Virus record (IMG/VR): IMGVR_UViG_3300033388_005916 | Location: 1-39,342 of that record | Reading direction: 5' to 3' (one strand) | DNA length: 39,342 bases | DNA from: a virus | In this document: piece after piece, positions 1-39,342 of the stretch | How positions within the stretch are numbered: the first letter of the stretch is position 1 | How the letters are laid out: every line of letters starts with the position of its first letter | Position numbers and translations under genes: made by a program | The notes under the pieces: model-generated | Database searches by the model: none | What the model saw: only the letters and a program-made list of their open reading frames with translations | What the model was told of the DNA's origin: nothing

Positions 1-888
1 TCTTTTATTAGAGAAATGGAATTCATAAGACTTACTCTCTTTAATCGCTTTACTATGCGGCGGTTTATTTCTCTGGGTTCTCTTATAAACGTTCGTTGGC
101 TTATATCCACATGATCTCACTAGATGCCTTAAATCTTCTAATAATAATTCGTTGCATAACTTAATTCCGCGACCTTCGTATTTGCCTCTTCTTACATCCC
201 AGCCATCAGCATTGCAAAAGCCGTTTATAAATGATAATCTATTTTCTAAACATTCTTCAAAAATAAAGTTAGGCAATCTTTTCGTATGAGAATTTCCAAT
301 CAACCCATGTTCCAAAAACCATCTTCCAGTATTCTGAATTTCAGTTCTATGATAACCATATCCAGTATCTTTTAAATTCGTATTAAATAACTTTTTAAAC
401 AATTGTTTGATAAGAAGATCTTTATATTTATTCTTTTTAATAGCGACACAAGTTACATTAGAAGTTCTTTTATATTCTCTTTTAGTTTTTTTATTATAAT
501 TTATACTGTTTCTAACTGTTATCCATCCATCCCCGAACATAAAACCAAGTAACCAAGCTTCCGAATAATTAATTTTACTATTATTAAAATTATTGTTTTC
601 AGATGCTGATATTAGTTTATCGCCAGCAAGTAATTCCCTAACCTTTTTCCATACCCTTTCGCCAGAATCAAGTTCTACTAAAAACGGATGTTTAGCATTT
701 GCTTTTACAGTATTATTTCCAGTTTTTATTTCATATATTTCATCTTTTTCGTACTTCACCCAATTAAGAATTTTTCTCTTTACTATCTTATTTGACTTAT
801 AAGCCAAAACCTCGTCACCAATTTCAATATCTTCTAAATACTTCCATGAACCATTTGACATTGAAACTTTGGTGTCACCAGTCATACA
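1..888 (-). other. Intein with LAGLIDADG homing endonuclease inside TerL (partial)
   Basis: Self-splicing protein element beginning at codon 194 of TerL (886-888). Block A is CMTGDTKVSM, the classic Cys1 start. Block B is VKANAKHPFLV, with the conserved His but Asn where Thr is usual (NxxH for TxxH). Two LAGLIDADG-type motifs follow: LLGFMFGDGW and FINGFCNADGW, roughly 110-130 residues apart, so it is a full DOD-type endonuclease intein rather than a mini-intein. The C-terminal splice blocks (His-Asn) lie beyond position 1. The insertion point is at the end of the strand before the expected TRW motif, a conserved catalytic site typical of intein targets. Confidence 0.9.
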
Positions 889-1467
889 CGCCAATATAAT
901 AACAAGACATCCTGGGTGTAATCTTGTACCTATAATTGCTTGCCATCTTTCCCATAATTTATCTCTGCCTGAAGCCGATTCTGATTCTTCTGGGCCTTTA
1001 AAATAATCATCTATTATAAATAAATCAGCACCAAAACCAACAATACCACCTCCTATACCGGCAGATAAACATCCTCCTCCTTTCGATGTATTCCATTTGT
1101 TCCGATTAAATAGAGATTTAGAAGGATGCGCATTCCATAAAATTGGTCCCCATTTAGCAAAAATATCCTTAGCATAATCGCTATTGTCGTCTGATAAGTC
1201 CGAAGAATAAGATGTTAATATTACTCTTTTTGTTGGGTTATTACCAAGATACCAAGGCACAGCATGTTTAGATATCAAAAGCGATTTTCCATGTCTCGGA
1301 GGAATTGAAATCATAAGCAATTTAAACATATCACTTTTAATTTCTAATTTAGCTTGTATTTTATCAGATATGAATTTTAAATGTTTTGGACACTGTAGAT
1401 TAGAGGCAAATTTAGGAAAAGCGTATAAATTATTTTTTGCTAATGCTGCAAATTGTTGATCAGTCAT
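1..1467 (-). CDS. terL: Terminase large subunit (TerL), intein-interrupted, partial at left edge
   Basis: The ATPase/nuclease motor that packages phage DNA. Reading leftward from ATG at 1467, residues 55-62 give the Walker A-like IPPRHGKS and residues 149-154 give the Walker B-like LFIIDD, followed by the usual acidic/polar DDYFKGPEES stretch. The N-terminal TerL sequence runs to residue 193 (RLHPGCLVIILA). In this family the TRWH coupling motif would follow, but instead an intein starts at Cys194 and continues to the window edge. The C-terminal nuclease domain therefore lies outside the window. The start overlaps the upstream stop as TAATG, which indicates translational coupling. Confident on the ATPase half; continuity of the gene past the intein is inferred. 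Confidence 0.9.
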   Translation of the reverse strand, partial: MTDQQFAALAKNNLYAFPKFASNLQCPKHLKFISDKIQAKLEIKSDMFKLLMISIPPRHGKSLLISKHAVPWYLGNNPTKRVILTSYSSDLSDDNSDYAKDIFAKWGPILWNAHPSKSLFNRNKWNTSKGGGCLSAGIGGGIVGFGADLFIIDDYFKGPEESESASGRDKLWERWQAIIGTRLHPGCLVIILACMTGDTKVSMSNGSWKYLEDIEIGDEVLAYKSNKIVKRKILNWVKYEKDEIYEIKTGNNTVKANAKHPFLVELDSGERVWKKVRELLAGDKLISASENNNFNNSKINYSEAWLLGFMFGDGWITVRNSINYNKKTKREYKRTSNVTCVAIKKNKYKDLLIKQLFKKLFNTNLKDTGYGYHRTEIQNTGRWFLEHGLIGNSHTKRLPNFIFEECLENRLSFINGFCNADGWDVRRGKYEGRGIKLCNELLLEDLRHLVRSCGYKPTNVYKRTQRNKPPHSKAIKESKSYEFHFSNKR

Positions 1468-1805
1468 TATTTAAGACCTAATTGTTTTTTTATTAGATCT
1501 ATAGAATTTGTTTTTTTAAATTTTTCTTTTTTAATATTCATTTGATTTACTATACTTTCATCTGATTTAATGTCATCTCTTATTTTAAATATATCATAAT
1601 CAGACAATGAAAGTATAGTTTTGGCTCCAAATTCAGTTCCAAAATACTCTACTTTATTTACAAAATCGACAATTTTATATTTATCATTTTGAGTTATTTT
1701 TTTAATATTATTATTTTTTTTACTTTTTATATTCCCGATATGAACTAATTTAGGTTTTACAATATAGAAAGTATTTGTTTCCTTATTATACTTTTTTACA
1801 GGCAT
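1467..1805 (-). CDS. Hypothetical protein directly upstream of TerL
   Basis: 112 residues, basic, with a lysine/asparagine-rich N-terminal half and an acidic-then-basic C-terminal half (DDIKSDESIVNQMNIKKEK). No domain recognised. It overlaps the sigma-like gene by 20 bases on one side and TerL by TAATG on the other, so it is part of the leftward packaging operon. The position immediately before TerL is where a small terminase subunit often sits, but nothing in its sequence resembles a TerS helix-turn-helix; function left open. Confidence 0.75.
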   Translation of the reverse strand: MPVKKYNKETNTFYIVKPKLVHIGNIKSKKNNNIKKITQNDKYKIVDFVNKVEYFGTEFGAKTILSLSDYDIFKIRDDIKSDESIVNQMNIKKEKFKKTNSIDLIKKQLGLK

Positions 1806-2355
1806 GTTTTATTTTTTTTCTTAATTTTTTAATTGTATAAGATTTTGCTATTCTTATCGCATTTTCTGATTTTTTTAATATTAATCCTATTTCTACACTA
1901 TTTTTTGAACATGTATTTATACCATAATAGTACATTAATATTTTTTTACAATAATTACTTTCGATATATGATAATAATACATTAACGTATTCAGTATTAG
2001 CTAATGATTCTAAAATTAAACTATTATATATTAATGTATTTTTAAAATCAGAATCATCAACACTTATTATTATACTATTTTTACGTCTAACTTTTTTTAA
2101 TTCTGTTAAACAACCATTATATATTACTTTTTTATAATAGTTTACTTTAGTTTTACTATCCCGACAAAGCTCTGATTTTATTGCTTTAATCAATTTTATT
2201 GAAGTTTGCTGTACTAAATCATCGTAATCTAATAGATATACTGAAGTTCCCTTGCGGGTAAATATATGACATATTTTATATAACATAGTCATATATGTTG
2301 ATAATTCTACTTCCTGTGCCGTGGTAAGCTTTAATGAATCTATTTGTTTAAGCAT
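1786..2355 (-). CDS. Sigma-70-like RNA polymerase sigma factor, short form
   Basis: 189 residues. Residues about 40-95 look like sigma region 2: LLDYDDLVQQTSIKLIKAI followed by a Tyr/Lys-rich core and ELKKVRRKNS. The C-terminal 50 residues (ILMYYYGINTCSKNSVEIG, then SENAIRIAKSYTIKKLRKKI) fit sigma region 4, a helix-turn-helix that reads -35 elements. There are no regions 1 or 3, as in ECF-type or phage late sigma factors. Its place in the operon leading into TerL suggests a role in late transcription (inference). A sigma-like anti-host factor is the alternative. A second, full-length sigma lies at 36673. Confidence 0.65.
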   Translation of the reverse strand: MLKQIDSLKLTTAQEVELSTYMTMLYKICHIFTRKGTSVYLLDYDDLVQQTSIKLIKAIKSELCRDSKTKVNYYKKVIYNGCLTELKKVRRKNSIIISVDDSDFKNTLIYNSLILESLANTEYVNVLLSYIESNYCKKILMYYYGINTCSKNSVEIGLILKKSENAIRIAKSYTIKKLRKKIKHACKKV

Positions 2356-2360
2356 ATAGT

Positions 2361-2555
2361 CTATATACTAATACTTACTGGTTCACATAATACTTGAGTA
2401 ATATTTTTTCGTAATGCATATATTTTATTACACTCTTTACATTTAAATTTACTCAAATTAAGTAAAATATTATTAGTAATAGTTCTATTAGAACATTTAC
2501 ATTTTGGACATTGCCAAAAAACTTCAAATTCATTATTTTTTATTTCTTTACTCAT
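2361..2555 (-). CDS. Small zinc-ribbon protein
   Basis: 64 residues with two CxxC knuckles, CPKCKCSN at about residue 16 and CKECNKIY at about 39, 20 residues apart, which is the zinc-ribbon arrangement. Lies five bases before the sigma-like gene in the same operon. Such proteins often bind nucleic acid or RNA polymerase; its partner cannot be told from sequence. Confidence 0.75.
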   Translation of the reverse strand: MSKEIKNNEFEVFWQCPKCKCSNRTITNNILLNLSKFKCKECNKIYALRKNITQVLCEPVSISI

Positions 2556-2583
2556 TATTATTTCCCCATCTGAATTATTAAAA

Positions 2584-2862
2584 TTATTTATTGAAATTTA
2601 TTTCATAAAATTTCTCCGCTAAATTGAAGAAAAATTGTAATTTATTTTTCAATTTACCTAATTTCCACAAATCCTTTAATTCTTTTATTTTTAAATCTAT
2701 TAAATAATCATCATTTCCAGGCATAAAATCATAATTATAATAATGCATACAAAATAAAGAAAATGCTATCCCTTCAATGTATTCATCTTCTATCGTCTCT
2801 CTGTTGATAATCTCATCCACATCATGATTAAATTTATTAACAACATTTTTGTTTTCAGACAT
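2584..2862 (-). CDS. Hypothetical acidic protein
   Basis: 92 residues, acidic N-terminal third (DVDEIINRETIEDEYIEG), aromatic-rich middle (HYYNYDFMPGNDDY) and a helical C-terminus. No family recognised. In-line with the leftward operon, four bases after the preceding gene ends at 2867. Confidence 0.7.
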   Translation of the reverse strand: MSENKNVVNKFNHDVDEIINRETIEDEYIEGIAFSLFCMHYYNYDFMPGNDDYLIDLKIKELKDLWKLGKLKNKLQFFFNLAEKFYEINFNK

Positions 2863-2866
2863 TAAA

Positions 2867-3169
2867 CTATTCCTTTTTTCCCTCTTGTTTTACTAATTCT
2901 TTTTTTAATATTTTTGTTTGAAACCCATCACCTATTCTCACCGCTTCAATATCTATTAATTTTTTATTTATAACGTTCCATGCAGTCATTATAGCGGCAG
3001 CATTTTCTTTATTTATATTTTCTTTAGCTGGAATTTCTACTGCAAAAAAATAAATATCAGTTTTAGTAAGTTCAATATATACTTTTTTCATTTCCTTAAC
3101 TATGGTATTATTCTCTTTTTTTTTATCATTACTTCCTTTTACTACCTTTAATTTTTTCTTTATTTTCAT
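2867..3169 (-). CDS. Hypothetical lysine-rich protein
   Basis: 100 residues. The first 30 are a lysine-rich tail (KIKKKLKVVKGSNDKKKENN), followed by a compact alpha/beta-looking segment (VYIELTKTDIYFFAVEIPAKE, then a helix). No recognised family. A strong minus-strand SD (GGAGAATAG) precedes ATG 3169. Confidence 0.75.
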   Translation of the reverse strand: MKIKKKLKVVKGSNDKKKENNTIVKEMKKVYIELTKTDIYFFAVEIPAKENINKENAAAIMTAWNVINKKLIDIEAVRIGDGFQTKILKKELVKQEGKKE

Positions 3170-3190
3170 AATCTATTCTCCTTTATTTTT

Positions 3191-3391
3191 TTACCTTACT
3201 TTTTCATATAGTGAATTAATAAAACAAATAGCTTTATTAAAACTCAAATTAATCTCATAATTATTTATTTTACATGTATTAGAATTAGGAATTTGTTTTA
3301 TTTCTTTAATTTCAGATAATAGGATGCCTATATGTAACCTGATGCCATTATTATCAACTTGCGTCGTTTCAAAATCAATTATTACATTCAT
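3191..3391 (-). CDS. Hypothetical protein, first gene of leftward operon
   Basis: 66 residues, beginning MNVIIDFETTQVDN. The IDFET start resembles the first motif of DEDD-type exonucleases, but no later motifs exist, so this is not claimed. No good SD is seen before the start. A -24/-12 motif on the minus strand (3412-3427) predicts transcription starting near 3401, leaving a leader of about ten bases. Confidence 0.6.
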   Translation of the reverse strand: MNVIIDFETTQVDNNGIRLHIGILLSEIKEIKQIPNSNTCKINNYEINLSFNKAICFINSLYEKVR

Positions 3392-3411
3392 CGTAACTGT
3401 ATTATTGGAAT

Positions 3412-3427
3412 TGCATATTTTATACCA
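3412..3427 (-). promoter_or_regulatory. Sigma-54-like -24/-12 promoter for the leftward operon
   Basis: Minus strand reads TGGTATAAAATATGCA: GG and GC separated by ten bases, the sigma-54 spacing, with TGGYA at -24 and ATGCA at -12. It points into the operon starting at 3391. Same motif as at 3772, 13669, 14061 and 21656 on the plus strand. Confidence 0.6.
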
Positions 3428-3457
3428 TGTATTTAACTTTTAATCATTATTCTAGTT

Positions 3458-3542
3458 AATATCGGGGTCGAGAAGGATTTGAACTTTTCGTTTTATGATC
3501 CGGATTACCTGTTCTACTAAGCTGAATTATTAATCCGATATT
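3458..3542 (-). tRNA. Degenerate tRNA-like element
   Basis: The minus strand carries a B-box-like AGTTCAAATCC and an A-box-like CAGCTTAGTAGAAC with tRNA-like spacing, and the outer ends AATATCGG/CCGATATT pair perfectly over 8 bp. No convincing five-pair anticodon stem could be drawn, and the T stem has mismatches. Best seen as a decayed tRNA or a tRNA-like structure. Anticodon not assigned. Confidence 0.3.
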
Positions 3543-3771
3543 ATATTAAAAATATAACATTAAAATTTTCATAAATCAATTTTAGTAATAGGGATCAATA
3601 ATAAGGTAGGTAATCGACCCCTTTTACTAAAAGTAAAGCTACGGAGAATAATGATTAATATTATGATACTATATTTTAAATAAAAAAACAACTACGTCAT
3701 ATAAATTATGATTTAGTCATAATAATTATAACAAAATATCAGCCGAGAGCAACACTTTCCGTGATCTTTTA

Positions 3772-3787
3772 TGGTACAATATTTGCA
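3772..3787 (+). promoter_or_regulatory. Sigma-54-like -24/-12 promoter
   Basis: TGGTACAATATTTGCA: TGGYA and TTGCA with GG-N10-GC spacing exactly as in sigma-54 promoters. It lies about 56 bases before the gene at 3844 and is followed by an AT-rich TATATATG stretch. An alternative sigma-70 reading would use TACAAT as a -10, but no good -35 is seen at the right distance. Confidence 0.65.
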
Positions 3788-3843
3788 GACATATATATGT
3801 AGCTATTAAATTTATGAAAAATATTCATTAACAGGGAGCGAAA

Positions 3844-4227
3844 ATGCCGGGGCGAATAGTATTAAATGAAAAACTATTTAAAATATTCGAGGGTTGGTTA
3901 AAATTATGTGTAAGAGATATAATCACAAATGATGGAAAATTATATAAAAAATATGATAATTATTGTGCAAATGACAGTAGTACATGTAAAGAATGTTGGA
4001 GAAAATTTTTAACAAATGATTTAACAAGAATAGAAGATTATAACCCGGATAAGGTTAAAATAATAGTTGCCGGTAAGGAAATACCTGAGTGCGCACGGTC
4101 TGAAGAGACACCTGAATATGAAAAATGTCAAAATGCTGTAGATAATAATAGTAACGAAATAACTGCTACAATTGACGATAAAGAAATAATAGGTCCATGT
4201 GTAATCTCTATAATTACAAAAAGATAA
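3844..4227 (+). CDS. Hypothetical cysteine-containing protein
   Basis: 127 residues, first gene of the rightward operon, with SD GGGAG eight bases ahead. Contains six or more cysteines, including CxxCW (STCKECWRK) and two later ones (PECARSEE, EKCQNA), which may bind metal. No known family recognised. Confidence 0.75.
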   Translation: MPGRIVLNEKLFKIFEGWLKLCVRDIITNDGKLYKKYDNYCANDSSTCKECWRKFLTNDLTRIEDYNPDKVKIIVAGKEIPECARSEETPEYEKCQNAVDNNSNEITATIDDKEIIGPCVISIITKR

Positions 4228-4257
4228 ACGAATCATGGGAAAAGGAGAATAGTAAAA

Positions 4258-4467
4258 ATGCGTTTAGGCGAGGCAGTTAAAAAATGTAAAACTAAAGGAT
4301 ATGTTTATAGAACTAAAAACCCGAATAAAAAATATTATAAGAATAATCTAAAAACCATTTTAGAGCGTATTTTAGAGGATTTCGGGAGTAAAGGTTTATA
4401 TTTTAAAGACTTCGAGTGCTTTGACCCCGAACAGAGATATAACGTTTACGAGAGGGTAGTAAGATGA
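4258..4467 (+). CDS. Hypothetical small basic protein
   Basis: 69 residues, basic N-terminus (VKKCKTKGYVYRTKNPNKK) and acidic C-terminus. Strong SD AAAGGAGAATAG. The stop overlaps the next start as ATGA, so the two are translationally coupled. Function unknown. Confidence 0.75.
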   Translation: MRLGEAVKKCKTKGYVYRTKNPNKKYYKNNLKTILERILEDFGSKGLYFKDFECFDPEQRYNVYERVVR

Positions 4468-4760
4468 ATATAGTAACCAATAATAATTTTATAGAAATTC
4501 GTCAATTAATAGAACAAATCAACGAGAAGTGCAGTTTGGAATTGGGCTTAGATGCTAAGGCACATGTGAGTATTAGCGTAAACGAATTTGGGGCATTGTC
4601 TCTCTTGTTTTGCATTAAATATAAAAAAGAGTACCATTCTGTTGGATACAATATTAACCCAATTGAATTTAGATTTAAAAATTACGATATAAATAAAAAT
4701 TTATCTAATTTCATTAAAACCATAGCCAAGACTTTAAAAAAAAGTATATTAAAAGATTAG
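4464..4760 (+). CDS. Hypothetical protein
   Basis: 98 residues, coupled to the preceding gene. Predicted beta-rich middle (AHVSISVNEFGALSLLFCI) followed by a polar helix. No family recognised. Ends with TAG, showing amber is an ordinary stop in this genome. Confidence 0.7.
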   Translation: MNIVTNNNFIEIRQLIEQINEKCSLELGLDAKAHVSISVNEFGALSLLFCIKYKKEYHSVGYNINPIEFRFKNYDINKNLSNFIKTIAKTLKKSILKD

Positions 4761-4773
4761 ATGGAGCTATAAC

Positions 4774-4833
4774 GTGAAATTGATTAATGCATTAAATGCA
4801 AAAAGAGAAAAAAACGGAGTATTAGTCAAATGA
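4774..4833 (+). pseudogene. N-terminal remnant of HNH homing endonuclease
   Basis: GTG-started reading frame of 19 codons, VKLINALNAKREKNGVLVK then TGA. It matches the first 19 residues of the full HNH gene at 26352 (MKLIKKLETRRNKNGKMYR). The rest of the gene is gone, replaced by the unrelated gene at 4830. Confidence 0.6.
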
Positions 4834-5006
4834 AACTTATATTTCCAGTAAACGGTAATATTGAAATAATACCAGAAACAGACTTAGAAGAATATGGATT
4901 GAATAATTTTTTAAATCAATACCATAAAAAACAATCTAAAATAATAATATATGAAACTAAAATTAAAAGTATTAAAACAGAAATAAAATACAGTAAAGGA
5001 AAATAA
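4830..5006 (+). CDS. Hypothetical small protein
   Basis: 58 residues, MKLIFPVNGNIEIIPETDLE, followed by a basic C-terminus. Start overlaps the stop of the HNH remnant (ATGA); GGAG 11 bases upstream may serve as SD. No family recognised. Confidence 0.6.
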   Translation: MKLIFPVNGNIEIIPETDLEEYGLNNFLNQYHKKQSKIIIYETKIKSIKTEIKYSKGK

Positions 5007-5017
5007 AAATAATAAAA

Positions 5018-5212
5018 ATGAAAATAACATACTATTCATTACATCAGGACATAGCTATTAATACCGATATTGAAAGATCACATATTTATAATTATATAAA
5101 ATCTTATTTGTTTAGAAGAAAAGCATATAATAAGTTAAATAGATATAAAGAATACAACGAAGATGAAAATATTTTTTATTTTATTGTGATTAGAAAACTT
5201 ACTATATTTTAA
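5018..5212 (+). CDS. Hypothetical tyrosine-rich protein
   Basis: 64 residues with many Tyr/Arg/Lys (IYNYIKSYLFRRKAYNKLNR). No strong SD: only AAGGAAAA about 20 bases upstream. Unknown function; moderate confidence that it is expressed. Confidence 0.5.
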   Translation: MKITYYSLHQDIAINTDIERSHIYNYIKSYLFRRKAYNKLNRYKEYNEDENIFYFIVIRKLTIF

Positions 5213-5247
5213 ATATAATACAATAAAAGAGGACAATATGGACAACC

Positions 5248-5511
5248 ATGAAATTGATTAAAAAATTAGACACAAAGAGGGAAAGAAATGGGATAATGGT
5301 TAGGTGGGCATTATTTTTATGTGAATATTGCGATAATGAAATTAACATGCAAAATTCAAGAAATGCTAAATTAAATTTGAAACAAGTTCAACAGATACGT
5401 AGTATTTATAATAATATAAAAATAGAACAAAAATTACTTGGTAAAATTTTCAATATTTCAACTGGACAAATAAATAATATAGTTAATAATAGATCATGGA
5501 GGGAATTATGA
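5248..5511 (+). CDS. Mini HNH-family protein lacking the HNH core
   Basis: 87 residues. Residues 1-31 match the N-terminus of the intact HNH endonuclease at 26352 (MKLIKKLDTKRERNG, then LFLCEYC). From residue 32 the sequence jumps to that protein's C-terminus (INMQNSRNAKLNLKQVQQIR and the helix-turn-helix KLLGKIFNISTGQINNIVNNR). About 115 residues with the catalytic HNH are missing, and the frame is kept. The junction leaves a DNA-binding protein without nuclease. It is coupled by ATGA to the dCMP deaminase start. Either a decaying homing gene or a domesticated regulator. Confidence 0.7.
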   Translation: MKLIKKLDTKRERNGIMVRWALFLCEYCDNEINMQNSRNAKLNLKQVQQIRSIYNNIKIEQKLLGKIFNISTGQINNIVNNRSWREL

Positions 5512-6101
5512 GAATTACATTAGATGAATATTTTATGATATTAACTAAAATAGTATCGGTCAGATCGACTTGTAATAGTAGACATAATGGGTGTGTGATA
5601 ATAAAAGATAAACAAATATTATCAACCGGCTACAATGGTGCGATCCCCGGATGTAAACATTGTTCCGAATATTATATGCAACATTCACCTTCACTTTCTT
5701 CATATCCACCAATGATGAAAAGTATACCGTTTTGTGTAAGAAGAAATATGAATGTTCCAGATACGGATAAACAAAATTTTTGTGTTGCTTCTCATGCTGA
5801 AGCAAACGCTGTAGCTCAAGCCGCTAAAAAGGGAATATCGATAGATAACTCAATAGCATACTGTACCTTATCACCCTGCTATAATTGCTTAAAAATAATG
5901 GCAGTAGCCGGCGTTAAAAAAATAGTTTATGAATATGAATATGAATCAAACAATAATAAAAGAGATCAATACTGGAAAAATCAAATATTAAATTCCGGAA
6001 TAGAACTCGAAGTATTAAAAGTAGGCCCAGATGTTATTGCTACTGTTTTTAATTCGCTTCAATATCCGACTGCCAGGCGCCTTTTAATTGCCACGGAGTA
6101 A
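5508..6101 (+). CDS. dCMP deaminase (ComEB-like)
   Basis: 197 residues; deaminates dCMP to dUMP to feed dTTP synthesis. Zinc site: HAE at residues 96-98 and PCYNC at 123-127. The N-terminal RSTCNSRHNGCVIIKD, then TGYNGAIPGCKHC, matches phage deoxycytidylate deaminases, which carry a second metal-binding Cys cluster. ATG 5508 is chosen over 5496 because GGAGG sits just upstream of it and it overlaps the previous stop. The presence of a uracil-DNA glycosylase gene at 34999 fits a phage that manages uracil in its DNA pools. Confidence 0.9.
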   Translation: MRITLDEYFMILTKIVSVRSTCNSRHNGCVIIKDKQILSTGYNGAIPGCKHCSEYYMQHSPSLSSYPPMMKSIPFCVRRNMNVPDTDKQNFCVASHAEANAVAQAAKKGISIDNSIAYCTLSPCYNCLKIMAVAGVKKIVYEYEYESNNNKRDQYWKNQILNSGIELEVLKVGPDVIATVFNSLQYPTARRLLIATE

Positions 6102-6125
6102 AATATAATAAAAAAGGAAAATAGA

Positions 6126-6344
6126 ATGTATACACTAACAGAAAAAGAACAAAAAGAATTAAGTAAACATTTTGAAGAAAGAATACCTGATTTATGTATT
6201 CTAGATGGTATAATAAAAACTTTTGATATAGATGAAAATAAAAAAAAAGAATTATTAACTACGTTTTCAAAACTTTGTAATGCCGGGACTGTTGATATGG
6301 GCTGCGATAAGTGTTGTCTTGAGTTTTTCAAATTATTCAAATAA
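6126..6344 (+). CDS. Hypothetical protein before the cassette array
   Basis: 72 residues, helical, with a C-terminal cysteine cluster (CNAGTVDMGCDKCCLEF) that may bind metal. SD AAAAGGAAA. Its stop codon overlaps an ATAACAA sequence (6341-6347) similar to an attC R-double-prime box, but no matching hairpin follows. No family recognised. Confidence 0.65.
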   Translation: MYTLTEKEQKELSKHFEERIPDLCILDGIIKTFDIDENKKKELLTTFSKLCNAGTVDMGCDKCCLEFFKLFK

Positions 6345-6378
6345 CAAAAATGGTAATCAGGAGTTATAATATAAATAA

Positions 6379-6423
6379 TTCCGCTTTTTCGGTATATATG
6401 AGGATATACAGGAAAAAACGCGG
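6379..6423 (+). other. Imperfect hairpin ahead of the cassette array
   Basis: CCGC-TTTTTC-G-GTATAT pairs with ATATAC-AG-GAAAAAA-CGCGG across a short ATGAGG loop. It may be a terminator-like or attC-derived structure. No run of T follows, so termination is uncertain. Confidence 0.4.
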
Positions 6424-6440
6424 GATAACAAGTTGTTATC
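6424..6440 (+). repeat. Collapsed attC-like palindrome at array start
   Basis: Perfect palindrome GATAACAA-G-TTGTTATC. Its halves are the left-end box (ATAACAA) and right-end core (GTTATC) of the attC sites that follow, joined with the middle lost. It supplies the GTTATCT core at which the first cassette would begin. Could be a deletion scar or a primary recombination site; no attI or IntI gene is nearby. Confidence 0.45.
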
Positions 6441-6458
6441 TATCAAAAAAGGAACAAT

Positions 6459-6746
6459 ATGTTATTACTTACAATGAATAAATGGTTAGGGCCAGGAAGA
6501 CAAATGACGCGAGAGCAACGGCGTAGCACTGTTGCGAGTGAAAGACAGATGGCATTTGCGACTCGATTAACACTTCAAGAGGCTATTACAAAAATAGTCA
6601 AATATAAAATAGCGTATAACAAACACTATCTTTTAGCATTAGAATTTAGTTTACTCCAAGTATCTAAAATTGACGATCTTCCCAATAAACAACTTGATCT
6701 AATAAGAGTAGACTTAGTGGAGAATTTAACTGAGGATTTTGAATAG
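6459..6746 (+). CDS. Cassette 1 protein, unknown
   Basis: 95 residues, helical and basic in the N-terminal half (REQRRSTVASERQMAFATR), acidic at the end. SD AAAGGAAC before ATG 6459; ATG 6474 is a possible alternative. The TAG stop touches the left end of attC1. No family recognised. As a cassette gene its history is separate from the phage core. Confidence 0.7.
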   Translation: MLLLTMNKWLGPGRQMTREQRRSTVASERQMAFATRLTLQEAITKIVKYKIAYNKHYLLALEFSLLQVSKIDDLPNKQLDLIRVDLVENLTEDFE

Positions 6747-6811
6747 ATAACAAATCGCTTAACTCTGAATTCACTCGACAACGAGTGAATCAGGTTAGCT
6801 TAGTGTTATCC
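6747..6811 (+). repeat. attC site 1
   Basis: ATAACAA ... GTGTTATCC, 65 bp. Outer boxes ATAACAA and GTGTTAT pair; GCTTAAC pairs with GTTAGC leaving one extra T; inner TGAATTCACTCG pairs with CGAGTGAATCA leaving an extra A, around an ACAA loop. These unpaired bases on one strand are the hallmark that lets IntI recognise the folded bottom strand. 62 bp are identical to attC site 4. Confidence 0.85.
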
Positions 6812-6834
6812 ACCAAAAAAATTGAGGAGAACAG

Positions 6835-7038
6835 ATGCCTTATATATATACTTATTTAGACGGAGCAAGAAATGATGTAGAAATGGGGCCATATGAGACT
6901 GAAGAAGAGTGTGAAAAACACAGAAAAAAGCATTCTTCTTCCGGAGCGATGACGATGGCCACAAAGTGGGTAGAAAAAGAATATAAACCATATAAACCAA
7001 ATTATGACTTGGATAACAAAGCGCTCAACCTGACATGA
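6835..7038 (+). CDS. Cassette 2 protein, unknown
   Basis: 67 residues: MPYIYTYLDGARNDVEMGPY then an acidic helix EEECEKHRKKH and a tail rich in Lys/Tyr/Pro. SD GAGGAG. The last 8 codons and the TGA lie inside attC2, which is common for compact cassettes. Unknown function. Confidence 0.75.
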   Translation: MPYIYTYLDGARNDVEMGPYETEEECEKHRKKHSSSGAMTMATKWVEKEYKPYKPNYDLDNKALNLT

Positions 7039-7120
7039 ACCGTATGCTGCGATTACCATGCTTAATGTAAGTTATTAATCAAGGGCATGCGGTTCATGTC
7101 AGGTTAGCTTGGTGTTATAT
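7013..7120 (+). repeat. attC site 2 (long)
   Basis: About 108 bp. Left ATAACAA and right GTGTTATAT with core GTTATAT. CAACCTGACATGAACCG pairs with CGGTTCATGTCAGGTT and GTATGC pairs with GCATGC around a long apical region. L-prime/L-double-prime boxes are GCGCTCAAC and GGTTAGC. Longer than the 65-bp sites, as seen for VCR-sized attC. Confidence 0.85.
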
Positions 7121-7141
7121 GGGATTTTTAAAGGAGATGTG

Positions 7142-7384
7142 ATGATTTTAAAAGATAAAAATGGAATTATTTTAAAAGAAGGAGATTTTATTATGTGGAA
7201 TCCTGACGACGATGATTGGTTGGATATAATTATTTCGCATCACGGAGAACTTATGTCAGCGTACGAATTAGGAAGTACCAATCCTGACAAATTGCTGTTG
7301 AAAGATAGCTTATTCGGATCAGATAATCCTGTTTTAAAAGTTGGAAATATCCATGATAATTGTGTAGAAATTTCTGAATTTTAA
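7142..7384 (+). CDS. Cassette 3 protein, unknown
   Basis: 80 residues, acidic, rich in Asp (WNPDDDDWLDIIISHHGEL) with a beta-strand pattern. ATG 7142 is preferred because AAAGGAG is placed 6 bases upstream; the frame is open back to 7109 inside attC2. No family recognised. Confidence 0.75.
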   Translation: MILKDKNGIILKEGDFIMWNPDDDDWLDIIISHHGELMSAYELGSTNPDKLLLKDSLFGSDNPVLKVGNIHDNCVEISEF

Positions 7385-7403
7385 TTTTACTAACGAATAG
7401 CAT

Positions 7404-7468
7404 ATAACAAATCGCTGAACCTGACTCCGCCCGTGTAACGGGCGTAGTCGATTGGCTTGGTATTGTAC
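7404..7468 (+). repeat. attC site 3 (degenerate right end)
   Basis: Left box ATAACAAATCGC as in the other sites; inner arms GACTCCGCCCG and CGGGCGTAGTC pair around TGTAA; right side GGCTTGGTATTGTAC. The core that should read GTTRNNY is ATTGTAC here, so the recombination point is altered and the site may be inactive. Confidence 0.7.
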
Positions 7469-7475
7469 AGAATTT

Positions 7476-7691
7476 ATGAAAACAATAAAAATTCATTCTC
7501 AAAAAACTTGTCCTAAATGCGGCAGTGATAAATGGCATAGTTGTTGGGAGATGATTTTATTCGCTAAATGTAATAATTGTAACAATATTTGGCAATTGAT
7601 TAATGTTATACACACTGAAGAAATTCAGGGGATTGCCTTGCACCGAGAGAAGTTGACAGGTGAGAAATCGGTCCGGATAATTGGCAGTTGA
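7476..7691 (+). CDS. Cassette 4 zinc-ribbon protein
   Basis: 71 residues with CPKCGSDKWHSC and AKCNNCNN, a compact zinc ribbon, then an unrelated basic tail. ATG 7476 is chosen over an in-frame TTG at 7452 that falls in attC3. No SD is obvious; translation could depend on the upstream attC structure. Function unknown. Confidence 0.65.
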   Translation: MKTIKIHSQKTCPKCGSDKWHSCWEMILFAKCNNCNNIWQLINVIHTEEIQGIALHREKLTGEKSVRIIGS

Positions 7692-7737
7692 TAATCCGGT
7701 AGCCAAAACCGTAAAATAAATAAATGCTGCTCTGTGT

Positions 7738-7802
7738 ATAACAAATCGCTTAACTCTGAATTCACTCGACAACGAGTGAATCAGGTTAGCTTAGTGTTAG
7801 CC
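7738..7802 (+). repeat. attC site 4
   Basis: 65 bp, identical to attC1 over 62 bp, ending with core GTTAGCC, a perfect match to GTTRRRY-type sites. Same extrahelical T and A. The repeat of this site shows that cassettes 1 and 4 share a source or that one site was copied. Confidence 0.85.
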
Positions 7803-7821
7803 GCCATGTAAGGAGAAAAAT

Positions 7822-7995
7822 ATGCTCTATGATGTAAAATTTAATGACCTTTTTGATAACAAAAAACAGGCTGTAATTTGTTATCTTAGCTTAGAAAGAC
7901 GATATCAAGAATTATATAAACAATTAAGAGAACAAAAAAACGAAACAAATCAAATTATTTTGTTAGGTTATACAAATTATATAAAAGGCATATAA
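7822..7995 (+). CDS. Cassette 5 protein, unknown
   Basis: 57 residues, amphipathic helix-rich (CYLSLERRYQELYKQLREQK). SD AAGGAG seven bases ahead. The TAA stop overlaps the ATAACAA left box of the next attC. Coiled-coil-like; no family recognised. Confidence 0.7.
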   Translation: MLYDVKFNDLFDNKKQAVICYLSLERRYQELYKQLREQKNETNQIILLGYTNYIKGI

Positions 7996-8009
7996 CAAAA
8001 CGCTCAACC
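7992..8009 (+). repeat. Truncated attC site 5
   Basis: ATAACAAAACGCTCAACC matches the left quarter of attC2 (ATAACAAAGCGCTCAACC) but no inverted arm and no GTGTTA core follows. The array was therefore cut off here by a deletion or by joining to the phage gene at 8034. Confidence 0.7.
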
Positions 8010-8033
8010 ATCAAAAGACAGCAGGAAACTAAA

Positions 8034-8210
8034 ATGGAATATCAAAAATATGAATTTTGTAAAGCAATAAATTGTTGTAGTTTTAAAAATAAATGTTTTA
8101 ACATTAATTGTATTCGTACTGCAAAAGAATTTCATAAATGGCTAGTGGCTAATGGGTTTAAGATTGTTAAACAAACTTCTACTAAAAAAAATAGAAGAGA
8201 AAGATCATAA
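8034..8210 (+). CDS. Small cysteine-rich protein
   Basis: 58 residues with five Cys in residues 9-26 (FCKAINCCSFKNKCFNINC) then a basic tail ending NRRERS. Weak SD (CAGGAAA). Overlaps the next start as TAATG. Possible small metal-binding protein; unknown function. Confidence 0.6.
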   Translation: MEYQKYEFCKAINCCSFKNKCFNINCIRTAKEFHKWLVANGFKIVKQTSTKKNRRERS

Positions 8211-8365
8211 TGAAAATCGAAATGAGTATTAAAAGTATTTTACAATTAATTATAAAAAATATTGAAAATAAAAATTATTTTAATGCTATAGAATTAGCGA
8301 ATTCTATCATAGAACAAATAGAAAAACAAGAGAAAAATAAAGAAAAGACATCTAAAGATGATTAA
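8210..8365 (+). CDS. Small helical protein
   Basis: 51 residues, one long Ile/Glu/Lys helix (IKSILQLIIKNIENKNYFNA), coupled to both neighbours: TAATG overlap upstream and an 8-base overlap with the gene at 8358. Unknown. Confidence 0.55.
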   Translation: MKIEMSIKSILQLIIKNIENKNYFNAIELANSIIEQIEKQEKNKEKTSKDD

Positions 8366-8636
8366 ATGGTATGAAAAATATAAAAAACTCAATTCAGTGT
8401 TATTTACATATGATAATAGCGGTAAAAAATTAAACCTTCCGCCTCCATATAAAAGTAGAAGAAATAAAGATTATGATACCGTAGATATTGAAGGAAAATA
8501 TGGCATGGATCAATTATATAAAATTATAGGTTGGACTATGGAACCACCATTTAAAGCAGCTTATCCGTGTGTAGCTATAATGTTTGAAAATTTGTATAAT
8601 TTTGAGAAAATCTGGTGGCATTATGAGGATTGTTGA
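8358..8636 (+). CDS. Hypothetical protein
   Basis: 92 residues, Tyr/Trp-rich with a conserved-looking stretch DVDIEGKYG-like (YDTVDIEGKYGMDQLYK) and WTMEPPFKAAYPCVAIMF. No family recognised. Overlaps the end of the previous gene. Confidence 0.65.
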   Translation: MIKWYEKYKKLNSVLFTYDNSGKKLNLPPPYKSRRNKDYDTVDIEGKYGMDQLYKIIGWTMEPPFKAAYPCVAIMFENLYNFEKIWWHYEDC

Positions 8637-8643
8637 GTAAATA

Positions 8644-9027
8644 ATGATTAATCTAAAAAGTTTATTTGCCGAATCGAAACCATCTGATGGAACCAGGATT
8701 TTAATAATTAAATACGCACAGTCGTTTTATGATTTTGATGAACACATGCCTCTCTTCAGTCCAACAACTGAACTCACAAATCTTTATGAAAGCCATAAAA
8801 TTTCGTGGGATGAATATTCGGCCAAGTTTATCATTGAGATGGAACCGAGATGGCCTCAAATATCGATTCTGCGGCGACGTTGTGATAAGGGTAGTACAAT
8901 CACCCTACTCAGTTTTGAGTATGACTCTCAGCGCTCTCATAGTTGTATTCTGAAGGATTTAATAGCAGAATGCAACTTTTGGACAAAAACAAGCGAAAAT
9001 CAGGGTAAAATAGATGAGAAAATATAA
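8644..9027 (+). CDS. DUF488 family protein
   Basis: 127 residues. The opening SDGTRILIIKYAQSFY, the middle SWDEYSAKFIIEMEP, and TITLLSFEYD followed by SHSCILKDLI match the pattern of DUF488 proteins (DGxRILxxR, WxxY, VTLLxxExD, CHRxxL), but the usual Cys-His-Arg of the last motif is Ser-His-Ser here. DUF488 proteins are short alpha/beta proteins of unknown function. It follows the cassette array and may itself be acquired cargo. Confidence 0.65.
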   Translation: MINLKSLFAESKPSDGTRILIIKYAQSFYDFDEHMPLFSPTTELTNLYESHKISWDEYSAKFIIEMEPRWPQISILRRRCDKGSTITLLSFEYDSQRSHSCILKDLIAECNFWTKTSENQGKIDEKI

Positions 9028-9223
9028 TTCAGCCTCAAACAGTTTAAGACCCGGACAACTAAATAGAATTACGGCAAGAATAAAAGATAAATCAATTGTT
9101 TTCTTGCCCTACTGGAAGAAAGGGATGAAAGTAGAATGTCCTAATTGTAAAGAAAAAATTAAAGAACCCTATAAATGTAAATGCGGGACAGAATTTGAAA
9201 TAAGGGTTAAGTTAAGCATGTAA
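9014..9223 (+). CDS. Small zinc-ribbon protein
   Basis: 69 residues, basic N-terminus and a C-terminal CPNCKEKIKEPYKCKCG zinc-binding motif. Overlaps the DUF488 gene by 14 bases. Role unknown. Confidence 0.7.
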   Translation: MRKYNSASNSLRPGQLNRITARIKDKSIVFLPYWKKGMKVECPNCKEKIKEPYKCKCGTEFEIRVKLSM

Positions 9224-9251
9224 ATAAACTATTAAAAAGGAGAATAATGTA

Positions 9252-9395
9252 ATGGAATTTATTAAAGACATTATATTGAAAATTAAAATAAAAATATTTA
9301 ACAAGTCATTAAGAAACTTTAGTGATAAAACTTCAAGATATATCGGAATAAGAAATTATTGTTATGATGATTGTGGATTTATTAAAAAAAATTGA
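9252..9395 (+). CDS. Micro-protein, basic
   Basis: 47 residues, N-terminal amphipathic Lys/Ile helix (IKDIILKIKIKIFNKSLRN), C-terminal YCYDDCG. SD AAAGGAGAATAATG sits just ahead. Unknown. Confidence 0.6.
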   Translation: MEFIKDIILKIKIKIFNKSLRNFSDKTSRYIGIRNYCYDDCGFIKKN

Positions 9396-9418
9396 TGATA
9401 TAATAGGAAAATAATATA

Positions 9419-9616
9419 ATGATGATTACCGAGGAACAATGGTTACAGGCGAAAGAATATTTTGATAGCATATTCGATGGATATAAAAGATTAACAGGAA
9501 TTCCAGGAGTTTGTGTAGATTACACAATAGAAAATGTCCTTGAACCATTACTTAAACAGTATAATGATGGTATAAGAACTGAAGAACTCTATAATAATAT
9601 GTTGAACGTAGAATAA
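9419..9616 (+). CDS. Hypothetical acidic protein
   Basis: 65 residues, acidic, helical (EEQWLQAKEYFDSIFDGYKR). SD AGGAAAATAAT. No family recognised. Confidence 0.7.
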   Translation: MMITEEQWLQAKEYFDSIFDGYKRLTGIPGVCVDYTIENVLEPLLKQYNDGIRTEELYNNMLNVE

Positions 9617-9630
9617 GCAAGGTATAAATT

Positions 9631-9999
9631 ATGAAAAAAATATCGGATTACATAAGGGATAGTTTGCTAAAACAAAAAGGATTATTATTACCGGCTTCAC
9701 ATAAACCGTTGGCCGTATTGAGAAAGACACAATGGAATACTGTGTTTGAAAGAATGTGCCGAAATCGTTTATTGTTTGGTGGATATAGATACGGGGAATT
9801 ACATACGGAGAGCAGTAAATCATGTTCATCAGTAGAAGATATAAAGCTACGATTAGATTTATATACCAAGACCGGAAATTTAGAATATTTAGTTGATGCT
9901 GCAAATTATGCTATGCTTGAATTTACTTATTCAAAACATAAGAACGCGCATTTTAAATCAGGCGATGATAATGTTCATAGTATAGGATATAAAGTATAA
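9631..9999 (+). CDS. Conserved phage protein of unknown function
   Basis: 122 residues. The motif RNRLLFGGYRYGEL, then TGNLEYLVDAANYAMLEF and HKNAHFKSGDD, is a pattern I recognise from a widespread phage protein family without assigned function: a two-helix body with a conserved RYG and a D-A-N-x-x-x-L-E-F helix. No catalytic assignment made. Follows 9419 by 14 bases. Confidence 0.75.
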   Translation: MKKISDYIRDSLLKQKGLLLPASHKPLAVLRKTQWNTVFERMCRNRLLFGGYRYGELHTESSKSCSSVEDIKLRLDLYTKTGNLEYLVDAANYAMLEFTYSKHKNAHFKSGDDNVHSIGYKV

Positions 10000-10021
10000 A
10001 TAATATTTTAAGGAGAATACA

Positions 10022-10225
10022 ATGATAGAAATAACCGATCCTGATGAAATTTATGACCTAATTCTTCATTGGGGAAGCCGTAATATGTGGAAATCGAAAA
10101 TTAATACAGAGCTTAAGGTAAAACAAAATAAATCTTCTACCGAAAAAGAATATGCTTTTTTAAAAAACATATGTGACGAATTACCGGATTTAAATCTCAA
10201 AAAGAAGAAGAAAGAAAAATATTAA
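10022..10225 (+). CDS. Hypothetical protein
   Basis: 67 residues, acidic start (IEITDPDEIYDLIL), lysine-rich end (LNLKKKKKEKY). SD AAGGAGAATACA. Unknown. Confidence 0.7.
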   Translation: MIEITDPDEIYDLILHWGSRNMWKSKINTELKVKQNKSSTEKEYAFLKNICDELPDLNLKKKKKEKY

Positions 10226-10231
10226 AATATT

Positions 10232-10450
10232 ATGATAACATATAGATTAATAGATGAATTAAATAATGATTATTATTATGGTTTAATCTGGAATAGTAAA
10301 AATGAATTAATTAATTTTTTTAGAGCTATGGTGTTATGGAGAATACATAATTTAAATTCCGTATATAAAATAGAAGAATCCGACGCTAGTAAAAATGAAA
10401 TAAAAAAATATAATATTACAGAATTTTTATATAATGAGTATTTAAGTTAA
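10232..10450 (+). CDS. Hypothetical protein
   Basis: 72 residues, aromatic- and Asn-rich (DELNNDYYYGLIWNSKNEL) with an acidic C-terminus. No SD is seen; likely coupled to 10022, which ends six bases upstream. Unknown. Confidence 0.55.
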   Translation: MITYRLIDELNNDYYYGLIWNSKNELINFFRAMVLWRIHNLNSVYKIEESDASKNEIKKYNITEFLYNEYLS

Positions 10451-10520
10451 TAATAAAATTTGGATTGATTAATTTTTCATCAAAAGGTAGCTTAACAAAA
10501 CTAAATTTTAGGAGAAGATA

Positions 10521-10778
10521 ATGATAGGTGTAGAACAAATCCAACCGCTATGTAAAGTAGAATGTTTAAATACTAATTGCGAATTTCATTTAGAAACTAG
10601 GTATTTTTTCGGATGTAATTTAAAACATATCATGATATCACAAACAGGGGAATGTATAAAATATCAAAAAATTCTACGTACTACAGAGGAGAAGAAATGT
10701 GCTATGTCTAAGTTTAAAAGAACTACTACGGAAAATAAAGTAGATGATATAAAAAAATTTTTAAAAAAGGATATATAA
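10521..10778 (+). CDS. Hypothetical cysteine-containing protein
   Basis: 85 residues with six Cys in the first half (LCKVECLNTNCEFHLE, FGCNLKH, GECIKY), spaced as in small metal-binding domains, and a basic C-terminal half. SD AGGAGAAG. Overlaps the next start by one base. Confidence 0.7.
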   Translation: MIGVEQIQPLCKVECLNTNCEFHLETRYFFGCNLKHIMISQTGECIKYQKILRTTEEKKCAMSKFKRTTTENKVDDIKKFLKKDI

Positions 10779-11008
10779 TGAGATTTATTATATTAAATAT
10801 TGTATTTTTTTTTATCGGGATATCAATTGGATATTTTATAACTAAATTTATAACCAAAAGATCATCATCAAATGATCCTTATGAAGAACCTAATACCCGG
10901 AAAGATTTAAATAAACATACTAATAAAATGTGTTCTCCTGATATTGAAGAAGAAAATGATTCTTTAAGAGATATTATGTTAAATCGGCTTTGGAAAAAAC
11001 CGGAATAA
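10778..11008 (+). CDS. Single-pass membrane protein
   Basis: 76 residues, N-terminal transmembrane helix (IILNIVFFFIGISIGYFI) followed by a basic stretch and an acidic C-terminal tail, predicting an N-out or anchor topology with a cytoplasmic tail. Coupled to 10521. Unknown. Confidence 0.7.
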   Translation: MRFIILNIVFFFIGISIGYFITKFITKRSSSNDPYEEPNTRKDLNKHTNKMCSPDIEEENDSLRDIMLNRLWKKPE

Positions 11009-11016
11009 AGTAAATT

Positions 11017-11163
11017 GTGAAACTAGATAAAAGTAATCCAGTAAAATATTTAATTATACCAAGGATATGTAAAGAATGTGGACATACTTATTATTCGATT
11101 TTATTAAAAGACGATACACCATTATGTTGTCCTATATGTAAAACCTGGATGACATTTAAATAA
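11017..11163 (+). CDS. Micro zinc-ribbon protein
   Basis: 48 residues from GTG 11017. CKECGHTYYS and LCCPICKTW give a four-Cys ribbon 20 residues apart. No clear SD. Fourth small zinc ribbon in the first 12 kb. Confidence 0.6.
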   Translation: MKLDKSNPVKYLIIPRICKECGHTYYSILLKDDTPLCCPICKTWMTFK

Positions 11164-11178
11164 AAAGGAGAATAATAA

Positions 11179-11250
11179 ATGTTTATGCTAGGATTTATGG
11201 TTGGATTTATAGTAGGAGTTATTGCCATTGTTTTAATGATTAATGAATAG
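11179..11250 (+). CDS. 23-residue membrane micro-protein
   Basis: MFMLGFMVGFIVGVIAIVLM plus INE: almost entirely one transmembrane helix with GxxxG-like Gly spacing. Strong SD AAAGGAGAATAATAA directly upstream supports translation despite its size. Unknown. Confidence 0.55.
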   Translation: MFMLGFMVGFIVGVIAIVLMINE

Positions 11251-11282
11251 ATTTTATGGAGAATAAAATAAGGAAAATAAAG

Positions 11283-11459
11283 ATGAAAGTTAAAATTTAT
11301 TTAAATAATGGTAAGAAATGTTTTAAAGGTGATATCACTATCCAAGAATATAATGATCTTTGTCGGTTACAAGATAAACTGGATGAATCTAACGAAAAAT
11401 TAACAAATAATGAGATAGTTTTATTGTTAAAAGAGATTAGTAATAATAAGATTTTTTAA
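11283..11459 (+). CDS. Hypothetical protein
   Basis: 58 residues from ATG 11283, which has AAGGAAAATAA upstream; the frame is open to ATG 11256, which lacks an SD. Sequence MKVKIYLNNGKKCFKGDITI then helices. Unknown. Confidence 0.6.
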   Translation: MKVKIYLNNGKKCFKGDITIQEYNDLCRLQDKLDESNEKLTNNEIVLLLKEISNNKIF

Positions 11460-11490
11460 CAATTTTATAGTGATTTCTAAGGAGAATGTA

Positions 11491-11682
11491 ATGATTAAAA
11501 GATATAATTTAATTTTAGATTTAAATGGTAATTATGTAAAATTTGATGAAATAAAAAAAGTTATTTTAAAGTTAAAAAGATATGATATAGAAGAAGATTA
11601 TGAGTATGATGGCGCTAATATGATAGAACGTAATGCAGGTGATTATATTAAATTCGATGATGTAATAAACTTATTTAAATAG
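11491..11682 (+). CDS. Hypothetical protein
   Basis: 63 residues; ATG 11491 is chosen for the AAGGAGAATGTA just before it, although a GTG at 11470 is in frame. Acidic, beta-rich, with a repeated KFDE/KFDD motif (YVKFDEIKK, YIKFDDVIN). Unknown. Confidence 0.65.
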   Translation: MIKRYNLILDLNGNYVKFDEIKKVILKLKRYDIEEDYEYDGANMIERNAGDYIKFDDVINLFK

Positions 11683-11707
11683 TTTTTTAATCTATGTGTG
11701 CTATAGT
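11683..11707 (+). promoter_or_regulatory. Possible promoter with extended -10 (copy A)
   Basis: T6-AATCTATGTGTGCTATAGT: TGTGCTATAGT resembles an extended -10. A close copy lies at 12059 (TTTTTTAATCTATATGTGC) and a looser one at 13109 (GTGCTATAGTCT). Each is in an intergenic gap before a gene or control region. Confidence 0.35.
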
Positions 11708-11765
11708 TTTAAGAGGTTTTAGTATTTTTTTTAATATATAATTTAATAAAAAGGAAAATTTTTTA

Positions 11766-12053
11766 ATGGTATTTAATAGAAAGAATTTAATAGAATTAAA
11801 GGAAAGTTTGAGATCATATCTTGATGTAAATTGTAATTATTTTTGTAACATTGATTGTATGTATTTAAATAAATTATTTGATACATGTAGTTTACTTGGA
11901 GGCAATATTAATAGATGTAATAATATATGTGGTGAATTAAAATCAATTCTTAGTAAAATATTAGCAGAAGATACTCATAATAAAGAAAAATTAAAAAATG
12001 TATTAAAAAATAGAGGAATAAAAGGTAAATTAATAGATCAATTTGTAGGATAA
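11766..12053 (+). CDS. Hypothetical cysteine-containing protein
   Basis: 95 residues, eight Cys mostly between residues 23 and 60 (NCNYFCNIDCMYL, TCSL, RCNNICGE), then a lysine-rich helix. Could be a small metal-binding protein. SD AAAAGGAAAA is 10 bases ahead. Confidence 0.7.
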   Translation: MVFNRKNLIELKESLRSYLDVNCNYFCNIDCMYLNKLFDTCSLLGGNINRCNNICGELKSILSKILAEDTHNKEKLKNVLKNRGIKGKLIDQFVG

Positions 12054-12104
12054 TAGTATTTTTTTTAATCTATATGTGCATACGTCTACAGGAGAATATA
12101 AAAC

Positions 12105-12263
12105 ATGGAAGTAATAATAGGTAATAAAAAATATGATAGTGAAAAAAATCCAATAACAATAACACTGACATCTAAAAAAAAACAATTTTTATACTATAAT
12201 CTTATAAAAAATAAATATAAAAATGTAAAAAAAATGAATGGAAATGTAATTTATATTTGGTGA
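12105..12263 (+). CDS. Small basic protein
   Basis: 52 residues, beta-strand-like start (MEVIIGNKKYDSEKNPITIT), then strongly basic. SD CAGGAGAATATAA. Possible promoter copy B (12059-12088) lies upstream. Unknown. Confidence 0.6.
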   Translation: MEVIIGNKKYDSEKNPITITLTSKKKQFLYYNLIKNKYKNVKKMNGNVIYIW

Positions 12264-12303
12264 TTTAGTTAGTTTTTTTTGAAATTTTTTAAGGAGAATT
12301 GTT

Positions 12304-12579
12304 GTGGCAGATAAAAAGATATATTTAGTTACAATAAATGGCGTCTGGGCTGTTGAAATAGTAAAAATAACATTTGATGAAAAAGACGCAATTAAAGCTG
12401 CCGATGATGCTTTAAAAAAAGAAATGGATGATTATAATATTATAATGGTCAAACAATATACTTTAGGTATAATTTTATATGATAAAGATATAGATAAGTA
12501 TAAAAATAAGGATAGAGATAAATATAGAGATAGACACTGTAAAACAATTTATGATAAACGAAAACATATTGTAAAATAA
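12304..12579 (+). CDS. Hypothetical protein
   Basis: 91 residues from GTG 12304 (SD AAGGAGAATT). MADKKIYLVTINGVWAVEIV, a helix, and a C-terminal tail of repeated Asp-Lys-Tyr/Arg (DKDIDKYKNKDRDKYRDR). Unknown. Confidence 0.7.
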   Translation: MADKKIYLVTINGVWAVEIVKITFDEKDAIKAADDALKKEMDDYNIIMVKQYTLGIILYDKDIDKYKNKDRDKYRDRHCKTIYDKRKHIVK

Positions 12580-12601
12580 GTAATTTTTTTAGGAGATTTT
12601 A

Positions 12602-12766
12602 ATGGCCGGATTGGGTTTTTTATTATTTATTTCAGGAGCTTTTTTATATTTTTTATATGAAATTTATTGGTTTACTTATATTAGAAAAAAAATTGAAAAA
12701 GATATATGTAAAAGATTGAATTTAGATTATAAAAAATCATCTTATCGTAGATTTAAAAAAGGCTAA
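12602..12766 (+). CDS. Small membrane protein
   Basis: 54 residues: N-terminal transmembrane helix (LGFLLFISGAFLYFLYEIYW) then a basic cytoplasmic tail. SD AGGAGA. Its last codons join directly to an HNH remnant. Confidence 0.65.
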   Translation: MAGLGFLLFISGAFLYFLYEIYWFTYIRKKIEKDICKRLNLDYKKSSYRRFKKG

Positions 12767-12767
12767 T

Positions 12768-12884
12768 CAGATAAGATCTTTATTTTTTAATGTAAAAATA
12801 GAACGAAAATTATTAGCTAAAATGTTTAGTGTTACACATGGCCATATAGGGCGTATTATTAATAATAAACTATGGAAACAATAG
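12768..12884 (+). pseudogene. C-terminal remnant of HNH homing endonuclease
   Basis: 38 codons ending TAG (QIRSLFFNVKIERKLLAKMF, then a helix-turn-helix ending KLWKQ) match the C-terminal DNA-binding end of the HNH gene at 26352. No start codon or N-terminal part here. One of four non-intact copies in the window. Confidence 0.65.
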
Positions 12885-13193
12885 ATTGATTTTAAGTTAA
12901 TTTTTTGAATATTTTTTTTAATAAATATTTTGCTAATTTTTATGATATTTTTTTGAAATTTTAATGCTATTTTTTGAGATTTAAATTCTGATAAATTTTT
13001 TAGTATATTTTTTTATATTTTTTATGAGATATTATATAATTATTTTAATCATTATATTGTTATTTTTTATGTTATAAATTGAGATTTTTTTGATTCATAA
13101 TTTTGATATTTTTTTTAATTGATAAGTGCTATAGTCTAACAAGAGCTATTCGCGATCCAAATATAGAGAGGAGGGACCCTTTTATCAAATTAT
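12885..13193. other. T-tract-rich gene-free region
   Basis: Over 240 bases of the plus strand are built from repeated TTTTTT-type tracts separated by short A/G/T spacers (e.g. ATTTTTTGA, TATTTTTTTTAAT), so the DNA is probably curved and easily melted. No gene. Ends with a GTGCTATAGTCT promoter-like copy (13109-13136) and GAGGAGGGACCC. Immediately precedes the 57-bp repeats. Confidence 0.55.
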
Positions 13194-13440
13194 TGGCATC
13201 CAATATGCAAATAAGCATCAATAATACCACAATAATACCATAGAAATTACTGGCATTACTAATGCAATATATTCAAATATCATACCAATGAAATTCTGAT
13301 ATATAATATGCAATTATGCATCGAAAATACCAACAAAATATCATTAAAATTATTGGTATTCAAGTTGCGATATATTCAAATATTATATTAATGAAATATC
13401 AACTAAAATACTGGTATATAATATGCATTTAATTCAAAAA
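13194..13440 (+). repeat. Five imperfect tandem repeats of about 57 bp, each with a -24/-12 motif
   Basis: Units begin at 13194, 13251, 13297, 13354 and 13412 (spacing 57, 46, 57 and 58). Each starts with a motif: TGGCATCCAATATGCA, TGGCATTACTAATGCA, TGATATATAATATGCA, TGGTATTCAAGTTGCG, TGGTATATAATATGCA. The rest of each unit has ATATTCAAATAT-type and AATGAAAT-type blocks. It could be a replication-origin iteron array, an array of promoters or decoys, or a regulator-binding cluster. No gene inside. Confidence 0.7.
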
Positions 13441-13482
13441 CTATGTCAAACTATGATATTATCATCAATATACCCGTCATAT

Positions 13483-13601
13483 ACTGGCGAAACCCCAGTG
13501 TTGATGCACCTTACACTGGTCCGGCTTGTTCTAGCCTATTAAACCATATCATCTATGCAATATGCCCTAGAAAATTTGATGCCCTCAGATCGATGATATG
13601 G
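13483..13601 (+). ncRNA. Candidate structured RNA or leader
   Basis: Clearly richer in G+C than its surroundings. CCAGTGT (13495-13501) pairs with ACACTGG (13513-13519); CCAGT can alternatively pair with the ACTGG at 13483-13487, giving two exclusive hairpins. GGCT/AGCC forms a small hairpin around 13523-13536. CCATATCATC (13544-13553) pairs perfectly with GATGATATGG (13592-13601). ATGCCCT occurs twice in the last loop. May be an RNA switch, or the stem of an origin. Confidence 0.5.
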
Positions 13602-13668
13602 AGCTTTTTAGAAAAAGGCTAATTAATACAATGGTTTACACTATCGGTTTTTACCCGTTATTAGATAT

Positions 13669-13684
13669 TGGCATAAGGTATGCA
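13669..13684 (+). promoter_or_regulatory. Sigma-54-like -24/-12 promoter
   Basis: TGGCATAAGGTATGCA, followed by TACTATATAGTATATATCATTAA. The same downstream pattern follows the 14061 site, so the two are homologous promoters. Lies 46 bases before the ATG at 13730. Confidence 0.65.
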
Positions 13685-13729
13685 TACTATATAGTATATA
13701 TCATTAACCCTTTAATAGGAGGTTCGAAA

Positions 13730-13945
13730 ATGACATATTTAGAAAGATTAACCGAAGAAAAAAATCATGCTATATTGGTTGAAAAGATTGCTTTTCTAAT
13801 GCATTTTTACGAAAAACTAGGATGTAATATGCCTAAATTTGCTAAAGAATGGAACAAAAAGGATATTAAAAATACTACATATGGGACAATGTTATTTTAT
13901 CGTGCGGAAGAAATTGCTAAGATCAAATTAAAAGAAGATATATGA
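13730..13945 (+). CDS. Hypothetical protein
   Basis: 71 residues from ATG 13730, with AGGAGG eight bases ahead. The frame is open to 13598 but that would run through the promoter. MTYLERLTEEKNHAILVEKI, Tyr/Lys-rich, helical. Unknown; first gene of the small-gene block after the control region. Confidence 0.7.
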   Translation: MTYLERLTEEKNHAILVEKIAFLMHFYEKLGCNMPKFAKEWNKKDIKNTTYGTMLFYRAEEIAKIKLKEDI

Positions 13946-14060
13946 CAAGATTGTATTTAAAATTACGATATTGTAACTTTTCTTACGATATTGTTCTTTT
14001 ATTACGATATGGTAATTGAGTGAAATTGCTAAGTGATTGATTTTATTGATTATGGAAAGT

Positions 14061-14076
14061 TGGCACACCGAATGCA
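14061..14076 (+). promoter_or_regulatory. Sigma-54-like -24/-12 promoter
   Basis: TGGCACACCGAATGCA, full TGGCAC at -24 and ATGCA at -12 in exact spacing, then TATAGTATATAGTATAACC. Precedes the small membrane-protein gene at 14116. Confidence 0.7.
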
Positions 14077-14115
14077 TATAGTATATAGTATAACCATTAA
14101 AAAAGGAGAATGAAA

Positions 14116-14232
14116 ATGTTAACAACAATGATTATCAATTTATACACGGGATTATGGATTGTCGGCTTTTTTTCAATCGCTTTACCAATAGCAATGATTT
14201 GTAAAAGTTTTTTAGTCAATATGTTTGCATAA
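14116..14232 (+). CDS. Small membrane protein
   Basis: 38 residues, almost wholly hydrophobic (TGLWIVGFFSIALPIAMI), one transmembrane helix. SD AAAGGAGAATG. ATG 14116 preferred over ATG 14110 for spacing. Unknown. Confidence 0.6.
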   Translation: MLTTMIINLYTGLWIVGFFSIALPIAMICKSFLVNMFA

Positions 14233-14248
14233 AAAAGGGAGCTTTACA

Positions 14249-14443
14249 ATGGATACAATTAAGATTAAAAGAAATAAGACCGGGTATACCGCTACAATGG
14301 TTGATGGCGACAGTAAAGCCGAAGCAATTGAATTATTCGGCACTAATGTAATACAGACGGCTTTCACTGAAAAAGCCGATTATTTAGATGTTATTAAAGA
14401 GATTAGACGCCTTAATCCGGATTGCTATGTTATCGAAGGGTAA
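14249..14443 (+). CDS. Hypothetical protein
   Basis: 64 residues from ATG 14249 (SD GGGAG). Beta-strand start (MDTIKIKRNKTGYTATMVDG), then a helix and LNPDCYVIEG. Resembles a small single-domain alpha/beta protein; no family recognised. Confidence 0.65.
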   Translation: MDTIKIKRNKTGYTATMVDGDSKAEAIELFGTNVIQTAFTEKADYLDVIKEIRRLNPDCYVIEG

Positions 14444-14518
14444 ATGGTCGATTCCAAGGTTATAGAGATAGGCTTTTGAAAGTATTTATTAATCATTTAA
14501 ACAAGAAAGGGTTTTATA

Positions 14519-14620
14519 ATGTTATCAGTGTTATTAATTTTTATCAGCTTATTTTTTACTGGATTTGTTTCAGGTATAGTAATGGCTAATATATGGCAAT
14601 TACTAAAGAAAGGGCTTTAA
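14519..14620 (+). CDS. 33-residue membrane micro-protein
   Basis: One transmembrane helix (VLLIFISLFFTGFVSGIVM) and a short basic end. Leader AAAGGGTTTTATA, a variant of the AAAGGGCTTTAAA leader used by neighbouring genes. Unknown. Confidence 0.5.
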   Translation: MLSVLLIFISLFFTGFVSGIVMANIWQLLKKGL

Positions 14621-14621
14621 A

Positions 14622-14822
14622 ATGCTAACAAATACTATAGAATATAAGGCGTTAAAAAACAGAGTAGCTAAATATCTTAGTATTGATAGTAGTAATATTT
14701 CTAGTATTGTCAATCCCATGTGGAACAAAAAATTAATCTATTACTTAGTTACTTTGGTTGATATTAGGTTTAGATCACTATTATTAAGAGATACTAAAGA
14801 CGGTTTTACCGTAGTTAAATAA
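14622..14822 (+). CDS. Hypothetical protein
   Basis: 66 residues, helical, with SSNISSIVNPMWNKKL in the middle. Uses the leader AAAGGGCTTTAAA immediately upstream. Unknown. Confidence 0.65.
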   Translation: MLTNTIEYKALKNRVAKYLSIDSSNISSIVNPMWNKKLIYYLVTLVDIRFRSLLLRDTKDGFTVVK

Positions 14823-14843
14823 TCTAAGAAAAGGAGCCTTATT

Positions 14844-15011
14844 ATGATACCGAGATTAAAAAATTTAATGGCTAAACATAAGGTTACGTTATATGCTAGT
14901 GACGGTATGAAATTTGAGATAGTATGTGATAGTATGCTGGAAGCTCAAATCTTCGCAAATAGTCAATATGTTTATAAGTATACGCCGGGCTATAGAATAG
15001 AAAAGGTTTAA
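14844..15011 (+). CDS. Hypothetical protein
   Basis: 55 residues (MIPRLKNLMAKHKVTLYASD...), SD AAGGAG. Small alpha/beta-looking protein, ends just before two inverted repeats. Unknown. Confidence 0.6.
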   Translation: MIPRLKNLMAKHKVTLYASDGMKFEIVCDSMLEAQIFANSQYVYKYTPGYRIEKV

Positions 15012-15024
15012 AAAACACCGGCCT

Positions 15025-15104
15025 TATAGATTGACCGCCATTAATCTATAGGAGCCTTATGAGACGGTTTAGGTTACCCCTTTTCCTAGACCGTCTCAAT
15101 AAGG
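15025..15104 (+). terminator. Pair of hairpins, second very long
   Basis: TATAGATT (15025-15032) pairs with AATCTATA (15043-15050). Then 15055-15073 pairs with 15085-15104 over about 19 bp (CCTTAT-GAGACGGT / ACCGTCTC-A-ATAAGG, one bulged base and one wobble) around an 11-base loop. No long T-run follows, so it could stop transcription, protect an RNA end, or be a protein-binding site next to the parS. Confidence 0.5.
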
Positions 15105-15137
15105 TTATTGATAGAGATTAAAGACAATTTAATGTAA

Positions 15138-15153
15138 TGTTTCACGTGAAACA
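15138..15153. promoter_or_regulatory. parS site (ParB/Spo0J binding), perfect consensus
   Basis: TGTTTCACGTGAAACA is a perfect 16-bp palindrome identical to the consensus bacterial chromosomal parS. ParB binds it as a dimer, spreads, and connects DNA to the segregation and SMC machinery. Here it lies between genes. No ParA or ParB gene is in the window, so the ParB would come from the host or elsewhere in the phage genome. Confidence 0.8.
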
Positions 15154-15188
15154 TATTTGATTAATCCTTAATATAAGAGGGCTTTAAA

Positions 15189-15338
15189 ATGAAGTTTAAA
15201 AAATATTGTCATTCTTTTATATGTTCGGATGATATGAATTTATCCGAAGTGGTTCACTTTATAATGTTTAATCTATGTGAGATATTAATAGTTATTAAAA
15301 AATTTATATCAAATATTATAGCGAAACAGGGGCTTTAA
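15189..15338 (+). CDS. Hypothetical small protein
   Basis: 49 residues, three Cys, hydrophobic C-terminal half (ILIVIKKFISNIIAKQGL). Leader AGGGCTTTAAA shared with 14622 and 15340. Unknown. Confidence 0.55.
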   Translation: MKFKKYCHSFICSDDMNLSEVVHFIMFNLCEILIVIKKFISNIIAKQGL

Positions 15339-15339
15339 A

Positions 15340-15465
15340 ATGTTAGTAAGTTTTATTTTATCAATCGGGTATATGATTTTATTAGCTTATATAACCATGA
15401 TACAAAGAGATCTTAAATCTAAAAGAGATTGTAAACGATTAAATAACATAAAAAGGAGTAAATAA
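15340..15465 (+). CDS. Small membrane protein
   Basis: 41 residues: transmembrane helix (LVSFILSIGYMILLAYITM) and a basic tail. Leader GGGGCTTTAAA. Stop overlaps next start as TAATG. Confidence 0.55.
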   Translation: MLVSFILSIGYMILLAYITMIQRDLKSKRDCKRLNNIKRSK

Positions 15466-15767
15466 TGATAACAAAAACAACATATGAAATATTAAATGAC
15501 ATTATTAAAAAATTTGACTTTGAATTGATTCACGCTTATATGACTATTAACAAATGGTATTGGCAAAACGAAAAGAAAGCGTCCTCTATCGACGACTTAA
15601 AATATACCGCTACAAGTTTGTTATTAGAGGTTATTAAAACGAGTAGAGAATCTGACACTGAATATACGTTCTCTAGTACAGGTGGTTTTAAAGCTAGTTT
15701 TTACCCTAGATGTAATGCATATAGCCTTGAATTTATTATTGAAAGAAAATCTGTAAGCGCAAATTAA
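15465..15767 (+). CDS. Hypothetical protein
   Basis: 100 residues. Helical N-terminal half (NDIIKKFDFELIHAYMTIN; INKWYWQNEKKASSI, helix, LLLEVIKTS), then a beta-hairpin C-terminus (TGGFKASFYPRCNAYSLEFI). Looks like a conserved phage protein family but I cannot name it. SD AAAAGGAGTAA. Confidence 0.7.
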   Translation: MITKTTYEILNDIIKKFDFELIHAYMTINKWYWQNEKKASSIDDLKYTATSLLLEVIKTSRESDTEYTFSSTGGFKASFYPRCNAYSLEFIIERKSVSAN

Positions 15768-16303
15768 AAATATTTCAAAATAGGTTGGAATATATAATTT
15801 TAAGATAACTAAGGATACTAATGTTTTTCGACTGGTAACAATTGATAACATTGAATGTAGCTAAAATCTAATACATAAGCACGTAATTACGTATTGGAAA
15901 TTTAAGACTTCGAGAGGTTACTTTGATAATTAGAAATAACAGAAATAATACTCATAACATACATAAAATAATACAAATTATATTACAACAATCAACAAAA
16001 TATAACAAGAAATATCACAATCTACCTCTCAATTATTATCACTTACGATCTCATAATCATATTGATTTTCAACACTAATAAAGAAATTAGAATAATTTTA
16101 AAGTTAGAGTAAAACAGTTAAAATCTAGTATTATCAGTGGCTACAAATACTTTAATTATACTTTAACTTTAATAACAAAATTGTATTATAAATTTATATA
16201 GTATGTCGATCTTGAACAATGAAATATAATAAGGTTTTTAAAATAGTTTAAAAAGCATGATATGTTACAGAACAATACATTTTTAAAAAGAGGAATATAC
16301 ATT
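15768..16303. other. Gene-free region with inverted repeats
   Basis: About 535 bases, no convincing gene. Contains a 12-bp palindrome ACGTAATTACGT (15881-15892) and an inverted repeat TTAAAGTTAGAGTA / TACTTTAACTTTAA (16098-16111 and 16159-16172, 12 of 14). The plus strand from about 15930 to 16060 is A/C-rich. No -24/-12 motif seen. Probably the promoter region of the paralogue pair. Confidence 0.5.
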
Positions 16304-16738
16304 ATGAGAGAAACGATAGCTTATAAGATAGTATCGAAAAATTGGAAATCCTTTATGTTAGATAATATAAATCCGATACAATACAATAAACCAAAAAAAT
16401 ACATTTTATCATATGAACTTAATAAGAAAACAAACTGCATAAAAAATTCAATCGGAATAACGTGTTTTAAAACCTATACCGACGCTTTGAGATTCTTCTA
16501 TAGTTCACTTTATTACGATATGCAATTTTCTCCACTATTTATATTCGATCAAAGTATGCTATTGAAAGTAAAAGGAATAAAACAAAAACCCCTAACTTCT
16601 TTTTGCTCCGAACTAAATAAATTAGGTTATTTTTACGGAACAAAAGTTTATAACAATTTAATTAATAAAAACTTTCCTTCTGGGACAATATGTTTTGAAT
16701 CTATCATACCTTTAAAAGTAATTAAAAAATTTAAATAA
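16304..16738 (+). CDS. Tandem paralogue 1, unknown
   Basis: 144 residues from ATG 16304 (AGAGGAATATAC upstream; start aligned with the paralogue at 16802). Shared pattern: TIAYKIVSKNWKSF, YILSYELNKKT, SIGITCF, then PLTSFCSELNKLGYFY, and FPSGTICFESIIPLKVI. About half of residues agree with 16802. Cytoplasmic, no membrane segment. No function known; the YKxV...SYELNK...CF pattern loosely recalls phage domains that also end pentapeptide proteins such as 18677. Confidence 0.7.
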   Translation: MRETIAYKIVSKNWKSFMLDNINPIQYNKPKKYILSYELNKKTNCIKNSIGITCFKTYTDALRFFYSSLYYDMQFSPLFIFDQSMLLKVKGIKQKPLTSFCSELNKLGYFYGTKVYNNLINKNFPSGTICFESIIPLKVIKKFK

Positions 16739-16801
16739 ACACAGTATAAAATATGCATTAAATCTAAGATAATATTATAGAATATTTAAGGAAGATATAT
16801 T

Positions 16802-17242
16802 ATGAAAAAAACAATAGCTTATAAGGTAGTATCGGAAAATTGGAAATCCTTTATACTAGATTCAATTAAAGGAAAAAGACCAGATGAGTATATATTATCG
16901 TATGAGCTTAATAAGGAAACAAAGTGTGTGAAAAATTCAATAGGAATAATGTGCTTTGAAAAACCTTCTCAAGCTTTTGACTTTTTTTATACTAATATGA
17001 TAGGTCTATTAGACGGTATAATATTAGAAATCGAAGGAATAGATCAAATGCCTTTATGTAGACTCTGTACTGTAATAAATGAATTAGACTACTTTTACAA
17101 AACAAATCCTAAATTTAGAACATATAGTAGTGAATATTTTCCAGAAGGGACAATACTTTTTAGTTCAATAATACCCTTAAAAATAAACCAAATATTAAAT
17201 TTTAACACGGCATACAATTATGCATCAATAATATATAACTAA
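16802..17242 (+). CDS. Tandem paralogue 2, unknown
   Basis: 146 residues. Same pattern as 16304: TIAYKVVSENWKSF, YILSYELNKETKC, SIGIMCFEKPSQAFDFFY, LEIEGIDQMPLCRLC, and FPEGTILFSSIIPLKI. Starts with an AAGGAAGATAT leader. A recent duplication by sequence similarity; divergence of the middle suggests different partners. Confidence 0.7.
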   Translation: MKKTIAYKVVSENWKSFILDSIKGKRPDEYILSYELNKETKCVKNSIGIMCFEKPSQAFDFFYTNMIGLLDGIILEIEGIDQMPLCRLCTVINELDYFYKTNPKFRTYSSEYFPEGTILFSSIIPLKINQILNFNTAYNYASIIYN

Positions 17243-17302
17243 TCAATATTTCATTTACCTTGATAAAGCTTCAAACACTTTAAAAGATAGGAATTTTATA
17301 TA

Positions 17303-17578
17303 ATGGAATGTAAAAACAATTGCTACAAAATTTATTATCAAAATAAAATAGCTGGTAAAGAATTTACCACCGATGATTATTTTTTATACATCCTGTCATT
17401 ATATGATTGTCGCTTACATCATATCGCAAAAATAAGAAAATATATATCATATACCCTAAAAGGTTTCATAGACTGTTTACTTCTTACTAATCAAATAAAT
17501 ATTGTCGATCATAAAAACTATCTAATCATAATCAATACTTACGTTAATTATACTAAAAAAGGGAATAAGATATCATGA
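17303..17578 (+). CDS. Hypothetical helical protein
   Basis: 91 residues, Cys near both ends of the first third, helical C-terminus (YTLKGFIDCLLLTNQINIVD). The GFIDCLL helix resembles GYLDCLF in the gene at 20154. Weak SD (GATAGGAATT). Overlaps the next gene as ATGA. Confidence 0.65.
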   Translation: MECKNNCYKIYYQNKIAGKEFTTDDYFLYILSLYDCRLHHIAKIRKYISYTLKGFIDCLLLTNQINIVDHKNYLIIINTYVNYTKKGNKIS

Positions 17579-17814
17579 AAAAATTTATATTAGAGCGTGA
17601 AAATAAATACATAAGAAGTAATCAAAAAAACTGTCTAAAAAAACTATACGATCTTAGAGAAGAAAACTTAAGGCAAATTATAACCCTTTTAAATAACCCA
17701 TGTGTAAGGGATCTTAATAAAGAATATATGGCAAAAATACAAAAAGATTGTATAAATTTATATAATTCTTTAACCGATATAGTAAGCTTTACAGAGTCAT
17801 TATATTTTCTATAA
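17575..17814 (+). CDS. Hypothetical helical protein
   Basis: 79 residues, coiled-coil-like (KNCLKKLYDLREENLRQIIT), coupled to 17303. SD GGGAATAAG. Unknown. Confidence 0.65.
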   Translation: MKKFILERENKYIRSNQKNCLKKLYDLREENLRQIITLLNNPCVRDLNKEYMAKIQKDCINLYNSLTDIVSFTESLYFL

Positions 17815-17830
17815 CAAAGGGGTAAAAATA

Positions 17831-18031
17831 ATGATAATCAATTATTCAATACATAGTTCACCGATTTATAAAGAAACAACTATATTTTCCGTATCGGATT
17901 ATAGTAATATTGGTAAAAATTTAATATATCTTTTAAGAGAATATGGATATACCGAACTAATTGCCTATCGATATCCTTTACATATCCCGGAATTGGGTAT
18001 AACTATCGGAGAAATAATACAAGGATTATAA
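17831..18031 (+). CDS. Hypothetical protein
   Basis: 66 residues, alpha/beta pattern, tyrosine-rich (IGKNLIYLLREYGYTELIAY). SD AAAGGGG. Unknown. Confidence 0.65.
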   Translation: MIINYSIHSSPIYKETTIFSVSDYSNIGKNLIYLLREYGYTELIAYRYPLHIPELGITIGEIIQGL

Positions 18032-18103
18032 ACCAACAATGAATGTATCTAAAAAGCATCTAAAAAGTAAACAATTTTAAATAACGAAAGGGATTAAAAT
18101 ATC

Positions 18104-18385
18104 ATGATAGTTGAAAAAGATGTAATAAAATTTAGTGATGAAAAAGAAGAAAAAACCTATAAATGTAAAAGTAAATTATTAGCCTTAAGTATTAAAAAAC
18201 TTCTTAAAAATGATAAAAATATAAGAATTATTAAGATGACTATAAAACAATGCGATATCGGCATACCTTATGATTTTATTATACATTTTTGGGCTTATGC
18301 TGATAGAATACAAGCTGAAAAGTTATTAAGAAAAAAGTATATTTTTGTTTCTTTAGGCTATGGTGAAATGATAACAAATAAATAA
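18104..18385 (+). CDS. Hypothetical protein
   Basis: 93 residues, Lys-rich first half, then beta/alpha with CDIGIPYDFIIHFWAYADRI. Leader AAAGGGATTAAAATATC. Unknown. Confidence 0.65.
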   Translation: MIVEKDVIKFSDEKEEKTYKCKSKLLALSIKKLLKNDKNIRIIKMTIKQCDIGIPYDFIIHFWAYADRIQAEKLLRKKYIFVSLGYGEMITNK

Positions 18386-18399
18386 AAAGGATAAAAATT

Positions 18400-18558
18400 A
18401 TGAATATTTGGTATAAGTATAAAGATAATAAGCCGGAAAAAATTGATATATATCCAAAATGTGAAATAGATTACATGATAAGAGAGTACAGAATAGCTTT
18501 TAAAGCCGATCAAAAAAATATAAAGGTTTGGGCCGGGTTACGAAAAGATGAGCCTTAA
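18400..18558 (+). CDS. Hypothetical small protein
   Basis: 52 residues (MNIWYKYKDNKPEKIDIYPK...), basic, Trp near both ends. Leader AAAAGGATAAAAATT, the form used throughout this block. Unknown. Confidence 0.6.
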   Translation: MNIWYKYKDNKPEKIDIYPKCEIDYMIREYRIAFKADQKNIKVWAGLRKDEP

Positions 18559-18579
18559 AACGATTAATAGGGGTATAAT

Positions 18580-18660
18580 ATGAGCTTATTTGGTTTGGGT
18601 ATATTATTATTAACACTGGGATTTATTGCATATGGTTTTTATGTAATATGTAAATTGTAA
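18580..18660 (+). CDS. 26-residue membrane micro-protein
   Basis: SLFGLGILLLTLGFIAYGFY, one transmembrane helix, with a GGGGTATAATATG leader. Similar in plan to 11179 and 14519. Unknown. Confidence 0.5.
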   Translation: MSLFGLGILLLTLGFIAYGFYVICKL

Positions 18661-18676
18661 TAAAGGATAAATTAAA

Positions 18677-19486
18677 ATGAATAAAATAATTATAACTAAC
18701 ATTTATTTTAAAGAAATTTTTTCACATAGACGATTTAATAATTCTATTAAAAAAACACTTGAAATATCTGTAAATAAAGGAGCTAATCTATGGAAAGCTG
18801 ATCTAAGGGGAGCTAATCTATGGGAAGCTGATCTAGGGGGAGCTAGTCTATGGGAAGCTGATCTAAAGGAAGCTAATCTAAGGGGAGCTAATCTAAGGGG
18901 AGCTAGTCTAAGGAGAGCTAATCTAAGTGGAACTAATCTAAAGGAAGCTAATCTAAGGGGAGCTAATCTAAAGGAAGCTAATCTAAGGGGAGCTAGTCTA
19001 TGGGAAGCTGATCTAAAGGAAGCTGATCTAAGGGGAGCTGATCTAAGTGGAACTAATCTAAGTGGAACTAATCTAAGGGGAACTAATCTAAGGGGAGCTA
19101 AAATTAATAATATATATAGAACTAATTTAAATATTTTAAAATCTCAAAAAAATAATCTAATTGTATATAAATATTTAAATAATAACTTAACATCACCTTA
19201 TCAAAATTTTAAATATAGAATAGGGAAAGAATATACATCTATAAATGCAAATGAAAATAATAAAATATTATGCGGCAAAGGAATAAATATAGCTACGCTT
19301 GAATGGTGCTTACAAAATACTAATAATAATATAAATGATTATATATATATTGAATGTGAAATTAATCCCCACGATTTAATTATACCTTTTAATTCAGATG
19401 GTAAATTTAGAATAAAATCAGGTGGCAAAATAAAATTAAATAAAATATTAACAAAAATAGAAATTGATGAAATAATAAATAACTAA
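18677..19486 (+). CDS. Pentapeptide-repeat protein with C-terminal globular domain
   Basis: 269 residues. Residues about 33-140 are over 20 pentapeptides of the A(N/D/S)LRG/KEA type, which fold as a right-handed square beta-helix; such proteins often mimic DNA or protect gyrase. The C-terminal 125 residues (LIVYKYLNNNLTSPYQNFKY, CGKGINIATLEWCL, GKFRIKSGGK) form a separate domain that I recognise from other phage pentapeptide proteins without a function. The DNA repeats are 15 bp and nearly identical, so copy number can change by slippage. Confidence 0.85.
   Translation: MNKIIITNIYFKEIFSHRRFNNSIKKTLEISVNKGANLWKADLRGANLWEADLGGASLWEADLKEANLRGANLRGASLRRANLSGTNLKEANLRGANLKEANLRGASLWEADLKEADLRGADLSGTNLSGTNLRGTNLRGAKINNIYRTNLNILKSQKNNLIVYKYLNNNLTSPYQNFKYRIGKEYTSINANENNKILCGKGINIATLEWCLQNTNNNINDYIYIECEINPHDLIIPFNSDGKFRIKSGGKIKLNKILTKIEIDEIINN
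18779..19103 (+). repeat. 15-bp DNA repeats coding pentapeptides
   Basis: Twenty-plus near-identical units such as GGAGCTAATCTAAGG, GAAGCTGATCTAAAG. Conserved at DNA level as well as protein level, as expected after recent slippage expansion. Confidence 0.85.
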
Positions 19487-19505
19487 TATAAAAGGATAAA
19501 CAATT

Positions 19506-19697
19506 ATGAGCTTAAAAAATGAATATATAATGAATAATTTTTATAAAAAAGCTTTTAAAGAAGATAATATTCCAGATGAAATTAAGCGAGCAAGTATTCA
19601 AATATGCAATGCCTATAATATAAAAGGGATATGTGATCCGGTATATATCGGTAATGTGATTATAAATTGTATAAACAATATAGACAAAAAAGGATAA
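19506..19697 (+). CDS. Hypothetical protein
   Basis: 63 residues; two Cys (SIQICNAYNIKGICDPVYIG). Leader AAAAGGATAAACAATT. Unknown. Confidence 0.6.
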   Translation: MSLKNEYIMNNFYKKAFKEDNIPDEIKRASIQICNAYNIKGICDPVYIGNVIINCINNIDKKG

Positions 19698-19705
19698 ATA
19701 AAATA

Positions 19706-19909
19706 ATGATAAAGATAAACTATAATTCAAATATAAGTAAAGAAGTAGAAAAAAAAACAGGTTTTAATAAAAATACTACTTATTTAAATGGTGATAAATT
19801 AGATATTATTAATATCATATTAATGAATAAATTTAATTTAAAAATAGAACAAGGATTTAAGGATAAACTACTATGTAAAACTTATATTATAAATATAATA
19901 AAACCCTAA
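19706..19909 (+). CDS. Hypothetical protein
   Basis: 67 residues from ATG 19706, placed after AAAAAAGGATAAATA; the frame is open to 19667 without an SD. Basic, Asn/Ile-rich. Unknown. Confidence 0.6.
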   Translation: MIKINYNSNISKEVEKKTGFNKNTTYLNGDKLDIINIILMNKFNLKIEQGFKDKLLCKTYIINIIKP

Positions 19910-19928
19910 TTATAAAAGGATAAAAATA

Positions 19929-20126
19929 ATGTATTATATATTCATTTTAAAAGATAATCTATATTCTTTATATAGTAATAAAAAAAATATACTTATTGTA
20001 AAAGGAAATAAAAAAAGGTTTATAAAATATATAAAAATTTTCAATAAAACAATAGAGGAAAATAAATATATTGCTAGGCATACTAAAGAATACAAAAAAT
20101 ATAAAAAAGAAATAACAATTAATTAA
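19929..20126 (+). CDS. Hypothetical basic protein
   Basis: 65 residues, very Lys/Tyr-rich (YIFILKDNLYSLYSNKKNIL). Leader AAAAGGATAAAAATA. Could bind nucleic acid by charge; unknown. Confidence 0.6.
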   Translation: MYYIFILKDNLYSLYSNKKNILIVKGNKKRFIKYIKIFNKTIEENKYIARHTKEYKKYKKEITIN

Positions 20127-20153
20127 TCATATAATAATAAAGGAGTAATAAAA

Positions 20154-20366
20154 ATGTTATGGTATGATAGACCGATTAATGTATTATTTAAATCATATGT
20201 AGATACAATGTCACATTTTCATAATTTAAGCAATCCTATTGATCGAATTATATTTATTTCTAAATGTATAGGGTATTTAGATTGCTTATTTAATCGAAAA
20301 ATAGGATTAAGGTATAAAGATTATAGATACCTTAAATTAAAATTATATTTAATGTTCAAAGAATAA
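20154..20366 (+). CDS. Hypothetical helical protein
   Basis: 70 residues; FISKCIGYLDCLFNRKIG resembles the GFIDCLL helix of 17303, suggesting a shared fold or duplication. SD AAAGGAGTAATA. Confidence 0.65.
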   Translation: MLWYDRPINVLFKSYVDTMSHFHNLSNPIDRIIFISKCIGYLDCLFNRKIGLRYKDYRYLKLKLYLMFKE

Positions 20367-20410
20367 ATAATTAAACAATAAATCCAAATGAAACAGGAAA
20401 GTAATAAAAT

Positions 20411-20599
20411 ATGATAACTTATCAATTTCAAAACCTTTTATATATTCATTACGGATTATCAAGTAGATATGTAAGAGATAAGAAAACATTATATATAGAA
20501 AGATCCTTAGGTTTTTCCAATCCATTCAGGAGAGCAATAGGCGAGGAAATAACAGATTTTTTAAGGGTAAACAAAGATAAGGAGTTAACAATAATATGA
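20411..20599 (+). CDS. Hypothetical protein
   Basis: 62 residues, no recognised family, basic/aromatic start (ITYQFQNLLYIHYGLSSRYV). Overlaps 20596 by ATGA. SD CAGGAAAG. Confidence 0.6.
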   Translation: MITYQFQNLLYIHYGLSSRYVRDKKTLYIERSLGFSNPFRRAIGEEITDFLRVNKDKELTII

Positions 20600-20913
20600 A
20601 AAATTTTACAGATAAATTAAAATGCAAAAATTGTAAATCCGAATTCTATAAAGAAATTACCGATAAAGATATTTATATAAATAATGATAAAAAATCTTAT
20701 ATAGAGTGTCCGTATTGTAATAGTATAATTTATTTATATAAAAAAATATATAAGATTAGATTACCTTGTGAAAGATTTTTTAATAAAATAGAAGCAATTA
20801 GCGAATATTATGCCGTAATGAAATTTATAAAAAAAGAAGAAAAACAATTTTCTTCATCATTTAATGAAAATACTATTATTGCTTTTAAAAATTCTATCAT
20901 AATAGAGGGATAA
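20596..20913 (+). CDS. Zinc-ribbon protein
   Basis: 105 residues: LKCKNCKSEFYK and IECPYCNSIIYL form a four-Cys ribbon; the C-terminal half is helical (FFNKIEAISEYYAVMKFIKK). Coupled to 20411. Function unknown. Confidence 0.7.
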   Translation: MKNFTDKLKCKNCKSEFYKEITDKDIYINNDKKSYIECPYCNSIIYLYKKIYKIRLPCERFFNKIEAISEYYAVMKFIKKEEKQFSSSFNENTIIAFKNSIIIEG

Positions 20914-20915
20914 AT

Positions 20916-21314
20916 ATGATAATAACCGGAGCTTCACAAGACGATTCTCTAAGGGCCATTACCGAATTAAACATAAAATATGAAGGAAATTTAGTAGCTT
21001 CTACTATAATTCCATGTAATCTATATCCCGATAGACCTAAATATAAAATTAATTTATTAGTTAAAGACCAAAATAAAAAAGGTGGTAGAATTCTATATAC
21101 ATATAGAATAATGCCCTATAGCTGTTTTCACGCTCATTATGACTTTTTTAATAAACTTATCAAGATAAATCCTAAAGCTATAATAATGACTAGTGAGGAT
21201 TGGATAATTAAAAAAGATCCAATAGGAAATAAGATAATAGGTAATCCGCTTATAAGAGATAAAAGTAGAATTAATAGAATCAAACCGTCTTCTTATATAT
21301 GCAAATGTAAATAA
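20916..21314 (+). CDS. Hypothetical alpha/beta protein
   Basis: 132 residues beginning MIITGASQDDSLRAITELNI, which loosely suggests a nucleotide-binding start but lacks a real Walker or Rossmann motif. Ends SSYICKCK. Follows 20596 by two bases (SD AGAGGGAT). Confidence 0.65.
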   Translation: MIITGASQDDSLRAITELNIKYEGNLVASTIIPCNLYPDRPKYKINLLVKDQNKKGGRILYTYRIMPYSCFHAHYDFFNKLIKINPKAIIMTSEDWIIKKDPIGNKIIGNPLIRDKSRINRIKPSSYICKCK

Positions 21315-21336
21315 TGAAAAAAGGATAAACAAAATA

Positions 21337-21558
21337 ATGAATAAAAAATTAGAATTAAAAGATTTAAAAGATAAAAAAATAATAAGATTATTGGAATTAT
21401 TTAAAGAAAAAACAAATGATTTTTATTGGGAGCAAGACCAAGGTTTTTCAATCATAAGTTATGAATTAGCTAGAAAAGATAAAATAAAAGCTGAACATAA
21501 ATTGGTGTTATATCTAAATAAACAACATGATATAAAATGTAGAGATATAATAAAATAA
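21337..21558 (+). CDS. Hypothetical protein
   Basis: 73 residues, charged, helical. Leader AAAAAGGATAAAC. Last gene of the block before the 21656 promoter. Unknown. Confidence 0.65.
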   Translation: MNKKLELKDLKDKKIIRLLELFKEKTNDFYWEQDQGFSIISYELARKDKIKAEHKLVLYLNKQHDIKCRDIIK

Positions 21559-21655
21559 ATAATAAAATGATAAAAAATATGACAACAGGTGTAAATTTTT
21601 ATACACTCAAGGATAAAAATAAAATGAAAACCTTTATTTTAAAGGAATTTAATGT

Positions 21656-21671
21656 TGGCACACGGATTGCA
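21656..21671 (+). promoter_or_regulatory. Sigma-54-like -24/-12 promoter
   Basis: TGGCACACGGATTGCA: the best match in the window (TGGCAC and TTGCA with exact spacing). Starts the gene at 21778 after about 95 bases of leader. Confidence 0.75.
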
Positions 21672-21777
21672 TTAATAAAATAACAAGTGATAACATAAAG
21701 TATCTGCTCGATACAACATGTTTAAAATTATTCTAAAATATTTTTTATTAATATATAATTAAAAGGAGTAAAAAAAA

Positions 21778-22098
21778 GTGCCAAAGAAAAAAGATACCCC
21801 AAAAAAAGAAAATTTTATGGATGAATTAGAGAATACATCGGAAATACCAGATAACTGTCACGAAGAAGATAAAGGGGAAAAAGAAGAAGCCAAAGAAATG
21901 GATTTACCAGAACAATCCGTGAAAAGTAAAAAAGGTTTAAGTACCGTACCAATGTCTTTAAAAAGAATACGTAAAATAGTGGAAGAAGTTAATTTAAATA
22001 ATATTTCAGTGGCCGATAAATTTGATTTGCGAATGACTTCGGGTTACATTGATTTCCTGAAAGAAACTATCGATAATATGTTAGAAGAAATAAAATAG
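21778..22098 (+). CDS. Hypothetical protein with acidic N-terminus
   Basis: 106 residues from GTG 21778 (SD AAAAGGAG). First 50 residues are highly charged and probably disordered. The rest, VPMSLKRIRKIVEEVNLNNI then a long helix ending NMLEEIK, is a helix-loop-helix. It has a distant resemblance to the first two helices of a histone fold, but the third is missing. Not claimed. Followed directly by a terminator. Confidence 0.65.
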   Translation: MPKKKDTPKKENFMDELENTSEIPDNCHEEDKGEKEEAKEMDLPEQSVKSKKGLSTVPMSLKRIRKIVEEVNLNNISVADKFDLRMTSGYIDFLKETIDNMLEEIK

Positions 22099-22127
22099 TT
22101 TAATTATTATAAATTTTAATATTATCG

Positions 22128-22196
22128 AAAGGTCAATTATGAAATATAGCGTACCCTGCACCCCATTCAAGCTTATAGATTAATTGACCTTTTTTA
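22128..22196 (+). terminator. Rho-independent terminator
   Basis: AAAGGTCAATTA (22128-22139) pairs perfectly with TAATTGACCTTT (22181-22192) followed by TTTT. Loop is 41 bases, longer than usual, with CCCTGCACCCC in it. It ends the unit begun at 21656. Confidence 0.65.
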
Positions 22197-22241
22197 TAAA
22201 ATTAAAATTCCTAGATTAATAAATTTAATAAAAATAAGGTT

Positions 22242-22257
22242 CATGGTTAAGCCCTTG
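22242..22257 (+). repeat. Left 16-bp inverted repeat flanking HTH-KPI gene
   Basis: CATGGTTAAGCCCTTG; its reverse complement matches 22835-22850 (CAAGGGCTTAACTATG) at 15 of 16 bases. The pair brackets the gene at 22302. Confidence 0.65.
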
Positions 22258-22301
22258 ATAAAATAATATAATAAAATACTAAAAGAAAGGAGGTATAAAA
22301 T

Positions 22302-22826
22302 TTGAAAAATAAAAAAGAAATTCTTGAAAAATTAAAAGAAAAAAATCAAATTCCTATTGGATTTTCAACACACGAAACAGCGAATATTCTTAGTGTTTCT
22401 TTTACAACTGTTATCCATTGGATAAAAAAGGGTAAAATTAAATGTTATAAGACATTGGGTGGTCATCGTAGAATTTTACCTAGTGAAATAGCAAGAATAA
22501 GCAAAATATTATCCAGCAACAATGAAATTACCCCTGTATCTAATACTACGCCTATCGCTAAACCTATTGCTAAACCTATTGCTAAACCTATTGTTAAGCC
22601 TATTGTTAAGCCTATTATTAAGCCTATTGTCAATAAAACTGTTGCTAAACCTATCGCTAAACCTATTGTTAAGCCTATCGCTAAACCTATCGCTAAACCT
22701 ATTGTTAAGCCTATTGTTAATAAAACTGTTGCTAAACCTAAAGCTCAAGCTAAAAAACCAATTTCTAGTCCAAGTAAGAAAGTAAGTGTTAGTAAAAAAC
22801 CAAGTAATCCTATAAACAAAATATAA
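22302..22826 (+). CDS. MerR/excisionase-type HTH protein with KPI(A/V) repeat tail
   Basis: 174 residues from TTG 22302, with AAAGGAGG ideally placed. Residues 18-67 (IGFSTHETANILSVSFTTV, HWIKKGKIKCYKTLGGHRR) are a winged-helix domain of the MerR/excisionase (HTH_17) type. Residues about 84-150 are 17 or so KPIA/KPIV/KPII tetrapeptides, broken twice by NKTV, then an SKK-rich end. The Lys-Pro tail resembles bacterial histone H1-like tails (KPAA) in plan, so it may coat or bridge DNA. The repetitive DNA (CCTATTGCTAAA) can slip. Flanked by inverted repeats. Confidence 0.75.
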   Translation: MKNKKEILEKLKEKNQIPIGFSTHETANILSVSFTTVIHWIKKGKIKCYKTLGGHRRILPSEIARISKILSSNNEITPVSNTTPIAKPIAKPIAKPIVKPIVKPIIKPIVNKTVAKPIAKPIVKPIAKPIAKPIVKPIVNKTVAKPKAQAKKPISSPSKKVSVSKKPSNPINKI

Positions 22827-22834
22827 TGAATATA

Positions 22835-22850
22835 CAAGGGCTTAACTATG
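22835..22850 (+). repeat. Right 16-bp inverted repeat flanking HTH-KPI gene
   Basis: CAAGGGCTTAACTATG, inverse of 22242-22257. It ends three bases before the stop codon of the leftward gene at 22853, so it could act as terminator partner, operator, or element end. Confidence 0.6.
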
Positions 22851-22852
22851 AA

Positions 22853-23464
22853 TTATTCGTCTAAAATTTCAAGTTCAATTTTATGGGCAAGATCTGGATT
22901 ACTTTTTATCTGTCTTGCTACTAAATCTAAACCTTCAGGAAAAGACATTGCATTTGAAGCCTTTATGTTTTTAGTAATGTTATCAGTTGAGTTACCAAGA
23001 GCTAGTCTTCCAATTTTTTGGAATTTTTCTAGTGTTTTGGCTATTAATTCTAAACTATCAATATTAAAAAAAATATGGGCTTTACCTTCATCCCCTTCTA
23101 TTATTGGTTCACAAAGATATTTTTCTATTTTTATAATTCCTTCTTCGGCTATTTTAATACATCTTTCATCAAATTTAGTTGATTTTTTAGCTAAAAATTT
23201 TATTTTTTCCTGTTGTCTAACATGTTCATAATGAGTTATATAATTATTTTTTTCAATAGTCCATTTTTGATCAGAGGCTATTTTGCGCAAATAAGCGAAA
23301 GGAATAGCATGTTTTATAGAAAGTTGTTTCATAGTAGGCCAAACTTGATTATTATCATCATCAATATGACCTTCTATATATTCAATTTTTACCCTAGACC
23401 AAGGATGCTTCTTAGGGATAAAATTATCAACTGTTTGATTACAGATTTCCAAAGTATCTTTCAT
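22853..23464 (-). CDS. Small terminase subunit-like HTH protein
   Basis: 203 residues. Residues about 40-70 (WPTMKQLSIKHAIPFAYLRK and KIASDQKWT) follow the pattern of phage TerS N-terminal helix-turn-helix domains (PTxxxLAxxxGVxxxTLRxxAxxxGW). The middle is an R/Q/E/K helix and the C-terminus is acidic. Isolated on the minus strand, more than 20 kb from TerL and opposite to its neighbours. Alternatively a DNA-binding replication or regulatory protein. Confidence 0.5.
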   Translation of the reverse strand: MKDTLEICNQTVDNFIPKKHPWSRVKIEYIEGHIDDDNNQVWPTMKQLSIKHAIPFAYLRKIASDQKWTIEKNNYITHYEHVRQQEKIKFLAKKSTKFDERCIKIAEEGIIKIEKYLCEPIIEGDEGKAHIFFNIDSLELIAKTLEKFQKIGRLALGNSTDNITKNIKASNAMSFPEGLDLVARQIKSNPDLAHKIELEILDE

Positions 23465-23525
23465 TTATTTTTTCCTTTAAACGGTTATGTTAAAATTATA
23501 TATTATGATAAAATAAAATACAATC

Positions 23526-23541
23526 AGGCATAGGATTTGCA
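23526..23541 (+). promoter_or_regulatory. Sigma-54-like -24/-12 promoter
   Basis: AGGCATAGGATTTGCA: GG and GC in exact spacing, TTTGCA at -12. Lies between the divergent genes 22853 (leftward) and 23555 (rightward) and drives the recombination module. Confidence 0.6.
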
Positions 23542-23554
23542 TTAAATATTTATT

Positions 23555-23908
23555 ATGAAATTTACAAAAAAAGAAGAACGCAATATAAAACATAGATTTG
23601 AAATAATACAAAATCTACTTAATATAAATAAAATATATGAAGATAAAAATATTATTCCACAACTTATTAGAAAAAATTTAATTCTTTATGGTATACAAGC
23701 AGGAAGAATAATAGAAACTATTTATAGAAAAATAAATTTTAACAAAGAGGAAAACAATTTAAATACAGATGAAATAATATTAGAAATGTTTGGTAAAGAT
23801 TTTTTTGATTGGATAAGCAAAAAACACGGAGATTTTTTAAATGGAGTTTATAATAGTAGCAACGATAGAAATAATGATAATATCGATATCAATAACGATA
23901 GCTATTAA
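23555..23908 (+). CDS. Hypothetical helical protein
   Basis: 117 residues, Lys/Glu-rich helices (KKEERNIKHRFEIIQNLLNI) with an Asn/Asp-rich disordered end. First gene of the recombination module; no SD close to ATG 23555. Only 14 bases separate the -12 element from the ATG, so the message would be nearly leaderless, or the true start is a later ATG. Confidence 0.65.
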   Translation: MKFTKKEERNIKHRFEIIQNLLNINKIYEDKNIIPQLIRKNLILYGIQAGRIIETIYRKINFNKEENNLNTDEIILEMFGKDFFDWISKKHGDFLNGVYNSSNDRNNDNIDINNDSY

Positions 23909-23909
23909 A

Positions 23910-24014
23910 ATGAATAAACCAATTAATAAACATAAAATAAAAAAGATAAGAGATCGTTTACCGATTAATAAAAAGAGATCAAAGGTATACAATATTTTTA
24001 AAAAGGAGAAATAA
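23910..24014 (+). CDS. Very basic micro-protein
   Basis: 34 residues, 14 of them Lys or Arg (NKHKIKKIRDRLPINKKRSK). No clear SD. It could bind nucleic acid. Unknown. Confidence 0.45.
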   Translation: MNKPINKHKIKKIRDRLPINKKRSKVYNIFKKEK

Positions 24015-24015
24015 G

Positions 24016-24150
24016 TTGAAAAAATGGGATTGTAAAAAGAAAAGTAGTGTAGAAAATAATAAAATTGATAATTTTATAAATGACATAGTAAACCTCTGCA
24101 AAAAGCATAATTTTTCAATAGCCCATGAAGATATTGGGGGATGTTTTTAA
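24016..24150 (+). CDS. Conserved small phage protein, broken or frameshifted
   Basis: From TTG 24016 (SD AAGGAGAAATAAG): 44 residues ending HNFSIAHEDIGGCF then TAA at 24148. In the -1 frame the protein would continue as LIEDYKEDNIKWFNSAGMNL to TAA at 24215. The combined SIAHED-GG-F-IEDYKEDNIKW matches a common phage small-protein pattern (ISHEDxxGAFIIExYxxENIxWL). Either one T was lost from the TGTTTTTAA run or a -1 slip is used. Confidence 0.6.
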   Translation: MKKWDCKKKSSVENNKIDNFINDIVNLCKKHNFSIAHEDIGGCF

Positions 24151-24215
24151 TAGAGGATTACAAAGAAGATAATATAAAATGGTTTAACAGTGCAGGCATG
24201 AATTTAACAAAATAA
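24148..24215 (+). pseudogene. -1 frame continuation of 24016
   Basis: 22 codons in the -1 frame (LIEDYKEDNIKWFNSAGMNL...) that complete the conserved small protein. No own start or SD. Confidence 0.5.
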
Positions 24216-24313
24216 TACATATAACAAAACAACGAAAGGAGGATAATAAAATTATATAAATTAATAAAACATTTAATAATAAACCCTAATAATTAATATA
24301 AAGGAGAATAATA

Positions 24314-25321
24314 ATGTTAAAAGGAAAAACACCACTAGCCGAGGAAATGAGATTAAAAGGATTTATTTATGGTCCGCCCGGTGCAGGAAAAACATTAGCA
24401 GCATTACAGTTCGAGAATTCATATATTATCGATACAGCCAAGGAAACTGCAAGATACTATAAACTGATTCAAAAAACTAATAGTAAGGTATTTAATTGCA
24501 GTGATCCATATAAGATACTAAAAGAACTTGAAGCCCTTAGAGATGATAAACACAATTACCAAACTTTAATCATTGACGAATTAACTACTATTTATCAAAA
24601 TCTTCAAACTATATGGACTGATAGGTTTATTAATGCTCAGGAAACAAGATCCCAGAAAAAAAATTCTGCTGATAACCTTTTAGAAGACTTCGGATACCGT
24701 TACTGGGATAAGGTAAAACGGGATTGGAGAAGAATGATCGATGTTATTCGACAACTCGACATGAATGTTATTTGTAACGCTCACCAAAAGGACAAATATG
24801 GTGATAATATGAAAATTGTAGGAGTCGCCCCTGCCTCTGACGTAAGCGATACATTTTCTTTCGACTTTGTTTTTAGATTAATAGTCCGAGGTAAAGATCA
24901 ATACAAGGCTATTTGTGAAAAACAGAGAATTTTGCCAATTGAGATTGATCCAGAAGCAAAGAGATTCCCAAAAGAATTTGATTGGAATTATCCAAATTTA
25001 TTAAAATTTTACAACAAAGAGTATATTGAAAAACCTACTAAAAATTCCGGAATTAAAGTTGAAAACAAAAAAACAACTTCATCTACTATTACTAAAGAAA
25101 AGATTAGCAATAAAAATAAAAAAGATACTCCACTTGATAAAAAAATAGAAAAACCAAAAGAAGAAAAAGTTAAAACTAAGACAATCGATCCTAAAGACTT
25201 ATCAAATATAGACAAAATTAAATTAGCTCTTGAAAAACAAAATATCCCGGAGAATGATTTTATAGAATTTTTACAAAATATTTGCAATTGGGAGGATCTC
25301 ACCTCCTTAAATAATCTTTAG
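24314..25321 (+). CDS. Sak4-like RecA-fold ATPase (AAA_24), recombination
   Basis: 335 residues. Walker A GPPGAGKT at residues 20-27, Walker B TLIIDE at 84-89, and a sensor-like NVICNAHQKDKYGDN. These define the phage nucleotide-binding family (Sak4), which helps single-strand annealing in phage recombination and is paired with DUF669 SSB-like proteins; here that partner is the next gene. Residues 230-295 are a charged linker and the C-terminus is a small helical domain. Strong SD AAGGAGAATAATA. The TAG stop is followed by 66 in-frame codons. Confidence 0.8.
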   Translation: MLKGKTPLAEEMRLKGFIYGPPGAGKTLAALQFENSYIIDTAKETARYYKLIQKTNSKVFNCSDPYKILKELEALRDDKHNYQTLIIDELTTIYQNLQTIWTDRFINAQETRSQKKNSADNLLEDFGYRYWDKVKRDWRRMIDVIRQLDMNVICNAHQKDKYGDNMKIVGVAPASDVSDTFSFDFVFRLIVRGKDQYKAICEKQRILPIEIDPEAKRFPKEFDWNYPNLLKFYNKEYIEKPTKNSGIKVENKKTTSSTITKEKISNKNKKDTPLDKKIEKPKEEKVKTKTIDPKDLSNIDKIKLALEKQNIPENDFIEFLQNICNWEDLTSLNNL

Positions 25322-25524
25322 GAAGAAACCGAAGCAAAGTACGAACCAAATAAACCAATAAGAGAAGACCAAAAAATAATTATATTAAATAAACTTAAAA
25401 AAGAAAATATGACCGTGGAAGCACTTTTTAATGGATTTATGATAGAATCCTGGAAAGAAATATCTCAAGAGGGTGCAAACCATATGATTAAAAATTTTAA
25501 AGTGATGATAGGAGCATTTGAATA
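25322..25524 (+). other. In-frame extension of the Sak4-like gene after an amber codon
   Basis: 67 further codons in the same frame after TAG 25319-25321, ending TAA 25522. The segment DQKIIILNKLKKENMTVEAL (then SWKEISQE) resembles the last domain before the stop (IDKIKLALEKQNIPENDF, NWEDLTSLN), as if two copies of a small domain were meant. No start codon with an SD in it. Could be readthrough, mutation, or a sequence error. Confidence 0.5.
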
Positions 25525-25995
25525 ATGAAAATAGAAAGAAATTATGATGATATTCTTGAACAAGAAGATGTGGAATTAATGCCTAATGGTAACCACATGT
25601 TTGAAATTGCCGAAGTAGCTGATGGTTTTTCAGCCAATAAAGATCCAATGCCAAATATTTGTTTAAGATGTATTGAAGATGGAGAATCTGAGGGCAAGAA
25701 AGTTTGGGATAATATCCTTATCCCGGAGCCTGATTCAATGGCACATAAAATTATAGGTAGAACAAAGAGGTTCCTCCATGCGATAGGGGAACCGTACCAA
25801 GGTGATTTTGACGTAGATACTAGTGATTGGTTAAACAAAACTGTAGAAGTTAAAGTAGGTACCGAGGAATATAAAGGAAGAAAAAAGAATGTTGTTTCAA
25901 GATATCTTATATCAGAAAATCAACAAAATGAACATAGTAAAACGTCTTATTTACAGCCAAAGAAAACAGAAGAAGAAAACGATTTTCCATTTTAA
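25525..25995 (+). CDS. DUF669-type SSB-like protein
   Basis: 156 residues. Opens MKIERNYDDILEQEDVELMP, then a beta-rich OB-like body (GEPYQGDFDVDTSDWLNKTV, VEVKVGTEEYKGRKKNVVSR) and an acidic tail ending EEENDFPF, the type of C-terminus that single-strand binding proteins use to recruit partners. DUF669 genes sit beside Sak4 ATPases in many phages, as here. SD ATAGGAGC. Confidence 0.8.
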   Translation: MKIERNYDDILEQEDVELMPNGNHMFEIAEVADGFSANKDPMPNICLRCIEDGESEGKKVWDNILIPEPDSMAHKIIGRTKRFLHAIGEPYQGDFDVDTSDWLNKTVEVKVGTEEYKGRKKNVVSRYLISENQQNEHSKTSYLQPKKTEEENDFPF

Positions 25996-26000
25996 TATAA

Positions 26001-26060
26001 GTACAATAGCTTGATTTAAAAATTTTATACTGAAACTAATAAGAAACCAAGCTATTGTAC
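26001..26060 (+). other. 13-bp perfect inverted repeat
   Basis: GTACAATAGCTTG (26001-26013) and CAAGCTATTGTAC (26048-26060), loop 34 bases. Lies just after the DUF669 stop. It can form a long stem; possibly an mRNA 3-prime stabiliser or protein site. Confidence 0.6.
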
Positions 26061-26066
26061 TGAACG

Positions 26067-26105
26067 TAAGGGGCGGCGATATAATCAAATCCGCCCCTTA
26101 TTCTT
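26067..26105 (+). terminator. Terminator-like GC hairpin
   Basis: TAAGGGGCGG (26067-26076) pairs perfectly with CCGCCCCTTA (26091-26100), loop 14, then TTCTTT. GC-rich by this genome's standards. Confidence 0.7.
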
Positions 26106-26118
26106 TAAAGGGAATATG

Positions 26119-26292
26119 ATGATAATAAAATACAGACAAAAAAAACCAAAAATACTAGAAGATTTATTAAAAAAACAAATAATTGACCAAAAAAACATAA
26201 AAAAATGTCCCCATTGTAGTAAATTTTATGATGCCGATAAGTTCAAAAAAATATGTAACAAATGTTTTCAATTATTACCAGAAAATGAATAG
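26119..26292 (+). CDS. Small zinc-finger protein
   Basis: 57 residues, lysine-rich, with CPHCSKFYDADKFKKICNKC as a four-Cys module. Start 26119 or the ATG three bases earlier, after AAAGGGAATATG. Unknown. Confidence 0.65.
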   Translation: MIIKYRQKKPKILEDLLKKQIIDQKNIKKCPHCSKFYDADKFKKICNKCFQLLPENE

Positions 26293-26351
26293 GATAATTG
26301 CAAATATATTACTTTTTTTGAAAAGAAAAATTAGAAACAAGAAGAAATAAA

Positions 26352-26957
26352 ATGAAATTGATTAAAAAATTAGAAACAAGAAGAAATAAGAACGGAAAAA
26401 TGTATAGATTGGCATTGTTTTATTGCGAGTATTGTAATAGAGGAGTCGAAAAACCTTACCTCGATGGCTTGAGATTTAAATCATGTGGATGTATGCAACA
26501 TAAATTATCCAATAAGGCCAGAACAAAACATGGTGATGCCCGTGTAGGTCATCATACTAACTTATACAATGTTTGGCGCAGCATGAAACAAAGATGTTGT
26601 GACAAAAATAATACCGCATACAAATGGTATGGAGGTAGAGGAGTAAAAGTTTGCGCTACGTGGAAAAAGCATTATATTATATTTAAAACATGGGCTGAAA
26701 ACAACGGATATAAGGCTAATCTGGCGATTGATAGAAAGGATAACAGCGGCAATTATAAGCCAAATAATTGTAGATTCGTAACACGTAAAATTAATATGCA
26801 GAATTCAAGAAATGCTAAATTAAATTTGAAACAAGTTCAACAAATCAGATCGTTGCATTTTAATGTAAAAATACCTCAAACATTGTTAGGAAAAATATTC
26901 TATATATCAAAGGGACAAATAAGCAGTATTGTAAATAATAAACAATGGATTGATTAG
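26352..26957 (+). CDS. HNH homing endonuclease, intact
   Basis: 201 residues, free-standing phage homing nuclease. Cys pairs CEYCNR and SCGCMQ at the N-terminus; core YGGRGVKVCATW, then NLAIDRKDNSGNYKPNNCRF, the DRxDNxGNYxxxNCR form of the HNH motif; C-terminal helix-turn-helix (TLLGKIFYISKGQISSIVNN) gives DNA specificity. A 25-bp repeat of its own start (AAAATTAGAAACAAGAAGAA) lies just upstream. Parent or sister of the degraded copies at 4774, 5248, 12768 and 38704. Confidence 0.85.
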   Translation: MKLIKKLETRRNKNGKMYRLALFYCEYCNRGVEKPYLDGLRFKSCGCMQHKLSNKARTKHGDARVGHHTNLYNVWRSMKQRCCDKNNTAYKWYGGRGVKVCATWKKHYIIFKTWAENNGYKANLAIDRKDNSGNYKPNNCRFVTRKINMQNSRNAKLNLKQVQQIRSLHFNVKIPQTLLGKIFYISKGQISSIVNNKQWID

Positions 26958-27293
26958 TTTTAAGTCATTATACGATTATAGATTTCAGACTTTAGTTTTT
27001 AAAAAAGGAAATAAAAAAAGAGAGATAGAAAAATAGAGAGAAAGAAAAGGTAGTACCAAAAGAAAGAGAGACAAAAAGACAGAGAGAAAAACTATTTGGT
27101 ATATACTTCGTATAATCTACTCTTAGATTTTAAAAGTATGTTATACTTTTGTCGCGAAAAAAATGTGTCAATTTTGAACATTCCACTAGGGTATTAACGA
27201 AAATAATTTAATGAAAATAATAATAGCATGAAAACAATAAATAAAATAAACTCTACCACTCCGTGGGGGAAAACTATTCTACCGAATATTTTT

Positions 27294-27316
27294 AAATCCT
27301 ACGGATTTGGTTTTTT
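27294..27316 (+). terminator. Rho-independent terminator
   Basis: AAATCC, loop TAC, GGATTT, then GG and six T. Six-pair stem; stops transcription coming from the HNH gene. Confidence 0.55.
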
Positions 27317-27397
27317 AAAATTTTTTTAAAGATTTTTTACCGTGGTTAAGATTTTCATGAAATATATATTTATAGACGTTTTAAGGGAATATGGAAA

Positions 27398-27480
27398 ATA
27401 CAATCGATTTTAAGCGATTCTTGACCATTAAACGGTAAGATGGATAGATTGTATATTAAATGGGTATCCATAGTCAAGAA
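27398..27480 (+). other. Nested and crossing inverted repeats
   Basis: TTCTTGAC (27418-27425) pairs with GTCAAGAA (27473-27480); inside it ATGGATA (27440-27446) pairs with TATCCAT (27465-27471); ATACAATC (27398-27405) pairs with GATTGTAT (27447-27454), crossing the outer stem, so a pseudoknot is possible. Located 56 bases before the start of the replication gene. Confidence 0.55.
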
Positions 27481-27535
27481 AAGGTAATAAGACACCAAGA
27501 AATCGAAACTAGGGGCACAAATGAAACAGGAGAAT

Positions 27536-28231
27536 ATGATGGCAATAAAAAGATCTATTCAAAAGGGAAACTTTATTATAATAAATAAAACATGTTTTCA
27601 GGATAATCGCTTATCTTGGAAAGCAAAAGGTGTTTATGCATGTATTATGTCATTGTCGGGTGATCGAATAATTAAAATTACCGAAGTAATAAAATATTCT
27701 ACTAGTAAACGAACGGCTTTAATGGCAGGGATTAAAGAACTAATAGAATTTGGATATTGTATAGTAACAGAAAATAAGAATTTAGACGGAACTATGAAAG
27801 AGTATGATTATCATTTTAAGGAATCACCAGGGGAAGGTATTATTGTTAACATAAAAGACATGGAAAAGAGAAAAAAGAAAGCACCAAGAAAGTTCAATCC
27901 AAATTCACTCGGCGGTAAAATAGCTCAATTTATGCTCGATAAAATTGAAGAAAAAGATCCTTCTTTTAAAACACCGGAGATGGGGAATTGGGAAGCTTGC
28001 TTTAACAAAATGATTTTCATGGATAGTTACGATCCCGATGAAATAAAAAAAATAATTAATTACGCTTCATCTGATAATTTTTGGAAATTTACTATGGCAG
28101 ACCCGTATATTTTAAGAAGAAATTATTATAAAATAAAAATCAGAATGTTAAACCCATTAAACAGGGAACAGACCAGAGAAGAGAAAAGAAACGTCTTTGA
28201 GGAGGCTAAGAGAGAACATGATGAAATTTAA
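27536..28231 (+). CDS. Replication initiation-like protein with winged helix
   Basis: 231 residues from ATG 27536 (SD CAGGAG). The N-terminal half, IINKTCFQDNRLSWKAKGVY, then ITEVIKYSTSKRTALMAGIK, ELIEFGYCIV, is the winged-helix domain found in phage replisome organisers and RepA/DnaD-like proteins. The rest is charged, with a C-terminal helical module. It precedes a loader-like gene and the primase-helicase, which supports a role in starting replication. Confidence 0.7.
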   Translation: MMAIKRSIQKGNFIIINKTCFQDNRLSWKAKGVYACIMSLSGDRIIKITEVIKYSTSKRTALMAGIKELIEFGYCIVTENKNLDGTMKEYDYHFKESPGEGIIVNIKDMEKRKKKAPRKFNPNSLGGKIAQFMLDKIEEKDPSFKTPEMGNWEACFNKMIFMDSYDPDEIKKIINYASSDNFWKFTMADPYILRRNYYKIKIRMLNPLNREQTREEKRNVFEEAKREHDEI

Positions 28232-28385
28232 TAATTTTGAAATCAATCCGGTATTTTTTATATTAATGTTGATAATTAGTGGACTTATTACTATAATACT
28301 TTTTGTAATTTTTAAAATCAATAATCCGGGAATATATTGGTGGTTAGGTAGTATGTTTACCGCCATAGGTATGTCTTATAAATAG
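28218..28385 (+). CDS. Small membrane protein
   Basis: 55 residues from ATG 28218 (SD GAGGAGG); two transmembrane helices (VFFILMLIISGLITIILFVI and a shorter GIYWWLGSMFTAIGM). Overlaps the end of the preceding gene by 14 bases. Unknown. Confidence 0.65.
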   Translation: MMKFNNFEINPVFFILMLIISGLITIILFVIFKINNPGIYWWLGSMFTAIGMSYK

Positions 28386-28399
28386 GATATTTTAAAGTT

Positions 28400-28636
28400 A
28401 TGAAAGAACATGAATATGATAATTTTGTAAATTTAATGGGAGAACTATCGTTGATCTTTAAAGGCAACGTAAGTAAAAAACAAATACGGCTATATTTTGA
28501 TCGGCTAAGAACATATAAATTACTTGCGGTTCAAAGAGGAATTAATTATTTAATTGATAATCGAAAATATCCGGATTTTCCAGTTGTCGGATGTATAAAA
28601 GAAGCCATAGAAGACTCAAGAATTTTTGAAGGATAA
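28400..28636 (+). CDS. Helicase loader-like protein (G39P type)
   Basis: 78 residues. Pattern: acidic helix (YDNFVNLMGELSLIF), then IRLYFDRLRTYKLLAVQRGI, YPDFPVVGCIKEAI, typical of the small phage loaders/inhibitors of replicative helicases (helical N-domain, then FPxxxEI end). Lies directly before the helicase gene, the usual place. Confidence 0.6.
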   Translation: MKEHEYDNFVNLMGELSLIFKGNVSKKQIRLYFDRLRTYKLLAVQRGINYLIDNRKYPDFPVVGCIKEAIEDSRIFEG

Positions 28637-28671
28637 TAAAGACTTAATAGGCAAACTGTAAAAATAATACT

Positions 28672-30381
28672 ATGAAAGTAATAGAATATTTAAATTTAAA
28701 AGGTTTTGAATACGATATAAAAGATCGTCCTAGTGGTCAAAATTATATCATGATATGCCCTTTTTGCAAAGGAGGAGACAAAAAGGAAAAATCATTTGCT
28801 ATAAATGCTAATAGCGGCCTTTGGAATTGTCTTAGGGGTAATAATTGTGGTAAATCAGGTACTTTTTTTCAATTACAAGAAGAGCTGGGTGATAAACCTA
28901 ATCCTATTGATCCATTTATTAAAAAACAAGAGAAAAATAAAGAATACATTATACCTAAAGTAATCAAATTACCGTTGAGTGAGGCAAGTATTAAGTATTT
29001 AATAGAAACTAGAAAATTTACAGAAGATACGATTAATGAATTTAAATTATTTGAAGGTTTAAGGAGTGAAATAAAATTTCCGTTTTACAAGAATGGAATT
29101 ATCGTAAATATAATATCCCGACTTAGGTATAAGAAAAAAGGAGGGATGTGGCAGGAAACAAACGCAGAACCAGTTTTATTTAATAGAGATAATGTTAAAA
29201 TAAACAATAATAAAAATGATAATTTATTAATAATTACTGAAGGTCAATATGATTGTATGGCTCTTTCTCAGTACGGTATAGAAAATGTAGTTTCTATGCC
29301 TAACGGAACATTAGCTCTCGGATGGATTGAAAATGAATGGGATTTTTTAGAAAAATTTAATGAAATTTATTTAGTAATGGATAATGATATTGCAGGTCAA
29401 AATGCTATTAAGCCATTAGTAAATAGATTAGGTATATGGAGATGTAAATCTGTCAAGTTGCCCTACAAGGACGCTAATGAATGTTTAATTAATAATGTTT
29501 CTAATAAAGAAATAGCGCATTGTTTTGAAAATGCTGAAGAATTTACACCCGATGAAATTAAATCTGCCGGGAATTACTGTGCTGAAGTTATTGATATATT
29601 TAAAAATCCAGAAAAGTACCGTGGGTTTGATACTGGGTTCCCTGAATTGACAGAAATATTACAAGGGTGGCGTAAATCGGAGGTTAATATATGGAGTGGC
29701 CAAGGTCACTCCGGTAAATCAACAATTTTAAATCAAACAATATTGTATTCTGGAAGTCTTGGAATAAAATGCTGCATCGCTAGTTTAGAATTAAGGCCAG
29801 CGCGGTATTTAAAATGGGCCGTTGAACAGACTTTAGGTAAAAATGATCCTACTGAAAATGAAATAATAAAGTGTTTTGAGTGGATAGATAATTGGTTATA
29901 TGTTTTAGATATTTCAAATACAGTTTATGGTAGTAAAGTATTTGAATTATTTGAATTTACAGCGCGTAAATATGGTACAGAAGTGTTCGTTATAGATTCG
30001 CTTATGAAGGTAAGGTTAAAAGGAAACGATGAAAATATGTCGAAAATTCAGTTTATAGATGATCTAACTACTTTTGCTAAAAAATTTAATGTTGTCATCC
30101 ATTTAGTTGCTCATAGTAGAAAACAGGAAGATGATAGGAGTAAGCCCGATAAAAGTGCCGTTAAAGGTGCTGTTGAAATCACTGACATGGCTGATAATGT
30201 TTTAATAATGTGGCGAAATGAAGACGAGGGAAAGAATGACCTAGAGGATAGTGAAAGATATGATGCCTTGCTGATCATAAAGAAAAATAGAGAATTTGGA
30301 GATATAGGAAAAATAAGATTATATTTTGACAAAGCATCCCGTAGGTTTACTTGTTTTGGACAAGGTAATTTCTTTAAATAA
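28672..30381 (+). CDS. Bifunctional primase-helicase (T7 gp4/Twinkle-like)
   Basis: 569 residues. Zinc-binding domain: Cys29, Cys32, Cys53, Cys59. TOPRIM primase: ITEGQYDCMAL with Glu190, and YLVMDNDIAGQN with Asp237/Asp239. Helicase RecA domain: Walker A GQGHSGKST near 343-351, Walker B VFVIDS near 438-443, then HLVAHSRKQ and VKGAVEITDMADNVLIMWR. One protein both primes lagging-strand synthesis and unwinds DNA at the fork. Normal length for this family; all key residues are present. Confidence 0.9.
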   Translation: MKVIEYLNLKGFEYDIKDRPSGQNYIMICPFCKGGDKKEKSFAINANSGLWNCLRGNNCGKSGTFFQLQEELGDKPNPIDPFIKKQEKNKEYIIPKVIKLPLSEASIKYLIETRKFTEDTINEFKLFEGLRSEIKFPFYKNGIIVNIISRLRYKKKGGMWQETNAEPVLFNRDNVKINNNKNDNLLIITEGQYDCMALSQYGIENVVSMPNGTLALGWIENEWDFLEKFNEIYLVMDNDIAGQNAIKPLVNRLGIWRCKSVKLPYKDANECLINNVSNKEIAHCFENAEEFTPDEIKSAGNYCAEVIDIFKNPEKYRGFDTGFPELTEILQGWRKSEVNIWSGQGHSGKSTILNQTILYSGSLGIKCCIASLELRPARYLKWAVEQTLGKNDPTENEIIKCFEWIDNWLYVLDISNTVYGSKVFELFEFTARKYGTEVFVIDSLMKVRLKGNDENMSKIQFIDDLTTFAKKFNVVIHLVAHSRKQEDDRSKPDKSAVKGAVEITDMADNVLIMWRNEDEGKNDLEDSERYDALLIIKKNREFGDIGKIRLYFDKASRRFTCFGQGNFFK

Positions 30382-30393
30382 AAGAGAATAATA

Positions 30394-30813
30394 ATGAAAG
30401 CGATAAATAAAGAAGCAAAAGAAATACTAGAAAGAATATTAGGTAATATAATCCCAATAAAGTCGTTAAATACCAGGGTAGTTAGAATTAAATATTCCGA
30501 TAAATATATAAGAATTAAAAAAAGATCTCTTAATAATCACGGTCATATTATAACAATATCAACAATAGTACAAAATAAAAAAGGTCGATATTTTGAGATC
30601 CCTAAAATTGATCTTTTGCGGCCCTTAAAGGACATGGAGTTTTATCCTATAGAATGTATCAATACAAAGACTAAGTGGAGCGTAATAGTCGCTGAAACAT
30701 CAAAAAATAGCCCTAATGAATATAGATGTACTGATTTATTACTTCAAGAGATTTTAACCGATTACGTTGATCTTTATTTAGAGATACTAGATAACGCAAA
30801 AATATTGGATTGA
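30394..30813 (+). CDS. Hypothetical protein, end of replication module
   Basis: 139 residues. Basic N-terminal half (VRIKYSDKYIRIKKRSLNNH) then beta-rich and acidic helix at the end. Starts 12 bases after the primase-helicase; its last base touches the terminator. No family recognised. Confidence 0.7.
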   Translation: MKAINKEAKEILERILGNIIPIKSLNTRVVRIKYSDKYIRIKKRSLNNHGHIITISTIVQNKKGRYFEIPKIDLLRPLKDMEFYPIECINTKTKWSVIVAETSKNSPNEYRCTDLLLQEILTDYVDLYLEILDNAKILD

Positions 30814-30853
30814 AAATGTCATAAAATATGATACTTAAATTTTATGACATTTT
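30813..30853. terminator. Bidirectional terminator, 15-bp perfect stem
   Basis: AAAATGTCATAAAAT (30813-30827) and ATTTTATGACATTTT (30839-30853), loop 11 bases. A-rich left and T-rich right arms suit termination on both strands. Closes the replication operon. Confidence 0.75.
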
Positions 30854-30907
30854 CATAAATATTAAGTATAAAAAACGATATTTACACTAGAATCGCTAGT
30901 TAAAAAG

Positions 30908-30923
30908 TGGAATAATTTTTGCA
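30908..30923 (+). promoter_or_regulatory. Sigma-54-like -24/-12 promoter
   Basis: TGGAATAATTTTTGCA: GG and GC in exact spacing, TTTGCA at -12; -24 has TGGAA for TGGYA. Directly after the terminator and 38 bases before the gene at 30961. Confidence 0.6.
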
Positions 30924-30960
30924 TTTAGATATAAGTAACAATTAATAAGGAGAATAAAAT

Positions 30961-31203
30961 ATGTTACTAAGACCGTTTAATTTCTACTTAAGTTTATCGA
31001 TGTGTGGGAATTTATTTATGATTTTTTTATGTGTGTGGTTTTTACTTGGATTTATTGGATATGGGATAGAAAGAGGATCTCGTGGTAGGAGAGAACATTA
31101 TATTGCGACAATATTAATTATAATAGTATCAATGTTGTTTGGTCCTCCGTTTTTCATTAAAACCATACAAGAACATGGATTTTATAGATTAAGATTTTGG
31201 TAA
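30961..31203 (+). CDS. Membrane protein, two transmembrane helices
   Basis: 80 residues: hydrophobic segments at about 14-38 and 50-65 (LFMIFLCVWFLLGFIGYG; YIATILIIIVSMLFGPPFF), joined by a basic loop RGSRGRREH. SD AAGGAGAATAAA. Possibly lysis-related or exclusion-like, but no family is recognised. Confidence 0.7.
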   Translation: MLLRPFNFYLSLSMCGNLFMIFLCVWFLLGFIGYGIERGSRGRREHYIATILIIIVSMLFGPPFFIKTIQEHGFYRLRFW

Positions 31204-31251
31204 AAAATTGAACATTAAGAAGTAAATTTATAAACAATAAAGGAGAATAAA

Positions 31252-31383
31252 ATGTGTGAGGATTTTTGCGATAGAGATGATGTAGGAGGCGAACCAGAAA
31301 AATCTTTATTTGAAATAGTATTTGGTTTAATTTTTATTATAATAATTACTGGTTTTGCAATATATTTAATGACATTATGTTAA
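31252..31383 (+). CDS. Small single-pass membrane protein
   Basis: 43 residues: acidic N-terminus (CEDFCDRDDVGGEPE), then a C-terminal transmembrane helix. SD AAAGGAGAATAAA. Unknown. Confidence 0.6.
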   Translation: MCEDFCDRDDVGGEPEKSLFEIVFGLIFIIIITGFAIYLMTLC

Positions 31384-31428
31384 AAATACGAACATCCCTG
31401 AGTAAAAAATAAACAAGGAGGATTAAAT

Positions 31429-32340
31429 ATGGGACAGACTGGCTTTATTTGCCCAGACGATAAAGAAATAACTTTTAAAGAATGTTTAAAGCAATGTCGG
31501 ATGAAGGAAATGTGCGTTTCGCGGCCCACGCTGCAAGCACTGTCTGTCCAAAGAAAATGGACAGGTTTGCCCTCCACGACTATGCTCTTGGGTGGGACTA
31601 GATATGCTTATTTAAAGATAGTAAAAGACTATTTCGAGGATTTGCAGAAGCTTAGTTTTATTTTGCTCGGCAACAAAGTGCATAAGGCTCTTGAAGATAA
31701 TGATATTTCTGGTAATTCTGAAATAGCTTTTAAAGATAAAACTATGTCAGGTATTTTAGATTATTACGATAAAGAAACTAAAACTTTATGGGATTATAAA
31801 GCATCTGGGTCATTCAAGGTAAAAAAAGCTCTTGGGCTAGTAAGCTATAAAGTCGATGATCCTACCGGGGCAACATATAAAAGAGGTGGTTCTGGGTTCA
31901 AAAAAGGCGATATAAAGCAAATCACAATGTGGAAACAAGATAAAAAAGCGGTTGATATGTGGGAGTGGGTTCTTCAAACCAACAGATATGCTATATGGCT
32001 ACAAGACGATAATATATTGGTTGAAAACATAAAAATAGAGGTTATAGTAAGAGATGGTGGTTTGAGAGCGGCTACATCCAGTGGTGTTGATAAAAATATA
32101 GTCGTCATAAACATTCCTATTATCTCTAAAGAATATGTATTAGATTATTTTAACAAAAAAGCAAATATGCTTAGAGCTAGTCTTGCGATTGGATGGAGTC
32201 CTCGTTGTAATGATAAAGAAACATGGAATGGCAGAAAATGTGACGGATATTGCCCAGTTTCTCATTTTTGCAACCAGATGCCGGACGATAATCCAATGGC
32301 TAAAAAGTTCGAAGATATGTGTCCCGAAATTTTATGCTGA
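31429..32340 (+). CDS. Cas4/RecB-like PD-(D/E)XK nuclease with Fe-S-type cysteines
   Basis: 303 residues. His85 in GNKVHKALED, then MSGILDYYD (Asp111) and KTLWDYKAS (Asp122, Lys124) follow the H...GxxD...(D/E)xK order of the Cas4/RecB nuclease motif. Cysteines near the N-terminus (CPDDKEITFKECLKQCRMKEMC) and the C-terminal CNDKETWNGRKCDGYC, CNQ may hold a 4Fe-4S cluster as in AddB/Cas4. Phage relatives serve as recombination exonucleases. SD CAAGGAGGATTAAAT. Confidence 0.75.
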   Translation: MGQTGFICPDDKEITFKECLKQCRMKEMCVSRPTLQALSVQRKWTGLPSTTMLLGGTRYAYLKIVKDYFEDLQKLSFILLGNKVHKALEDNDISGNSEIAFKDKTMSGILDYYDKETKTLWDYKASGSFKVKKALGLVSYKVDDPTGATYKRGGSGFKKGDIKQITMWKQDKKAVDMWEWVLQTNRYAIWLQDDNILVENIKIEVIVRDGGLRAATSSGVDKNIVVINIPIISKEYVLDYFNKKANMLRASLAIGWSPRCNDKETWNGRKCDGYCPVSHFCNQMPDDNPMAKKFEDMCPEILC

Positions 32341-32570
32341 GATATTATAATTATACCTTATTTATTGGCTATAATATAGGAGTGTATATTGATGGGTTGC
32401 CTAATGAAAATTACAACACTGGTACGATGTACTAGTATAGGATTTACCATAAAAAGGAGTAGAATAGCCTTTTTACTATGCTATGACTTAGGCCAATTAA
32501 AAACTACTATGTAGCGGTTCGAATCCGCCCGTATTTTAGTCAATAAATACTGTATTGAAAGGAATAAAAT
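32341..32570 (+). ncRNA. Structured intergenic element with a tRNA T-arm
   Basis: Contains a hairpin AAAAAGG/CCTTTTT (32451-32474), a CTAC-TAT-GTAG stem-loop, then AGCGGTTCGAATCCGCC, an excellent tRNA T-arm at 32513-32529. GGTACG (32421-32426) could pair with CGTATT (32530-32535) as an acceptor, but that leaves about 45 extra bases. GTATTT/AAATAC at 32531-32550 makes a further hairpin. Could be a tRNA with an insertion, a tRNA remnant, or a tRNA-like RNA. No anticodon assigned. Confidence 0.35.
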
Positions 32571-32768
32571 ATGAAAATTATAGAAACAGATAATCATGAC
32601 AGTGACTATCCTGATGAAAAATTTATAAATCTACCATACATTAACAAAGAAGAAGCTGAAAAAATATGCAATGCAATTAATGATTGTTTGTGCCGAGGTA
32701 ATAACGCAGATAGGTATTGGAGGGTTGTATCGGATAATTATAAATTAGTTGGTGGCTTTGAACCTTAA
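32571..32768 (+). CDS. Hypothetical acidic protein
   Basis: 65 residues, acidic (ETDNHDSDYPDEKFINLPYI), then helix with two Cys and an end DRYWRVVSDNYKLVGGFEP that suggests a two-strand sheet. SD AAAGGAAT. Unknown. Confidence 0.65.
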   Translation: MKIIETDNHDSDYPDEKFINLPYINKEEAEKICNAINDCLCRGNNADRYWRVVSDNYKLVGGFEP

Positions 32769-32786
32769 ATATAAAGAAGAAAAATC

Positions 32787-32957
32787 ATGGAATATAAACT
32801 CGATACGAGTATCAAGAACGACATCATAACCCAGGAATTATTTAAAAAAGAAGAAAATCTGAAGGAAAGAATATCTACTTGGGTATTAAATGCCAGAGAA
32901 AGAAGTGTTAGAGATGCTTTAATAAAACTAGGATGGACACCACCTCCTGATGAATAA
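32787..32957 (+). CDS. Hypothetical small protein
   Basis: 56 residues, charged helix, ending SVRDALIKLGWTPPPDE. The end resembles C-termini of phage small proteins that precede lysis genes; function unknown. Weak SD (AAGAAGAAAA). Confidence 0.6.
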   Translation: MEYKLDTSIKNDIITQELFKKEENLKERISTWVLNARERSVRDALIKLGWTPPPDE

Positions 32958-32995
32958 ATTTTATAGTAGAAATTAAATAAAGGAGTATGAAATAA

Positions 32996-33385
32996 ATGAA
33001 CCCAGTAATTAAAGAAGTATTCAATAATTTTATAATTTATGTAGCACCACCGGCATTTTCTTTTTTAGCCGCGTATGCAGTTTATCTATTGAAAAAATTA
33101 AGAAACAAAATAAAAGAAAAAAACGGAGACCATGCTTTAAATATTTTTGATGATATAGTTAGCACCGTAGTTTTATCGTTAAACCAAACAAAAGTAAAAG
33201 AAATGAAAAAAATAGTAAAAAAAGTAGATAAAAAAGAAGCATTATTTTTAAAGAATTATGCTAAACAAAGAGTTGAAGAAATTGTAAGTAAAGAAATAAA
33301 GAAAAATATTAAATATATTGTAAAGGATTATAACAAATATCTTGATGACGCCATTGAAGCTAAAGTAAGTGAACAAAAAAAATAA
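32996..33385 (+). CDS. Holin, LLH/superfamily 6-like
   Basis: 129 residues: N-terminal transmembrane helix (FIIYVAPPAFSFLAAYAVYL) then a long lysine-rich amphipathic helix. This fits phage holins of the LLH type: one hydrophobic segment followed by coiled-coil (AKQRVEEIVSKEIKKNI). It precedes the transglycosylase gene by an overlap or near-overlap, as in lysis cassettes. SD AAAGGAGTATG. Confidence 0.7.
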   Translation: MNPVIKEVFNNFIIYVAPPAFSFLAAYAVYLLKKLRNKIKEKNGDHALNIFDDIVSTVVLSLNQTKVKEMKKIVKKVDKKEALFLKNYAKQRVEEIVSKEIKKNIKYIVKDYNKYLDDAIEAKVSEQKK

Positions 33386-33404
33386 TATAAATTCAATTAA
33401 AAAA

Positions 33405-33920
33405 ATGGATAAAAAATTGGTTTTATTATATGTATTTATTTTATTACTATTTCTTTTCTTTATAAAAAATTGCGAAGGTTATGAATTAATTAATAATGAA
33501 ATTAGAATAGAAAAATATATTAAAAAATATAATAGAACATTAACAAATAAACAATATAAATTAATAGCAAAAAGTATTGTTAAAGAATCCTTATATTATA
33601 ATTTACCTTTCGATATAACGCTGGCTATAATGGAAGTAGAATCTAATTTTGATCCCCTGGCCGTTGGGGCTGCCGGAGAGATTGGGCTGATGCAAATTTT
33701 CACACGGTCTTGTGCCAACATTAAAGCTGATAAAACTAAATTATTTGAGATCCGGTATAATATTTCCTTTGGGTTATGTATCTTGAAGAGCAAATTAAAA
33801 ATTGCGAATAACGATATAGTAAAAGCCGTAGAGCTTTATAATGGATCTGGGCCTCTAGCCAGAAGGTACGTATTAAAAGTGCTTACTGTTCTAAAGAAGA
33901 TTAATAAAGAATTTGGTTAA
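33405..33920 (+). CDS. Lytic transglycosylase (SLT), membrane-anchored
   Basis: 171 residues from ATG 33405 (183 if the GTG at 33369 is used, which overlaps the holin). N-terminal signal-anchor helix (LVLLYVFILLLFLFFI), then SLT domain: catalytic Glu79 in IMEVESNFDP, GEIGLMQIF, and VKAVELYNGSGP. Cleaves the glycan strand of peptidoglycan at lysis. The domain has the usual ESxF...GLMQ...YNxG order. Confidence 0.85.
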   Translation: MDKKLVLLYVFILLLFLFFIKNCEGYELINNEIRIEKYIKKYNRTLTNKQYKLIAKSIVKESLYYNLPFDITLAIMEVESNFDPLAVGAAGEIGLMQIFTRSCANIKADKTKLFEIRYNISFGLCILKSKLKIANNDIVKAVELYNGSGPLARRYVLKVLTVLKKINKEFG

Positions 33921-33941
33921 ATGGAATAGGAGTATAATTAA

Positions 33942-34565
33942 ATGAAAAAAATACCAAACTTATTTAAAAGAGATTATACTAAAAAAGAAAGACCTCTAAT
34001 AAATGAAGTTTTAGAGGGTTCCGAATGGGTTGTAAATGGTGAAGGCATAGCAACAAAAAAATACGATGGTACTTGCTGTATGATACTAAATGGAGTATTT
34101 TTAAAAAGATATACATTAAGAAAAAATAAAGTTGCTCCTCCGGATTTTGTATCGGCTACCGAAATAGATAAAATTACCGGGAAACAAGAAGGTTGGAGGC
34201 CAGTTACAAATTTAGATAAATATCATTTAGAAGCTTATAATAGATTAACCCAAGCTCCTAACTTTCCGAATCGTCTTATTAAAAATGGTACTTATGAATT
34301 ATGTGGACCTAAAGTGCAAGGAAATCCAGAACATTTTCATTATCATCTTTTAATAAAACATGGATGCGCAGAATTAAAACACGCCCCAAGAAATTTTAAC
34401 AGTTTGAAGAGATATTTTTCTTGTAATAACATAGAGGGTATTGTTTGGTATCATCCTGATGGTAGAATGGTTAAAATTAAAGGTATAGATTTTGGTATAA
34501 GTAGAAATAAAATACGAGGCACAAGTCCTTGCTTTATCATAATAGATGATCTATTAAATAAATAA
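33942..34565 (+). CDS. RNA ligase (RNA ligase 1 / DUF5565 family)
   Basis: 207 residues. Nucleotidyl-transfer motif I KKYDGT with catalytic Lys40; LKRYTLRKNKVAPP as motif Ia; GTYELCGPKVQGNPE as motif III/IIIa; EGIVWYHPDGRMVKIKG as motifs IV and V. Seals RNA ends, typically repairing tRNAs cut by host anticodon nucleases. Sits right before a HAD phosphatase, which fits an end-healing/sealing pair. SD ATAGGAGTA. Confidence 0.8.
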   Translation: MKKIPNLFKRDYTKKERPLINEVLEGSEWVVNGEGIATKKYDGTCCMILNGVFLKRYTLRKNKVAPPDFVSATEIDKITGKQEGWRPVTNLDKYHLEAYNRLTQAPNFPNRLIKNGTYELCGPKVQGNPEHFHYHLLIKHGCAELKHAPRNFNSLKRYFSCNNIEGIVWYHPDGRMVKIKGIDFGISRNKIRGTSPCFIIIDDLLNK

Positions 34566-34577
34566 GGTAATGTTAAT

Positions 34578-34997
34578 ATGAAAATTAAAGGAAGTAGTCA
34601 AATACTGAGAACTCTTAACCCGGCCAATCCTTTAAGAAAAGAAGTCGATAAACCTAAACAATTAGTCTATTATGTAGATTTAGATGGTACATTAGCGACT
34701 TATGATAGATGGGGTTGTGTTGGTGATATTGGTGAACCAATTCCGGCAATGAAAGCATGGGTTTTACGTTGGTTAAAAGAAGGTATAAAAATAAAAATAT
34801 TTACTGCGAGAGCATGTAACCCAGAAGCGATTTCTTGTATTAAAAAATGGTTATTTTTAAATGGATTTCCACTTAATCTTGAAATAACTAATATTAAAGC
34901 TATAGACTGTGATATGATATTTGATAATAATGCTAGAGAAGTAATTCATAATACAGGCCTAATTGTGGATCGAACCGGCCAGTTTAAGGGAGAATAA
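34578..34997 (+). CDS. HAD-like phosphatase
   Basis: 139 residues. YVDLDGTLATYD gives the two catalytic Asp (34 and 36); IKIFTAR is motif II; DCDMIFDNNA is motif IV. Phage HAD proteins of this size remove phosphate from nucleotides or RNA/DNA ends. Next to the RNA ligase, end-processing is the attractive reading; a simple nucleotidase is the alternative. Confidence 0.75.
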   Translation: MKIKGSSQILRTLNPANPLRKEVDKPKQLVYYVDLDGTLATYDRWGCVGDIGEPIPAMKAWVLRWLKEGIKIKIFTARACNPEAISCIKKWLFLNGFPLNLEITNIKAIDCDMIFDNNAREVIHNTGLIVDRTGQFKGE

Positions 34998-34998
34998 A

Positions 34999-35691
34999 AT
35001 GTCAGACAAAGAAATAAAATTATATGACCCAAGGATACTAAATAAGTGTATCGAAAGGAAATGCCCACTTAAATCCAATCAAAATGAAGCTGAATTTGTA
35101 CACTTTGAATACTATGGAGAGTTAAAAGACATAAAAGTAGTTTTTGTTGGCGAAGCCCCTAGCAAAATTGATGCAGAACTTAAAAGACCATTCTGTCCAG
35201 ATACTTTATCTGGAAAAATAATAAGATCTATCCTTGTTGAATTAAATTTAAAAAATTATGCATTTGCTAATATAATATGTTGCAGACCAATTATTAATAT
35301 TACGAAAAAATATTCAGTATTTCATAATGTTTCAACATTATCTTCAGAAGATTATGAATTTATTGTAAAGAATCGAATCCCGACTAAAAAAGAAAGTGAT
35401 TACTGTTCAGCCCATCTTAACTTATTCTTAAACAATATAAATGAAAAATCAATAATATTTTTACTTGGAAAAACGGCTATAGTCGCTATCTTAAATAAAA
35501 TAACCGGATATATCGATAAATGTAAAACGGTAGCATCAATGGTAGAATCAAAGCCTATAACCTATTGTAAAAGATTGTTTATACCGTGTTATGATCCACA
35601 TTATATAGCTAGTCGCGGCGGAATTAAAAGTAAAGAATATCAAGAATACCTTGAAAGATTTAAGAGAGTTATAAATAAATATAATGACTGA
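34999..35691 (+). CDS. Uracil-DNA glycosylase superfamily (family 4-like)
   Basis: 230 residues from ATG 34999 (SD GGGAGAATAAA), not the in-frame ATG 34963. VVFVGEAPSKIDAE and RPFCPDTLSGKII match motif A and the PFxGxSG loop; INEKSIIFLLGKTA and FIPCYDPHYIASRGG match the later motifs, with His in the last. Cys17, Cys22 and later Cys near SDYCSAHL are placed as in 4Fe-4S family-4 enzymes. Removes uracil from DNA; may also act at replication. Confidence 0.8.
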   Translation: MSDKEIKLYDPRILNKCIERKCPLKSNQNEAEFVHFEYYGELKDIKVVFVGEAPSKIDAELKRPFCPDTLSGKIIRSILVELNLKNYAFANIICCRPIINITKKYSVFHNVSTLSSEDYEFIVKNRIPTKKESDYCSAHLNLFLNNINEKSIIFLLGKTAIVAILNKITGYIDKCKTVASMVESKPITYCKRLFIPCYDPHYIASRGGIKSKEYQEYLERFKRVINKYND

Positions 35692-35917
35692 AAAAGAAAA
35701 GCAAGATTATATTGAAATTAATAAAATTATGGATGAACATGATAAAAAATGTGACATTGAAACAAATAAAATGATCAAAAAAAGGAATTTAATTCGTGTT
35801 AAACATGATCCTTTAAATAATTGGGAAGTTACAGCTTTTACTAAAGAAGAAATAGAAAAAATAAAACAAAAACCCATGAAAGATATTATCAATGAATACG
35901 CGGAAAAAGGAAAATAG
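35684..35917 (+). CDS. Hypothetical protein
   Basis: 77 residues, coiled-coil and charged (KQDYIEINKIMDEHDKKCDI), with GGGAAG-less leader, overlapping the UDG gene by 8 bases. Unknown. Confidence 0.65.
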   Translation: MTEKEKQDYIEINKIMDEHDKKCDIETNKMIKKRNLIRVKHDPLNNWEVTAFTKEEIEKIKQKPMKDIINEYAEKGK

Positions 35918-35919
35918 TA

Positions 35920-36234
35920 ATGAATTACGATACTTACAATCATGCCACTAAGCTTTTAATAGAAAAAAGAGAAGAATTTGAAAAAGAAATAGAATTTGTA
36001 GATGATGAAATAAAAACTTTAAAAAATACTTATATAAGAGAAAATGCTCTATATATATTATATGAAGTTGTAAAACATATTCCTGATGATAAATATTATA
36101 ATGTATTATCAGTAAAGGTTAATAAACAAGGTGAAATAATATATGATATTGGTGAAATATATACATCAAATGAAAAATTACTTGATAAAATACATGTTAT
36201 AGATGTAAATGAATATAAGATAATTAAAGGATAA
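35920..36234 (+). CDS. Hypothetical protein
   Basis: 104 residues: N-terminal coiled-coil helix (EKREEFEKEIEFVDDEIKTL) then a beta-strand C-domain. SD AAAAGGAAAA. Unknown. Confidence 0.7.
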   Translation: MNYDTYNHATKLLIEKREEFEKEIEFVDDEIKTLKNTYIRENALYILYEVVKHIPDDKYYNVLSVKVNKQGEIIYDIGEIYTSNEKLLDKIHVIDVNEYKIIKG

Positions 36235-36238
36235 TATA

Positions 36239-36682
36239 ATGAAAGAAGAAAAAGCTATAATTTCGATAAATAAGATATTTAATAAAACGTATTTCACATT
36301 CAATGAATTAAAATGTAAATGCGGATGTAATACTTTTAAAGGAGACTTAGAATTTTTAAAAAAAATGTTAAAATTTAGAGTTATATATAATACTGCCTAT
36401 ACTCCTAGATCGGTTTATAGATGTAGAAAACACCCAGATTGGTCATCGAATCATGATGGGTACGCACAAGATGTTCCATATCAGAAAGGAAACTCCAATC
36501 AGAGGTTTAAGATTATACAATCGGCTTTAAAAACAGGATTTAAAAGAATAGGTATTTCGGTTGATTTTGTACATTTAGATACTAACCCAAAATATAACGA
36601 AACTGCATTACAAGAAGTCTTGTGGATATATAAAGATTTCAACAAACAAGGTAAAATAAAAGGAGGAAAAACGTGGCGCTAA
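36239..36682 (+). CDS. M15-type peptidase endolysin
   Basis: 147 residues. SNHDGYAQDV (His72, Asp78) and DFVHLDTNP (His112, Asp114) are the zinc site of peptidase M15_3 enzymes, which cut D-Ala cross-links in peptidoglycan. N-terminal FTFNELKCKCGC is the usual lead-in. Complements the transglycosylase at 33405 for lysis. Overlaps the sigma gene by 10 bases. Confidence 0.85.
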   Translation: MKEEKAIISINKIFNKTYFTFNELKCKCGCNTFKGDLEFLKKMLKFRVIYNTAYTPRSVYRCRKHPDWSSNHDGYAQDVPYQKGNSNQRFKIIQSALKTGFKRIGISVDFVHLDTNPKYNETALQEVLWIYKDFNKQGKIKGGKTWR

Positions 36683-37566
36683 CCGGGGATTATGATTTAA
36701 ATTCATACATTAAGGATATAGAATATTATCCTTTATTATCAGCCAAAGAAGAAAAAGAATTAGGTAAAAGAAAAGATGATGGAGATAAAGTAGCAAGAAA
36801 AAAATTAATAACCTCTAATTTGAGGTTAGTAATTTCCGTGGCTAATAGATATACAGGAAGAGGTCTCCCTTTACAAGACTTAATTCAAGAAGGGAATATC
36901 GGTTTAATAAAAGCTATAGATAAATTTAACATAGAACGTGGTTGTAAAGTTAGCACTTATGCTATCTGGTGGATAAGGCAAGGTATAAGCAGAGCTTTAT
37001 TAAATAAATCTAAAAATATTAAAATACCAGTACATATAATTGAAGTATTGAATGCAGTAAAAAGAGCAGAAATTGAATTAGTCAAAGAAAATAGAAATGT
37101 TACATTGAAAGATATATCTGATTTTACAAAATTATCTATTGAAAAAATAGAACATGCAAGAAGATCACGTAAAATATGTCAAACTATAAGTATAGATGAT
37201 TGTTTACCTAGTACTAACGACAATAAATCTCTTTTTATTGGAGATACATTGTCAAAAGAAGATTTTGAAACATATGATAATAAAAAATTATTAAATAAAA
37301 TAGTAACTAAATTAAAGAACCATAAAAAAATTACTACAAGAGATGTAAATATTTATATAGAAAGGATGGGTATTAAAAATGACCTTCAAGATACTAAAAC
37401 ATTAGAAGAAGTTAGCAATATATATAATTTATCACGGGAAAGAATCAGACAAATACAAAGAAAAATAACTAGAATAATAGAAAGAGATGAAGGGATAATT
37501 GAATTGTATAATTTAACAAAAAATAATAAAAAATATACTAAAGATAGGTGTAGAGTTCAATCATGA
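36673..37566 (+). CDS. Sigma-70 family sigma factor (RpoD/RpoS-like)
   Basis: 297 residues from GTG 36673 (SD AAGGAGGAAAAAC). Region 1.2: YYPLLSAKEEKELGKR. Region 2: RKKLITSNLRLVISVANRYT, LQDLIQEGNIGLIKAIDKFN, and KVSTYAIWWIRQGISRALLN. Region 3 in the middle. Region 4: LEEVSNIYNLSRERIRQIQR, a helix-turn-helix for the -35. An unusually complete phage sigma factor; likely redirects host polymerase. Confidence 0.9.
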   Translation: MALTGDYDLNSYIKDIEYYPLLSAKEEKELGKRKDDGDKVARKKLITSNLRLVISVANRYTGRGLPLQDLIQEGNIGLIKAIDKFNIERGCKVSTYAIWWIRQGISRALLNKSKNIKIPVHIIEVLNAVKRAEIELVKENRNVTLKDISDFTKLSIEKIEHARRSRKICQTISIDDCLPSTNDNKSLFIGDTLSKEDFETYDNKKLLNKIVTKLKNHKKITTRDVNIYIERMGIKNDLQDTKTLEEVSNIYNLSRERIRQIQRKITRIIERDEGIIELYNLTKNNKKYTKDRCRVQS

Positions 37567-38072
37567 ATTACTTTTTAGGTATCGATCCAGGTCAAGACAA
37601 ATCAGCTTATATTATTATATCAATAAGTAATAATAAATTAATTGATATAATTGATAAGAACTGGATTAACAATGAATTATTAATAAAATCTATAATAAAT
37701 AAACATATAACATATAATAACATTGAAACAGTCATTGAAACAATAGTAGGTTATGGGATGAAAGTAGGAAAAACAACATTTGACACTTGTATTTGGGCCG
37801 GAAGATTTTATCAGATAACAAGAGATTTTAAAGGTAAACCAGTCTTTATAGAAAGACCTGAAGTTAAACTGAATTTATGCCATTCAAAAAGAGCTAAAGA
37901 TAAAAATATTACACAAGCTTTAAAAGATAGATTTGGTGAATTAGGTACTAAAAGAAATCCCGGAAGATTATATAATCTTAAGGGTGGCCCAAATGGTGCT
38001 ATGGGACATATTTGGAGTGCGTTTGCGGTAACAATTACATATTTGGATTTAAAATACGGTACAATAGAATGA
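37563..38072 (+). CDS. RuvC-like Holliday junction resolvase
   Basis: 169 residues. FLGIDPGQDKS (Asp8), then VIETIVGYGM (Glu59), FIERPEVKLNLCHSKRAKD, ALKDRFGELGTKRNPG and GHIWSAFAVT show the RNase-H-like fold of phage RuvC relatives, with Glu and Asp catalytic residues. Resolves DNA branches before packaging. Overlaps the sigma gene by ATGA. Confidence 0.8.
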   Translation: MNYFLGIDPGQDKSAYIIISISNNKLIDIIDKNWINNELLIKSIINKHITYNNIETVIETIVGYGMKVGKTTFDTCIWAGRFYQITRDFKGKPVFIERPEVKLNLCHSKRAKDKNITQALKDRFGELGTKRNPGRLYNLKGGPNGAMGHIWSAFAVTITYLDLKYGTIE

Positions 38073-38287
38073 AATTAATTGATTTATTTGATCAATCAAA
38101 AATAAATATAAAAGTAGTTATTAGGGATAATTCTGAATTAAATAGAAAGATAGATAACATTAAAAGTGCAGATGATTTAAGAATAAAAATTGAACAAGAC
38201 ATATTTAAACAGTTAACTAATTATAAAAAAGTAAAAATTAAAGATTCACCAATTGTATCTATATTAAATTTTATAAATAGGAAATAA
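38069..38287 (+). CDS. Hypothetical protein
   Basis: 72 residues from ATG 38069, which overlaps the RuvC stop (ATGA); an in-frame ATG at 38012 falls inside RuvC. Charged, alpha/beta. Unknown. Confidence 0.65.
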   Translation: MKLIDLFDQSKINIKVVIRDNSELNRKIDNIKSADDLRIKIEQDIFKQLTNYKKVKIKDSPIVSILNFINRK

Positions 38288-38288
38288 A

Positions 38289-38474
38289 ATGAATAAATTT
38301 GTTAAAAAAACACACGATGAAATTTTTAAAGAAATTGACAAAGAATTAAGAGATGGATATGGTGATTTTTCAGAGCCTTCAGACTTTAGTTTATGGAGAG
38401 ATCTAGTTACCGATAGAATCTATTCATTATGGAATGAGTTAGAAAAAATTAATAACACAAAAGAAGGGGAATAA
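38289..38474 (+). CDS. Hypothetical acidic protein
   Basis: 61 residues (KKTHDEIFKEIDKELRDGYG), acidic, helical. Coupled to 38069 by one-base spacing. Unknown. Confidence 0.65.
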   Translation: MNKFVKKTHDEIFKEIDKELRDGYGDFSEPSDFSLWRDLVTDRIYSLWNELEKINNTKEGE

Positions 38475-38476
38475 AA

Positions 38477-38704
38477 ATGCAGTCAAAAAAACAAATAAAA
38501 ATAGATCCTTTTAATAATAAACGAAAAGTATTAGAAGGATCACGCGAAGAGATACTTAATGCCCTAAAAAACAATGCTAAGCCAAGCTGTTCTAAGTGTT
38601 TTGGCCGTGGGTATTTAGGGTACAAAGAAAATAAGGAAAGTGGATCAAGAGTCTATATTCCATGTTACAAATGCGCAGATGACAAAATTAATATAAAACA
38701 ATAA
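38477..38704 (+). CDS. Zinc-finger protein, DnaJ-like CxxCxGxG
   Basis: 75 residues. CSKCFGRGYLGYKE and PCYKCADDK make one DnaJ-type zinc knuckle (CxxCxGxG plus CxxC). N-terminus SKKQIKIDPFNNKRKVLEGS binds nothing obvious. SD GAAGGGGAATAA. Confidence 0.7.
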   Translation: MQSKKQIKIDPFNNKRKVLEGSREEILNALKNNAKPSCSKCFGRGYLGYKENKESGSRVYIPCYKCADDKINIKQ

Positions 38705-38840
38705 AATTGATTAAAAAATTAGAAACAAGATTAGAAAGTCATTTTTTATTAAGGGAATAGAGCAAAAAGTATTAGCTAAAATATTTAGTATTCCCTTGTC
38801 GCAAATTTGGGCGATTATTCATAATAGAACATGGACATAA
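38704..38840 (+). pseudogene. HNH homing endonuclease remnant, core deleted
   Basis: AAATTGATTAAAAAATTAG (start of the HNH gene) is followed after about 20 bases, in another frame, by IKGIEQKVLAKIFSIPLSQI and WAIIHNRTWT up to TAA 38840, which match the C-terminal helix-turn-helix of 26352. N- and C-ends kept, middle lost, and frame broken. Confidence 0.65.
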
Positions 38841-38856
38841 GGAGACAAATTAACCC

Positions 38857-39027
38857 ATGATTGGAACTGATATTGTTATCAAACCTGATAAAAAACATTG
38901 TGATAAATGTAAATTCAAAACAATGGAAAGAGACACTTATCCTAAAATTCATTGTTTTAATTATCGTGTAAAACCAATTATTTGTTATTATTTTAGTGAT
39001 AAAGATAAATTGCAAATTAACTCATGA
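38857..39027 (+). CDS. Hypothetical protein with paired cysteines
   Basis: 56 residues, basic; HCDKCKFKTMERD and IHCFNYRVKPIICYYF, with four Cys able to bind zinc. SD AAGGAGAC. Unknown. Confidence 0.6.
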   Translation: MIGTDIVIKPDKKHCDKCKFKTMERDTYPKIHCFNYRVKPIICYYFSDKDKLQINS

Positions 39028-39047
39028 TAGAAATTGTAAAAATATAA

Positions 39048-39281
39048 TTATTTTACTTTAACACATTTTACAAATACGAAACTACCTATGACGAACAGCA
39101 AACCTCCAAATTGTATACAAAAAGTGGCAGGATTAAATTTATGTAATATTTCAACCTCTAAAATTCCAGTTGCCATTAAAATAATTGCAGTAATTTCCAA
39201 TAAACAAGCTAAATAATATCCTATAGAATATCTTTTGATATGATATTTTTCTTTATAACTTTTAATAAATATTTTTTTCAT
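39048..39281 (-). CDS. Membrane protein, two transmembrane helices, leftward
   Basis: 77 residues on the minus strand: basic N-terminus, then helices YYLACLLEITAIILMATGIL and FGGLLFVIGSFVFVKCV. Converges with the rightward gene ending at 39027. Unknown function; could be a superinfection-exclusion-like protein by size and topology, which is a guess. Confidence 0.65.
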   Translation of the reverse strand: MKKIFIKSYKEKYHIKRYSIGYYLACLLEITAIILMATGILEVEILHKFNPATFCIQFGGLLFVIGSFVFVKCVKVK

Positions 39282-39342
39282 TTATACTATTCTTTTTATA
39301 AATTATAAATTAATAATTACAGATGTTAAAAAAGTCTTTTCT

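Follow-up and report, generated by a model that had tools for sequence, protein, structure and literature searches.

How does a run of small genes, each followed by what looks like an integron recombination site, come to lie in a phage genome without an integron integrase? The window analyzed here is the whole of IMG/VR virus record IMGVR_UViG_3300033388_005916 (39,342 nt), a contig with genes for a terminase large subunit, a primase-helicase, a dCMP deaminase, an RNA ligase, and a sigma factor. An earlier note, made from the letters of this DNA, had read part of it as an integrase-less integron cassette array inside a phage. This is borne out by a repeated attC arm, by predicted folds, by the cassette boundaries, by two related phages, and by the missing recombinase: the window has, at 6436–8012, an array of five cassettes with four attC sites and one half site (Table 1). 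With four and a half sites in 1.6 kb, it falls within the definition of a CALIN, a cluster of at least two attC sites within a few kb with no intI nearby. The explanation that we favor, and consider very likely as a whole, is that the array is a CALIN within the early region of a tailed-phage genome, and that host integron integrases insert cassettes repeatedly into these phages, with integrase-less CALINs as the result.

Table 1. Positions in the window of the cassette array, of the gene in its left neighbor region, and of the empty site discussed in the text.
Feature	Positions	Strand	ORF	attC site or other detail
dCMP deaminase, left neighbor region of array	5496–6101	+		G1 homologue 48894–49457, no array after it
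Left edge	6381–6441	+		stem-loop 6381–6424, then inverted core pair GGATAACAAGTTGTTATCT 6423–6441
Cassette 1	6436–6805	+	6459–6746, 95 aa	attC1 6745–6811
Cassette 2	6806–7114	+	6835–7038, 67 aa	attC2 7011–7120 (110 nt)
Cassette 3	7115–7462	+	7142–7384, 80 aa	attC3 7402–7468, R′ core mutated (ATTGTAC)
Cassette 4	7463–7796	+	7476–7691, 71 aa, zinc-ribbon-like	attC4 7736–7802
Cassette 5	7797–8012	+	7822–7995, 57 aa	cut attC, left half, 7990 to ~8012
Empty site matching the filled site of G1	30821–30958	+		core GTTAAAAA at 30899 = insertion point

The five ORFs, all on the same strand, alternate with the attC sites, as had been claimed apart from small shifts in coordinates, and a purine-rich, ribosome-binding-like sequence lies upstream of four of them. 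The left arm of the sites, ATAACAAANCGCTNAAC, occurs exactly at 6747, 7013, 7404, 7738, and 7992, always on the + strand; in shuffled sequence, with up to one mismatch allowed, 0.01 matches would be expected by chance, against the five seen. Perfect copies of the right arm, GGTTAGCTTNGTGTTA, lie at 6793, 7102, and 7784 (about one chance match is expected if three mismatches are allowed; these three have none), while the right arm of attC3 has decayed to GATTGGCTTGGTATTGTAC. The complementary end cores, R″ (RYYYAAC) and R′ (GTTRRRY), are intact in attC1, attC2, and attC4, where R′ reads GTTATCC, GTTATAT, and GTTAGCC respectively; attC3 has ATT for GTT, and attC5, cut to its left half, has no R′. 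The attC1 and attC4 sites are 97% identical over 69 nt, though their cassette genes are unrelated.

Folding of the bottom strands, a check proposed along with the original reading, came out in its favor: attC1–4 fold far better than shuffled versions of themselves (z = −6.3, −7.9, −3.9, and −5.0 respectively). The folds of attC1 and attC4 contain an R stem, an unpaired spacer, an L stem, and extrahelical bases; attC2 forms a strong stem, and attC3 only an L stem and tip. An independent covariance model, trained on 18 attC sites from Vibrio, Shewanella, and TJE1 phages, scores attC1 and attC4 at 14.7 bits (E 0.19) and misses attC2 and attC3; attC2, at its length, may exceed what suits the model. 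Matches in the window span E 0.07–0.3, and the six best all lie within 6423–7886, two of them being palindromes matched on both strands. By the same model, held-out class 1 integron sites mostly score 18–32 bits, and the single attC of the related phage G2 (see below) scores 21.3 bits. Because the scores in the window are weak, the case for attC is built on repetition, folding, boundaries, and relatives instead of on this model. An Rfam search gave no match in the window. Genome-wide scans for arm complementarity and by log-odds could not tell the sites apart from shuffled sequence in AT-rich DNA, and were set aside as evidence; a full-site alignment with MAFFT misplaced the right arms, and comparisons made from it use left arms only.

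In the circular form of a cassette, its start (core GTTRRRY) and the R″ of its own attC site pair with each other. The starts of cassettes 1, 2, and 3 (GTTATCT, GTTATCC, and GTTATAT) are exact complements of their own R″ cores (AGATAAC, GGATAAC, and ATATAAC); the start of cassette 4 complements its own R″ at the three variable bases, and that of cassette 5 does not. Cassette 1 is opened by the second core of the inverted pair at the left edge (GTTATCT at 6435, giving a start at 6435/6436). Of the nine cassettes of the window and its relatives G1 and G2, six match perfectly at the three variable bases (permutation p = 0.0004): window cassettes 1–4, G1_a, and G2, but not window cassette 5, G1_b (two of three bases), or G1_c. 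The starts of G1_a, G2, and window cassette 1 were picked with the expected motif in mind, and the safer figure is a restricted one that leaves them out, with three perfect matches among six array-fixed starts (binomial p ~0.0004). Such complementarity is what would be expected had each cassette once been a circle.

Both relatives come from metagenome 3300022217 (IMG/VR). G1 (67.5 kb) and G2 (70.7 kb) encode helicase-primases with 81% and 66% identity to that of the window, and gene order is common to all three over most of the window's length. The window gene order runs across the G1 contig ends, making G1 probably near-complete and circularly permuted. A tblastn search of INPHARED with three window proteins found no phage above 60% identity. 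No tyrosine recombinase (PF00589, Phage_integrase) was matched in the window, G1, or G2, and a complete integron (intI plus attI) was not found, attI having been looked for in the left flank only. The missing tyrosine recombinase, together with the replication genes, suggests a phage of lytic type. Some further relatives were found through their capsid genes (L038–L041); the contigs compared span the structural half only, and are uninformative on cassettes.

The earlier note had looked to relatives for the same position with different cassettes. Different cassettes are indeed present, at different positions: the three phages have them at three loci. At the locus of the window array G1 has none, and homologues of the array-flanking genes lie close together (49672–50351). 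G1 instead has three cassettes, different from those of the window, at 6773–8125, flanked by genes whose window homologues (30394–30813 and 31429–32340) surround a short stretch without attC. G2 has a single cassette of ~319 bp at a third locus, with start GTTATCT and R″ AGATAAC. Neither G1 nor G2 has a homologue of any window cassette gene. Even so, attC2 and the G1 sites have in common, with small changes, the arms CCTGACATGAACCG and CGGTTCATG(T)CAGG, and this common attC subtype despite different cargo suggests one source pool. Separately, a different phage, IMGVR_UViG_3300033388_006958, has at 25688–25710 (− strand) a half attC, AGATAACAAATCGCTCAACCTGACA, made up of R″ and L″ alone and located upstream of a portal-like gene; the gene next to this half site has homologues in G1 (10888–11256) and G2 (39843–40259), neither with an adjoining attC.

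The site that is filled in G1 can be compared with its empty counterpart in the window (Table 1). When the G1 flanks are joined at their cores and aligned to this segment, 101 of 142 columns are identical. A scan of possible joins gave the best scores at window 30898–30907, between CTA and GTTAAAAAG, and the equal-best joins include G1 6772 (left) with 8125 (right); the exact insertion base is ambiguous within ~10 positions, because core-like sequence is present at both ends of the insert. The G1 insertion thus begins and ends on a GTT core, which is what an integron integrase acting at a secondary site should produce. Secondary-site insertion by IntI at GNT or GWT (reviewed in PMC4618277; off-target activity, PMC10127599) involves the same GTT triplet and core-like sequence at both ends; here the target is a phage and the IntI putative. 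Flanks of the window array do not align to G1, and the empty sites for the window and G2 insertions are not reconstructable by alignment. Repeats at unrelated places in related phages, with no cassette swaps, had been named beforehand as grounds against an integron, and cassettes at other loci come near this; but the insertion in G1, the only one that could be resolved, is a precise GTT-core event and supports integron recombination.

Directly observed, then, are the attC anatomy, the end complementarity, the absence of a recombinase, the differing cassettes and loci of the relatives, and one filled/empty pair. In the mechanism that we propose for them, a host with an active integron would be infected, and its IntI would act during infection, recombining excised cassettes (as folded attC bottom strands) with chance GTT cores in phage DNA. 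Later cassettes would be added at attC sites, or several might enter together as a short run. The cassettes would come from one host integron pool, be expressed, and be able to move again; renewed mobility could be expected of attC1, attC2, and attC4, and is probably beyond attC3 and attC5.

Other origins must be weighed against this. The phage might have taken a ready-made segment of a host's chromosomal integron as a block, by homologous or illegitimate recombination, with no integrase action on phage DNA; such routes have been proposed (Qi et al., 2023; PMC9892861). That the window array stops inside attC5, that its flanks are unalignable to relatives, and that attC1 and attC4 are near-identical, consistent with one chromosomal pool, would all fit; but the G1 insertion is clean, has a core at either end, and leaves the target sequence intact, and G2 has a single complete cassette, and we judge block capture unlikely. 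It is highly improbable that the repeats are phage hairpins, acting as intergenic terminators or promoters, that merely resemble attC. Such hairpins are common between small phage genes, and scores from the generic attC model are weak in this case, but neither the core boundaries, with their own-end complementarity, nor the precise core insertion in G1 would be expected of them, and no terminator-like site was found in the array region. All of the sequences come from metagenome assemblies, in which phage reads might have been joined to bacterial integron reads; since the cassettes of three separate contigs are all flanked on both sides by colinear phage genes, an assembly chimera is hardly credible.

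A further question, compatible with an origin by host integrase, is whether the array is by now a decaying relic, immobile and retained as ordinary phage genes. At the crossover, A replaces G in three of eight R′ boxes (attC3, G1_a, and G1_b, the last two out of three boxes in G1), which is consistent with decay after capture, and attC5 is cut; yet in attC1, attC2, and attC4 both cores, R″ and R′, are intact and the folds are strong, and we lean somewhat against the array being a relic. Returning to repeated insertion by host integrases, a broader proposal is that recurrent, perhaps ongoing, cassette capture is a gene-gain route of this lytic-type lineage, by secondary-site insertion, at new loci, of genes such as methyltransferases; on this the balance seems to us about even.

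The suggestion in the earlier note that the cassettes may be defense or anti-defense cargo found no footing among the window genes: their proteins have no weighty PADLOC, Pfam, or PHROG match, the zinc-ribbon similarity of gene 4 excepted. G1 does hold a DNA methyltransferase cassette (193 aa; phrog_757, E 2e-66), alongside genes for proteins of 50 and 97 aa. By tblastn, gene 3 was unmatched in phages, and gene 1 and G1 gene c were unmatched in plasmids. Structure models, all of low confidence, gave no significant fold match; the cassette 1 protein is predicted to be mostly helical and the cassette 3 protein all-beta. The idea that gene 3 might be YopX-like lacked support.

As to a source, the exact attC1 sequence and looser attC patterns were searched against 85k genomes, and similar attC sites turned up only in one Nitrospiria and one Psychromonas contig; the arm pattern had no match in 296 Nitrospirota genomes. 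Neither set yielded a host, or an integron of this attC subtype in a bacterium. The Psychromonas contig (L005, from a metagenome-assembled genome) carries a chromosomal-type cassette array with attC resembling those of the window (ATATAACAAATCGCTGCACCTGAC ... CAGGTGAGCTTTGTGTTATGT). Sedentary chromosomal integrons, as in Vibrio and in this contig, have the same R″/L″/L′/R′ anatomy, and near-identical attC in unrelated cassettes; unlike them, the window array has no intI or attI, is limited to five cassettes, and lies in a phage.

Integrase-less arrays in lytic phages were already published in 2023: the main text of Qi et al. (2023; PMC9892861) describes 17 CALINs in phages, lytic ones included, and reports that IntI1 recombined five of six tested phage attC sites in E. 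coli. Among these, Tetrasphaera phage TJE1, Pseudoalteromonas phage PH101, and Polaribacter phage P12002L likewise are lytic and have attC-bounded small genes without intI; the edge of the TJE1 array has an inverted GTTRRRY pair, resembling the left edge in the window, and methyltransferase cassettes occur in CALINs of that study as they do in G1. The window belongs to another phage lineage, and its array had no match by blastn against INPHARED. What is added here, beyond that main text, is the filled/empty pair and the three loci within one lineage. No later report of phage cassette arrays of this sort was found in the part of the literature covered. Earlier lytic-phage cassette arrays are single cases, whereas here one lineage has three loci in three phages, a common attC subtype with different cargo, and a filled/empty pair joined on a GTT core. 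These findings open the route of entry to testing, and point to phages as takers as well as carriers of integron genes.

Some other features of the window lie outside the array. The terminase large subunit gene (1–1467, − strand) contains an insertion that resembles an intein, beginning with CMTGDTKV and having an FGDG motif; its homologue in G1 (489 aa) seemingly lacks one, and that in G2 has 826 aa. Both the N-terminal and the C-terminal part of a 201-aa homing-endonuclease-like ORF (26352–26957) are matched by an 87-aa ORF (5248–5511) from which the middle is absent in frame. An HTH-like protein (22302–22826) contains long KPIxKPI repeats, and a pentapeptide-repeat-like protein (18677–19486) is present in G1 too.
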